Part shown: positions 1 to 64,000 of the stretch, in pieces
How positions within the stretch are numbered: the first letter of the stretch is position 1
How the letters are laid out: each line of letters begins with the position of its first letter
Origin: Rugalucina vietnamica
Lineage: Eukaryota > Mollusca > Bivalvia > Lucinida > Lucinidae
Direction: 5' to 3'
Assembly (NCBI GenBank): GCA_964017185.1
Contig: OZ024878.1
Location: forward strand, 216,501-280,500
DNA: 64,000 nucleotides
Translations under genes and position numbers: made by a program
Notes under the pieces: model-generated
Seen by the model: only the letters and a program-made list of their open reading frames with translations
Databases searched by the model: none
Told to the model about the DNA's origin: nothing

Positions 1-1237
1 AAATGTATACTTGGAACACACATTTGAATAAAAAATAAAACTGAGATCCTTTAAGAGCAGTGAACATATTAATGAGAAAGGGGATGGGCCATACCGCGGA
101 TTCGACTATTGAAGTCTCGTCAGTGACCCTTTAGATTTGGTAACATGGAGCCAAAGAGAATTACTGAAATTTTGCAACTTTCAACAGGGTAGTGGATACA
201 AAGACTAGCATTATCTAAATGGAGCCAAATTTGTTAGATACTGATTAGAAAATGAATCTTAACCGATAATATATTTCTAATATCCTCGCTGATCTCAAAG
301 GACCAAAACGAAAACAGAACACAGGAACAAAAGCAGAATTTTATTAATTTTAGCAGTTACCTTTTGCTATCTACATGGCCAAAATTCCACATAGTTAGAC
401 AAAAATTTCACTTGAGCTTGCCGTTTTAAAGGTCATTTAGTTTGAAACTGTCTTTCAAATCAGCCGATCAATCAATCCAGATGCCTTTGTGGACAACATG
501 AAAAAAAAAACTCAGATCTTGAGCACACATGGTCTTCTTGTGTAATACAAATGTTCTAATGGCAAGCTCGAGTGACAAGGGCTGAAGCTAGTCATCTTGC
601 TCTTAAAAGCTGTTTTCGGAAAAACGTTTTATAATGTTTTGTGATGTATTGTCTTTCCCGCCTGTTGTCTATGTCAGGATTTTAAATTTTATTGCATCAA
701 TATCTGGTCCCTTTTTCTGACTTTTCCTTCATGATTATCTTACGCAATATATTTGTCTTATGCACGCCACGTACAGACTTTATTTTATCTATGTCGACAT
801 CAGTTGTCGTACACCTTCAAGTATGTAGGGCCATTAAGATAAATATCAAAATATTCTTTAATAAAGAGAAATTGAAGAAAACTCCTGTAGGACTATTATT
901 GTGCATTTCATCATCTATATACGCATGGTTTCATGACAATATGCATGTCTGATACACGGATCAATGGATTCGAATAAATTGTCAATAAACTATTGCACAA
1001 TATTTATCTAACAAATTATTCATAAATATTTTTATAATGTAAAGTCCTAAGCGAATTATAATCAGAGTCTGAGGAACAAGATAAATGTATTTGTTGTAGA
1101 ATACAAACATTTTGTGCATGTTGAACGTCCCCTCAAGTTAAAGAAGTACAGAAATGTGTAAATGCTGAATGTGGTTACTCTTTTCATTTTGCCGGAAACC
1201 GTCATTATAAATTTTGCTTAACTCATCTTAATTGAAG
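1..1237. other. AT-rich spacer, one repeat B fragment
   Basis: No gene is recognisable here. Positions about 32-106 are the reverse complement of about 4812-4882, a segment attached to repeat B, and both contain a CCGCGGTATGG-type core. The single open frame of 86 codons (692-952) has no family resemblance and looks like chance. Confidence 0.5.
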
Positions 1238-1424
1238 GCTCACAATGTCAGCTTATAGACTGGGTGTCGAGTCGGCATCCGTCCATCCGTAGGTCCTTCC
1301 TGTCGTCCGTGGATTCGTTTGTCCAAACGTTCAAACATAAATATCTAGGAAGCCAGCAGGTTAATTGCATTGAAATTTTATCAAAAGTATCGTTGTAATA
1401 GGAGATTAGCTCATGAGGTATGAA
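1238..1424 (-). repeat. Repeat B terminal fragment
   Basis: Read on the minus strand this carries a run of GGACGGAY-like steps followed by 'tataagctgacattgtgagcc', the same terminal arrangement as at 4940-5035 on the plus strand. The GAGC/GCTC hairpin near the end is a common terminus of mollusc repeats. Confidence 0.5.
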
Positions 1425-1685
1425 AAGGTACAAGTAGGGAAAGATCAGGAAAAGGCGCAATCAGAAAGAGATTCCCACTCCAAAACCGAACTAACAATCA
1501 GACACTTATACCATGAAACATATCGTAAGCCGAATGAGCAGCTATTTTCCCAATAGGTGGCCACTCAGTTACCTTAACTTAATTAAAAATATGAAAACAT
1601 ACATAAGGCGCCAACAGCACAAAAAAAAAAAAAATTAAACACCAAGACATAAAACAAAAAGAATTCAACCAGAATTCAAACAGAA
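1425..1685 (-). repeat. Dispersed repeat A, copy 1
   Basis: This is the reverse complement of 3110-3372. Landmarks on the minus strand are 'cttatgtatgttttcat', 'aactgagtggccacctat', 'gctcattcggcttacg' and 'tgcgccttttcctgatct'. It pairs with copy 2 as an imperfect inverted repeat with about 1.4 kb between the arms. A copy at 27731-28048 is more complete. Confidence 0.75.
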
Positions 1686-3035
1686 TCAGAACTCTAGTTT
1701 CGGTTGCAACATATATCTCCAACATGCCCAATATGGAGCCTTGTGAACACTTTATCGGATTCTTTTTCGTTTGATTTTTTTCATGCCTGTAGAAAAAAAA
1801 AGAAATCTACAAAGTCTCGTATACTTTGCAGGGAAGGGCGGACCAAAATAAGCCTGCCTTAGACAATTTTATTGCTAAAAAGATCCCTGATATGACAGTG
1901 CAAGTCGCCTAACTCCATAAATTTATTATTTAGAAACTATTCACATTCTGACGTGTCATAATCACATTTTCCCGAAAATTCTCTCTCTTGCCTCAAATCT
2001 GGAAACGCATTTTATCCCCAGACACTGTCATTTTGGGAGAAGGCGAATAGCTGTATAGATTTGTTATGCTTTAATCGGCTAATTAATTTCAACAAGAGTG
2101 CACTCAGCTGTTTCGATAAGGAAACTGGTAGATGAAAAAATGCGTTTTGTGAAATGTTTTAATGATTGACCGAATTGATATGATGCTTTTAAAAGCAAAC
2201 AACACAGAAAGACATACATTTTGAGGTACACTTTATGTCGCGAAGTTCGCGATATCTCTTATCTTTTATAATTTTCATTTCACCTGATCACACAGTTCTC
2301 CCAATAAGCTTTGTTCATAATGTAAATCTTGTTCCAATTGAGTATCACTAAATGACTGATTAATTATGGAGCAGCATGAGCAACACGTGAAATACATGTA
2401 TGAAGCAGCACTTATTTCATGCGCAGCATGAGTTCTATGATCATCATTTTCTGTAGCGCTGGGCTAACTCTATGTAAAGCTGATGAATTGTGTTTTGAGT
2501 AATGATATGATGACATAATAACAAAGAAATGGTAAATACTAATAAGTAAAATGTTTGCTGTTGACAAAATAAAATAAAAACTGTGTGAGAAATAAATTTG
2601 AGTTTAGTTTCAACACTGTCCGCTGCCGTAGGGTAAACAGCCGAAAGCGCAACGCCGAAAGGGCAGCATAAAGGATCTCTGCGACACAAACTATTATAGG
2701 AAGAAATGGCATACATGTACAGCGAACCAGGTTAACTGTTATTGCGCATTTAGTTTTCTTATTTGTTATACATTTGATGATGTAAAATTATGCACACCCT
2801 TTACACGGATCGACTGGTGTTTTTCTTTTGCTCCGGAGTTAGTAGGTTATTCGGCGCCCAGGGATCTCCATCGTCGGGCAGCTTACTCAATCTGTGAGTC
2901 CTTGTTTTTGATTCATCAGGATGTTTATCATGATTTATTTGTTTGTTCTTGATTATTCATTGACTAGTTAGAGATTCACCATGAGGACCGAAGAACTTAC
3001 TAAATGTTGTGAACCACTGCAGAAGCTGAGAGTGA
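1686..3035. other. Spacer without recognised features
   Basis: This segment lies between inverted copies of repeat A. I see no exon with flanking splice signals, no tandem repeat and no recognisable element ends. Short open frames such as 2444-2716 on the minus strand resemble nothing known to me. Confidence 0.4.
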
Positions 3036-3374
3036 GGTTAGGATCCTGTAAAACCGGTTTAAGCCCGCCAGTAACTTTGTGTTACTGATCTTTCCAAGGC
3101 GATACTTCTGTGGTGGTTCCTTTTGTCTTATGTCTTGGTGTTTATTTTTATTATTTTTTGTGCTGTTGGCGCCTTATGTATGTTTTCATATTTTTAATTA
3201 AGTTAAGGTAACTGAGTGGCCACCTATTGGGAAAATAGCTGCTCATTCGGCTTACGATATGTTTCATGGTATAAGTGCCTGATTGTTAGTTAGGTTTTTT
3301 CCCACCTCGGTTTTTGGAGTGGGAATCTCTTTCTGATTGCGCCTTTTCCTGATCTTTGCCTACTAGTACCTTCC
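3036..3374 (+). repeat. Dispersed repeat A, copy 2
   Basis: A fairly full copy starts near the palindromic 'aaaccggtttaagcccgcc', passes through 'agtaactttgtgttact' (a small hairpin) and ends near 'tgatctttgcctac'. It matches the minus-strand copies at 1425 and 27731. No TIR and no clear tRNA promoter boxes were seen, so its class is undetermined; a SINE-like or non-autonomous element is possible. Confidence 0.75.
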
Positions 3375-3678
3375 TCTAGATTATTTAGATTATTAGGTTG
3401 CACAGTTTTAGGAGCGTAGTTGTGAATGATTGTTATATTGGAAAAACACGTGCATATTAAATTGATGGAGTCGGGAGAACTAGGTAAGTGTATCTATCGT
3501 AGACTGGTGTTATTCTGTTTATGTCAGAAGCGTGTCTTTAGTGAGTATCTCACTGGAATATAGCACACAAGTTAGACACAAAGGTTTGTTATATATAAAT
3601 GCAATTTTCATGAATCGATAAACACTTATACGTGCGTAGATTGTCCTTTAACTATTGTACTATTAAGTAAGGTAGTTT

Positions 3679-4030
3679 AGAATGATACTATATCATTCTG
3701 CTGCCGCTACGTCGTATGGCGAATAATCAACACGTTCATTTTCATTGCGAACATGATGTTTAGAAGATGCACGGCAGCCACAATCCAGCCGTGAGACGCC
3801 CCGCAAGACTGACATGCAGCCACAATACAGCCGTGAGACCCCCGCAAGACTGACCTGCGTTTCGTCCGAATTTTATGGCAGAGTAGCTGTCAATCAATGC
3901 TTGTACTTAAATCTTGCGATTGTCGTACGTTTGTCGTAAGGCGGCTGCAAGACTGCTACGAAACGTATGGTCACTTATTTAAATCCTACGGAAGTCATGT
4001 AACTATCGTACGGCCCTTACGGCAGCCGAG
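3679..4030. repeat. CG-rich degenerate sub-repeat island with 42-bp duplication
   Basis: The segment is unusually dense in 'tcgtacg', 'cttacggc' and 'ctacgaaacg' type words. Positions 3774-3857 hold a tandem duplication with a 42-bp period built on 'gcagccacaat.cagccgtg'. Similar islands occur at about 47170-47540 and 54978-55545, so this appears to be a non-coding dispersed repeat class. Confidence 0.5.
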
Positions 4031-4049
4031 GTTCCTCAGTTTCGGTTTT

Positions 4050-5040
4050 ATGACAAAGGACCTTTGACAGTGGTAATATGAGTCTCAATGCAAAGCTCTC
4101 TATGATTTCATACAAAATGAAAGTTGGTCAGATGCTTCAACTATCATATGTCAGTTTACTGTCCATTGTTTAGTTTATGTCGTAGATAGGTTAGCATATT
4201 TTAGCATAAAATAGGTCAAGGTCATCAGACGGTTATGATTCATGTATACATTATAGTACATTATAGTACATGAGTCATTAATGCTTCATGCCAAGTTTCG
4301 TTTAAATTGGTAAACCAGTTCTGGAGAAGATTTTATAAGGGAATTTACCATATATGGTCATGGTAGCCATCTTGGTCATGTGACCTATTTATAAACACAT
4401 TGCTTCACTCTTCGTATAGATGCTTCATATAAAGTTTGGCTTCGATTTGCCAAGCGGTTTCAGAAAAGAAGATATTCGAATATTATGGTAATATACATGT
4501 AGATTGCCTCAGGATGGGGGCAGATGTGCCCCTGGTGTCTATTTCCTGTTCCTTTGAATGACATTTTAACATTTTTCCCAATTTCAAGTACATAAGCGAC
4601 CTATCTTGACCTTGCTGAAAAATAGGTCAAGGTCATCACAGTGTTACGATTTATATACATGTTGTAGTCATTAATGCTTCATGCCAAGTTTCGCTGAAAT
4701 CGGTAAACCAGTTTTTGGAGAAGAAGGGTATTTACCATATAAGGACATGGCGGCCATATTGGTCATGTGACCTGGATTATTTATATACACATTGGCCCCT
4801 CGTCCCCTTCATAAACCGCGGTATGGCCTATCCCTTTCTCATTAATATGCTCACTGATCTTAAAGGATCTCAGTTTTATTTTCATTCATATAACTTTCAG
4901 CTTTGTTTATTGTTATTCAGAGAAGATCTTAAAAAATGATGGACAACGGAAGACAAATGACGAACGGACGACGGACAGAAGCCGAGTGCCTGCCTATCCT
5001 ATAAGCTCAAATGTGAGCCTTCGGCGCAGGTGAGCTAAAA
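4050..5040 (+). repeat. Dispersed repeat B, about two units
   Basis: Repeated landmarks are 'aggtcaaggtcatc', 'cttcatgccaagtttcg', 'tggtcatgtgacct' and 'gccaagcggtttcag'. The segment ends at 4940-5035 with GACGGACG-like steps and a 'gctca...tgagcc' hairpin, then 'caggtgagctaaaa'. This is a very abundant type of repeat in bivalve DNA (from general knowledge); a Helitron-like origin is possible but not shown. Confidence 0.7.
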
Positions 5041-5305
5041 TAGACAATCAACAGTTCATGCAACAAATTTTACGCCATTCTATTTAATACAAGATTTCAT
5101 CCCCCAATCGTTAAAGCACATTGCTGAATTCAAAATGTGGAGATATTTAGGTACAAATAACGGGATATTTGTCCATCAATGCACTGAGACTATACATTGG
5201 AAAGTCGTAAAATTGTGTCATAGATGATCCCTAGGCATTTAGGTGTCCGCATTATGACATACTTCAGACATTTGCTTTATCCGTATTTTACAGGGAATTA
5301 GGTCT

Positions 5306-5535
5306 GTGACTCTTGTCAAATACTTACGTGGTATCATCTTGGTTTTGTCAGGCAATAAACATGCAACTATTGTCAGTACATATGCACCCGCGATGACCAA
5401 TACGGATGAGGTCAAAGACAAGTTCTATAATGACTTAGACGACGTTATTTCTGCAACACCCCGAACAGACAAGCTTATTCTCCTTGGCGACTTTAATGCC
5501 AGAGTTGGTACAGACTACCAGACATGGGAAGGAGT
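5306..5535 (+). mobile_element. LINE endonuclease fragment
   Basis: The frame starting at 5306 encodes the middle of an APE-type endonuclease of a non-LTR retrotransposon. Visible motifs are 'STYAPAMTN', 'YNDLDDVIS' and the conserved 'LLGDFNARV', ending at 'TWEGV'. The same protein segment occurs in the minus-strand LINE near 14880-14960, so both come from one LINE family, the kind often annotated in animals as craniofacial-development-protein-2-like. The fragment lacks the N- and C-terminal parts of the endonuclease and all of the reverse transcriptase. It joins without a gap, and in the same frame, to receptor-like sequence at 5536. Confidence 0.85.
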
Positions 5536-6101
5536 GGCAATGAGCGCTCTCTCTGTTGTTTTCTCAGTGTTTGTTCTCAGTTTTCACCACAGAGGTGCTT
5601 TCACGCGAGGACCACCGCAGTGGATCAAGACGCTCACAAAGTGTATCAATGGTGCTTTATGGTGGAGCTCAATTCAGTAGCGATAAAGGATTTCAGATCA
5701 TGGAAAATTTGTTGGGTCAAAATATCCATCACGATAATTATAGCCAAGGAATGCCTGAATACGACGCGTTGCTTACACACGAAATCCCGAACGTCAACCA
5801 TGTAGACGCGCATAACTTTAATAATAGCGCACATTCCACTGCACAGACTCGCGCGCATGCGAATGTGGACACTATTTCTATGAAGGATGAGATCATGAAA
5901 TATTTCACTACAGTGGCCGCGGGACATGAAAAGGTTCTTGAGGAAAAGAGAACAATACACGACTGGCAAAAGGTGGCCAGGATACTAGTCAAAGTGTTCT
6001 TCTGGACTTTCCTCTTGATCACTACTTCTTCAAGTTTTGCATTGCTAATTATCAGTCCGATGAATAAGGCTATTAACATTGAAGACTACATGACTAAGTA
6101 G
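5536..6101 (+). pseudogene. Nicotinic-receptor-like Cys-loop channel, M3-M4 fragment
   Basis: The sequence encodes the C-terminal portion of a Cys-loop ligand-gated ion channel subunit, most like invertebrate nicotinic acetylcholine receptors. In the first frame, 5536-5670 gives the end of M3 ('SALSVVFSVFVLSFHHRG') and the start of the cytoplasmic loop ('PPQWIKTLTK'). A +1 shift between about 5641 and 5680 moves to a second frame, which runs to a stop at 6099-6101. It encodes a short loop of about 80 residues, an amphipathic segment before M4 ('EIMKYFTTVAAGHEK', 'HDWQKVARIL') and M4 ('VFFWTFLLITTSSSFALLII'). The ligand-binding domain, M1, M2 and most of M3 are absent; a LINE endonuclease fragment abuts instead. 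Such channels are plasma-membrane cation channels. The truncation and shift suggest a pseudogene, but a real last exon with a sequencing error or a hidden intron is an alternative. Confidence 0.7.
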
Positions 6102-7433
6102 AGAGATGTAAGGCTATAACGCGGCAGTATGTCTGATGAGGAATATCGTGGGCAATAAATTTAAATTGGTAGAAAAAATAAATCAGATGCATTTTGACTG
6201 CATGCCATTTAGAACATGTGGCATCGGCTCCACCCATGTAAATGCTGTCGGTTACTTTGTTTAAAACAAACGAGCCTGTCACGTGTTTATCTGAATATCT
6301 ATTTAGATAGTCAACAAAAGTCATATCGCACATTACCGCGACATTAAGGGTTTTACTATATAAAACGTACGAACTTAAAAGGAATAGGGTCATAAAGATT
6401 CTGGGTTCTTTCAGAAGAAAGTAGTCGATGAGACAAACAATGTTGCCTCTTTTTAATGATAATCGGCCAAGTGGTTTTATAGATACGGCAATTTGTATAT
6501 TTTACAATAGCGGTTCATGTTGGACGCCATTTTGTTTCGCTAGTCACGTGACCCAAACTGAATTTTACTTATTTACAGTTACTGTATTTGTTTAAGTTTT
6601 AACTCTCTAATACTGGGCAGACTTATTACATTGTATGAACCATTGGCTTCACTTTCTTACTTCAATTCACGTGGACAATGCTGATATTTATTTTTTAGAT
6701 TGTGGGGGTATGACGTCACTGCTGACAGCCTCGTTTAGGATTCAAATAATGAAACATTACAAACTTTCATAACTTCCTTTTACCTTGGTTGCTTTCTATA
6801 TGTTGCAAACTGGTCTGCTACATGAATACGTTTATGAAAAGCATACATGTATTTATCTAGTCGTTTAATCACGTTTTCATGTTTCCTTTGAAATATACAT
6901 TGACGTGTCTGGTTTATCTCCAATATCTAATGTTCTTCTGTGACTAGTTTGAATATTTCATCGAAATTGATGTTTAATTAAATTGAATTTTCGGCTTATA
7001 TTGTGTTTGACTATGTATGAATAATTACGTGTTTTAGTCGTAGAATCAGATTTACCGGTTTTAAATACGAATGGAATAAACACATATGGCTTATATTTTT
7101 GACGGAGTCAACGACGAAAGGGTTTGATTTATATTGGATTTTCCATAAGTTTTGTAAATGATTAAAGAATAACACATATCACATTCTTGCCATTGTTATA
7201 TCCATGCATGCTTTGTAAAACATATTTCTATTTAGTTCTTTTCACGGGTTATAGGACAAAATTTCGATTCTGGCAATACACAATGTGTTACTTTTATAAA
7301 ATCATGAAACGTTGCATGAAATCTGTCAATGATCAGGATTTGGTGCTATAAGATCTAAACACATTCTTAACTTGAATACACAAGTTGGAAACAAACAAAT
7401 ATTTTGAGAAAAGGCTATCGATACAGATAAAAT
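6102..7433. other. AT-rich spacer without recognised features
   Basis: Nothing is recognisable apart from what may be the 3' untranslated region of the receptor fragment. The minus-strand open frames at 5646-6393 overlap the receptor frame or lie just beyond it, and have no family resemblance. Confidence 0.4.
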
Positions 7434-8026
7434 GCATTGTATCAACGACTTCTGTCCATCAACGACTTCTGTCCACCATGGACAGTAGTCGCGGCCGCAA
7501 CTACTTCTGTCCACTAGACAGTAATCGTTGATTTTTCAACCGTTTCTGTCCACTGTGGACATTTATCGTTGCTGTAGTTGATATGACCTGCAGTATTAAC
7601 GATAACTGTCCATTTCTGAAAAACCCTGAAACTTGAGTAAGATGCAAAATATTATAGGAGTCTATCTATGTCTTCAAAACCGCTTTTTGGGCAGCATTTA
7701 TACTTTGGTCACCAGGGATCAAACTTCATCCCACGGGCATCGAACAAGGGGGTTCCTGTTATGGCCTTAAAGCCAACCAGTCAGGGTGCTTATGTTCCAA
7801 GTATGAATGTTTTCTGCTAAATATGTGTCAAGGTATGTTCTTACAGTTATAAGCCATTTTTTAGCAATGCACTAAAATGAACAGTAATCGTTGAAAATAA
7901 ATTTTATATATACATGCTCAAAGACTATTGTCCATTTAGCTTGTGTACAGAAGTCGTTGCGGACGCAACGACAATTGTCCATGGGGAACAGAAGTCGTTG
8001 ATGGACAGTTATCGTTGCTACAATGC
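7434..8026. mobile_element. TIR element with clustered TGGACAG half-sites
   Basis: The ends form imperfect inverted repeats of about 95 bp: 'GCATTGTATCAACGACTT' on the left, and 'GCATTGTAGCAACGATAA' when the right end is reverse-complemented. Within both ends the word TGTCCA/TGGACA, usually next to AACGACTT/AAGTCGTT, occurs about 14 times in both orientations, sometimes as small palindromes around CCATGG. This looks like a non-autonomous DNA transposon of about 590 bp with dense subterminal repeats. No transposase frame is present and the superfamily is unknown. Confidence 0.65.
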
Positions 8027-8185
8027 AAGCCGTGTGAGCAGCTATTACCAACAAAATGGCCACTCAACTACTACAACATCTGTCACCATGTTATTAATTA
8101 ATGTGGTGAACTTTTTGATGTTCTGTGCTGTCTTCATTTTTCCGCCTTGTGGCGATGACGAGAGGTTAATAGGATATATGTCATT

Positions 8186-8419
8186 TGAACCTTCGCATGA
8201 GAAATCCAACATATGCGAAACTAAAGGCGCAGGTCAGCTTCGCAGTAACTGCGAAGCTGATCAGCGTCTTTATTTTCGCATTTTCGCAACAGATATTAGT
8301 ACAGATACTCTTATTCTTAAATCCAAAATTTCAAGCTTCTAGCCTGCTTTTGTGACTGTACAGACCGTGTCGAACCTTTCCAGAAACCCAAATTATTTGT
8401 TTTCTCATGCGTAGACTCA
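8186..8419 (+). mobile_element. Hairpin MITE, copy 1
   Basis: The TIRs are TGAACCTTCGCATGAG at the left and its degenerate complement at 8399-8419. An internal 65-bp palindrome lies at 8215-8279, with arms meeting at 'gcagtaactgc' and no real loop. TT dinucleotides flank both ends in direct orientation, which suggests a 2-bp target duplication. The length is 234 bp. Orientation is defined by the hairpin lying nearer the left end. Confidence 0.8.
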
Positions 8420-8500
8420 TTTTATAGAGGAACCGGATACACAAGGGTAACGTTTGAGTAAATAGCTTTTAATCAAGACGTTTCAGTGCCTTTAACATTA

Positions 8501-9157
8501 TACTGAGTTCCACAGCCAACGCAACTCGTCATTAAGATTTGAATAACGTTTTGTGGTTTCAGTAGGTTCATTTAAAATTCCGCATATATGTAGCCCAACC
8601 ATTTTCAAAGACGACCTGTGAATGTCAACCGTCAAACGTTTTTCGTTTGCCTACAATTGCGTAAAACCTGACGAAGGTGTCAGTTTGAAAAATATTTTGG
8701 CGAATTCCTTGCTAAACTGTGCAAACAAACCTATTCTTAAGTAGCGAAACACGGTAAAAAACAAATTTCCCATAACTGCAATACACTTTATTCGATAAGG
8801 CCAGGTTGCCAACACAAAATAAAGTAGATGGTTGGCATCTGCAGTGACGTCGATTACTTGAAACAAGCAATTTTGGGGTACTCAAAATTAAAGGCGATTT
8901 CTTGCATTGAACCGTAGATTACAACATTGAAATTGTTATACACTCATCGGGCGATATTCAAAGATTTGAATTGTGTTCGCGAGGCACGGAAAATACATTT
9001 CTATATCCTGAGGCATGTTCATGCGCATGCGCACTAAAACTATGGATTTGGTAACGCATATAGATTTTGATGCTGATTGGGCATTAAGATTTTCAGATAA
9101 TTGGCCAATTTAAAAGATATGATGGAAAAAATAAAGCGTTGGCTGTGGAACTCAGTA
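8501..9157. mobile_element. TIR element, 657 bp
   Basis: The left end is TA followed by CTGAGTTCCACAGCCAACGC, and the right end is the exact complement followed by TA. A 20-bp perfect TIR and a TA target site suggest a Tc1/mariner-type non-autonomous element. The 71-codon minus-strand frame inside (8651-8866) has no recognisable transposase motif. Confidence 0.75.
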
Positions 9158-9230
9158 CAGTTGAGAAATTCTGTTAAAGTAGCAATACATATTGGCAAGA
9201 AAATATCTTCACTCGAGTTATATACTTATG

Positions 9231-10028
9231 AAAAGAAGTTTTGCACCAGTTAATATCTTTCTCGTTTAAAACTTATGTTTAGTATATTTCTTTTTCAAAT
9301 AAACTTTAAATTTAAAAATTAACAGCAATCTAAAAAGTTTGAATTCGTGAATAGCAAAGCAATTATTTATCTTGAAAAATTTAAGTAAAAATTTGCAAAC
9401 ATTCAAGTTTTTGAAAACACCAAAATTTGGCATACAGCAAAAAGCACATATCTTTATTTCTGAGCGATTAAACCTGAATTCGTTTTACATCCTCACTCTA
9501 TAGGCTAAAAACAATTATTCAAAGCAAAAACAAAAATAAATAAAGATTGAATAGTTTATGACCAAAAATAACAATTTTTGAGATATTGTTTAAATTGTTC
9601 AGTCGACAAAGCTTAGTAACACATCTCTCCGATAAAATGGGTTGTTTTTTCCATCAAACACAGCCCTTAATGTTGAACTTGAGGTACTGCTTTTCAACCC
9701 ATCCAAATTCCGAATTTTAAAAAGCTGCATATCAAAAACATACTCATGCAATATCTTTGACATGAGATCGCCTTTAACAGAAAGAAAATAGGCGGTAGAT
9801 TTTGGTGTCAAAACATCTCATAGTGATCGAAATTGAAACGAAAATAGACTTTACTCATTTTCACCGATATTTATGATTTTTTCAGCCAAAAATGCAATTT
9901 GTCAGAAAATGTATCTTGACCAAAAACTTTTTCAGACTGTGCAATTTGAAAAAGGTAGGTATGAACTTTGTTAGCCAAAATGTCACTTCAAAATATGAAA
10001 AATATCTAATTGATGCAAAACTTCTTTT
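9231..10028 (-). mobile_element. Repeat D, copy 1 with TIRs
   Basis: The left end 'AAAAGAAGTTTTGCACCAG' and the reverse-complemented right end 'AAAAGAAGTTTTGCATCAA' form TIRs of about 30 bp with a few mismatches. The part from 9231 to about 9815 matches 31215-31797 on the opposite strand, including 'tatgcagctttt..aa' and 'atggattgaaaagc'. A minus-strand frame of 70 codons (9599-9811) is disrupted in the second copy, so it is probably not a conserved protein. The element ends 39 bp beyond the stop codon of the secreted-protein gene. Confidence 0.7.
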
Positions 10029-10066
10029 GACGAGTATAGAAGAAAATGCTTTTTAGAACCGGCCTG

Positions 10067-11709
10067 TTACTGGTTTGTAATAGGCTTAGTATTAGGCTTG
10101 CGCTTAATAGGCATGCAGCAGCAATAGTTTGGTCGCATCCCCTTTTTCATCAATGCGCACCCTTTCCTCCCATAGCCGAACGTTGACATCCCGACTTTAT
10201 TGGGATCCACTTGTGGAGACGTTGGATTGGCTCGAAGTCTCGGATGGTTCTTCTTCACATGAAGTGCATCGAAGCAGGCGACACTGTAAAACAACATACA
10301 GTTGTAATGAATGAATTTTAGAAAATGCATGTATTACGTTTGGTCGTTGTGCAAAATAAACATCAATGGGAAGTAACAATGTACTTAAATTTATATCTTG
10401 CAGAAGGGAAAATTTCCAGGCGTGTATTTGAGCTTGAGAAATAGCATACGAGAGGAATTGCATGCCGTTCAACATCACTCTCTAAGGTCGCAATTCTACA
10501 GCCGTATACCAATTGTTCCGAAACTTGATCTTCTTAAAGACGTACGAGCGTAAACATACCTATTTCATGACGCTGTATGTTAATGAAAGAATGCGCCAAC
10601 ACTTGGCCCAACCCGGTTAGGTACACATGTACCGACCAACGGAATTAAGCTACCGCAATTTGTTGTAACTTAAAAACAACCCCTTCAAGTTAAGGAAACA
10701 ATATATGATGTCATTTAAAGTGCTCCACTCATTGGAATCCAAAACGCGTCTGATTATTTAAGATTAAGATTCAATGCGATAGATACTGTATTAATATTTG
10801 GTAGAATACAAATATGCTTGATGAGAAGTGTGCGCATATGGACATGTTTTTTTCGGAAATGACCAGGATGTGCGCTAATTGGAGCATTTGCGCTAATTAG
10901 AATGAATACGGTATTCAAAAGCTCGTAATTTGAAAGCAATAAACATGTATTAGTTAAAGCCATGTGAGGCAGCGATGATTTCCCGGATGAAATGCACAAC
11001 AAAATAGCCGGATGCAGTCACTTACGTGAGATACGTGTTATACGTTTGCGCCAATATCCCTGTTTTGGCCATTTGGCAGACCTTGTGGCAGGAGGGTCTA
11101 GGCCTTCTACAATCCCGTCGAATGGCGTGGGTCCATCCTTTTCTCTGTGATGCACAATACGCCTGGGCGACTTCATCGAAATAACTGTAGCTCAAACTGT
11201 AATATCTTACTCCAGACACCCCGGGGGTACTAGCTGCAATTCAGTGTTAAAAACTGTAGAAACAAAGAAAGTTATTTGAATGTTCATTTAACAGTATAAC
11301 TAAGCACTGTTATTGTCTTGATTTGCAGTTTCTGCTGTGATTTATTTCTATATATCCTGACTGAGTGTTTAATCTTTTTCTCTTTTGGTGTGTTTCATTT
11401 TGTTGCCAGCTGCATGGTCACATCGCATTGAAAGAGCAGGTTTTTCACGCAACGTATTATTTCTTGTAACGTCTATGTTAAATAATGTCATTTTCATTCA
11501 AGTGGTGCCTGGTTGGAATTATGTTTGATTACTGAACTTTCTTTTCTTACTTTAAGTCAACAAATATTAACTAAAAGATTTAACTAAGTTTATTGGCAGG
11601 TACATATTAATGAACAAGACCAGGTACTCATCCAAATTATAAACAAGACAAGGTACTCACCCAAAAGTACTGCAAACAGTATCAAACTGACAACGAAGGT
11701 AATTTTCAT
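10067..11709 (-). CDS. Secreted cysteine-rich protein, three exons
   Basis: A complete spliced gene can be read on the minus strand: exon 1 at 11709-11661, exon 2 at 11233-11026 and exon 3 at 10283-10067. Exon 1 begins at an ATG and encodes a signal peptide (MKITFVVSLILFAVLL), ending in phase 1 at a GTGAGT donor. Exon 2 follows a 'gaattgcag' acceptor, completes an Ala codon and ends in phase 2 at a GTAAGT donor. Exon 3 follows 'tgttgttttacag', completes a Thr codon and runs to TAA. The total is 474 nt, or 157 residues, with nine cysteines after the signal. Notable motifs are 'GWTHAIRRDC', 'SCHKVC', 'FDALHVKKNHPRL' and a C-terminal 'NYCCC'. Agreement of both junction phases makes a real gene very likely. 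It is presumably secreted. I do not recognise an experimentally defined family, though the motifs vaguely recall uncharacterised bivalve proteins. Introns are 427 and 742 bp. Confidence 0.8.
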
Positions 11710-11743
11710 TTTTGCGAATTAATTCTTGTAGTCCGTACGTCTG

Positions 11744-11750
11744 TATATAG
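11744..11750 (-). promoter_or_regulatory. Possible TATA box of the secreted-protein gene
   Basis: CTATATA on the minus strand lies 35 bp upstream of the ATG at 11709. A start site about 25-30 bp downstream would leave a very short leader. The position is suggestive only; a non-coding upstream exon cannot be excluded. Confidence 0.35.
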
Positions 11751-11791
11751 CAGAGATTCAAAGAGAAATGACAGAGATTCAAAGAGAAATG
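11751..11791. repeat. 21-bp promoter-proximal tandem duplication
   Basis: The 20-bp string CAGAGATTCAAAGAGAAATG occurs at 11751-11770 and again at 11772-11791, directly upstream of the TATA-like site of the secreted-protein gene. Confidence 0.85.
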
Positions 11792-11929
11792 CGCAGACAA
11801 CCTTGATGACGTGGATGTACCATCTGCTGCATCATGCTGCGCCCGTGATTACGTTTAGCATTCCTAGACTATTCAATATACAAAAGGACCAATGTTCCTG
11901 TAAACGCTCACCTGAGATCTGAGATATCT

Positions 11930-12232
11930 ACAAATTAACTTGTTCGACTATGATGGTCATATACATGTACATAGACCCAAGACAGGTACAGAATAACCAC
12001 TGAGATAAATTTATTTTTTAATTCATATATATTCTGTCCATTTTCTGATTTTTCCCCTTCAATGATATTAGAATAGTTTTCTGTATATATGACCTCGCAG
12101 TAAAATAGGACAAGATCATCAGAGGGTCATGATTTCAACACAAATTGTAAAAGTCATACTATCTAGTCTTAATCGCTACATGTCAAGTTTAGTTGCAGTT
12201 CCTGAGAAGGAGGTTTTTCAAAGGTTTTACTA
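11930..12232 (+). repeat. Repeat B, left part interrupted by the LINE
   Basis: Repeat B words such as 'aaaataggacaagatcatc' and 'agggtcatgatttc' run up to 12232 and resume at 15945. The repeat was present before the LINE inserted. Confidence 0.75.
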
Positions 12233-15200
12233 GGTCGTTAGTCTCTTACTAATGAGAAAGACCATCATTATTTCTTGTATGGGTTCGTGTGTGTTGGTGA
12301 GTTCTTTGAGGGCCGACATGGCCCATTCTAGCTCTAAACTGTCGGTTGCAAGTAGAGCAAGTCAGTGTCATGGAATCAGCTGATGGCCCGTTGGTATTGG
12401 CTTTGCGTTCTCTGCGCTTTCTTTCATCTTCACAGATTCTCTTTTTTCATAGAGAGCTGCTCCTTTGTTGATGAGACCTCGCCACTTTGATCGCTCCTGT
12501 GCAGTCTGTTCCCAAGACCCAATAGGTATGTCGAAATCCTTCAAAGAGGCTTTGAGGGTGTCTTTGTAGCGTTTCTTCTGGCCACCTTGATAGCACTTTC
12601 ACCCCTGTAGTTCTCCATATAAAACTTTCTTTGGAAGTCGCTCATCAGACATTCTTATAACATGGGCAGTCCACCTTAGCTGTGCTAGCTTTAAGACAGT
12701 ATGAATGCTTTGCATCCCTGCTTTCTTCAGGAGTCTGTGTCTGAAATCTTGTCTTGCCATTTGATTTTCAACAGCTTTCTCAAACAGCTCAAGTGGAAAT
12801 GGTTAAGTCTCTTTGCATGACTCTGGTATACTGTTCAGGGGTCACATGCATACAAGAGGGTTGGCGGTACCATAGCCTTGTAGAGTTTCAGCATGGTGTC
12901 AAGCTTGATTCCATTTCGCTCCCAGACATTTGCACGGAGTCTTCCAAAAGCCACACTGGCTTTTGCAATTCTTGCAGTGACCTCATCATCAATGTGCACT
13001 GCTCTGGAAAGAGTGCTTCCCAGGTAGGTAAATTTATCAACCACTTTCAGTTTTTGTCCATTCACAGTGATGTTTGTTTCATTGTACGGTTTTCCAGGTG
13101 CTGGTTGGTGTACAACCTCTGTCTTTTTGTGCTGATTGTGAGATCATAGTTATCACATGACTGTGAGACTTGATCCATGGCCCTTTGCATTTTGCCTCTG
13201 AGCTGTTATTCTTATCGATATCATCTGCATAGAAGAGCTCATCTAGCACATCATTCTGCACCTTAGTTTTGGCTTGCAACCTTCTTGGGTTGAACATATT
13301 GCCATCAAAACGGTACCTGATTGGAAAACCAGTGTCACTCTCCTAAAAAGCATCCATGAGCATGGCAGAAATAATAATGCTGAACAGTGTTGGTGCAATA
13401 ACACAGCCCTGTTTGACCCCATTCGTTACCCCCAAGGGTTCGGAGAACTCTCCATCATTTTGCACACGTGTTTGCATGCCATCATGAAATTGCCGCACCA
13501 TTGCTATGAATCTGGGTGGACAGCCAAACTTGGCCATGATTTTCCAGTCCATCACGACTAACTGTGTCAAAAGCTTTGGTGATGTCGACAAACGTCATGG
13601 TCTACATGCTGTTCTTGGTATTTCTCCTGAAGCTGTCTTGCTGTGAAGATCATGTCCATTGTCACTTGGTCTTTTCTGAATCCACATTGACTTTCTGGGA
13701 TTAGTTTTTTAAGATCAAAATGAACATTCACGCGGCTCAATAAAAATTTTGCAAGTATCTTCCCAGCAATCCATCGGAGGGAAATGCCTCTGTGGTTGTC
13801 ACAGGCTTGTGGATTTCCTTTCCGCTTGTATGGGTGGATAATGGATGCATCCTTAAATTCTTGTGGAAAAGCCTCCTTCCTCTACATACTGTGAAACAAC
13901 TCTGTCAGTTTTTCTGCAATGGGTAGCCCCCCGGCCTTATAAACCTCTGCAGGAATTGCATCTGCACCTTTAGCTTTCCCAGATGACAGTTGTTGATCTG
14001 CTTTTCTTGTTTCCATGACGGTTGTAAATTCATCTAACAAAACATTGCACTCTATCTGTGGATTTCTGTAGATTGCATCCTCATTGATGCTTGATGTCGA
14101 TTCAGCACACTATTGAAATGTGCTGCCCACCTTTTCAAGATAGCATCTTTATCTGTGAGAAGAGTGATTTCATCTACACTGAGCAATGTGGTGGCTCCAG
14201 AACTCTTTGGGCCATAAATGGTTTTCAGTGCATCATGAAATTTCTCCATGTCCTTTCTGTCCGCAAAAGACTGAATTTCTTGTTTTCTTCCTCAGCAAGG
14301 AATCTTGCATGTCCCTAAGCTTGGTCTGGACTGTCTTACAAATGTTGCTGTAGGCTGTTTTCTTGGATACTGAGCTAGTATCATCTTGATGTGCCTTGTG
14401 CAATCGGTGTTTTTCTTCAAGAAGCCTCTGAATTTCATCATCATTCTCATCAAACCAGTCTTGATGTTTGCGAGATGGATGACTTAAGGTAGTAGCAGCT
14501 GAAGAATGAACTGTTTTATGGAAAACTGTCCAGTTTTCTTCCGGGTTCTCTGAACTGAGATTGATTGCATCCAGTTGTTTGCTGATGTCCGTAAAGAAAG
14601 CTTGTCTCATGATGTCTTGATTCAGCTTTGAGACATCCAGTCTGTTAGGAGCTTTCTTGCCTTGAGGTCGCCTCGCAGGCTGGATTCTTAGGTTGAGTTT
14701 GCTGACAACCAGTCTATGATCTGTCCAGCAGTCTGCACCGAACACATAGTCCTTGTCACTCTGACATCCTGCCTGTCTGTTCTCCGCAATATGACATAGT
14801 CTAGAAGCAAGAGGCCATTTCTGTTGCACTTTCCATCACCTTCTGGACCTATAACTCCTTCCCAGGTTTGGTGGTCTGTACTAACTCTGGCATTAAAGTC
14901 GCCAAGAAGGATAAGCTTGTCTGTACGGGGTGTTGCAGAAATAACGTCGTCTAAGTCATTATAGAGCTTTAATGTTCGCACATTCCAGCCAATCCTCAAA
15001 GAGATTATCTTTCTTTGTTTTTTTTTTTCTTATTATTTCGACCGCTATAGAGGGATACCCGCTGATCGCGGTTAACCAGCCAGGGGGTTTGAAGCAGGCA
15101 ATTGTTTAGGGCACCTTTTCTAGCCACTTCCATATACTACGGGGTAGAACGGTGCGGTCCTAAATAGGTCTGCTCAGTCGCTCAGCCGACTGCCGAATCC

Positions 15201-15944
15201 CGCTTACTGCTTCTCCTCACGGAAAACAACCAAATAGAACTGAGTCGCCTGCGTGCAGGTCTGCAACTACAGCTCCCAGTGTATCCTACAGCTGCTGCTT
15301 TGCCACTTGCCCATCGCCACATAACTTTTGTTAGTATATGGGTGCATGTGAGGTGAAGTTGTTGTGTATGCAAATGATTGTGTGTTGAGAAATAAGATGA
15401 CGTACGCTATGAAATTGGATTATAGTGAGGAAGAGGTGCGCAGCGTCAACCTTACCCAACTGTGCCCAGAGGCAAGACACAGGTCAAGACGTCTGAAGTT
15501 GGGTTTGGATGTAGTGGATGACCATAACATCTTTAGTGCCTTGTTACGCTCTGCATGTTCCACAACATGTTGCTGTATCGCTTTCTGAACCGTTGAAACA
15601 GATTATTTCTTCCGTTCCGTCTACCGAAACAGTCTTTGTATATCTGGACTAGGCATATCCAGACATACAGATTTTATTTTGGAATAAACTTTTCCTAGAT
15701 GAATTGCTGGCCACAGCTGAAGAGCTTCATTTACCCTTCCTTAGGCTTTGTTTAGAGACATGTAAACTCCGAGGAGAACTGTCAACCAAAACTAATGAGT
15801 TCCCCCTGCCCAACTAGATTTTGTGTAGTGAACTAGCAAACTCCTAGATGGGTTGCCGTCCAAGGCTAACGAGCCCCATCTGCACCGCATGACAACAGGT
15901 AGTACCGATTACATGATACAGTAGCAATTAATCTGACCTGACTG
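12233..15944 (-). mobile_element. Near-full-length, degenerate LINE with 12-bp target duplication
   Basis: This non-LTR retrotransposon copy lies on the minus strand between direct repeats of AAGGTTTTACTA (12221-12232 and 15945-15956). From the 5' side, 15944 to about 15000 is untranslated and leader sequence. The endonuclease follows at about 14999-14690 ('LLGDFNARV', 'DYVILRRTDRQDVR'), then a linker at 14829-14233 and reverse transcriptase at about 14250-12835. RT motifs include 'TNGVKQGC' and the catalytic 'FYADD'. The end is a CCHH-finger-like tail ('CSTCNRQF') with a stop at 12251-12249. At least two deletions hit the endonuclease (after 'WNVRTL' and after 'NGLLLL'), and many frameshifts break the RT. 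It is dead. The family is the one often labelled craniofacial-development-protein-2-like or jockey-like in animals; the exact clade was not determined. Confidence 0.9.
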
Positions 15945-17290
15945 AAGGTTTTACTACATGTATATATGGGCATGGCGCCCATCTTGGTCATGTGGTCTGA
16001 TTGATTTATATTTTGCATTGGATCCTCCTTCATACAGATGCTTTCTATAAAACTTGACTTTGATTAGCCAAGCGGTTTTAGAAAAGCAGATCTTTGAATG
16101 TTATGGTTATATACATGTATACTTCTCCGGGGTGGGGGCAGACCAGCCTTGGGTCCAAATGCTTTTCAGAATCTTAAATCTCCCGTTCATTTGCCCATTT
16201 TTCTGCGAGTTTAACCCTTTAAATGACATTTTAACAATTTTCCCAATTTAAAAGCATATGCAAACTATAATGACATTGCCGTAAAATAGGTCCATGTAAT
16301 CTCAGGGTCATGATTTATACAGACTTTATAGATCTCTATTCCCTTGTGCTTCATGCTAAGTTTCAAAATCATAGGTCTCCTGGTTCTAAAGATAAAGTTT
16401 TTAAAGGATTTTGCTGTTTATAGCCATGGCGGCTATCTTGGTTAATATGTGACCTTGACCCTTTATACAAATTCCATTTTTGCTTCCTATTAATGCTCCA
16501 CAAAAAGTTTTGCTTTGATTGGCCAAGCAGTTTCAGAGAAGATGTTTGAATATTACTGTCATATACACTTATATAGCCCCGGGGCAGGAGCAGACACTCA
16601 ATGGGGACACAACTGTTCATAAACATGAATCGTCTGTCCATTATGCATAGTACCAGCAAGGTTTTACATTTTACTAATTTCCCCATTCAAATACATTGAC
16701 GATCTTTGTTGACCTTGCTGTAAAATAAGGTCATCCCAGGTTCATGACTTATACAAACTTTGTAAAGCTCAATTGTCTGATGCTTCAGGCCAAATGTCAA
16801 AATCATTGGCCTTCTGGTTCTGTAGATTTTGTTTGCTATTTATGGCCATGGCATTCATGTTGGTCATGTGACCTTAATCATTAATACAAACTTTCATTCC
16901 CCCCTCCTAGCGCTGCTCCACATGAAGTTTGGCTTTGATTAGCCAAGCGGCTTCAGAGAAGAATCTTTCTGAATATTATGGCAATATTAAAATTTACATG
17001 TATATTGCCCCAGGGTGGGTGCAGACCCGCCCCTTGGGATTAAATATTTACAATATCGTAAATGTTTAGCCCATTTGCCTATTTCCTTCAAGTTTTTTTT
17101 CTTCAAGTGACATTTTAATAATTTTCCCCATTCAAATACATGGGGTACCAAAGTTGACCCTGTCGTAAAAATAGGTCAGGATCATCCCAGGGTCATGATT
17201 TATACAAACTTTGTAGAACACCATTGCCAGATGCTTCATGCAAAGGCTCAAAATTATAGGCCTTCTTGTTTTAAATAAGAGTTTTAAATG
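15945..17290 (+). repeat. Repeat B tandem array, about three units of ~430 bp
   Basis: Successive units start near the 'ccatggcg..catcttggt(c/t)' words at about 15970, 16425 and 16845. Each carries 'tttgattggccaagc', 'agaagat.tttgaatatta', 'ccc.ggg..gggg.cagac' and 'tgatttatacaaactttgta'. Unit length varies from about 415 to 455 bp. Open frames across the units are not conserved between them, so the array looks non-coding. Confidence 0.8.
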
Positions 17291-17480
17291 AAAATATATA
17301 TACGTGCATATACTTGTTAAATGAAAATAACTAGAAAGTTTTGTTACAATTGAATTTGAATACATGTACATGTAGTTCCAGAAACTACCACTAAGCAAGG
17401 TTGAAACAATGCACATGGAGATCAAGACACTACCACAGAATACATAAGGCAGAAAAAAGGCTCGAAGATCAAGATTTCGT

Positions 17481-17481
<1 letters not shown>
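17291..17481. other. Short spacer
   Basis: No recognisable feature lies between repeat B and the poly(T) tract. Confidence 0.4.
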
Positions 17482-17539
<58 letters not shown>

Positions 17540-17620
17540 ACCTCGGTTTTTGCAGTGAGAATTTCATTTTGATTGTGCCATTTTCTGATCATTGTCTACT
17601 TTAACTTTTTTCTTTTATGG
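17482..17620 (+). repeat. Poly(T) tract of 56 followed by a repeat A tail
   Basis: An uninterrupted run of T occupies 17482-17537. It is followed by 'cacctcggtttttgcagtg' and 'gattgtgcca..ttctgatc', which match the 3' portion of repeat A. A poly(T) next to a truncated copy may be a retroposition tail in the opposite orientation. Confidence 0.7.
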
Positions 17621-17699
17621 AGAATTTCTTTCCAGCATCACTCATTAGGTAAACGTCGATGAAAAAAATACTTACTTGAACCAAAACTTTATACAGAAA

Positions 17700-18280
17700 A
17701 ACTCGGGTGTGTTTATAGGATGGCTAGGTCCGGCGTTCGTCTGTCGTCCGTTCGTTCGTCGTCAGTCGTCCGTCCGTCGTCTGTCAAACAAAATATTCTC
17801 CTCTGAAACCGCTGAGCAAATCAAATCACATTTCATGTGATGCATCCTTAAAAAGTGGGAACGAAAGTTTGTATAAATGGTCCAGGTCACATACCAAGAT
17901 GGCCGCCATGGCTATAAAAAGCAAAAGCCCTTAAAATTGTCTTCTTCAGATCCAGAAGGCCTAAGATTTTGAAACTTGGCATAAAGCGTCAGGGAGAGGA
18001 GCTCTACAAAGTTTGTATCAATAATGACCTATTTTATAGCAAGGTCAACTTGGATCGCCAAAGCATTTGAATGGAGAAAAGAGTAAAATGTAGTGAATGT
18101 AAACTTGCCGGGAGTATGCAAATGAACAGGAGATTTATGAATATGATAAACATTGTCCCAAAAGCGTTGTCTGCCCTTGCCCCGGGCTATATATTTGAAT
18201 TTGACCATAATATTCAAACATTTTTGAAACCTCTTGGCCAATCAAAGCCAAACGCCTACCTCGCTTGCTTTTCTTGAGTT
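17700..18280 (-). repeat. Repeat B, minus-strand copy
   Basis: Reverse-complement words of repeat B are clear: 'cacataccaagatggcc', 'aaacttggcataaagc' and 'ctcttggccaatcaaagcc'. The left edge at 17735-17790 has alternating 'gtcgtccgtccgtcgtc' steps, the counterpart of the GGACGGACG steps near the other end of the family. Confidence 0.75.
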
Positions 18281-18307
18281 TATTATTTATTCAATATCTT
18301 AAATATG

Positions 18308-18510
18308 TGGTGCTTAGCCAGACACAGAGAACGCAAAGCCAATACAAGTTGGCCACCAGAAGATTCCACGACATCAACTTGCTCTACTTGCAACTGACAG
18401 TTTAGGGCTAGAATTGGACTAGTCAGCCATCAAAGAAATCACCAACACACACGAGCATATTCAAAAAATAATGATGGTCTTTCTCATTAGTGAGAGACGC
18501 ATTTTTTCTC
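18308..18510 (+). mobile_element. LINE 3' end fragment
   Basis: This matches the reverse complement of 12245-12440. It includes the finger codons for 'LLYLQL' in place of 'CSTCNR' and the shared tail 'aataatgatggtctttctc'. It is a heavily 5'-truncated copy of the same LINE family, with the cysteine codons changed, so it is non-functional. Confidence 0.85.
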
Positions 18511-19325
18511 TCTAAAAAGTAGCAATATATGAATTCAAGTTTTGGTCGTATACTCACCTCAAGGATTAACCCTTTTCAATACGAACACACCGGAGTGTAC
18601 AATGTGCACCTCCCAAGAATAATCAGAAAATTATAAATGGGATTAAGAAGAAAACAAACAAAAAACAATGTTATAATGTATTTCTCCAATGGGAATAGAC
18701 CTGCCCTTTAGTCCAATAGCCATCAGCATAACATGGAAGATGGTGCCACATAAAATTTTATATTGGTTTCCAGTTTACTAGGCCATGCTGGTTCTGAAAC
18801 TGCATGATGCTACCCTGGCATCATTCAGCGCATTGGAAAATTCAAGATGGCGTCCAAGACGGTCGCCATAAACAAGAAAACAACATCTCAGAGTTGCAAA
18901 TTCCTTGCTCTGTGTTTGAAATGCTCATAATAACAATGCGCCAAGATGGAGACGAAGAAGGCCACCATAATCATAATAATATATAAGTGCATAATCTCTG
19001 ATTGAATCAGCATTCCAGAGCGGCATTTTCAAAATGTTTTGTAATTAAATGTTCAATGTATGCTGTAAACGGCAGAATGAAGTGTGTTTTTGTATTATAT
19101 TTGACCTAACATTATAACAAAGAGGCAAGATGGTAACAATGATGACCACCGTGCTCGTAATGTGATTTTTGTGTCCATACTATGTAAATGTAGGGTATAA
19201 GGGGCCATACATTACACGGACATGTTCACGTTATGTTAAATAATTTATTAAAAGTATTTACCAACTTCAAGGAAATGCAACTTATCAATATACTGTAGCG
19301 TTAAGCTGCCCCAGCTAAAATGATT
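18511..19325. other. Spacer without recognised features
   Basis: I see no exon or element ends. The word 'cacaccggagtgta' near 18589 recalls the ends of the TIR element at 29627, but no second end was located. Confidence 0.35.
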
Positions 19326-19562
19326 TGAGCCCTGACGCGAGAAAACCGGTCTTCGGGGTTTCCGACCAGACCTGACACAAACCGACCTGTTCAGTCACAG
19401 AAGCTGGCTACAAGCTTGAAATTTCGGATTTAAGAAGAAGGGAAACAATACTATCTGTGTAGCGAAAACAAAGGCGCTGATCAGTTTCGCAGTTACTGCG
19501 AAGCTGGTCTGCGTCTTTGTTTTCGCTTAGGCAAAATGCCGGTTTTCTCACGATGCGGTTCA
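19326..19562 (-). mobile_element. Hairpin MITE, copy 2
   Basis: The ends are TGAGCCCTGACGCGAGAAAA and its degenerate complement, with TT on both sides. The 65-bp palindrome lies at 19462-19526, nearer the right end, so the orientation is opposite to copy 1. The length is 237 bp. Confidence 0.85.
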
Positions 19563-20099
19563 TTTTATAACATGTTTACCATGTTTATCATCATATCAGC
19601 TGTTAGTTAAGTAATTAAATTTACAAAAAAAAATCACCTTCAACTGATTGATTTGCTGAAAAACATGTCTGCCAGACGACAGTGAAACATGTGTGTCGTG
19701 TCATTATTAATGATTTCTTACATGTCACCTTGGTCACAGTAACCTAACTCGGTGGCTTTACTGTCGAGGACAGTCTAATTATTGTATACAAGAAGTACAT
19801 GTAGCTGCTCAATCTATAAAACCTCACATCTGCATGTACATGTAGCTATTAATTCAACATTTTGATGTCAATTGTTCGGGATTACTACGAAATTATATTT
19901 AAAATAATAAACAGAAATATATTTTTATAATAAATTATAATACATGGTATGGTTCTATCTCAGATGGCTAACCGCATGAAGTACCGACTGAAACCGAAAT
20001 GTAACGGAATGTAGGTTGGTTGTGCAACCCCTACCAAATCGCCCAATGGTTTAGAATAATATATATTTCTCTGCGACAATTGTCTGTTCTCAATATATT

Positions 20100-20168
20100 T
20101 GTTATCATCATGAGGTACAAGTAGGCAACGGTCAGGAAAATGTGCAATCAGTAAAAGATTCCGAAATC
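20100..20168 (-). repeat. Repeat A fragment
   Basis: 'gaggtacaagtaggcaacgg' followed by 'caggaaaatgtgcaatcag' corresponds to the terminal part of repeat A on the minus strand. It abuts repeat B. Confidence 0.6.
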
Positions 20169-20745
20169 GGTCCACCGGGACCTATGAAAAAAACGGTGTT
20201 TACTCTTTATGAGTGGCCATATTTCCACATGAAGCTTGGCTTTGATTGGACAAGCGGTTTCTGGGAAAACTGAGACTCGGTCTAGATATGACATTGGCCT
20301 TAAATACTCATGTAAACTCATTAACCCAATGAGTTGTCTGCATCTACAATTTTTTTTAAATCCAATGTTTGCACGTTTTCCCGGCATTAAAAAAAACCTT
20401 TGTGACCATATCTGATCCTTGCTCTAAAATATGTCAAGGTCAACCCAAGGTCATTATTTATATAACGTGATAGGCCAGAGTCACCAATGCTATATACCAA
20501 GTTACGATCCAGCAGTTCCTGAAAAAAGATTTTAAGGTTTAATCATATACGGGCATGGCATTTGTTGTGTGCCCTTAACTATTTTTACAAACTTCGGTTC
20601 CCAATTCATGAGGATGATCCACATGAAGTTTGGCTTTGATTGGCCAAGCGGTTTCAGAGTCTTTGGAAATAGTGGATGACGGGCGAGGGAGATCGGACGC
20701 CGGAGGATGTTTATACCATAAGCTCACCATGTGAGCTTGACGGCT
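20169..20745 (+). repeat. Repeat B copy
   Basis: Words include 'ggctttgattggccaagcgg' and 'aaggtcaacccaaggtcat'. The copy terminates with 'ataagctcaccatgtgagc', a hairpin, and then 'ttgacggctagta'. The terminal hairpin followed by CTAG is reminiscent of a Helitron 3' end, but other copies differ, so this is weak. Confidence 0.7.
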
Positions 20746-21943
20746 AGTAATAGATCGGAGCTACATGTAACCTTAGACATATCAAAAGTTAGGAAGCATG
20801 TGTAGTAGCACATGAAAGGTAATTCATGGTGCCAAGCAGCTTCTCAGGTTTACATACGAAGTGAATGTGTTTGTTATAATTAGACCATTATAGCGAGATC
20901 TGCCGAGACACCATCTAGATCTCTCGCATGTGACGCTTTGATAGCCAAAATCGATTAATCCCGTATTCATGAGAACATATGATACCTTATAATATCAATA
21001 TAATAGTGTTTTCCAAAATTTGTTTACATAAACTTAAGAAATAAAAAAGCAATAAAACTTTGGTTCACCAAAACATGCTTTGTAATGCAAGTCTGAGGTG
21101 TTATTTTAAAAACTTTTTGTATAAAGGCAATATCTAAACGTCAAATTGCAGCAGGTTGGGCCACTATGTAGCTTACGTATGCTTAATGGCGTTCGCATAA
21201 CCACACTGACCTGCAGTAGCACACACTGTAACTATGAGCAATAAATGTCATATTTGAACCAAAACCAATATTTTGTCTCCGAAACTGCAGATATAACCAT
21301 TGATCTGTTGATAACATTAGGTTATGATATTGGGACGCTTTACGTCACCAACGTATATGGGGAAAAATGAGTTATGCCAGTAAACGTTTAGTCGACTTGC
21401 GTTATATTCGATACAATGATAATTTATGCACAAATTATGACCTCTGAACGGTTAGACGCCAATAAAACGTCCATAGTAACGTCAAAATCCAATATTCTAC
21501 ATTTTTAAAGATTTCCATTACATTATTCAATTTATCTGATTTAAAAAGATCAATTGCAAAACTTTAGATTACAGTGCTCAAATAGATTGTTTACTCAACT
21601 CAGATTATCCGTCTTGCTCCTTTACTCCACGTCATATGCTTTTTAACGAACGACAAAACAAACGCTCCGGTGACCCATTTCTACGGTATTACTGACGTCA
21701 CTTCTGCTGCAAAGGCGTGTTGTGTTGTAGCCTCGTTCGATTTACACCGTTTAAGCACAAATGTGGCTCCTATGATAGTTAAATACTAATCCCCTACGGT
21801 CAAGCTTCATCTGTAAACTATTCTGATTCTGATCCTGAGTGACGGGCTTTCTTTCGTCTGGGCTACATTAATATTCTTCATTAACTTTTCGTAACATGCA
21901 CAAAGAAACCAATACGCCCAAACAATATGTCGACAAAATAATT
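20746..21943. other. Spacer without recognised features
   Basis: There is no recognisable coding, tandem or inverted structure. All open frames here are shorter than 70 codons. Confidence 0.4.
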
Positions 21944-22185
21944 TGAGCCTGTGCATGAGGAAACCAACAATTTGGGTTTCCGACCATGTCCGACACATAT
22001 CGGGCTGTACAGTCACAGAAGATGGTTAGAGGCTGGAAATTAAATTTTGGATTTAGAAAGTAGAGGAATTGTACTATCCATGTAGCAAAAACAAAGGCGC
22101 TGATAAGCTTCGCAGTTACTGCTAAGCTGATCTGCGCCTTTGTTTACGCCTATGCAGATTGTTGGTTTTCCCATGCGTCGGCTCA
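21944..22185 (-). mobile_element. Hairpin MITE, copy 3
   Basis: The ends are TGAGCCTGTGCATGAGGAAA and the complement ending GCGTCGGCTCA, with TT flanks. The palindrome lies at 22085-22149 and has a few mismatches. The orientation matches copy 2, and the length is 242 bp. Confidence 0.85.
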
Positions 22186-22712
22186 TTTGTAAATATTTTC
22201 ATTTTCTGAAAAACATAGACTAGACAGTTAGCAACAGCAGTGCCTACGGATAACGTGAAGGAATTTCATAACAATAAAAGTAATTAAAAGAACGGATAGT
22301 AGAGTTATGCGCTAGCCATCTCATTTATTCTGCTTTTTTACACTTGTCTGTGCCCCCCCCCCCCCCTCCACCCACTAAATAGATGGTAGATATTCTTTCT
22401 TTAGAAAACAAAACTTTCAAGCATTTTATCATCTTCCCTGTGTCTGTTTGCAGCCCTCTTTGTGGAAGAACTGCGCGGCATCACGAAGACTATGCCATCT
22501 GTCTCACGACGCGACTTGTAAATGCGACATTGTCATTCTGACATTATGTGGTCATAGTGTACCTAACGGAATGTCGACATGACATTGCCTCGACGTTAAC
22601 GATATCACTCTTTCCAGGAAACCTAGAATATTTCATGGCAAGGTTAAGAAAAAAATTGCATAAACCGTTAATGGTTCACACATGCATGCTCATATACATG
22701 TAACAATTGATT
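22186..22712. other. Spacer with a poly(C) run
   Basis: A run of C lies near 22353-22367. Nothing else is recognisable between the two MITE copies. Confidence 0.5.
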
Positions 22713-22947
22713 TGAGCCACCGCATGGGAAAACCATTAATCTGCATAGCCGAAAACAAAGGCGCAGATCAGCTTCTCAGTAACTGCGAAGCTGATCAGCG
22801 CCTTTGTTTTCGCTACTCGGATAGAACATTTCCTATTATACTTAAATTCGAAATTTCAAGCTTCTAGCTCTTTTCTGTGCGTGTACAGGTCGGTTTGTGT
22901 CGGACCTGTTTGGAAACCACATTGTTGGTTTTCCCAGAGGCGGCTCA
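22713..22947 (+). mobile_element. Hairpin MITE, copy 4
   Basis: The ends are TGAGCCACCGCATGGGAAAA and its near-complement at 22927-22947, with TT flanks. The palindrome at 22749-22813 pairs 'cagatcagcttctcagt' with 'aactgcgaagctgatcag' and is nearly perfect. The length is 235 bp. Confidence 0.88.
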
Positions 22948-23153
22948 TTTAATTGCTGCGACTGCGAAAAGGTTCGCTGTTGCAATTTTCTTGTCTGTTC
23001 ACACGCTTCATATTTTGTAGAATCTATCATTTCAGGGTAACTTAGCCATTTGATTATTTAATGGTTTGCAATTTATTTGAGATACATGTATGTCTTAGGA
23101 GACTAAACTCTCACGCCTCATCAAAAACAATGCAACGATTGTTTTAAGCGTAA

Positions 23154-23154
<1 letters not shown>

Positions 23155-23184
<30 letters not shown>

Positions 23185-23370
23185 CATACATACATACATA
23201 CATACATACATACATACATACATACATACACGCACGCACGAACACACACACACATACATACATACATACATACATACATACATACATACATACATACATA
23301 CATACATACATACATACATACATACATACATTTATACATACATACATACATACATACATACATACATACC
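23155..23370. repeat. (TACA)n microsatellite
   Basis: About 210 bp of TACA/CATA repeats are interrupted once by 'cgcacgcacgaacacac'. The repeated Tyr-Val-Cys-Met frames on the minus strand are translations of this tract and not genes. Confidence 0.97.
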
Positions 23371-23384
23371 GCTGTTTCTTAATC

Positions 23385-23440
23385 ACTCGATCATCTCACC
23401 GCTGTGACTGGTGTGGGTTCGAGCCCCACTGAATTAAAAA
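23385..23440 (+). repeat. tRNA-derived SINE-like fragment between TACA tracts
   Basis: 'GTGGGTTCGAGCCCCAC' at 23413-23429 is an excellent T-arm and B box. The upstream part does not fold into a complete tRNA. An A-rich stretch and a second (TACA)n tract follow, as in SINE tails. Confidence 0.55.
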
Positions 23441-23505
23441 ATACATACATACATACATACATACATACATACATACATACATACATACATACATACATAC
23501 ATACA
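23441..23505. repeat. (TACA)n microsatellite
   Basis: About 65 bp of uninterrupted TACA follow directly after the SINE-like fragment. Confidence 0.95.
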
Positions 23506-23514
23506 AGTCATTGT

Positions 23515-24330
23515 CATAAGAGCTTTCCTGATCTCAAAAGTTTACGTAAAAAATCGTTAACAATTCTGATTGATCGCAAGACATTTGTAACAATGGCAAG
23601 GCATTCGTAAGGATTCGGTAGCATTAAATTCTATTGAGTTTCGATGTCCTTTAAGAATCGCTAGGGAATCGTAATATTTCACATTCAATACTTAAGTTTT
23701 TAGCATATTTTATTTATTCTGGTGCTACCCTTCAAGCAAAAGCCATTATTTATACTGTTAAGCTTCAACCTATTCATACTTGTATGTCTGACAAATAAAA
23801 GCCCCGTGAATTTTCGGTTTGCACAGTAAAATTGTCTTTTTTTATTATGTAAATCGTAATTTGAGAGAAACAGTAAATTGGTGTGTGTTTCAAGAGAAGA
23901 CTTTGATCAGTAATGATATAATTTGTCCATGCCCCTTTGAATTGCGGGCGATTTCAATTTACATTGATATTGTTTGCTATATTGCTTGCGAATAAGTGAC
24001 AAAGGAAAACAATTCGGCAAGCATTTGCTATGCAGTTGGTTCATTCGTAAGGTGTTTGTAAGGCGTTCGCATTATTTGCAACGGCATTTGTAAGCGTTCA
24101 TAACATTCGCAAGCCATTTTCAAGAATTCAGCAGTGTGGATGATAATCAATCGCAACATTCTTAAGACATTTGTAAGGATCTGTGAGCATTCTTAACGTT
24201 TTCGCAAAAACATAGTTTTCTACAAGCCCCGCCCCGTCCATTCGCATCATATTCGGTAATTTCAGCGCGATTTTCAAAATTTAGCATTCGCAAGGGATTT
24301 TCGGTATATGTGAGAGAAGCATTATACTTT
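23515..24330. repeat. Degenerate 'cgcaag / cattcgtaag' sub-repeat region
   Basis: Short related words (gcaagacatttgtaa, gcattcgtaagg, aaggcgttcgcatt, aacattcgcaagcc) recur every 10-25 bp at 23570-23660 and 24035-24300, in one orientation. The region has no long open frame. Confidence 0.45.
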
Positions 24331-25559
24331 AAGGTACAGGTACTCGCACAACGATGCACAGTGTATTTGTTAGTTATACATCCAATAAATATGATGGAAC
24401 TGTACTTCGTGCATAATTTTTACCCAAAACTTTTAGGTTGTAAAAAGGTGTTTTGAAGTATCATTTTGATAATCTATGGCAAAAAATAAGTTTACTGACA
24501 AAATAGTTTTTGAAAGAAACTGAACCTCTAAACCTTTGACACAGATTAATGCCGCGTGTAAAAACATCAAGAGAATTCCACCATGTTGTTGCAGTTGCCA
24601 TATGTTTGTTTTGATAGAGCATGTAACAAGTATAATAATACTAATTAGACCGTAAATTTTGGGGGTCAGTACCATCTGGCCTGAACAAATCCCCTTATGA
24701 TTTTCATGTAGGACTATGTTTGTAGGCTTGTTAAAAATCAGGGGGACTTGTATTGCTGGTAGCTTTAATGGTGAAACTACGCGTTATTTACGATACACCA
24801 GAATTAAAAAAAAACGTCATTTTAACACAAACAGATGGAAGGAAATAGTTTTCTAGCTACCCATACCCCCTCCCTCCCCAGAGGAAATTTCTACACTATG
24901 ATTCTCTAACATTGAAAAAGCTATCAAACTATGTTTTCTGCTTCTGGAAGCGTTTGCGTTATACGCTATGCTTTATTAAATTACTCTAAATATTCTATTT
25001 TTGATTTTTTTAATGGGGGTACACATAGAAAATTGATAATATCTCAATTGATTTTTATCCTGGACCATTGAACTTGGTCTCATTTTAAAGCTTAGACAAA
25101 GTCCTTTCATCTTATGATAAGTAATGGAAAATATCTCATTTGCATATTCATGACTTTTCATTAAAACTTTCAAATGAAAAAAGCAGTTAAAAATCAATTA
25201 TCCCTTAAAAACTAAGTTCAGGCCTAAACTAGCATTGTGGTTCATCGTTATTGTACCAATAATACTGTTTGACAAATTTGTTCATGGCATGGGCCTGAAT
25301 AAAACTCATTTCATTTGCATGTTCATGAATATTAATAAAAATGACGAAAATCAGCATTTACAAAGAAAGAAAATATTGCCATTTGAAGGGTTTGGTGTGG
25401 GTTATAGGGTGTAACTTGCACCCTTAGAACAAATGCTCAAGGGTTCCAGCTTGGTCAGTGGATCACTTTAATGCCCTTTTGAGTCACGTAAAATCACAGA
25501 GTGTTCACACCCGCCCCTAATAAGCACAGGAAGTAAGGTGGTACACCTATATTACCACA
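24331..25559. other. AT-rich spacer
   Basis: No recognisable features were seen. The minus-strand frames of 73-80 codons have no resemblance to known families. Confidence 0.4.
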
Positions 25560-27730
25560 TGTATCATGGCTACCATATTACCACATGTATCTTGGCTACT
25601 AATAAACCTAGAGAGCAGAAATAGGTAGCAAATGATTGATTTGGCAATGCTATATAACCATGTAAAAAGATATTATTATCAAAATGACTTTCTGGTATTC
25701 GAGTATTTATGAAAACTTTATATATTAGACAAAAATCACATAAAATGGAGTAAACCTTCACAATTGTTTATATCTCAGCAACCAAAGGCTCTAAAGAGCT
25801 TGAATTGGTATCAAATGATTGCTATGACAATGCTCTATAACCATGTAACAAGATATATAAACAAGCTGGCTATCTAAATGCTCAAATGTTAAAAAGAACA
25901 GATTTTAGAGAAAATAACAAATAAATGAAGGGGGTATATCAACAAAATTCTGATATCTCAGCAACCAAAAATTCTAGAGACCTGATTTTTTTTATTAAAT
26001 GATTGTTTTCGTGATGTTCTATAATAATGTGAAAAGATACAGAAAGATTTTGACTTTCTTGGTGTTCAAATATTGATGAGAACTTTCAATAATAGAGAAA
26101 AATAATAGACCAATGTATGGGGGTATACCTACAGAAACGTTTATAGCTCGGCGACCAAAAGCCATAGCGAGCTGAAATTGGTAACAAATGATTGTTATGA
26201 TAACATCTTAAAACACAAAATAAGGTACATTAACAATCAGACCTTCGTGCTGTTCGAATACTTAGGAAACTTTAAATATTAGATATAAATCACAGGAAAT
26301 GATGGGGGTACACCTAAAGAAACGTGATTTTCTCAGGAACCAAAAGTCATAAAGAACAAAAATTGGAATCAAATGATTGCTATGAAAATTTTCTATAATA
26401 ATGTAATAAGATATATAAATCGGCTGACTTTCTTGTTGCTCAAATATTTAAGAGAACTTCAGATTTAAGAGAAAAATCACTGGCAAACGAAGGGGGTATA
26501 CCAATAAAACTGCTGATATCTCAGTGACCAACAGCTATAGAGAGCTAAAATTGGTATCAAATGATTGTTAGAATAAAGTTCTATAATCATTTGATAGGAT
26601 ACATAAAAAATTTGACTTTCTCGTCGTTGGAATATGGATGAGAACTTTAAATATAAGATAAAAATCGCAGAAAAATAGAGGGCGTATACCAACGGAAACG
26701 TATATATCTCAACAACCAAAAGTTATAGAGAGCTGAAATTGGTATCAACTGATTGCTATGACAATATTCTATAATCATGTAAAGGATATATAAACAAGCT
26801 GTCTGTCTTGATGCTCAAATATTTTAGAAAACTTAAGATATAAGAGAAAAATCACTGGCAAACGAAGGTGATATACCAATAAAACTGCTTATATCTCAGT
26901 GACCAAACGCTCTAGAGAGCTGAAATTAGTATCAAATGATTGCTAGAATAATGGGATAAATCATTAATAATTTGACTTTCTCGTTGGTGGAATATTGATG
27001 AGAACTTTGAATATTAGATAAAAATCTCAGAAAACTAGAGGGGGTATACCAACGGAAACGTATATATCTCAACAACAAACGTCCTAGAGAGCTAAAATTG
27101 CTATCAAATGATTGCTATGACAATATTCTATAATCATGTAAAGGGTATATAGACGAGCTGTCTTTCTTGTTGCTCAAATATTTAAGAGAACTTAAGATAT
27201 ATGAGAAATCACAGGCAAACGAAGGGGATATACCAATAAAACCGCTTATATTTCAGTGACCAAAAGCTCTAGAGAGCTGAAATTGGTATTAAATGATTGC
27301 TAGAATAATGGTATATGATCATGGGATAAAAACATACATAATATGACTTTCTCATTGTTGGAATATTGATGAGAACATTGAAAATTAGATAAAAATCTCA
27401 GAAACCTAGAGGGTGTATACCAACCGAAACGTATATATCTCAACAACCAAAAGTCATAGAGAGCTGGAATTGATATTAAATGATTGCTATGACAATATTC
27501 TATAACCATGTAAAGGGTATATAAACAAGTTGACTTTCTTGTTGCTCAAATATTTAAGAGAAAAATCACTGGCAAACGAAGGGGGTATACCAATAAAACT
27601 GTTAATATCTCAATGACAAAAAGCTCTAAAAAGCTGAAAGTGATATCAAATGATTGCTTAGATAATGTACTAAAACCATGTGGTAAGACAGACAAACAAT
27701 CTGACTTACTTGATTTTCGAATACTGATAA
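25560..27730. repeat. ~185-bp tandem array with dimeric higher-order units
   Basis: At least eleven units are marked by 'atatctca..(a/g)accaaa', 'gagagct(g/a)aaattg', 'tatcaaatgattg' and 'gggtatacca'. Marker positions are about 25769, 25958, 26140, 26330, 26513, 26703, 26889, 27061, 27246, 27430 and 27604. From 26513 onward two unit types alternate: 'ctcagtgacc' with 'caataaaactg', and 'ctcaacaac' with 'caacggaaacg'. This gives a 357-376-bp dimer. It looks like a satellite-type array. Confidence 0.88.
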
Positions 27731-28048
27731 AAAGGTACAAGTAGGCAAAGATCAGGAAAAGGCGCAATCAGAAAAAGATTCCCACTCCAAAAACCGAGGT
27801 GGGAAAAAACCAAACTAACAATCAGGTACTTATACCATGAAACATATCGTAAGCCGAATGAGCAGCTATTTTCCCAATAGGTGGCCACTCAGTTACCTTA
27901 ACTTAACTAAAAATATGAAAACATACATAAGGCGCCAACAGCACAAAAAATTTTAAACACCAAGACATAAAACAAAAAGAACCACTACAGAAGTATCGAC
28001 TTGGAACGATCAGTAACACAAAGTTACTGGCGGGCTTAAACCGGTTTA
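27731..28048 (-). repeat. Repeat A copy inserted in the tandem array
   Basis: This nearly complete copy on the minus strand runs from 'aaccggtttaagcccgcc' at the right end to 'tttgcctacttgtacc' at the left. Tandem-array sequence lies immediately on both sides, so this copy defines the approximate limits of repeat A at about 315 bp. Confidence 0.85.
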
Positions 28049-28165
28049 AATATTAGAGAAAAATCACAAAAAATAGAGGGAGTATACCAACAAAAAATTA
28101 TAACTCAGCAATCAAAAGTAATAGAGAGCTAAAATTGGTATCAAATATTTGCTATGGTAATGTTC
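28049..28165. repeat. Tandem array, continued
   Basis: Part of one ~185-bp unit resumes after the repeat A insertion, with 'agtataccaacaaa', 'ctcagcaatcaaaag' and 'agagagctaaaattgg'. Confidence 0.8.
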
Positions 28166-29157
28166 TACGGGGTCTGTCCCAGAAATACGTAGACATTTGT
28201 GATAAAACAGTAATGTGTCTGCAGAATTTCATGAAATTTATATGATCTGTTTGCATACATCTTATAAACATTTCGTACAAATATGGATGAATTCACCCCT
28301 TACACAGCAGATTTATATGCATTTATTCCAAGAGGGGTAGGTGTCTACGGCGCACGTCAAAAACACTGTTTTGAAATTCATCAAGATCAAATTCAACAGT
28401 TCCTGTAATTGCGAGTTGAGGTGATATTACACAATTTTAACTATCAGTTACACAAGTAATTATGTAAGATAAGTTTTGGAAAGTTTGAAATCATTTCCAC
28501 CATCAGCGTTGATTTTATAGAAAACCTACTGCAATTATTTAATTGGAAAATAGTGACGTAATGTAAGATTTGCGGCACAAAATTAGACCTTCCCCAAGCT
28601 TTTCTTTCCAGTTAAGTTTATTTAACAAAATTATTTTATAAAATCAACCTTCTATTGCGTCATTAATAATCCTGTGATGATTCTGTATGCATTTTTTCTT
28701 TAAATATTCTAAATGCTCGTTTCTTGTTGTCATTTTAAACAAGCGACATCTTCTTGTTTTATTTCAGTCTAAAATAAAATTAGTGATAAAACTGATCATG
28801 TTTTTTTTCTACTTATCATTTATAACTCAAATTATTGACTATAATTTTAACTAAGAAGACTTTATCAATGCCTAGATGACAATATTAATCACAATAACGG
28901 CTCTAATAAAGAGACTGCACACAAAACATTCAACCACCCCTCCACAAAAACGAAGCAAAATGATTTTCAACGTGCTCCGTAAACGCCGATACACCATCAT
29001 ATAAATTTCCATAACTTTTGCAATTTGTAAGCGATTGAACTAATATTTTCACAGATTGCTCAGTACAAATGTAGTTTAAAAGCATGAACATATCTGTGAA
29101 TTTCAACGAAAAGTTCACGAAATATCATATATCTTTATGATTTCCCGGGACAGGATA
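28166..29157. mobile_element. TA-flanked TIR insertion inside the tandem array
   Basis: The left end TACGGGGTCTGTCCCAGAAA and the reverse-complemented right end TATCCTGTCCCGGGAAAT form short imperfect TIRs. Tandem-unit sequence is interrupted at 'gttcta' and resumes at 'taagatttatgaaaaatttg'. A TA target site suggests the Tc1/mariner group. The 62-codon minus-strand frame at 28930-29118 resembles nothing I know. The length is about 990 bp. Confidence 0.65.
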
Positions 29158-29450
29158 AGATTTATGAAAAATTTGACTTTCTTAATGTTTGAATATTGAT
29201 GAGAACTTAAAATATTAGATAAAAATCACAGAAAAATAGAAGGAGTATACCAACGGAAACATTTATATCTCAGCAACCAAAAGTCCTAAGAAGCCGAAAT
29301 TGGTATAAATGATTGATATGACAATAATCAATAACCATGTTATGTAATGAGATATATGAATAAGCTGACTCTCTTGTTGCAAAACAATTAAGTAAACATA
29401 GGATATAAGAGAAAAAACTCACAAATGAAGGGGGTATACTAGAAAAAAAC
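29158..29450. repeat. Tandem array, right end
   Basis: About one and a half further units follow, with 'ctcagcaaccaaaagtcc' near 29262, ending after 'gaagggggtatac' near 29440. Confidence 0.75.
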
Positions 29451-29626
29451 TCGAAGAATTTTACCATAAAGCTACCACCTAGAAAGGTCCCCCCGACGCC
29501 TACAACCTCTCTTGACATTCGCACAGTTGCTTGCGATCTGCTTACATCACGCATCATCTGCAAACTCGCAAAACCAAAAGTCGCAAGGCTGATGTGATGG
29601 TTAATAGCACAACACAAACGAACAAA

Positions 29627-30383
29627 AGTCAAATTCGCATGCGCAAAAAATACACACATGTAAATATACTCCGGTGTGTATTTATACTCCGGTGTGCAAA
29701 TCAGCCTGAGAGTAAATTAAAATTGCGTTCGCATGGGTTTAATCACCTGGAGTATTTTTGTATGTAAATTTATCATTTCTGGATTAAATCCTGTTGATTT
29801 AAATTTTCTGTTTTTGAAAAACAAGAAGAGGCTGCTTCAAGGTGTTCTTGTAGACTTTGGAAGCAGAGGAGAATCATGTAATGGTCAAGCATAACCTTGG
29901 CAGATATACAGTTCCCTTTTATCATCCTTCCACAAGGAATTACTATTAAAATGTGCTAAGAATCCACAACAAGAATGATGAAGAAATAGTGTGGCTGTTT
30001 GCACTCCAAATGACTTAAAATGTGTTGAATGACAGTAAACTCTTATTTAGCAACAAAGTCCACAGTTTCAGCGGCTGTCATATAATCAGTTATGAACAAA
30101 AAATGTGAAAATTTGTTATTTAAAAGCAGAATATTGACTAGAAATAAAAATACTCATGGGTAAATTTTACTTTGCGTTCACATGGGACAAAATAGTAAAT
30201 TTACACGCGTGTATTTGTAAAAATAAAATTTGCATCTGGTTAGACCCAGGAGTAAATTTACCCATATGTAAATATACTCCGGTGTGTATTTGCGTTCGCA
30301 TGCGCCATTTGCCTACCCAGAGTAAAATTTGCACACCGGAGTATATTTACACGCGTGTATTATTGGCGCATGCGAATTGGACT
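29627..30383. mobile_element. TIR element with CCGGAGTATA motifs, 757 bp
   Basis: The ends AGTCAAATTCGCATGCGC and AGTCCAATTCGCATGCGC (the latter reverse-complemented) begin inverted repeats of about 60 bp. These contain 'tgtaaatatactccggtgtg'. AAA flanks both sides and may be a 3-bp target duplication. The word ACTCCGGTGTG or its complement recurs near both ends. No transposase frame is visible. Confidence 0.75.
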
Positions 30384-30429
30384 AAAGAGATGCGTGTTCT
30401 CATTCTAGTTGCTGCAGTAAATTACATGC

Positions 30430-30672
30430 GAGGTAAAATGCTGTAAATTCCGAAATTTTTGGCGTGAAGTTTATTTTGCGAATTTTCTGTTTCCGAATGA
30501 TTCACGAGGTCTTGAATTCGCGAACGGGTTCCCCTTTAATCTAATTGCATATGGATAATTCTTTATTAGCGAAAATCTTGAATTCGCGAGACATCAAAAT
30601 CGCGAATATACGCGAAAATGTAGTTCTCAGGAAGATTTTCGACCTTACAGTACGAAAAAATATAGGAATCAA
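30430..30672. repeat. 'attcgcgaa' type dispersed repeat region
   Basis: Repeated words 'gaattcgcga', 'atcgcgaatatacgcg' and 'ttgcgaattttc' recur over about 200 bp. This is a likely dispersed repeat, but its ends were not found. Confidence 0.35.
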
Positions 30673-30798
30673 ACATGGTTTTCTATGCATTAACATCTGC
30701 TTGGCCCCGAGGGAGGCGTTGAAAGCCGAGCCTGAAAGGCGAGGGTTTCAACCCTCCCGATGGGGCCCAGTAGATGTAAATGCATCAGAAAGAAAATG
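30673..30798. repeat. GC-rich foldback palindrome, ~126 bp
   Basis: The outer arms 'atgcattaacatctgc' and 'agatgtaaatgcat' enclose 'ggccccgagggagg' paired with 'cctcccgatggggcc'. The core contains a perfect small palindrome, GAGGGTTTCAACCCTC. It stands out as GC-rich in AT-rich surroundings. Confidence 0.75.
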
Positions 30799-31134
30799 TT
30801 AAGAGAAATTGTCCAGATTTTGCATAAAATTATGAAACTAAAATGGCGCGGAAAAATGACGTTAGCTAACGGTGTTTTAAAAATGCTGCTTTCGGGACAA
30901 ACTTCAACGTCATCATGACGTCACAAAAAATAATAAATCAAATTTACGTTACGCGATGATGTCAATTTTTGCGAGAGGCCCTGCAACTGGCATAAGTAAA
31001 AACCATGTATTAACAGCACGCGTTCACGATAATCGCAATATTAATACATGGCTTTCTTTTCATTAATAAATTGCTGTTAATATCGTGTGACACGGGTATT
31101 TATGAAATAGTATAGATTACAAAGTATGTCATTC

Positions 31135-31206
31135 TATGTATTGTTTTATGTCTTGGTGTTGAATTCTTGTGCTGTTTGCACCTTATGTACGTTTTCATAT
31201 TTTAAT
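31135..31206 (+). repeat. Repeat A fragment
   Basis: 'tgttttatgtcttggtgtt' followed by 'gcaccttatgtacgttttc' matches the middle of repeat A. Confidence 0.65.
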
Positions 31207-31214
31207 TTTTGATC

Positions 31215-31797
31215 TCTATGGATGTTTTGACACCAACACCTACCGCCTTTTTTCATTTTGTTAAAAAAGATATTGCATGAATGTGTTTTTGATATGCAGC
31301 TTTTCAAAACGTCGGAATTCGGATGGATTGAAAAGCATTATTTAGTTTAACATTAAGGGTGTTGCATGCTGTGTTTGATGGATAAACAACCAAATTTTAT
31401 TGGAGTGATGAGTACTAAGCTTTATGTGAGTCTTTGAACAATATCTCAAAACCCTTATTTTTGGTCAACAATAGTGTTTTTGTCTAATAATATATATATA
31501 TATATATATTTTTGCTTTAAATGATTGCTTTTTGTATCTTGAGTCAGCATGTGAAACGAATTCAGGGTTGGAAGCCCAGAAATAAAGATGTGGGCTTTTT
31601 TTGCTGCATCCCAAATTTTGGTGTATTCAAAAACTTGCATTTTTGCACGTTTTAACTTAACGATTTCAAGACAAATTATTGCTTTGTCATTCACGATGCC
31701 CTTTAAGATATTAAGTTTCAAAAGTTTATTTGAAAAAGATCTACGTATACTTAACATTATTTTAAAATGAGAAAAATATTAACTGGTGCAAAACTTC
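31215..31797 (+). repeat. Repeat D, copy 2
   Basis: This is the reverse complement of most of the TIR element at 9231-10028. It shares 'gatatgcagcttttcaaaa', 'gatggattgaaaagc', 'atctcaaaa' and, at the right end, 'ggtgcaaaacttct'. A (TA)n run lies at 31488-31509. It lies in the presumed intron just before the PPxY exon. Confidence 0.7.
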
Positions 31798-31848
31798 TGT
31801 TTATGGGATGATCTAATATTTTTATTTACTGTGTCTGTTGTTTTACAG

Positions 31849-33175
31849 ATTGTCATCCTCCAGTATATACCGCGACTAAAAATCGCAATAATAGAGTTCA
31901 GCTACCACCAGAAAATTCATATGAACCACCACCAAGATACTTTGATGCACAACCGCAAAGATATTCAGTGAAACAACCGATAGGATATCCCGATGAACTT
32001 CCGCTAAGATACTCTCATGAACCACCACCAAGATACTTTGATGCACAACCGCCAAGATATTCAGTGGAACAACCGATAGGATATCCTGATGAACTTCCGC
32101 TAAGATACTCTCATGAACCACCACCAAGATACTTTGATGCACAACCGCCAAGATATTCAGTGGAACAACCGATAGGATATCCTGATGAACTTCCGCTAAG
32201 ATACTCTCATGAACCACCACCAAGATACTTTGATGCACAACCGTCAAGATATTCAGTGGAACAACCGATAGGATATCCTGATGAACTTCCGCTAAGATAC
32301 TCTCATGAACCACCACCAAGATACGTTGATGCACAACCGCCAAGATATTCAGTGGAACAACCGATAGGATATCCTGATGTATTCAGATGAACCCCCGCCA
32401 AGCTATTCACACGTATTTGATACAAGGTCAAACGCCTATGCAATAAACTATACTGAACAAAGAAGTGAACAATCTGGAAATGGTCGCATCAGTACAATAT
32501 CTGGACGCCTTGTCACAGAGCAAACTCCAACAGAATTTGACCGACATGAAGAAAACGCTGGCTCTCTTGAGAGACACACTTTCATCTTTTCAACACACCC
32601 TCAATGTCAGGTGAGACAGACAGAACATACTGGTACCCTGCCTCACAATCATGTATCACAAACAAGACGTTACCTACCTATCGGAGGTGAACACTGGTTC
32701 CGTTGAAAAATGCATAATTCCTCTTCCTACAGACCCTGACCATCAGGTGACACACACAGTCGTAAATACTAGTTCTCCTGAAGCACTCCAGGGTCTAAAC
32801 AGACGACAAAGAACTGACACAGACAATAACACTCAACTCCCTGATTCCAATGATACAACAGATCCAGAGATTCGATGTACGAGTATACGATTAATCTGCT
32901 TTGCTTTTGGAGCATGTCTGATATGTTTAATTACAGGAATATTGGCTTTGTACTTTGTGTGGAGGAAGCACAAGTTTTTTTCAGCAGGACAGAACAAAGA
33001 GGCACTGAAGTCAGAAAATGCGGCAGTCATTCTTATCGTTGTCAGTTTTATAATATTCCCCGTGGGTTGTATTGTCACGCTTTGTTTGGCTGGGCGCTAT
33101 ATGTTTTTAATATACATTATGATAGCATCCTTATTTGCTTCCTTTTTTGTTGCGCACTTTGTTCATTTTTATTAG
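31849..33175 (+). CDS. PPxY-repeat protein with hydrophobic C-terminus (dispanin/CD225-like?), frame broken
   Basis: A good acceptor ('ctgttgttttacag') precedes 31849 and opens a frame starting '(xx)CHPPVYTATKNRNN'. It continues through five 32-residue repeats to a stop at 32388-32390. The sequence right after the array reads on in the next frame ('YSDEPPPSYSHVFD') to 32610. A donor CAG|GTGAGA at 32610/32611 and an acceptor 'ctgaccatcag' at 32746 could join it in phase to 32747-33175. The C-terminal part has one hydrophobic helix ('LICFAFGACLICLITGILA'), a basic/polar link ('WRKHKFFSAGQNKEALKSE') and two more hydrophobic stretches before a stop at 33175. The pattern of a proline-rich N-terminus, a helix, 'G..xEA..S..A' and a second helix resembles dispanin/CD225 and PRRT-type membrane proteins, by inference. 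PPxY motifs, about ten in all, normally bind WW domains such as those of NEDD4-type ligases. The 5' exon is not identified. The frame break may be pseudogenisation or misassembly of the array. Confidence 0.6.
31923..32402 (+). repeat. 96-bp coding minisatellite, five copies
   Basis: Units begin at 31923, 32019, 32115, 32211 and 32307 with 'gaaccaccaccaagatac'. They are nearly identical, with only a few substitutions (for example PQRY, PSRY and YVDA variants). The period is exactly 32 codons: EPPPRYFDAQPPRYSV followed by EQPIGYPDELPLRYSH. The fifth unit is cut short after 'cctgatg', where the frame changes. Confidence 0.95.
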
Positions 33176-33353
33176 ATTTCTCTCAAAAATTAGTTTTGAA
33201 AAGCCGATAGTTATAACATGATGAGTTATTTTCTATTAGAGATTGCCATACGTTCAGAAAAGGGTCTACTTGTTTCTGTCTTACAGCTTTCATTAGCCGA
33301 GCATTGTTTGGAAATCATAATTATCCAGGGCACCATTAAAACAGCATGCTATT
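33176..33353 (+). other. Presumed 3' untranslated region of the PPxY gene
   Basis: No strong AATAAA is present between the stop and the MITE at 33354. The nearest AATAAA-like word ('aaaataaaag') is at about 33543, inside the MITE. Confidence 0.3.
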
Positions 33354-33854
33354 CAGTACCTTAATTAATTTTTTAGCTTATAGGGTATTTACGCACCCCT
33401 TTTTCATTCAATTGCGTATCTGGAATTTTAATTGGGTAAGTTCAATTCTGTTACGCACTCTATTTTCAATCAATTGGGTAAAATGGAAAACAATTTGGTA
33501 AAAATGATGTTCGAGGTGTACTTTCCTTATTTTCATAGCATAAAATAAAAGGGAAGCATTGATTGGTTGAGAGAATTAACTAAAATCGCAGTCAACCAAC
33601 GAAAAAACAGAAAAGAAATGGCTTTCAATCGGTCGATTTGCGCATGTCCAATGACATTTTTGTTTAATGTAGACGGCGAAAGCCGTTGTGCGGCGCACAC
33701 CGATAAAAACCGGTACGCAATTGATTTTTCCGGTATTGCGTATCGGTGATTTCTTTTGCGTTTTCTTACGCTACCAGATCGTTATTAATTGCGTTTTTTC
33801 ATATTTTAATTGGGTAATTACGCAAATTTTATACGCAGCCTAATTAAGGTACTG
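33354..33854. mobile_element. MITE with CAGTACC ends, 501 bp
   Basis: The perfect 14-bp TIR CAGTACCTTAATTA is at 33354 and its complement ends at 33854. GCTATT lies directly before and directly after, which fits a 6-bp target duplication. Subterminal 'aattgggtaa' and 'acgcaa' words recur on both sides. The internal 60-codon frame is probably chance. A hAT-like assignment is possible but not proven. Confidence 0.85.
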
Positions 33855-34925
33855 GCTATTAGAATGCGTTTGACGTTGTCTAACCAATTGAATTGAGTGT
33901 TCAATGAGTGTTTAAAATGAGATAATGCTATTGCGCATACGGTTTTGATGACAAATTATTAGTGGTAGATTATTCTAACTTGGACCAGTATGATATTATG
34001 CGACACTCAACTTATATCAACTTAAAGTGGCATGACGCCAGTCTCGTCATAAACCATGTGTTGACCTCTTCAAACTTTAGAATAGTTTTCAAAAATTTCG
34101 ACTAAACTTGTTCAATATCAATAATTTCCTGTTCCAATGACTTTAAAACCATAAAGAAGGATTCGGTTTACCACTTTCTCAAACATTTCAATCTGGAAAT
34201 CTATTGGCAACAAAAACGACTGTGCTTCTTTCAAAAGACAAAACATTGCACGAGTTGATTGAGTAGTAGTTTGGGCTCAACCGTTGGAAATCTTAGCAGA
34301 TAAACTGCATTCCAACGTTTGGGAGATTATAGAAATGGCCTGTGGCGTTTTTTGTTTGTGTGTGAACAATGAATACTGTGAAATATCTCGACATCTCGTC
34401 AGAAACATGTAGATGAACAAGTAATTGAATTCTTACGACGACTTACCATGGTGGAAAAACAAACAGAACCACAGAAATAGTCGATCTCTACAAAGACGTT
34501 CACCTTGCAATGACAGCCATGACAGCTTGCTTGTTGTTTACATTAGAATGACGTCATGGAGATTTCTGAACTTAGCGTATCTGATAATAAGGATTTTCAA
34601 ACGAACGAAATCGTATAAAGAATTTCGGGTCACGTCGGTCTAAACCGATTTCGGTCAGGAAGCCTCGCTGGAAACGTATTTTACACCAAGCCCTTACACC
34701 TTCACTGTCCACAAGTAATCGTTTTAGCGTTGAAACCAAGGAAATTCAGGAACTTACTTCATGTTAATAAAATAATATTGGCTATTAAAAAAAGTCGCAA
34801 AGTGTTTGGGTCTTTTCACCTTTTACCGGCTACCACGTATCTATTGAAAACGCACGGTGCGGATAGTAAAATTGAAAGCCAAATAAAAATCATCAATATT
34901 CAACAGTGTCCAGCTTTTTAAATGT
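33855..34925. other. Spacer without recognised features
   Basis: Two plus-strand frames of 63-72 codons have no similarity I recognise and no clear splice context. Confidence 0.35.
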
Positions 34926-35010
34926 AAGCCTCCGTGATGCAGTAATTGCGCTGGCTCCCAAGCCAGTGCTATTTGTGGTTGGTTTGAGCACGGGTTATGG
35001 GGCACAATTA
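34926..35010 (+). repeat. tRNA-derived SINE-like segment
   Basis: 'tccgtgatgcagtaattgcg' resembles an A-box region. 'CTGGCTCCCAAGCCAG' forms an anticodon-like stem and loop, and 'ggttggtttgagcacgg' is a decayed B box. It is too degenerate to be a working tRNA. Confidence 0.5.
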
Positions 35011-35884
35011 ATTGATTCTTTATTGCTATAAGCGGCTTTGATTTGAGCAGCTACTTCCATTTCTGGTTCAATACATGCAAAATCATTTTGTCAAAACATG
35101 AACTATATCTTAAACTGCATCTTAACATGTTTTTGTCTTAAAATGATTGACTGTAATTAAATTTGATTATAAAAACTGAGGAACTATTTTTTTATTATGA
35201 CTATATCGAAAGGGTGGTCGGCTTTGAAAGCTATCAATAAAAAACTTCTATAAAACTACGATACAAAAAGTTGTGTTGCAAAATTTTATCTATTTTTTTT
35301 TTATACGATAAATATAATGTTATTTTATGTTACCGCATCATTTTTACTTTTTTTCCATGTTTTTTGCGCTGCGTGTGTAAAATCCCTCGCAGACAGTCCT
35401 TTCGATTTTTCAACGTTGCTTTAGAACTCTTCGCGTACTTATCTATGATGACTTATCTGACCTAGATTCCTACTATAATCTAAAATTAGATGACCGTGTT
35501 AGAGTAAAACCTAGATTATGTCTAATAGTTTGTGGAATTTCGGGGGCTATTTGTATATCTGTACATGTAGATATCGTTCACATGTACATGAAACAAGCAC
35601 ATTCTGGATGTTTCGCGAACCCTGGGAAATTGGAATCCCGTTTTGTTTTTTCAGTGTCAACTCAGTCGCTAAAACATAGATTTCTTTTGTTGGACTTAAT
35701 TGGGGATCAAAGATCAGATAAATCTACCACAGCTCAACATCAGTAAATCTACGGATACTTTCCCTTGTACAGACTGATAATTATACAAAATGCTTTTGCA
35801 AAAACTTAAGTTCGCGTTAATGTGGGTACCCATATCAAAGAAAAACTTTGCGGGTTTTTAAGTGACCAAACACGTTATGGGTAA
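35011..35884. other. AT-rich spacer
   Basis: No coding or repeat structure is recognised. Confidence 0.4.
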
Positions 35885-36025
35885 ATTTTATATTACTGAT
35901 CGTTCCAATGCGATACTTCTGTTGTGGTTCTAATTGTTTTGTGTTTTCGAGTCGGATTTTTGTGCTGTTTGAGCCTGATGTACGTTTTCATATTTTGTTC
36001 AGTTCGGGTAACTGAGTGGCCAGTC
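35885..36025 (+). repeat. Repeat A fragment
   Basis: 'attactgatcgttccaatgc', 'gatgtacgttttcat' and 'gggtaactgagtggcc' match the middle of repeat A, with more divergence than the copies at 3036 and 27731. Confidence 0.65.
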
Positions 36026-36139
36026 AACAAAGAAAATGCGGAATTACGTTGATCAATTTTGACCGGCTACCAGAGGCGATGCCACATGAGAAAAATGGGT
36101 AACAAAACGCAATAATGGTTTTGGTGCTGAACTCATTTT

Positions 36140-36365
36140 TAAGTTTTAAGCCACTCGCCTTGTAAAACATGGGTCATGGGCTCAGTCCCGGACTTCTCTA
36201 GTCCTTCGGACCGAGACTTTCACAGACAAATGTGTTACTAAACGTATAACAGTAGTGGGTACGTGTTGAACTCGTTATAATTTATAAGCCACTAGCCTTG
36301 TAAAACAGGGGTCGATGGTTCGATCCCGGGATTCTCCAGTCACCCTTCAAAGATTTTAAATCGAG
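36140..36365 (+). repeat. Pair of tRNA-derived SINE-like segments
   Basis: Two related segments begin with 'aagccactcgccttgtaaaa' near 36152 and 'aagccactagccttgtaaaa' near 36282. The second has a good B box, GGTTCGATCCC. Spacing is about 130 bp, so this may be a tandem or dimeric SINE. Confidence 0.6.
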
Positions 36366-37880
36366 ATTCCTTCTCTCAGTGACCTTAATCTGTGAGTGGG
36401 TCGTTGAACAACAAATCAAATGAGTATTTGCATTGCAACTTTAGAATATATTTAACAAATACATGTGTGGTCAACGTAAAATTACTTAATTTATTTTATG
36501 TAAGTAGTTTAGACATGTCATTGTTTATTTTAGTGCATCAATAAACCAGAAAGACTAAAATTTTATTTTATTTTATCTTTTAATATTTTTTTAATCCTTG
36601 TAGTGTGTATTTGCTTCATCCGCCAAAGTAATGACTTTAATTATGCATAATTAGGGAAAAATCATTTGTTTGCAGAAGGTGTCCAATCTTTTGCTGTCAA
36701 AGTGTAGCCTATAAATGTTGGTTATAGACGCGATTCAAAATGTGTATTGAGTATCATCATAGCCATCTCTGATCATACGTTTTGGTTTGCCAGCGCTTTC
36801 TCTTTGCTCTGTCCCAGAGCAATTTTAACTTGTAAGCAATTTTCCTTGATTACCGGCAATCGTAGGTTCATCAAGGTTATGCTGTGTTTAGGCTGGAAAT
36901 TTTGCTTTGTCGAATGTTAAATCCAAGTGTTTTCACATTCAAACCTGAGATATGTGAATTCATCACATTCACATTTTTGTGTCGCCGTGAGAAAATTGTT
37001 ACGATGTGCGTATTAAACGAACTGTTACTACATTCGAGGTCCAAGATTCAGTATACAAATGAGACACACGGCAGTTTGTGATACGTAGCTAATCTGTCCC
37101 CAATGGTCCCGAATGTTTTTTTAAAAATCGGCGTCGCTTTAGTTTCTTCTTCTTTTTTTCTAAGTTTCAGAGGAGAAACTCTTTGCGAGCTATGGGTATT
37201 TTCCATGCGACTGTCAAGGTTTATCATGCCTTTTTTGATTGGTTGGCTGGGTGATATTTGCCCCATCTGAACTCTTCAGACATTGTGTTTAGAATAATGA
37301 ATGCGTATTTCCACATTGTACATATAACAGTCGCTCATAAACTCCGAGAAACTAGAATCGCTCACTCGTTCACGGTGCACGATAAGAAACTACCTCATCT
37401 AAAATCTATCTTGTAGCTGCTTCAACATACAGTCAAAGCATTGAAAGGAAAGCCTGAATGTTTTTGAAATTATGTCTGAAAGTCAAATTTAGTTTGATGC
37501 AACTGAATTTAACGACCGTTGGTTACTAAATGCACAATCATCACATTTAGCCTGTTTGGCCTGATTCTACTTTCGCTTTCACCTTGGATACAGGGCACAG
37601 CCGATTGCAGAGAAACGGTTGTTGGTTTTTAACTATCACCTCGGGTAAACGTTCAACGGCAAAAAACTGATAGCCTGACATTCTTAGATTTCTATTTCAT
37701 TAACAATAAATCTCGCGTAAACTAAAAACAGGAAACGCGGATATAATTCACCATGTTTTACACTGACCACTGACGGTGGTCAATTTGCAGTATACCAGGT
37801 GTGATTAAGCACGTCACACAGCATGCATAAAGCGTGTTGCACATGCTAGTTTACAAAGCGGTAAAATACGTACATGTAAA
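36366..37880. other. Spacer without recognised features
   Basis: Short open frames (36884-37081 plus, 37048-37266 minus) show no family resemblance. Confidence 0.35.
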
Positions 37881-37882
37881 CC

Positions 37883-37942
37883 ACTGTCAGTGTCGGAATG
37901 ATTAGAACGTGAACTGTCAGTGTCGGATTGATTAGAACGTGA
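37883..37942. repeat. 30-bp tandem duplication
   Basis: 'actgtcagtgtcgga' with 'tgattagaacgtga' occurs twice, at 37883 and 37913. On the minus strand it adds a repeated Ser/Asp-rich decapeptide to a 77-codon frame (37814-38047). Confidence 0.85.
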
Positions 37943-38105
37943 AATGTTTAAAAAATGCATCCCCGATAAAAGTATGGTCATGTCTGCTAGCATTCCCGCC
38001 TCGGAATGAAACACCGTCAAAAACGCACCGTATGCAAGGACAATCAAACACGGGCGCTTCCTGGTAAGTTCTTCTGACCGTCTGAAGTAGCCAATCTATC
38101 CAGAA

Positions 38106-38534
38106 GTGGGCAAAAAAATGGTATACAAGAGATCTTTCATCACGATCTGCGATATTTTCCTGTTTTCTTCTCTAAACGGCAAGCGTATTTCGTGTTGTCA
38201 AAAGCCTATCAATCTACTGTTGACGTTATATTGTCATAACGAAGATCAAGATAGGCGCCGCAAAAGATTTGCTTTCTATATTTATCTTGTGGCAGTGACT
38301 CCTATTAATTATTGTAACATATTATTTTTTCAATCTGCATTATGCCGTCAATCTGCAGTTGTGACTAAGAGCCTAAACCAAGGCCAATCCGGAACGAGGC
38401 AGGGCCAAATCGGAACAAGGGTGGGCCAAATCGGAACAGGGGAGGGCCAAATCGGAACAGGGGAGGGCCAGTTGGAAATTGCAGATAGAGTACTAGAACC
38501 GTGGTTTTCTAGGAAAAATGAGATATCAATATAG
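38106..38534 (+). CDS. ORF with 7-residue tandem repeat, unknown
   Basis: This open frame of 142 codons starts at ATG 38106. Residues about 91-125 are four to five copies of a heptapeptide (GQIGTGE type) encoded by a 21-bp minisatellite at 38382-38466, so the repeat preserves the frame. The N-terminal part has basic and hydrophobic patches but no recognised domain ('TICDIFLFSS', 'FYIYLVAVTPI'). No splice context or homology supports expression. It may be a chance frame through a 3n minisatellite, or an exon of an unknown gene. Confidence 0.25.
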   Translation: MGKKMVYKRSFITICDIFLFSSLNGKRISCCQKPINLLLTLYCHNEDQDRRRKRFAFYIYLVAVTPINYCNILFFQSALCRQSAVVTKSLNQGQSGTRQGQIGTRVGQIGTGEGQIGTGEGQLEIADRVLEPWFSRKNEISI

Positions 38535-38574
38535 TAGAATATGATAAAGAAAACATGTATTCATTACATTTATA

Positions 38575-39110
38575 TCCACATTTGAATATATTATTCAAAT
38601 ATTTGAGGAAATATACATGCCCTTAATTTGCTAATACTAAAGAAGACCTTGATACATTCTTCAAATATTTGAGAAAACATATATTCATCAAATGTTTTTT
38701 CCAAACCAGAAGGACTTGATATATTCTTCAAATATTTGAGAAAAGATATATTCATCAAATCTTTTCGAAATCAGAAGGACTTGATATACTCTTCAAATAT
38801 TTGAGAAAACATATATTCATCAAATCTTTTCCAAATCAGGAGGACTTGATATATTCTTCAAATATTTGAGAAAACACATATTCATCAAATCTTTTCGAAA
38901 TCAGAAGGACTTGACATATTCTTCAAATATTTGAGAAAACATATATTCATCAAATCTTTTCGAAATCAGAAGGACTTGGTGTATTCTTCAAATATTTGAG
39001 AAAACATATATTCATCAAATGTTTTTCGAAATCAGAAGGACTTGGTGTATTCTTCAAATATTTGAGAAAACATATATTCATCAATTGTTTTTCGATTAGT
39101 AGTTACACTT
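38575..39110. repeat. 65-bp tandem array
   Basis: 'aggacttg' markers at 38711, 38776, 38841, 38906, 38971 and 39037 give a period of 65-66 bp. Each unit contains the palindromic 'tcaaatatttga' and 'atattcatcaaat'. More divergent units extend to both sides, for about eight copies in all. Confidence 0.93.
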
Positions 39111-39269
39111 GAATCGTTAAAAGAGTAATATACATGTATTTTTCAAATATATGATAATATATATGCGTTTTACAACAAAAGATACAAGTAGTAAGTACAT
39201 TACCCGTGTTTAAGCCATATAAGTATATGTCGTTATCAAATATTTTAAAACCATCTACATTTTATCTAG

Positions 39270-39365
39270 CTTCTGATTGCGAAACATTCTTTAATATTTG
39301 GAAAAATAAGTCAGTTGCTTCTGATTGCGAAACATTCTTTAATATTTGGAAAAATAAGTCAGTTG
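39270..39365. repeat. Exact 48-bp tandem duplication
   Basis: A 48-bp block starting 'cttctgattgcgaaacattc' at 39270 is repeated without change at 39318. Identity suggests a recent event. Confidence 0.93.
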
Positions 39366-39418
39366 CATGTAAGCCTTGCCCAAGGCTTAGAAATTTAAAA
39401 AAAAGAATATTTCTGACT

Positions 39419-39419
<1 letters not shown>

Positions 39420-39512
<93 letters not shown>

Positions 39513-39513
39513 T
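39420..39513. repeat. Poly(T) and (ATT)n tract
   Basis: About 39 T residues are followed by about 18 ATT units. Poly-Tyr and poly-Ile frames here are artefacts. Confidence 0.97.
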
Positions 39514-39796
39514 CAAAATTACTATTTTCAACCTTTGTGGCTAGTCTATAGACCATGGCTCGATTTCTAATTCTCAGCCAATTCAACATGATAAACGTAC
39601 AGAAATAGACTTGCCAAGGGATGCAACACTTAAAGATGAATTAAAATATAGATACTGTTATATTGTTTTCATAGAAAAGGCAGTAATTAGCTGACTAGTA
39701 GCTAGTCTATTGCAGGTGTATTTAATCTTGTGCTCTTTTACTCCTACAAATCTCGTTTGTATGTACAAATATTAGACTCCGTTATCAAACATCAAA

Positions 39797-40006
39797 TGAG
39801 CCTGTGCCTGAGAAAACAAACAATTTTGGTTTCCGAACAGATCCGGCATAAACCAGCCTGTACAGACACAGAAGATGGCTGGAGGGTGGAAATTTTGGAT
39901 TTAGAAAGTCGATTAATTGTCCTATCAATGTAGGGAAAACAAATGCGCTGATCAGCTTCGCAGTTTTCGCCATTACAGATTGTATGGTTTCTCATGTGGC
40001 GGTTCA
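39797..40006 (-). mobile_element. Hairpin MITE, copy 5, hairpin arm deleted
   Basis: The ends are TGAGCCTGTGCCTGAGAAAA and the complement ending GTGGCGGTTCA. AA lies on both sides, consistent with a 2-bp TT/AA target duplication. One arm of the internal palindrome is largely missing after 'cagcttcgcagtttt', giving 210 bp. Confidence 0.82.
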
Positions 40007-40272
40007 AAATGTCTAGTCTGTTAGTGCAAACAGTAATGCACTAGTAACCACGGCCGCCAGCCCCGGGGAATAGCGGGGACTTTGACTTTTGGTCCATCAA
40101 ATCCGCGCTAAAAGGCCCACCCGGCGGGGACTGCTCTTTGGTAAAACACTGCTGTCTTCCCCGGCCTGCTATCTTTTCAATTCACGGCTCTTTTTATCTA
40201 TATAAAGCAACCCCCCCCGCTCTGCCGTGGCTTCGCATTCAGAATATTTTGTTTATGATTTATGAATTTATG
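40007..40272. other. GC-rich patch
   Basis: Positions 40050-40220 are rich in CCCC/GGGG words ('ccccggggaatagcgggg'). This is probably a fragment of another dispersed repeat. Confidence 0.35.
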
Positions 40273-40276
40273 CAAA

Positions 40277-40319
<43 letters not shown>

Positions 40320-40349
40320 ATTAAATAAATAAATAAATGAATAAATAAA
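40273..40349. repeat. (AAAT)n microsatellite
   Basis: About 18 units of AAAT, with two interruptions. Confidence 0.95.
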
Positions 40350-40465
40350 ACTAAGCCGAGTCCATAGGAGAAAAAACGCGCCAGCTTGTTTCTGAATTTA
40401 AATGTCAATACAGGAAAAATAGTAAAACGTGAAAGCAATGACCATGTCACAACAATGTCTTTTAC

Positions 40466-40668
40466 AGAGTAGTAGCATCGCAGGTTCCACCCGCACAGGT
40501 CGTGGAACGAGAAACAAGCGTAGCCTCTGGAACCGTGTTTAGGTGAACACCAAAGTCACTGACAAGGATGTGTCGATGCAACACGTTTCTGTACGCAAAC
40601 ACATGAATGCCCATTTGACATGTTTGAGAGCAAAGCCAAAATGCAAAAAACAGCGAACAGACAAACAT
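40466..40668 (-). CDS. Possible signal-peptide exon, unknown protein
   Basis: On the minus strand an ATG at 40668 starts 'MFVCSLFFAFWLCSQTC', a typical signal sequence. About 50 residues follow, with two cysteines near the end ('TTCAGGTCDA'). A possible GTAAAA donor lies at 40465. The open frame also extends 21 codons upstream. The layout fits the first coding exon of a secreted or membrane protein, but no partner exon was found, so this is tentative. Confidence 0.3.
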
Positions 40669-40739
40669 TTGATTATGTTTGTTTGACTTGGTGCTAAATG
40701 AGTTATGGTCGTTTCTAGATGTTGCCTCCATTTAGTTGG

Positions 40740-41443
40740 CATTCAGTGTCAAAAATTGCAAATGTTTTTAAAATATACCCGACAAAAAAAACATTGATAA
40801 GATTTCCCTTTAAGTTCTTCATTGGTTAATGAACAAAATTCAAAATTTTCTTATTTCGTATCGAATTTTGATAAAATTCACGTTTCGAGTACTCGAATAT
40901 CTGTTCTTAACCAGTCTATAAAAAAAGACATCAATGCAGCCGGCAAACATGCTTTGAATATACGGAACCAATGCTGTTGTCTTTATTAACACCAATTTGA
41001 TCGGCCATGATCGTATCAGATCATAAAAAATATGCTTTAACGTTTTGCGGTTTATAAGGTTTATCTCCGGTATGCAATTGTTGTTGAAAAACGCGTCAAA
41101 TGACATGAGATGCCAAGCCCGTAGAGCCTGTGTTTGAAAAAAAGAAAAAAAGTAAAAGATGGAACGAATATGTGTCTCGGTATCTTAAGGTGTACTCAAA
41201 AGATTCCAAACATCATGAACTTTCCGATCACAACGACGTCCTAAAGTCACGTTGACATCATCTATTTAGATATGCAACGTCACGTTTCTCGCGTAAACGT
41301 TGTGTACATGTAGTATTATGGTGATAAGTCAATAGAAATTATACTTTTTACATAAATTGTGACCAAATGCAATGTCTGTCAGGCATTGAGATGCCAGGAA
41401 TAAGCATTTACAAACCTTCCTTTGCGTATTTAAGGGTACATAA
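40740..41443. other. Spacer without recognised features
   Basis: No gene was found. The word 'aacgtcacgtttctcgcgt' near 41275 recurs in related form near 42428, so parts of 41160-42480 may belong to one repeat. Confidence 0.35.
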
Positions 41444-41645
41444 TAAAAACGTTATTAAATGAATATCGTAAATTCTAACACGACGTTATCGTTATCCCCA
41501 ATGAATCTAATGGAAACGTCACCGTGTGCAAATTTGTGATAATTTACTAGAAACAAAATCACGCGCGTAAGTTGGCGTATTTTTGACGTCGCACATAGAC
41601 ATTTATGTCCGCCGAGAAGGAGTCCACCGGAAAACATTTTAAAAT
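41444..41645 (-). repeat. Repeat shared with 61978-62150
   Basis: In reverse complement this matches 61978-62150. It shares 'ggcggacat(a/g)aatg.ttatgt', 'gttccattag.ttca.tgggg'-like words and 'gataacgtcg'. Confidence 0.6.
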
Positions 41646-42497
41646 GAAAGCATTTATTTATTAGTCGTGTTTTAATCGAAATAATATTACTTAACGGTGA
41701 ATTATCTTTTATCAACACGTGATGTTGTCGGGCAGGTGCGATAATTAATTCACTCCGAGCCATTCACTCCGAGCTGCAACGTCGTGAACTAATCGCAATC
41801 TGCCCTCCAACATTCCGCGTTAATCACGGATATTCACCGTAAAGTAAAAGTATTTCTTAACTATTCATTTAATAACCTATTAATATTCAATAGACCAGAA
41901 TGTTTTCCATGGAAACTTATGTCATATTCAATAGTTTAGAACGTTATGTCTATGGAATTTTCTATCACTTGTCACGGGTCCAAGGAAGCACGTTCCCGGC
42001 GGGACTACTTTCGCTGATCGGTCGCCATTGCAGCCATTTTCCTTTTCCACTTTAACTGAACAAACGGCGGAACTAGAATACTTAAGTGACCGTCTCACTG
42101 AATCGTAAGCCATCTTACGACTGTGCAATCATAGGTGTTATGATAAAACTGCGTATGTAAATTCTGTAAAATGTTTTCAAACGTGTTTCTTCTTTCCTAA
42201 ATTGCATATTGGGGTCAAAGAAATGACCCCGAAATTAATATTTAGACAATCTTATAGTTATCTTAAGCGCAGAATTCGTCGCATAGTCAATACATAAAAT
42301 TTCATCTTACTTGAAGACAAATTCCTGTAATTTCGGACAAAAATAAAGTGTTTGCACTCCAATTTTCTAACATTTTCATGAAATTTGCGACCGCAACATT
42401 GTCAAAAAGTCACATCGATTTTGATGCAACGTCACACTTCTCGCGTTAACGTTGATAAATATTTCCCGCCAGAGCGTTGCAGATAGTTGCCAACTTT
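41646..42497. other. Spacer without recognised features
   Basis: Nothing certain is visible. A 66-codon minus-strand frame (41928-42128) has no known similarity. Confidence 0.35.
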
Positions 42498-42593
42498 TTT
42501 ATCATATGACGTCGCTGTTTTCCAGTGGATAACGTCATGTAATAAAAGTGTTTATCATATGACGCCGCTGTTTTCCAGTGGATAACGTCATGT
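42498..42593. repeat. 53-bp direct duplication
   Basis: 'tttatcatatgacg.cgctg' followed by 'ttttccagtggataacgtca' occurs at 42498-42540 and 42551-42593. Confidence 0.9.
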
Positions 42594-42745
42594 CGTAAAA
42601 ATCGTGTACCACACGTGTAATAACACTTTTGCGGGAATACGTAACGTCATTGACGACGTCCGTAACAACAGTGTAAATTTTCATTGGAAATATGTCCACT
42701 TTAAAAGCGATAAAAACCTATTTTAGAAGTCATATGATAAAACGA

Positions 42746-42838
42746 ATCTTACACTCGTGGTCATTTAATATGAAATTTATTACACTCGCCGAAGGCTCGT
42801 TTAATAAATTTCATATGAAATGACCACGAGTGTAAGAT
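42746..42838. repeat. 37-bp-arm palindrome
   Basis: The left arm begins 'atcttacactcgtggtcatt' and the right arm ends 'aatgaccacgagtgtaagat'. The loop is about 19 bp ('cactcgccgaaggctcg'). The arms differ at one or two positions. Confidence 0.9.
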
Positions 42839-43074
42839 CCTCTATTTTGACCAAACGTGTATTACTTGAATACTTTTGCGGGAAAACGAATCTTAAACTC
42901 GTCATTTCATTGAAATGCGAAAACATGGCATAATCGTGTTGCGTTGTGTTTGGCTGAGTATAACTACCAAAGTAAGGATGGTTTGACTTGAACCAGTTTT
43001 CTAGGCAGGCTCAGACATTAGCCTAATCAGATGAACATTCAGCACCCAGTAACTGAATTTGAAACGGAACAGGT

Positions 43075-43225
43075 TGATGCAATATTTCACGAAGGTAGGG
43101 GGCAATGGAGAACGGTAATTTGACGATTATGTCAATTTTACAGGCATTAATGCGAGAATGTCTGGGTCGTGACTATGTGGGAAAACAAAGTAAGGATGCC
43201 TTCAGTTTTTGCCACAAACCCTTAC
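43075..43225 (+). repeat. Left arm of a 3.5-kb-spaced inverted repeat
   Basis: This segment ('atttcacgaaggtag', 'gtctgggtcgtgac', 'gaaaacaaagtaaggatg') is found in reverse complement at about 46695-46850. The LINE at 43990-45415 lies between the arms. Confidence 0.75.
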
Positions 43226-43912
43226 CTTGTGTCAGAAATTATATATTTCATTTTAACACACATCGCCTATATAGCCAATGGTAAAAAACGTGTTATATTG
43301 TGCAACAATTTCACTGGGCGAATAAGCGTGACGTTACTTTGCGGCATTTGTGACGTCAGCTATCCAACAAAGCAGCGTTAGACGGTGAAACGTGGTTTTA
43401 GCGCACAACAAACGTAATAAGTGTATGTAAATACCAGCATTACAGTCAAATATTTGGCGGGATATCTACAATGCAATGGCGGAAAGCTGAACGATATCGA
43501 CGGTTTCAGCAACATTTATTCCGTTTATTGTGTGTTAGAATCGAAATAGATCAGCTCTAGCAGTGAATTGTTGAGTAAGAATTCACTGTTTGGAGGTCAG
43601 TTGTAAAGAAGATCAAATCACGAGCGCGTATTTCTTAATTGAAAAATGATATTCCTTACGGTGGACACTTTTGTAGACTAGGAAATCCTGTGACCGTTAA
43701 AGCTTAAGTGAGAGGGGCTAAGTGATTTTTGCATACTTTTGCACCTGTTTCTTGTATACGTCTTCCACACGCTTCCAAAACGTTTTGTTTCGTTTGTCAA
43801 TGACAGCAAACGTCCCAGTCAAAATTTTAGTAATGTCGGACAGAGCCAACGTTTCCTAGTTGTTTATCGGCACTTTAGGGAACTCAAGTGTTTTTAAGCA
43901 ATCTACACGGTG
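43226..43912. other. Spacer without recognised features
   Basis: No coding or repeat structure is recognised. Confidence 0.4.
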
Positions 43913-43985
43913 AAGGTAGATATCGAATCCAGGACCTCTCTCTCTGGTACCCTATTCTACCATTACGCCACCGCGCTCCCCACTT
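43913..43985 (-). repeat. tRNA-like SINE fragment
   Basis: On the minus strand 'gcggtggcgtaatggtagaa' resembles an A-box arm. 'ggtcctggattcgatat' follows as a decayed B box, about 40 bp further on. The LINE fragment begins immediately beyond it on the plus strand. Confidence 0.5.
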
Positions 43986-43989
43986 CCCA

Positions 43990-45415
43990 AAAAACCAAGG
44001 CAACTTATTAGGTTTTCCATCAAATGTCTGTTTTCGTCAGAAATATTGACATTATACTATTTTTATTATTCATCAATGACTTGCCCCTATTTCTTAACTA
44101 TTGCTTCGCCGATTTCTTTGCTGACGATGCAACATTCCACACGCATAACAAAAATATAGATACCGTTGAAAATCACATAGTAGATGACTTTGGTAAAACT
44201 AAACAATGGAGCAAACGTAACAATTTACCAATTAATTATAGTAAAACTACGTGTATGGCAGCAGGTACCAAAAAGCGATTAGCACTTTCACGTAAACTCG
44301 AAATCAAAGTGGACGGTATCTGTATTGAAAATGTTTCAAAACAAAAACTCATGGGAATTTATATTGATGAAAACTTGAATTGGTCGGCACATATAGATTA
44401 TCTTTGTTCCAACATCTCGTCCAAAATATCACTCCTCCGCCAACTCTCTCAGTATGTTCCTCAGCACGTGCAAAAATTATTTTATCAGAGTTACATTATG
44501 CCTCTGATAGATTACGGTTCCGTAGTATGGGGTTCCACATCTACCTATAACCTTGACAGAATTCTAAAATTACAGAAAAGAGCAGCCAGAATTATATTAA
44601 AGGCAGATTTTCTAACTCGTTCCGAAGGTATGTTTGCAGAACTTGGATGGCAACCTGTCGAAAAAAGAATAATGTATAACAAAGCTGTCTTAATCTATAA
44701 GGCCTTAAATAATTTAACCCCGGAATACTTATCTAAACTTTTGACACCCGTTTCACAAACACATGGCCTTAACTTAAGATCTAGTAAAAAAGGAAATTTA
44801 CACGTGCCAAGGTCTGGAACAGCACTTTATAGTGAAGCATTTTCATGTTCGGCGCCTAAACTGTGGAATAATCTCCCACAATCAGTAAAAGACTGCGATA
44901 CATTGAATTCTTTTAAAAGAAGTCTTAAAGCTACGATGTGATTATTTTTACACATTTTATAAGATGCTTACTGTATTTAATTGTCATTTTTAAATCTAGT
45001 TTAGGTCATCAACTTAGTATTTTACATATTCTATGTACTGTCTGAGCTGATCAATCTGTTGCATTGTGATACGGTTGAATGAACTGAACGATGCTGATAG
45101 GATTTCTAAATCTATGTCTGGTAAAACTATAATTCTTAACAAATGCCATTGTTTTTACCTCGTTTTAAGTTTTATATGTCCATCAGAATTGTTTTTTACA
45201 TTTATGAATTTATGGTAACGATAGATTTTTCATCTGAACATGAAAATATCCTTACTTCTAAATATCATCATAGAAATTTTTTTTATATTGTTTGTACATA
45301 TTGTAAATGTGTTATTGTTTTACAGAGGGCCACAAGGTAGAATGGCTATTTTAGCTAATTGTGCATTCCTCTTAAAATATTGTATAAATAAAATAAATAA
45401 AATAAATAAACTTGT
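43990..45415 (+). mobile_element. 5'-truncated LINE (CR1/L2/jockey-like)
   Basis: A reverse transcriptase fragment (44024-44941) is followed by about 470 bp of 3' untranslated sequence ending in 'taaataaaataaataaaata'. Short A-rich simple-repeat tails of this kind are typical of CR1/L2-like LINEs. The 5' part (endonuclease, RT fingers) is missing. Lack of frame damage suggests a fairly recent insertion. Confidence 0.85.
44024..44941 (+). CDS. Reverse transcriptase C-terminal fragment
   Basis: This intact frame of 305 codons covers the palm-to-thumb part of a non-LTR reverse transcriptase and the C-terminal domain. Residues about 14-22 give 'LLFINDLPL' (RT domain 4-5). The catalytic box reads 'FADD' near residue 33, an F for the usual Y. 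'INYSKT' and 'LMGIYIDENLNW' are RT domains 6-7. The C-terminus ends with 'RSGTALYSEAFSCSAPKLWN' and 'LPQSVKD', typical of jockey/CR1/L2-type proteins. The first ~10 residues before 'FLLFIND' no longer match the usual 'GVPQGS' region, so the start codon is accidental. No active enzyme is expected from this truncated copy. Confidence 0.9.
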   Translation: MSVFVRNIDIILFLLFINDLPLFLNYCFADFFADDATFHTHNKNIDTVENHIVDDFGKTKQWSKRNNLPINYSKTTCMAAGTKKRLALSRKLEIKVDGICIENVSKQKLMGIYIDENLNWSAHIDYLCSNISSKISLLRQLSQYVPQHVQKLFYQSYIMPLIDYGSVVWGSTSTYNLDRILKLQKRAARIILKADFLTRSEGMFAELGWQPVEKRIMYNKAVLIYKALNNLTPEYLSKLLTPVSQTHGLNLRSSKKGNLHVPRSGTALYSEAFSCSAPKLWNNLPQSVKDCDTLNSFKRSLKATM

Positions 45416-45506
45416 AACGGTTTATACACAGCGCAGACACTCGACAAATGTGACGTATGTGTTGTGTGCAATGTTACATGTGTCACTGTCAGCATCTTGG
45501 CATTTA

Positions 45507-45507
<1 letters not shown>

Positions 45508-45556
<49 letters not shown>
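45508..45556. repeat. (GT)n microsatellite
   Basis: About 24 GT units; poly(Cys-Val) and poly(His-Thr) frames here are artefacts. Confidence 0.96.
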
Positions 45557-45559
<3 letters not shown>

Positions 45560-46301
45560 CGCTCGTCAAAATTGTCTGTTGCCATGCAATAAGGTTGTGT
45601 GTCTTAGTTTTACTCGGTACTCATTAAAATTTCTCGTAATGCATTTTTCTTGATAGCACAGGTAAATGTACGTCTGAAATAGGTTAACATATTAAATTAG
45701 TTCTTGCTCATAGTGAACTAGCGCATGATATAAAGACTACAGAAGGTCCCTGCATGGGGACTCTCTGCACCTGAACGTAATGGATTGACTTCCCCGGCCA
45801 TTGCTTACCCCATCTCCCTAAAAAGTACTCTGCACATGCTCCGAACTCCCCACCCCCACATATAAAGTGTTTGCTCTGTAACTCCCCAAAAATGATCACT
45901 AATGCACCCTCTAGCTCATAAACTAGCCATTGTCTCCGCCTACCTGGTAGGGACACAACTATGTTTGTTGCAATATTGCTATAAGACACGATCATCTTTT
46001 CTGAAACGTGAGGGGAGTAACAAACTGCAGTGTGCAGGACAACTAGTATCAGTCACATTGCAGAAAAGATTCCCAGCTCAAAAGCAAGGTTAAACAACAT
46101 TCACATTGTGCAATAGATCGATCACCCATAACAACGGACAAGAATATCAGAAGCTTTACTTGCTGCATTATGGAGAATATAGGTATAGGGTTATACACTT
46201 TTGACCATGTTTGCATACACATGTAGATTAATTTAACAAATCAAATATGTTTATCCAAATTAATACTTAAGCTGTCAATTCACAGCAAAAAATGTTAAAA
46301 A
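45557..46301. other. Spacer
   Basis: Positions 45720-45960 are less AT-rich and carry a 95-codon minus-strand frame with no recognised domain. No splice context was found. Confidence 0.35.
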
Positions 46302-46598
46302 TTAAACATTTTCATTCTGCGAAAGTGTTCGCCGTAAGGAAAAACATATTTGGCCTAAAGATCCGCCGTAGTTAGCATCATTTTTCAAAAACACCTCTTG
46401 GACGTAGGTAGCATCCAGGCAATGAACTAATTGGTGTACGTTGCTTCCCAAACGATCCAACCTAGGTGTGTTAATACCATATTGTGCAAAAGTCGGCTCG
46501 AATACATGATTGCTGTTTGGTAGTATGAAACAAGGAATGATTCCGACATGTATATTGAAACTTTGATAATGACAAACGATGATGAAGGATTTGAGCAA
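46302..46598 (-). CDS. Unassigned ORF, possible exon remnant
   Basis: A 98-codon frame on the minus strand reads as plausible protein, mixing hydrophobic and polar residues ('HVFEPTFAQYGINTPRLDRL', 'YVQEVFLKNDANYGG'), and ends at 46302. The string 'LGQICFSLR' near the end recalls the start of a synaptotagmin C2B domain ('LGDICFSLR'). It is too short to rely on, and no further C2 sequence follows. This may be a pseudo-exon or chance. Confidence 0.2.
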   Translation of the reverse strand: MLKSFIIVCHYQSFNIHVGIIPCFILPNSNHVFEPTFAQYGINTPRLDRLGSNVHQLVHCLDATYVQEVFLKNDANYGGSLGQICFSLRRTLSQNENV

Positions 46599-46694
46599 TT
46601 AACAAACTTTATAAATTTTGCTGTTTATGTTGGCATATTTCTTCTATAAAATTTATAATTTCTGTCACAATTTAAGGTTTTTTAACAAACTATT

Positions 46695-46850
46695 TATGGC
46701 AAAAAATGAAGCCATCCTTACTTTGTTTTCCCACAAAGTCACGACCCAGACATCCTAAAATTAATACCTGTAAAAATTGAAATGATCGTCAACTTACCGT
46801 TCTCCATTTCTATCTACCTTCGTGAAATGTTGCATCAAACTTTGCCGTAA
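46695..46850 (-). repeat. Right arm of a 3.5-kb-spaced inverted repeat
   Basis: This is the reverse complement of 43075-43225. The sequence just beyond ('ttggttgcatcaacggtata') recurs near 50528, so it belongs to a dispersed family. Confidence 0.75.
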
Positions 46851-47032
46851 CAAATTTGGTTGCATCAACGGTATACAGGGTGTATAAGGCCAGCACTGGT
46901 GTTTACGAGATCTGGTTTCCATTTGCATGCGAAATGGTCTAAAGCAATACAGTGAAATAGTTGGTAGATCTAAGTATTTGTATTTATATTAAAACAGAAA
47001 GAACAAAAAGAAAAAAAAAAAGGGAAAAATGG

Positions 47033-47092
47033 ATTCGATCTCGGATCGCCTGATTCATATTCTGGCAACCAGTGAGCTATCACCAATATTGA
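47033..47092 (-). repeat. tRNA-like SINE fragment
   Basis: On the minus strand 'tggtgatagctcactggttg' resembles the D arm and A box, and 'gatccgagatcgaatcca' the B box. On the plus strand an A/G-rich tract precedes it, as a SINE tail might. Confidence 0.55.
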
Positions 47093-47149
47093 ATCAATAC
47101 TATGATTTAACATACTTGAAACTAACTGTTGTATTTGACCTTGACATGA

Positions 47150-47545
47150 GACAAATCTTCAGAGCAAGTCACAACCTCAAACATTAGACAAGTCTTACCG
47201 ATAAGATAGATCATAAGTCACTACTAAGATCAGACTTGATCATAATATAAGATATGTCCTAAGAGAGCGCTTACGATCGTCTTACGACCAACTTGAGTAT
47301 CTCTTAGGGATTATGGAGCATAACTGAAAAGAACCTTAAGTTACGGTGACAACTTAACAGCATCGTAGATTGTAACTTAACGGTCAACTCAAGCCCACCT
47401 TAGCGTCGTCTTATCTTGCGAAGTGGCGCCTTTCATTTCAAAAAGTTACGATAGCTTTAATAGAGTAACTGGAATATCAAGAGCGTTAATTTTTAGGTGG
47501 TCATCTTGAGACCATCGTTAAGTATGTCGTAAATAGGGGAACTTA
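47150..47545. repeat. 'cttaag / cgtc' degenerate sub-repeat island
   Basis: Words such as 'gtcttacgacc', 'cttaagttacgg', 'taacttaacggtc' and 'cgtcgtcttatc' recur. It is the same style of island as 3679-4030 and 54978-55545, without an open frame. Confidence 0.45.
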
Positions 47546-47655
47546 AGACACCTTCGTGTTACAAACCCCAGCTCTTGATCATTGTCTCATTTTAACTTTT
47601 CGGATGTCAATACTGGGATTTCTGACTTTCCTTAAATTAAATCAAAATGTATACA

Positions 47656-48572
47656 TACGAGGGTGGTTCAGAAAGTTCTGTCATAGGTGTTATAACTTTG
47701 TTAATATACATGATAGGTTGCTGTATTATACCTTGATTGAAAGGGCTACATTTCTCCTTTATAATGATGCCAAAACAATGCACGAACGAAACAAATATTT
47801 CGAAATACATGCCTTGAAAGACACCTGGGGTAAAACCACTGGCACGTTTTCTTGAATTTGTGAATATTATTGTGTGCGTTTCTTGCGTTATATCTTTATA
47901 ACTTCCGATCAAATTTTCTCCAACTTTACAGTTATAAGTAATAATATATTTAGAAAAGCAATGTGACAAAAATTGCCGTTATCGATGCTATGCTGACTTT
48001 ATAATAAAGCGATGTATATGACGTCATTAAAATATGTACCCCTATAGCGTTTCTGGCACCGCTGCACCATTATATTTGTTTGCTTTTTTTATAAGTTTAC
48101 TATAGAGCACGCAAGGATGAAACAATTAAATGGTAAAATGCATTTTAAGCTCCCTGGACTACGTGTAGATGTCAATAAATGTCATTTGAATTTAAACCGT
48201 ATTTTTAATGTATGTACAACAAGCCAATTTCAATATTTCATTTTACTATAACTCAATTAAATTCAGCTGAATGATTTTGATTTTTGCAGGATATATTCAT
48301 CTATGTTTCAAAAATATATTACATGGATTATATTTTTTCGAAGTCGATTTTCTTTAAATAATATTCACAAATTTAAGAAAACGTGCCAGTGGTTTACCCC
48401 TGGTGTCTTTCAAGGCGTCTATTTCAAAGTATTTATTTCTTTTCATGCATTGTTTTGGCATCATTATAAAGGAGAAATGTAGCCCTTTCAATCAGGGTAT
48501 AATACAGCAACCTATTATGTCTATTAACAAAGTTATAACACCTATGACAGAACTTTCTGAACCCCCCTCGTA
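47656..48572. mobile_element. Mariner-type element with ~215-bp inverted arms
   Basis: Both ends are TACGAGGGKGGTTCAGAAAG-like, the typical end of a mariner subgroup, with TA at each edge. Unusually, the inverted similarity continues for about 215 bp (47656-47870 against 48357-48572) and includes 'aaacgtgccagtggt'. The ~490-bp centre has no transposase frame, so this is a non-autonomous foldback-like derivative. Confidence 0.88.
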
Positions 48573-48780
48573 GTTGAATGTGTTATTTTAAAAACATTCG
48601 ACAAGGCGTTGTCGCTGACAATATACCGGACAAATTGGCTTCTAACAACCCGAAGGAGAAATAGTGAGTCGCTGTTTTAGTGAATTCATATCCGACCCTT
48701 TTGTTCAGTCTGGGCAGACAGGACACTTTCCTAGTCCTTTCTAACATTACTTTGGTGTCACTGCATTTTGCTCAACAATA

Positions 48781-49703
48781 TACGAAGGGCGTTCAAAAAG
48801 TTCGCGGAAAAGTGTCATCATATTCTTATTTTGTAAATCAGCTGAATTAAACTATTACAGTTATATAGACAAACATGATTTGTACTTATACAGCAAATTT
48901 TGCTTCTCTGGCATGAATACAATGTTAACAGTGGTTGCTATGGAAACCGTACATCACGATTACCGGCCCACTTTTGTTCATGTTTGCAAAAAGTCGATGT
49001 TTAATGATGACGTTGCATTTGATAGTTTACCGTGCTTTTTTCACCAAACTTTTTATGAGCAAAGTTCAATAATGTTTGCGGTGAGCAAATGACGTTATGT
49101 AAGTGTGTGACGTCACTTGTTGGCGTAAAGCGGCCATATTGTTTAGTGGGTATGCTTAAAATGCGAAGGGAACAACGGTATTCGATAAATTGTGTGTTTG
49201 GAACGGACTATAAAAGAAAGACAGAAAGCGCATATGGCAACAAGGAAATTAAGAAAACGGCAATCAAAAAGTAGTATGCATTATTTCGACACGACCAGAA
49301 AAGCGTCCATGTTGACTCGCGTAGCGTAACGTCAAATAACGTCATACTGAGTAGAATTCGTGAGATTCACAACATATCGAATTGTAGTTTCGGCACAATT
49401 CACCGCATTATACACACAGAACCGACAACTAGACGCCCATATGCCAGGTAGATTCCAAAATGTTTAAAAGCTAGCCGACTGTGGCATGAATGCGTACAGC
49501 ATGACGTTGTTATGACGTTGGGCCGGTTTTACTGTTGTTACCTTAGAAATGCACGTGATTTAATGCCTAAATTTCATTTTATTCAAATTTTGTGCATATG
49601 TTAACTATATGTTAATTTACAACATGCACAGAGAACATAAATTTCCAATGACAATTACAAATTTGGCAACACTTTTCCTCGAACTTTCTGAATCCCCCTC
49701 GTA
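48781..49703 (+). mobile_element. Mariner element, internally deleted
   Basis: The ends TACGAAGGGCGTTCAAAAAG and the reverse-complemented TACGAGGGGGATTCAGAAAG form TIRs of about 35 bp with mismatches and TA target sites. About 380 bp of 5' sequence precede the transposase remnant. The catalytic half is missing. Confidence 0.88.
49161..49475 (+). pseudogene. Mariner transposase, N-terminal DNA-binding part
   Basis: From ATG 49161 the first frame gives 'EQRYSINCVFG...AYGNKEIKKTAIKK', matching the first helix-turn-helix of mariner transposases. After a stop and a frame change, 49352 onward gives 'RIREIHNISNCSFGTIHRII' and then 'RRPYAR' followed by a stop and 'IPKCL'. This matches the second helix-turn-helix and the linker before the catalytic domain. 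The DD(34)D catalytic core is absent. It is a dead remnant, and the family-level assignment is firm because the element ends are also mariner-like. Confidence 0.85.
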
Positions 49704-49769
49704 TGTCACGTTTCAGGTGAGCGTTCTCGTGACCATTGATTCTCTTTTATAAAGCTAATTTGCGTTGGA

Positions 49770-49945
49770 CACCGTAGCCAAGAAGTTAAGAGCTCTGATT
49801 TCATAGCTTCGCTAAATTATTCATCACCTAACCGCAGTGTCTTGTTCGGGTTCGAACCACACACAGAGCATATATGAGAAATGAAATTATCTTGAAACTA
49901 AGATTTAAAATCTACTCTTAAAGTTTAAGCTCGGGATTCGAACTC
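49770..49945 (+). repeat. tRNA-derived SINE-like segment
   Basis: 'ggacaccgtagccaagaag' resembles an A box. GGTTCGAACC at 49849-49858 is a perfect B box, about 65 bp downstream. A second B-box-like word, 'gggattcgaactc', lies near 49934. Confidence 0.55.
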
Positions 49946-50765
49946 TACAGTCTTATGATTATATGAGAATAAAAAATATAATTGTCTTATAGACTACTAA
50001 ACTCAGTTGAGACTGAAAATTATCATGCTCATAAATGTTTAAATGTCGACCGTATTGTTGGCATATTAACCTTTATTAGCAGGATAATTAACTGGCTTTA
50101 GTATTCAACATCTGAAATTTCAATCAGTTTTATAGACTGTTTCGTTTCAGTATCTATGAGATATTGAAATTTCATTCTCAGCTCCACTGAGCATGAAAAA
50201 AGTTCAATAGCCTCGAAGCATGAGGTTAAACACTCAATACCCGAAGTAAAGTTTCTAACTCGAAACTCGGTAGTCGAATGCAAAGATGCGGGCCACCGAG
50301 GAATAAATTACAAAGCCCAAACCCTGGTCTGATACACTGCGTCGAACAAGAATGTGTTCAGAATATGCACAAGAGTAATTAAGCGAAGAAAATATCGAAT
50401 TAGCAACAACCTGCAGGTAGACAAGAAATACTTCGCTGTAGGTTGTCGCCTAGTCGATTAGGCTTCCCATCACCACTCTCCGCGTTGCAACATGTGTGAT
50501 GTTGCATCAATCGGCGCTGTTAGAAACTTGGTTGCATCAAGGGCATACAGGGAGAAGATATTTGGAAGAATTCATTCACACTGGCTTGTCTGGCAACTCA
50601 ACGTTGGACATTAAAACTTATCACTCACTGATCGACCACCTGATTAGTGGTGGGCTGAGCCTGCCATAATATATTTATGCAGGTAGAAGTCCCATTTAAT
50701 GCAGACAGCGTTTCGACATGACAAAAGCTGTTGAGTTGGACATATAGAATCAAATGAAATAAAAA
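49946..50765. other. Spacer with a small repeat piece
   Basis: The word 'cttggttgcatcaagggcat' near 50528 is shared with 46857. Nothing else is recognisable. Confidence 0.35.
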
Positions 50766-50784
50766 CTTTTATTTTATACTTTAC

Positions 50785-50905
50785 AGTGAAACCCAATGTA
50801 TATCAAAACTTGATAAAATTGGTATTTTCATTGATATGAAATTTCACTGATATCAAATCTCACTGATATCAAAAGTCACTAGTGTCTGATATCAGCCTAT
50901 ATCGT
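50785..50905. repeat. 'tcactgatatcaaa' sub-repeats
   Basis: Six or so variants of TTGATATCAGTGA or its complement recur at 10-20-bp spacing in both orientations, forming a local palindrome-rich patch. Confidence 0.65.
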
Positions 50906-50989
50906 CACTGTAATGACGTCAGATTTTTTGGATTACATCTGACGTTTCCATTTACTTGACGTCATTAAATGTGTCTCACTTCAGAAATT

Positions 50990-51100
50990 CAAACTCCGTT
51001 ATTTATGAACGAAAACATAAAGTGTGGGTATTCATTTTCTTAGTTAGAACATAAGGAACAATGTGGTACATGTACCAAAATTATTCGTGTTTTCAAAAAT
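50990..51100 (+). repeat. Repeat E, copy 1
   Basis: Shares 'gaacgaaaacat', 'gtgggtattcattttc' and 'ggtac...accaaaatta' with 56635-56745. Confidence 0.65.
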
Positions 51101-51189
51101 TTTTTGTTTTTGCATTTTCACCGCCTACCTTGTGCATTGGAAAATGCCTGTGCATTGTATAAAATAAAAAGAAAATTTGCTTTTTTTCT

Positions 51190-51308
51190 GTGAATACCAA
51201 ATATATTTCATCTCGTGAGTTGAAAACATAATAATTTTCACTCGTGCTGCGCACTCGTGAAAATTCTGATGTTTTCAACTCACTCGATGAAATATATTTG
51301 GCATTCAC
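51190..51308. repeat. 119-bp palindrome
   Basis: The arms of about 57 bp run from 'gtgaataccaaatatatttc' to 'gaaatatatttggcattcac'. They meet at 'ctcgtgctgcgcactcgtg'. A single-arm copy recurs at 53405-53431. Confidence 0.92.
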
Positions 51309-51404
51309 TGAGTCGTTTCGCCCTGGTTTTATGGGTGGGTCGTTTCGCCCTTATTAGGTGGGTCGTTTCGCCCGTGAGTTGTTTCGCTCGTGAGTTGTTT
51401 CGCC

Positions 51405-51405
<1 letters not shown>
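51309..51405 (-). repeat. GTCGTTTCGCCC array, left flank
   Basis: Five copies of GTCGTTTCGCCC or a one-base variant occur, separated by 'gtgag' or longer spacers. They are in the opposite orientation to the array at 52908-53046. Confidence 0.9.

Positions 51406-51468
<63 letters not shown>
51406..51468. repeat. (ATT)n microsatellite
   Basis: About 21 units; the poly-Leu frame through it is an artefact. Confidence 0.96.
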
Positions 51469-51589
51469 GTAGTTGTTGTTGTTTATATTGCTATTGTTGC
51501 CGATGACGCTGATGCTGGAAGGTATGTAGTTAGGTAGGTAGGTAGGTAGGTTTGGTTAAAATGAGTATCTTGAAGTATATTGTTAATAT

Positions 51590-51811
51590 AATATTTATTT
51601 AAACATTTTAGCGCTTCCGCTTCTGTGGCTTTTAATGTTGTAGAAAGATAACGGAAGGAAGGAAGGAAGGAAGGAAGGAAGGAAGGAAGGAAGGAAGGAA
51701 GAAAGGAAGGAAGGGAGGAAGGAAGGGAGGGAGGAAGGAAGGAAGGAAGGAAGGAAGGAAGGAAGGAAGGAAGGAAGGAAGGAAGGAAGGAAGGAAGGAA
51801 GGAAGGAAGGA

Positions 51812-51885
<74 letters not shown>

Positions 51886-52038
51886 CTTGTTAATACAATA
51901 TTTATTTAACATTTTAGCCCTTCCGCTTCTGTGGCTTTACTGTGGTAGAAAGATAAAGGAAGGAAGGAAGGAAGGAAGGAAGGAAGGAAGGAAGGAAGGA
52001 AGGAAGGAAGGAAGGAAGGAAGGAAGGAAGGATGGATG

Positions 52039-52074
<36 letters not shown>

Positions 52075-52083
52075 AGGAGAGAG

Positions 52084-52163
<80 letters not shown>

Positions 52164-52165
52164 GT
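51590..52165. repeat. Duplicated (GGAA)n(GATA)n compound block
   Basis: A unique leader ('aacattttagc.cttccgct') followed by (GGAA)n and (GATA)n occurs twice, at about 51590-51884 and 51889-52165. This is a tandem duplication of a ~300-bp compound microsatellite. A GA-rich run near 52052-52086 interrupts the second block. Long Ser/Leu/Pro frames on the minus strand are translations of these tracts. Confidence 0.93.
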
Positions 52166-52907
52166 GGTATTTCTGGTATTTCGACAGTCACCTATACTAA
52201 TCAAATAATTAACAGAAGTGTGATATTTGTCCAAGTCAAATGATTAATTCGATAATCCATTAATTTGTTTACGTCTTTAATCACACGTAAGGTGACAATA
52301 ATCGTGTTTGTTAATTAAAGGCGATGTGTGAATGCTTTGTCTTTGGCGGTAACCGATAGCCGACATTCTTGAAATGTTAAATGGTAAAAGAATAAAACAT
52401 GACTCCGATGATAGCGTGCAACCACAAGAAAAAAAAAAATAAAAAAAATGACTTTCGTTCAATGCGTTTAAGGAGCTAGCGGTTTTTCACTGACGTCAAG
52501 CGTAAAGTGCCAAAACTTAGGGTAAATTTTATACAAGTCCGTGCCCATTTATTGTGTTTGAAAACTTTCGAATTCGTTTTATTTTAGCATTCAAGTGACG
52601 TAATTACCACAGTTTTAGTGCAATTGAAATTGAAAGTCAGCTAGCAGCATTTGCTTGGCTTTTGGTGTTTCTTTCCAGAAATCATGTTGGACCTGGTGAA
52701 TATGTTTCGTCCTCATAATTTATTTTTGTTGAATTTTCGGTAACGATTGAAATCATACTGTATGGCGTAAATCACTAGCGTTGACGTTCCTGTTTTGGTA
52801 TAAAATTTAAGCAGTATTTTCTGTTAGAAATTATTTTGCCGAAATAATCATCATCGCAACAAAGTTATAGTGAGGCATTTTCAAAGTCCTTTGGGCATGG
52901 TAGAAAA
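52166..52907. other. Spacer without recognised features
   Basis: No gene or repeat is recognised. The segment lies between the compound microsatellite and the right dodecamer array. Confidence 0.4.
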
Positions 52908-53046
52908 ATAAGGGCGAAACGACTCACCAAATAGGGGCGAAACGACACACGGGCGAAACGACCCAGGGCGAAACGACCAAGGGCGAAACGACTCACGGGC
53001 GAAACGACTCACGGGCGAAACAACTCACGGGCGAAACGACCCGGGG
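52908..53046 (+). repeat. GGGCGAAACGAC array, right flank
   Basis: Eight copies of GGGCGAAACGAC (one with A for G) occur at 15-24-bp spacing, with spacers such as 'tcac', 'acac' and 'cca'. It mirrors the array at 51309-51405. Confidence 0.93.
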
Positions 53047-53130
53047 CCGTTTCAGTACCTGTAACTAATGCGCATTCATATATTGATTTTTGAAGTATTA
53101 ATTTTACTAACTATGTCAAGTAAGACTAGG

Positions 53131-53131
<1 letters not shown>

Positions 53132-53185
<54 letters not shown>
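53132..53185. repeat. (TC)n microsatellite
   Basis: About 27 TC units. Confidence 0.96.
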
Positions 53186-53188
<3 letters not shown>

Positions 53189-53504
53189 ACCACATATATC
53201 ATCATTAGCAATCGCCCTTTCTATACAATTATCAACTCACGCATACAATACCGTCTGGGAGAGGATAATCACAGGCCTAGCCTACATCTAATCCCTTGAC
53301 CCATGTATATGTATATATGATATGCTCATATGTGAAATGTTTTTGTAAATTGTCATTAGTATATATGTATGTGTATATGTTGTCATTAAATTTCCAATAA
53401 ATAAACTCGATGAAATATATTTGGTATTCACCTCAAAAAAGCAAATATCCTCTATAGGACATCCCAGACGCATGCCAACTTTGAATTGAGTCGTGGAAGT
53501 AAAT

Positions 53505-53548
<44 letters not shown>
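53505..53548. repeat. (ATC)n microsatellite
   Basis: About 15 units; the poly-Met and poly-Ile frames are artefacts. Confidence 0.96.
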
Positions 53549-54690
53549 ATCCGTATTATTTCCTTTTGTCCTCATCTTACGGTTGGACTTGTTTGACAAG
53601 TCGCCTTCTAAGACAACCTCTTCACTCTGGTCGATTCGGCGGATCAGTCTGCGTTTCAGCAATGTCCATTCCGAGCTTTTTCTGTAATTTTTCATGTGAA
53701 TATGAAAATAAGTTTACAAAGACAGCCACTGCTGAGGTCATGTCATAGTCAAAGAGAAAGGCATATGGATCATATGGTTATGACAATACTATGAAATCCG
53801 ACAGATGCTATTTACAATAACAAATGCTCATTTTTTCGTGGGTCAACCGTAAATTGCTTCTGTTCCTGAGATAGGATACATTTATATAACATGAATGCAT
53901 AATACTAGGTAATATCAGTTGCCGCATTCGTGTTTCTCTGATGGAAATCAATTTGTCTCGGGTGAGTATAAATGTATTCAAAAGAAAGTGTACATTGTCA
54001 GTTTGAAAAATTGTTATCTCATTTCCTTTCGGCGGTGACTTAGTCAAGGGAATTAGTATTTCCTTCCAGATGGTTCAACTTTTTAACAAGAAAGCCGTAC
54101 GTAGCGAATTGACGTTTCTAAAGGTGCGTTCTCAATCTAAGCTATAAAATATAGTCTGCGTCGTGAGAAAACTGCCTCAATGCAGTGCTGTCTGGACCAT
54201 GGACATATATATTAAGAAATCTATTTAATGGCATATATTTTAGTTTGCATTAGGAGTTGACTTTTAGATATGCAATGCTTTTAGTTTTAGCACAAGTTAT
54301 GTAACGGTACTATCATTTGGCGTGTTGTCTACAATAACAACAATCAATGAATGGGCACAGTTGAGTTTGACATCGTCATAATCACCAGTTGGTCATTGTC
54401 GATCTCTTTCTTGGTCACAAATTCTATGTTTGTTTTTTGCTATTGTCTTATGTATCCTTTTAGTCAGACCTTGGGTTCGTTCTGTATTATATACTAGAAA
54501 AAAAAGAAAAAAAAGATTCCTTTGATTGTAATATTTAGTTATAATTATGCAAAAAATAAAAAAATAAACCAACGTGGGATTATTTTCACTCAGCGTCGCT
54601 TTCAGTCTAAGCTTAAGGGTTGTTTTCGTTCTTTTTCTTTTTTTTATTTTTCTTCATTCAAATGCTGCCAGAGATACACAAGTAATATTC
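53549..54690. other. Spacer without recognised features
   Basis: A minus-strand frame before the ATC tract encodes a polar stretch ('LLKRRLIRRIDQSEE') that I cannot assign. Nothing else is recognised. Confidence 0.35.

Positions 54691-54754
<64 letters not shown>
54691..54754. repeat. (GT)n(GA)n microsatellite
   Basis: About 18 GT units followed by about 13 GA units. Confidence 0.96.
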
Positions 54755-54758
<4 letters not shown>

Positions 54759-54977
54759 TTCGCATCAAAATGGTTAAATATTTTGATGACAGTAGTTTAA
54801 CATCACTAACGGCATTCAACTTTTAAATACATCTACTAATTTGTCAGTTTTTAGACAAAATTTGGTCTGTAAAATCAAATATTGCGCATATGACGTTGTG
54901 CTTAATTCCAATAAATCTATTACAACAGACCGTTCGAAAGCATATAATTAAAATAAGTTTTGCCCAACTAATGAGCA

Positions 54978-55550
54978 TGGGTTACATTTGCCCCGATCAT
55001 CGCACTATTTTTCGGTATGTGATTTTCATACGACTTTTAGACATAGTAGGTGATCGTGGGCTACGACGTAAGTGTTTACGATTCATACTGACATCGTGCG
55101 ATTTCGTCGACGTTCTGATCGAGTCAGAACTGTACGGAGATCGTACGAAAATCGTAGCTCTGTCACACTTTAAGTGAAAATCTTAAGGAGCCCGTGCGAT
55201 GTCCGTGAGCAGTCCCTACGAGCCCTCGTGGCCTTCTTACAATCGCCACGTACTATTGTTGTCCCCAATTTATCATAACAAATAGTGCGGTGACCGCACG
55301 ATCACCGCAGTGTCTCCGTACGACGTCCGCTCGACGGGTCTACGGGCTACGGTCTTACGATTTGTTAAACATTTGTAAAAGTGCAGACAACTACAAAATC
55401 GTAGAGGCTACGGAGATCGCAGGAAGCCGTAGAATCGTAGAGACATCGTCATTGGGTCACCCTGCGGTGACCTTACTACAATGGCAAAAAAAATGGCATC
55501 GTACGATTATCGCAAGCTAATCGTGGGCCGTATGTAACCTAGGCATTAGA
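54978..55550. repeat. CG-rich island with weak terminal inverted repeats
   Basis: The left end 'gggttacatttgccccgatc' and the reverse-complemented right end 'aggttacatacggcccacga' are similar. In between, words such as 'gatcgtacgaaaatcgtag', 'cgtacgacgtccg' and 'cgtagaatcgtagag' recur. CpG density is far above the surroundings. It looks like a non-coding transposable element made of degenerate sub-repeats. Confidence 0.5.
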
Positions 55551-55556
55551 TTCGAT

Positions 55557-56175
55557 TAACACTTTCACTGCCACCGACGACTGTAGTCGTTCTACGGGTA
55601 TATATGCACGTTACATTACAGTCTGTTACTTTCTTTTGAGTGTAAGTTTCGTTCTGATCAAGGCCTGTTTTGTGTAGGATTGCTACGGACACCGTGCAAT
55701 TTTAAAGCACATTTGCGTCAGCGGCATAAGAATATGTCCACTGAAATAATAACAAAATAATAAACTAAAATATAATACCGGTCACTTACATTTTATCGAT
55801 TTTTCTTAAAAACTAAAAATATTTTGAAAATTCTATTGAAATCTCAAAATAGACCTAAGGGCAGTGAAAATTTTACAGAATTGTCCTCATAGCATGCAGA
55901 GCGCCCCATTAAAAACCCGTACCCCCATTTTCTAAATTCGCAAATCCCATTACTTTTTTTTAAAATGCGACATTTTGAAACCCCCATTTTCGGCATTCAA
56001 ACCTTTTCTTTTCAAAAGGTAAACCCATATTGAACATGGTCGTGCAAAAATCTGGATTTCCCTAGCATCACTTTTGTCAATTATGGACAAAATGTGAAAA
56101 ATTACTCCACCAAGCAATGCAAATTCTTGTTGATTTTTTTAAACTAGGGGATATGTGTTTGGCAGTGAGTTATGC
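55557..56175. other. Possible repeat with CACTGCCA ends
   Basis: 'cactttcactgccaccg' near 55560 and 'ttggcagtgagtta' near 56160 are loosely inverted. The left end is preceded by TTAA. The evidence is too weak for an element call. Confidence 0.25.
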
Positions 56176-56634
56176 CAACCTGTTTAGTTGACATCCCCCC
56201 CTTCCAGACCCAGCTTCTAGCTAACGTATATTGTGTAAATATACATTAGGTGTCTCCAGTAAAAATGACTTGTTGGGTCTACGGGGGACATTGTTCAAAA
56301 ATAAGAATAGTAAATTGATTTACGATCGGAAACAAAATGACATAAGAGCAGGTTCCAATGAAGCACATGCGCAACAACAAGAAAACCAAAACTCGTTTAT
56401 GTTGACAACATCTATTTTGCTTCGATTTATAGCAAGGAATTTGCAGTAAACTACATAGGAAACTTTATTATATACTAAGTCATAAAATAAAGAGAAATAT
56501 TTTTCGAATATACATGTAAGTTATATTTGAAATGTTATATTTTCATGTGACAAAATGTTTTATTGTGAAAATATAACTTTTTTTCGATTGCCTCTGCCTT
56601 TTCCATTTGCTTACTGCATGTCACCTCAGAATTT

Positions 56635-56745
56635 CAAATGCCTATACTATTTTATTTTTGAACGAAAACATGCGTGGGTATTCATTTTCGTAATGAGACC
56701 ATAAACATTTTGGTACCAAAATTAATATTGCTATTTTTTTCATAT
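56635..56745 (+). repeat. Repeat E, copy 2
   Basis: Matches 50990-51100: 'tgaacgaaaacat', 'gcgtgggtattcattttcg' and 'ttggtaccaaaatta'. Confidence 0.65.
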
Positions 56746-56897
56746 TTCACACCTCCTCACTTCTATGGCTTCTTTTACAGTTTAAGTTAGTAGTACCATT
56801 CTATTGAACGTATTGTATTATAAAGAAATAAAAAGGCAGGACCGCGTCGCGAATGAAAAAAATATCCAGGCCCGAAAACATCTTCCAGCCCCTCCTA

Positions 56898-56934
56898 CCC
56901 CCCCCCCCCCAAAAAAAAAAAAAAAAAAAAAAAA
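56898..56934. repeat. Poly(C)/poly(A) run
   Basis: About 13 C followed by 24 A. Confidence 0.95.
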
Positions 56935-57464
56935 TCAAATGGCCACTCCCTTATGAACCGGTCTATCAGGCATCGCTTCTTTTGTGCACAGAAATTCTCA
57001 TTCACAATTCCTGGGAGATGCTTACGTGGCATTTTACAGCGCCAATGGCTTTCACGAAGTTTCACGGCGAAAGCATCTGTATTTTGACGTCATGGTGCAG
57101 TTTTTAAAATGGTGCACCCACACAAGTTTTGAGAAAAGAACAAATCTAACCAATTTTGATTTATGCTATACAATGAGAGAGAACATTAAAAGAAGGAAAT
57201 GTAATTTTCGTTCATATTTTGTATCTAATGGCCAAGTTATGCAACATTTTCGATGAGGCGTTTTATTGACGTTATTATACATAATAAAAGGGCTATTGCA
57301 CTGATATCGAATTGCGTTTATTTACATTATAAGTGCACATTTGGTGGCCAGTCACTTTTTGTTTAGTTAGGACAGCTATCAGGGGGTGAAAGGAAAAAAA
57401 ATATAAAGACCACACTGATGTGTTTGTCAGCATTATAAATGCTTAATGCTATTTGCTAAATGCT
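56935..57464. other. Spacer without recognised features
   Basis: A 90-codon plus-strand frame (56984-57256) has no recognised domain. Confidence 0.35.
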
Positions 57465-58205
57465 TTTTGGCGTCCTATCTGACAATTTTTGTCCTAAATT
57501 TTGTACATGTACTAGAAATTGATTATTTTGGTGTTGTTCGTCCCAATCTCAAAAGCTGAGGTCATATGGAGACGTGAGGTCGGTTTAAAGTCTCATCCGA
57601 CAGACAGGTGTGCAAAGGCTGCTGCCTTTCAATTGGTACTGGAGGCTGAAGAAGATGCTGACCTACCCGTGTCCTACATGCAGAAATTAATCTAGGTAAC
57701 GTATTTGTTTAGAGAGTGACGCTCGTTTGTCATGACCAACCTTCCACAAAGCCCTCAAAATTCATGACATAATGTATAGTTAGGTCTACTACCCGTCGCT
57801 GCTGCTTTTAAAGAGACGTTAATTGGAGGCCGGTGATTATGTACACGCTCAGTTAATCTTTGAGAGGTTGCTCCGACGTCGGAAAACACACACAGATGAA
57901 TGGACGACAGACAGAAGGACAGAATTAACCCAATCCTGAATCCCCAATCCGACTGGCATTATGGGAATAATGCAACTTACACATGTGCATGATGTAGACG
58001 ATTTGGCTGATCGATTATGAACACGACAAGTAAATTAAATTCAAAATATCCACAATAAACATCAAAAGCTGTCCAGAGTTATTTTATATCACCGACCGTT
58101 CCAAGGCGGTACTTTTGTTGAAGTTCTATTTGTTTTATAGTATGGTGTTAAATGTTCTGCTGTTTGCACATTTTATGTACGTTATTAACAGTTTGTTAAT
58201 ATATA
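57465..58205 (+). repeat. Left arm of the large inverted repeat
   Basis: About 740 bp runs from 'ggcgtcctatctgacaattt' to 'attaacagtttgttaat' and is found in reverse complement at 62168-63390. Divergence is moderate, with many substitutions and small gaps. A repeat A fragment (about 58085-58190) is part of the arm. Confidence 0.9.
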
Positions 58206-58738
58206 TGTGACAATATCTGACATTTTTGTTCTTGTGAAGTCGAAAGTCGGAAATTCAGATGTTAACATTTTTTACATTTTTTAAACGGATATTGAAAAGC
58301 TTAAATGAACAGCGCTTTAGATAAATGCGAAATTGACAAATTATGCAACGTCCTCGGTTTGCTTCTTGTGCCTTCCCCTTAAGTGATAAAAAGCATGAAA
58401 AATCGTTTGTTACACTGACTTATTGCGCTTTCACTTTAGTCTTGACCAGCTCAATTGTCAACATGATTGCCACCTGAGGAAGTTAGAAAAGAAATTCCTA
58501 ACCATGATCTCAAATTCATTCATATCTAAATTGCTGCATTACAAATTGATGGTGTAATCTTTTTTCCTAGTATAGAGTTAAAGCTGATAATGACCCATAA
58601 TCAAGGTATTATGAGTCACACCTTGAGAAAACTTGTCTTCAGGTTTTACCATCCATTCAAAAACAAACCTGAATGTGCAACAACAAGAGAGCTACAGACA
58701 TGAAATTTCAGAATTATTAACAAGAGGTCTTGCGCGCT
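58206..58738. other. Interior of the large inverted repeat, left part
   Basis: No recognisable coding sequence or repeat. Confidence 0.4.
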
Positions 58739-58922
58739 GGTTATCCAGAGACAACCAACGTGGCTGAGAATAATCAACACAGATGGAATCAATTTATGAC
58801 TAGAGCATTCAAATACCTGTCTGTAGAAAGTTGTTCCCAGACAGGTATTTATTACCTAACGTTTCACATTGATTCCATCTGTGTTTGTTTTTCTCAGTTG
58901 CGTTGGTTGTCTCTGGATAATC
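58739..58922. mobile_element. Foldback element, 184 bp
   Basis: The arms of about 55 bp run from 'ggttatccagagacaaccaa' to 'ttggttgtctctggataatc'. An inner pair ('aaatacctgtctg' with 'cagacaggtattta') makes almost the whole element one hairpin. Confidence 0.88.
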
Positions 58923-58939
58923 AGTTTGACTTGTGTAAT

Positions 58940-59100
58940 CTATTAAGCGAAAACAAAGATGATGATAAGCTATGTTGAATTACAAAATTCAGGACAGGTC
59001 AGCTTGTTCTTGGTTAGTTAATAATGGCGTTGTTCTATCCATGTAGCAAAAACAAAAGATGCAGATAAGCGTCTTGGTTTTCTCATATGAATACATCAAG
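58940..59100. mobile_element. Decayed hairpin MITE pieces
   Basis: 'aagcgaaaacaaagatga' near 58946, 'atgtagcaaaaacaaaag' near 59041 and 'cttggttttctcatatga' resemble internal and terminal parts of the hairpin MITE, but the ends are not intact. Confidence 0.35.
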
Positions 59101-59469
59101 AAATTGTTGACTGGGACGTTAAACCTCCATACAATAAAAACAAACCATCATGTTAAGATGTCCGTGAAATGTATACCCCTTAAACACCACTTTTATATAG
59201 AAAAACTGGGGTTACAGCCTTGCAGGGGTATACATAATTTTCTTATTTTTTATCCAAAAACATTGTGGGTACTCGTTAGCACTGCCTCAGCGAGGCGGTT
59301 CTAACATGTACCCACAATGTATGTTTTGAGCGAAAATATATATATAAAAAAAAATCAATGAAACTTGCACTTTTTGCTTCTTGAAAAAAATCTCTTTATA
59401 TTGCATGGGCATGTTTTCATAACGTAACCGTCAATACTTTTTACATGGGCAAAGCGATTTGATAAAGAT

Positions 59470-60130
59470 ATTAGGCTTAGCTCCGGTGAGCTAACAAGAC
59501 TTTGCTCTTGTGAGCTGTCAATGACCGAGCATTATTGTGTTTCATTACATTGTGTGTATAATCAGTGAGATTATTACTTATTTGCAAAAGAAACCTGATG
59601 TATTTCATCAAGTTGACAGTATCATTGGGTATTATATTGGCTATTCAAATGGTAAACTTGCCATAACATTGTCTAATCATATGTCTTGCTTTATGAGCAA
59701 ATTATTCATAAGAATTATGACTTGTATTCTTATAATCCATCTTTCATAAGCTCATGTTTTGCCTCTTCAGCTCATGTGAGCTAACAAGCATTTGCTCAGG
59801 TGAGCTAAAATTGACAAAATTGCTGCTTTTCAATACATGGTGTATATTATTATCATGGAAAGTATTACATGGTGTAATATTTTTGATATTAGGCAATTTT
59901 CTCCCCTTTGACAATGATCTCTTCACACCTCCTATTGTAAACTTGTACACTAGGAATATATTATTGGGGAATTATCTCTAGACCAATTCAATTGATTTAC
60001 CAACTCCTCAGGCCAAGTTGCGAAAGGGACACCTGATGTATTCATGAACTTGACAAGGTAATTGCCAATTATATTGGAAACCCTTATTGTGAAATAGCCA
60101 TAAGTGTCATGATATTGTCCTCACAACTAT
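59470..60130. repeat. Two related segments with GAGCTAACAAG hairpins
   Basis: 'ggtgagctaacaag.ctttgc' followed by 'gtgagct' occurs at 59477-59513 and 59770-59808. After each, a related stretch follows ('acctgatgtatt.cat.aa', 'ttgaca', 'attatattgg'). This is a tandem duplication of about 300-450 bp with the type of terminal hairpin seen in repeat B. Confidence 0.55.
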
Positions 60131-60332
60131 GGATTACATTACAGAATTTGATTCTTAAAGCTCTTGAAAGAAAGGTTTCTTATAAAACTACGTTTTGAAA
60201 CTAGTATGGACAAAAATCCAATAAATGTTGCGTGTGATTTCATGACGTCACATTCAATCATATTTTGTGACGTCGACATCGTACCTCCAAAAGATCGCAG
60301 TGTTCGTCACATATGAGCGTGTTTTCGAAAGA

Positions 60333-60945
60333 GCAGTCACACATTAGGCGAGTAAGACAAATGCGCGCCTTGCGATGAAGATTTTGGACGTATTACAATT
60401 AATTTGCTTCTGAAACTTCAATTAGTCACACAGTCGCATGCGACTCGGGCACGCTGACAATTGTGGAGTACGTTTGGGTTACGCCCCAGACACATTAAAC
60501 AAACGCTAGAAGAGCGTATCAAATTTTTATCGCACGTCTCGTACCCGCCTGGGGCACATTACTGTTCAAAGCGTTTGGCAAGCGCCCAAACCAGTGTCTC
60601 GTAAAATTGGAACGCCCCTGTTACGTACATTGACGTGCCTGCATTCAGCGCACCTTTAACGCGTGTTGAACTTATATGTTCGCGAAGCGCTGAGCCCAGT
60701 CTTGAGCCCAAACGCGCTCGGAACGCGCACCGACGTATAACGGTGTACAACAACGAACACCAAGTGTACATGACGCGCCTGTAACGCGTTTTTATCGTAT
60801 CTCCGACGTGACGTTTGATGAATTTTGCACTTTGTCAACACGTCCGGTGTGTGTTTGTCTTCGTTTACGCTAATGTGTGACTGCTATTAACAGAAAATTA
60901 TTTCACAGATTTATGGTTGTTTAAAATGTATAAAATATTCTTAGG
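60333..60945 (+). repeat. Inner inverted repeat, left arm
   Basis: The block 60333-60887 itself begins and ends with inverted GCAGTCACACATTAG words, so it could be a 555-bp TIR element. Together with 60 bp of flank it is repeated in reverse complement at 61247-61845. It is rich in 'aacgcg' and 'gcgcac' words. Confidence 0.9.
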
Positions 60946-60958
60946 TGGTTTAATATCA

Positions 60959-61130
60959 GGGGCCAGTTTCAAAAAGTTCCAAGGACAAATCTTAAAAGTG
61001 TCCCAGGACATTTTTTGAGACATGTGTAAGTCGGTTTCATCAAAACGTCCTTAAAATGTTCTACGGCCTTAAATCTGCGTTTCATCAAAAGTGTCCTACT
61101 TTAACTATGCTCTTCTGTTGGGCCCCATAA
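60959..61130 (+). repeat. GGGGCCAGTTTCATCAAA-type repeat
   Basis: This carries 'ggggccagtttc', 'aaggacaaatcttaaaag', 'gtcccaggacatt' and 'tttcatcaaaa.gtcct' words. A minus-strand copy is at about 63400-63529. It lies in the spacer of the inner inverted repeat. Confidence 0.7.
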
Positions 61131-61246
61131 TATCATGTGCTTGATCACGTGCGATCTTATTTTAGCTGTGTAATAGCCATAAAAGTTTTACCTTTTTCAA
61201 AAGTTTTAATCACTCGTCTAAATTGCGAAGAAAACGAAATGGTATA

Positions 61247-61845
61247 AAGAAGAATATTTTGTAAATTTTACATATTTTCTGTTATTAGCAGTCACACATA
61301 AGCGTAAACGAAGACAAACGCACACTGGACGTGTTGACAAAGTGCAAAATTCATCAAACGTCACTTCGGAGAAACGTTACAAACGCGCTACAGGCGCGTC
61401 ATGTACGCTTGGTTTTCGTTGTTGTACATCCTTATACGTCGGTGCGCGTTCCGAGCGCGTTTGGGCTCAAGACTGGGCTCGGCGCGTCGCGAACGTTTAA
61501 TTTTACACCCGTTATAGGTGCGCTGAATGCAGGCATGTTAATGTACCCAATATGGGCGTTCCAATTTTACGAGCCATTGGTTTGGGCGCTTTCCGAATGC
61601 TTTGAACAGTAATGTGCCCCAAGCGGGTACGAGACGAGCGATAAATGTTTGATACGCCTCTTGTGACGTATGTTTAATGTGTCTGCGGGGGCGTAACCCA
61701 AACGTACTCCACAATTGTCAGCGTGCCTGAGTCGCATGCGACTGTTTGACTAATTCAATTGAAGTTTAAGAAGCAAATTAATTGTTATACGTCCAAAATC
61801 TTCAGCGCAAAGCTCGCGTTTGTCTTACTCGCTAATTAAGCTCAT
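61247..61845 (-). repeat. Inner inverted repeat, right arm
   Basis: Reverse complement of 60333-60945. A 93-codon frame (61331-61612) and its counterpart on the other strand in the left arm (60559-60841) are similar in translation only because the DNA is repeated. The left copy is broken, so a gene is not supported. Confidence 0.9.
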
Positions 61846-61977
61846 TAGAGCTTATGTTTATTGTTATGTACTGTCATATCGTCTTAAAATAAATTTTCTT
61901 ATCTTATCTTATCTCTTTATGTCACATGCTCTGCCTAACTAATGTTGTTTTTTTTTTTTTGTGTTGTATTTCAAAAT

Positions 61978-62150
61978 GTTTTCTAGTGGACCCATTTTCG
62001 GCGGACATGAATGCTTATGTGCGGCGTCACAAAACGCTACCTTACGCGCGTTATTTTATTTACGGTGAATCATTGTCAGTGTTTATTTGCAAACGGTGAC
62101 GTTTCCATTAGGTTCAATGGGAAAGACGATAACGTCGTTTTAGAATCATT
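61978..62150 (+). repeat. Repeat shared with 41444-41645
   Basis: Same words as 41444-41645 in the other orientation, including 'ggcggacatgaatgcttatg' and 'aaagacgataacgtcg'. Confidence 0.6.
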
Positions 62151-62167
62151 CAATAACCTATAAATAT

Positions 62168-63390
62168 TTTATATTAACAAACTGTTAATTACGTACATAA
62201 AATGTGCAAACAGCAGAATATTTAACACTGTATATAAAACAAATAGAACAACAAAAGTACCGCCTTGGTACGGTCGGTGATATAAAATATATCAGTCTTT
62301 TAGTGTTTATTGTGGATATTTTGTACTTAATTCAATTGTCTTGCTCATAATCGATCAGCCAAATCGTATACTTCATGCACATGTGTAAGTTGCATAATTC
62401 CCATAATGCCAGTCGGATAAGTTGCATGTATCACAGTGGCGAGGGTTCGGGGATGGGTGCCCGAGTAGGGCTCATGTGAACCCCTCTTTTTGACCAAATT
62501 ATTTCGTTTTCATTGAAAAAATATGACAAAATTTAGGCGAAAATACGTATGAAAAAGAACCCTCTTTGAAAGTTTTAACCGCCTCTCTTGAAATTCGTGA
62601 TGCCAACGTCATTTTAACTGTTTGGGTGAAACGAGCAAAGTGTGTGATTTCAGCAGTTTAATTGAGGATATTTGATATTTACAGACTTCGTTTCTTATAG
62701 CATTGATTCTTGATAGGTTGTCGTGGTGATTTAAAAGAGTACATTTTCGAATAAATAAACATTCAAAAAATTCTTAAATTTGTTTTGGGACAAAGCAGTT
62801 TTTTGGACTATACGTATGCGTGTCTGACAAAAAGCATTTTTAGCATTTTATTTCTAGTAGGGTTTGAAACGTGGTTGCTATATAATATGAATAGCGGGTT
62901 TCCAAGTCAGGGTTGGGTTAATTTTGTCCTTCTGTCTGTTCGTCCATTCATCTGTGTGTGTTTTATGACGTCGGTGCCACCTCTTAAAGATAAACTGAGC
63001 ATGTAAATTATCACCGGCCTCCAATTAACGTCTGTTTAAAAGCAGCAGCGACGGGTAGTAGACCTAACTATACATAATGTCATGACTTTTGGGGGCTTCT
63101 TGGAATATTGGTCATGACAAACGAGCGCCCCTCTCTAAACAAATACGTTACCTAGATTAATTTCTTCATGTAAGACACGGGTAGGTCAGCATCTTCTTCA
63201 GCCTCCAATACCAATTGAAATGCAGCAGCCATTATTTCTAGCACACCAGTCTTTTCGGATGAGACTTTAAACCGAGCTCGCGTCTCCATATGACCTTAGC
63301 TGTTGAGTGGGACGAAAAACACCAAATCAACCAATTTCTAGTACATGTACAAAATTTAGGACAAAAATTGTCAGATAGGACGCCGAAATA
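62168..63390 (-). repeat. Right arm of the large inverted repeat
   Basis: Reverse complement of 57465-58205, with an extra ~490 bp (about 62419-62908) absent from the left arm. Matching landmarks are 'cccataatgccagtcgg', 'atcaccggcctccaattaac' and 'ctaactatacataatgtcat'. The 73-codon frame at 62785-63006 lies partly in the extra segment and is unassigned. Confidence 0.9.
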
Positions 63391-63399
63391 GTTTTCCTA

Positions 63400-63529
63400 C
63401 GTTTAAGACAAAATCTAAGAACTTCCTAAATTTCTTGAGTTTGATGAAACACGACTTTTGTCTTTAAAACGTCCTGGGACATTTTCAAGGACAAAATTTT
63501 GTCTTAAACACTTTGATGAAACTGGCCCC
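63400..63529 (-). repeat. GGGGCCAGTTTCATCAAA-type repeat
   Basis: On the minus strand this starts with GGGGCCAGTTTCATCAAA and continues with 'gtccttgaaaatgtcccagg'. It is the same family as 60959-61130. Confidence 0.75.
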
Positions 63530-63674
63530 AGATCAAACAGGGTCTAACAACTCGTCTTGGCAAAAGTCATTGTATTTGTATTTCGTCTATGATCAGATGA
63601 TAGCGATAGTAGTACAGAAACTTTATGTGTAATACCAGATGGACCTTCTGGCCTTATTCGAAGTGATTGACATT

Positions 63675-63910
63675 TGAGCCGCCTCATGGGAAAACAAACA
63701 ATCTGCATAGGCGAAAACAAAGACGCAGATCAGCTTCGCGGTAACCGCGAAGCTGATCAGCGCCTTTGTTTTCGCTACTTGGATAGTACAATGCTTCTAC
63801 TTTCTAAAACCAAAATTTCCATTCTCTAGCCATCTTCTGTGCTTGTACAGCCTGGTTTGTGTTGGATCTGTTCAGAAACCACATTGTCGGTTTTCCCATG
63901 AGGCGGCTCA
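63675..63910 (+). mobile_element. Hairpin MITE, copy 6 (best preserved)
   Basis: The TIRs are TGAGCCGCCTCATGGGAAAA and its exact complement at the right end, with TT on both sides. The 65-bp palindrome at 63711-63775 pairs in about 30 of 32 positions per arm, with its centre at 'gcggtaaccgc'. The length is 236 bp. It can serve as the reference for the family. Confidence 0.92.
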
Positions 63911-64000
63911 TTTATTGGTTGTTATTGAACCATATCTAATCACGAATCTTGTTAAATTGTGTATCAACTAGTGAATTGTTTATAAATTAGGCCATTGAAA

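Follow-up and report, generated by a model that had tools for sequence, protein, structure and literature searches.

A three-exon gene and its duplicated copies

The window, by which we mean the whole 64-kb stretch of DNA analysed here, is part of a genome assembled into 47 contigs that total 1.09 Gb. On its minus strand lies a gene of three exons (49, 208 and 217 nt) that comprises 157 codons followed by a stop. The exons join in phase 1 and then in phase 2, exactly as the initial annotation proposed, and both introns have consensus GT/AG borders (GTGAGT/CAG for intron 1 and GTAAGT/CAG for intron 2). The parts of the gene, and the larger duplicated segment that contains it, are as follows.

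11661..11709, minus strand: exon 1, with the start codon and the hydrophobic core of the signal peptide, ending in phase 1; conserved in five paralogues
11234..11660, minus strand: intron 1, 427 nt, GTGAGT...GCAG
11026..11233, minus strand: exon 2, with the end of the signal peptide and the first half of the domain (cysteines 43, 58, 65 and 69)
10284..11025, minus strand: intron 2, 742 nt, GTAAGT...ACAG
10067..10283, minus strand: exon 3, with the second half of the domain (cysteines 89, 128 and 140–142), a 15-residue tail and the stop
10070..10114, minus strand: tail after the CCC, 15 residues with several Lys/Arg; small changes among five of the six clade members (see below), shortened in L012
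7721..14281, no strand: segment shared with L009, the nearest copy (C15:33.19 Mb), gene included; about 6.5 kb in blocks that are around 90–95% identical with gaps between them; the ends of the shared segment lie further out

The coding sequence has a G+C content of 47%, compared with 32% and 37% for the two introns. A nearer acceptor for intron 1, at 11254, was considered and rejected: the resulting reading hits a stop, and the acceptor at 11233 is therefore needed. A perfect 21-bp tandem duplication (11751–11791) lies immediately upstream of the start codon. The encoded protein contains the motifs GWTHAIRRDC, SCHKVC and FDALH and the nine cysteines to which attention had been drawn earlier, the last three of these at positions 140–142. 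This CCC had been described as terminal, but 15 residues follow it. The signal peptide that had been reported is clear on inspection, and on that basis the protein is predicted to be secreted; likewise, the suggestion of a disulfide-rich protein holds up, with the disulfides predicted from conserved cysteines. When cut at an assumed site, the mature protein has a computed pI of 9.9.

At five other loci (L009–L013, on contigs C15, C8, C6, C1 and C8), all four splice borders are conserved and the domain frame stays open. Introns and flanks are also common to these copies and the window, and we therefore regard them as segmental duplicates. The six three-exon genes form 15 pairs, which overlap, so that pair statistics are not independent tests. 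Exons have a lower substitution rate than introns in all 15 pairs (P < 0.05 in 10), and dN/dS, at 0.27–0.77, is below 1 in each of these overlapping comparisons. Exon insertions and deletions in the ten pairs without L012 are of 3 or 6 nt only; introns have 10–34 insertions or deletions per pair, most of which are not multiples of three. L012 is frame-shifted within the tail that follows the CCC and is hence shortened there. Family members that do not have intron 2 read across the junction of exons 2 and 3, which provides independent confirmation of those borders. The conservation across the five paralogues is far beyond chance; the gene is real and, we infer, probably expressed.

The gene had also been taken for the only intact host gene in the 64 kb, and this is roughly right, except that a second host gene-like sequence lies at 31812–33172 on the plus strand, where proline-rich 96-bp repeats are followed by a hydrophobic part. 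At C15:63803–64276, inside an open frame of 438 amino acids, there is a copy with 80% identity to residues 16–173 of the hydrophobic frame; within the window, the pieces of the sequence fall in different frames. Elsewhere the window contains an array of about 11.5 copies of a 187-bp unit (25608–27712) and three stretches with weak endonuclease or reverse-transcriptase matches, all below Pfam cut-offs (5258–5677, 14691–15029 and 44012–44938). Judging from these matches, the three stretches are probably pieces of non-LTR retrotransposons.

A ten-cysteine family and its basic clade

A search of the genome with the window protein gave 41 matches at 35 loci: the six three-exon genes, 26 loci with a whole domain and no intron 2, and three loci that are broken or frame-shifted (L022, L039 and L040). 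A query with an acidic member recovered four extra places (C11:16.778, C12:20.397, C7:3.509 and C13:28.225 Mb, the last of which contains stops), and the size of the family, at least 35 loci, is a lower bound. The 32 intact animal sequences, window protein included, align with 16 invariant columns (Y6, D8, A11, C15, R27, C30, C37, C41, C61, H71, P72, L74, Q82, Y111, C112 and C113). Seven of these columns are cysteines, and at a further two positions cysteine is conserved in 90% or more of the sequences. On the basis of this alignment, which itself contains the window protein, we defined the CGPNYCCC ten-cysteine family; the window protein has homology over the whole domain and matches at all 16 invariant positions. 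The typical family end is GCGPNYCCC, with variants such as DCSVNYCCC, and the 26 members without intron 2 mostly have ten cysteines (24 members; one has eleven and one has eight). L037 (4000–4096) has neither the cysteine at the GC position nor the last cysteine of the CCC, a single case that hints that these two residues pair.

The family could not be assigned to a named one. The window protein had no match in Pfam, PDB sequences or NCBIfam at E values of up to 10, and the family profile had none among PDB sequences. Pfam searches with the 32 domains produced weak matches only (B3_4 in two, and Destabilase, Neurokinin_B, ATP_synth_reg and Catalase_C in one each); the window domain scored 11.3 bits against B3_4 (E = 0.26; cut-off, 29.3). 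Viral contigs in IMG/VR did not match the protein, two alignments, the bacterial domain described below or a DNA pattern; GTDB contigs did not match the window protein used as a single query, and no match was found in phages and plasmids. In the open-access papers searched, ten short motifs were all absent. The window protein is thus, as judged from these comparisons, a member of a family of small, apparently secreted and disulfide-rich animal proteins without a named-family match.

Signal peptides are clear by inspection in all six three-exon genes. For the other members, a strict scan of 26 for first exons yielded only three unconvincing candidates at two loci, and comparison of the signal peptide of the clade with DNA upstream of 15 loci gave nothing convincing (best E = 0.41; positive control L009, E = 1 × 10−6). 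Six conserved upstream blocks, found at six loci, do not read as signal peptides.

We modelled the structure of a relative of the window protein, L014, rather than of the window protein itself, using 26 family sequences (mean pLDDT = 87.9, pTM = 0.79). The predicted order of elements is a helix, a strand, two short helices, a strand, a long loop, a short strand, a helix and a last strand that bears the CCC. A model of the bacterial domain, which is less confident (pLDDT = 77), has a similar order of elements. Neither model had a significant match in the PDB, a result that falls short of demonstrating a new fold, and the L014 model had no significant match among viral proteins. After removal of its signal peptide, the window protein would be a basic product of about 134 residues, folded as one disulfide-stabilized alpha/beta domain with the CCC on the last strand.

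Maximum-likelihood analysis groups the six three-exon genes as one clade (support, 100/100), which is joined with L014–L016 (97/99). Of the intact members that were examined, only those of this clade have intron 2, and the 26 others do not; parsimony favours one gain, on a tree without a fixed root. Inside intron 2 lies a dispersed repeat, about 210 bp long (10705–10915), and about 35 other places with 74–86% identity are listed among the 40 of 1,213 candidates that were scored. We rejected the idea that intron 2 is a copied mobile element: the repeat covers just about 210 of its 742 nt and is insufficient alone.

The clade is also distinguished by a lost cysteine and by its charge. The cysteine that precedes GPN (or SVN and similar variants) is replaced by Met, Leu or Ile in all six members. 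The remaining 26 aligned animal members all retain it, as does the bacterial domain. We file the clade as a derived subfamily of the CGPNYCCC family in which the tenth cysteine, which does not define membership, has been lost. With one of ten cysteines absent, the number is odd and a free cysteine is predicted; each chain should have one, which could allow disulfide-linked dimers to form. The net charge of the domain is +16 to +19 in this clade, +1 to +8 in L014–L016 and −1 to −13 in the remaining 23 members from the animal. A shift towards basic charge within the animal tree appears to be the simplest reading. The bacterial domain has a net charge of +8 and is thus basic, and an acidic ancestor is therefore not established.

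A bacterial relative with a DUF3011 domain

One GTDB locus encodes the domain (33 pattern matches, of which 1 was confirmed). It is on contig CALKBI010000074.1 of a metagenome-assembled genome of an uncultured Neomegalonema. The protein, which has 323 residues from a TTG start or 309 from the first ATG, begins with an apparent signal peptide, clear by inspection; a DUF3011 match (83.1 bits; cut-off, 25) is followed by the domain, which closes the protein and has all ten cysteines aligned. A profile constructed from animal sequences only matches the bacterial domain with E = 6 × 10−6 (bias-corrected score, 23.6 bits; correction, 14.9), and the best of 2,000 shuffles of the same domain reached E = 0.075 (10.4 bits). 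The open frames around the gene are uninterrupted, as in bacteria, and the two parts of the gene have G+C contents of 52% and 50%, with neighbouring genes ranging from 34% to 57%. The homologue is rare: its own genome was the sole match among 385, 398 and 390 genomes sampled from the class, phylum and order, respectively. A second match among 198 genomes of its taxonomic family (G190, E = 9.1 × 10−4) was dismissed as noise when the animal-only profile was used (best E = 0.61), and no CCC was present in G190 in frames of at least 40 residues.

The bacterial homologue keeps the ten cysteines but is without the Asp and His that are conserved in animal members, which argues against a shared catalytic site. 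Its branch in the tree is very long, and we therefore claim no direction of transfer.

DUF3011 (PF11218) is the domain reported for an egg lectin of Aplysia kurodai that binds galacturonic acid (PMC5484111). Another sea-hare egg lectin, related to it, reportedly inhibited a mould and three of the four bacteria against which it was assayed, and did not inhibit Escherichia coli (PMC8306185). The host genome contains seven DUF3011 matches above the Pfam cut-off, on C5, C6, C7, C10, C12 and C13. Two of them lie within 1 kb on C5, and none is within 1 Mb of the listed family loci. DUF3011 matches were found in none of the 14 control genomes.

A putative extracellular binding role

The initial annotation gave the function as unknown, which is literally still true, but it missed the large family, the definable domain, the bacterial relative linked to DUF3011 and the basic clade. 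We propose that the window protein may be a secreted, non-enzymatic binding protein, probably involved in defence, that acts on anionic surfaces, and place the probability of this reading at roughly 0.45. The domain would most likely serve for binding outside the cell, not for catalysis, and the strongly basic protein of the clade would probably stick to negatively charged microbial or mucosal surfaces in host defence. The bacterial DUF3011 neighbour, with the binding activity of its sea-hare counterpart, the expansion of the family and the difference in charge together favour a role in extracellular binding and in defence. Against the defence reading, the bacterial link consists of one contig of one metagenome-assembled genome and the sea-hare egg lectins reportedly had no effect on E. 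coli (PMC8306185). The basic charge also fits binding to matrix or nucleic acids, and a basic antimicrobial role cannot cover the whole family, as the 23 more distantly related animal members carry a net negative charge. A broader scenario, which we put forward as speculative and rather doubtful, is that a previously unnamed domain was exchanged between animals and bacteria, forming part of a lectin-like secreted protein in bacteria and expanding here into at least 35 recognition or effector genes. In one branch, the gain of an intron would then have been accompanied by a reversal of charge, from about −8 to roughly +18, and by the release of a cysteine for dimerization, giving rise to a new kind of cationic defence protein.

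The large, cysteine-rich family with opposite charges would also suit structural proteins of the extracellular matrix (shell, byssus, egg coat or mucus) built from the disulfide domain, with acidic and basic paralogues binding mineral, each other or glycans. Such a role is in keeping with the finding that the window protein matched no enzyme family above a cut-off and that matches among the 32 members were weak and scattered. We nevertheless consider it unlikely, although worth keeping in view, because the protein has a single compact domain in which residues other than cysteine are conserved (Y6, D8, R27, H71-P72 and Q82), not a set of low-complexity repeats, and because the DUF3011 domain of the bacterial homologue argues for recognition. 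An apparent signal peptide, dense cysteines and both tandem and dispersed duplication would also fit a secreted signalling ligand, or an effector of the disulfide-rich toxin kind directed at prey or predators. This reading is improbable: the window protein has no match to a Pfam family or PDB sequence, the gene model contains no propeptide, and typical peptide effectors are smaller.

The weak Destabilase match of 1 of the 32 members (E = 0.0072) suggests an enzyme, or an inhibitor of one, such as a distant relation of the invertebrate-type lysozyme (destabilase). The other 31, including the window protein, have no such match, the Asp and His conserved in animals are lost from the bacterial homologue, and there is no significant fold match in the PDB, although that is weak evidence; we give this explanation little chance. 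Three of the 35 family loci (L022, L039 and L040) are broken or frame-shifted, as might be expected if the gene model were an artefact of gene finding or a pseudogene. This is highly improbable for the window gene in view of the splice sites and open domain frame in all six clade members, together with the exon rates below intron rates and dN/dS below 1, each in 15 of 15 pairs.

What began as an isolated gene prediction now stands as a domain family that can be defined by a sequence signature, with one member modelled confidently and a relative in bacteria. In that bacterial protein, the adjacent domain has a counterpart in sea hares whose binding activity has been measured (PMC5484111). The motif and alignments are directly usable for searching other animal genomes. 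If the defence reading is true, the family would add a disulfide scaffold to innate immunity and illustrate clearly how charge can change among the genes of a single family.

Several known systems resemble the window protein in part. Invertebrate-type lysozyme/destabilase (PF05497) has a similar size range and cysteine richness and is weakly matched by one of the 32 members, whereas the window protein has no match and no catalytic residues were identified. The cationic cysteine-rich defence peptides of molluscs (big defensins and mytilins) are likewise small, apparently secreted, basic, disulfide-rich and multigene; the window protein differs in having no Pfam match to any of them or to other families. 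Big defensins, mytilins and similar peptides are shorter than the mature window protein of about 134 residues and have a different cysteine spacing. With respect to DUF3011 proteins, which include the Aplysia egg lectins, the window protein has no DUF3011 match, and its domain is distinct, with its own cysteine pattern; however, the bacterial homologue of that domain has DUF3011 in the same protein, and both domains occur in the host animal and in that bacterium.
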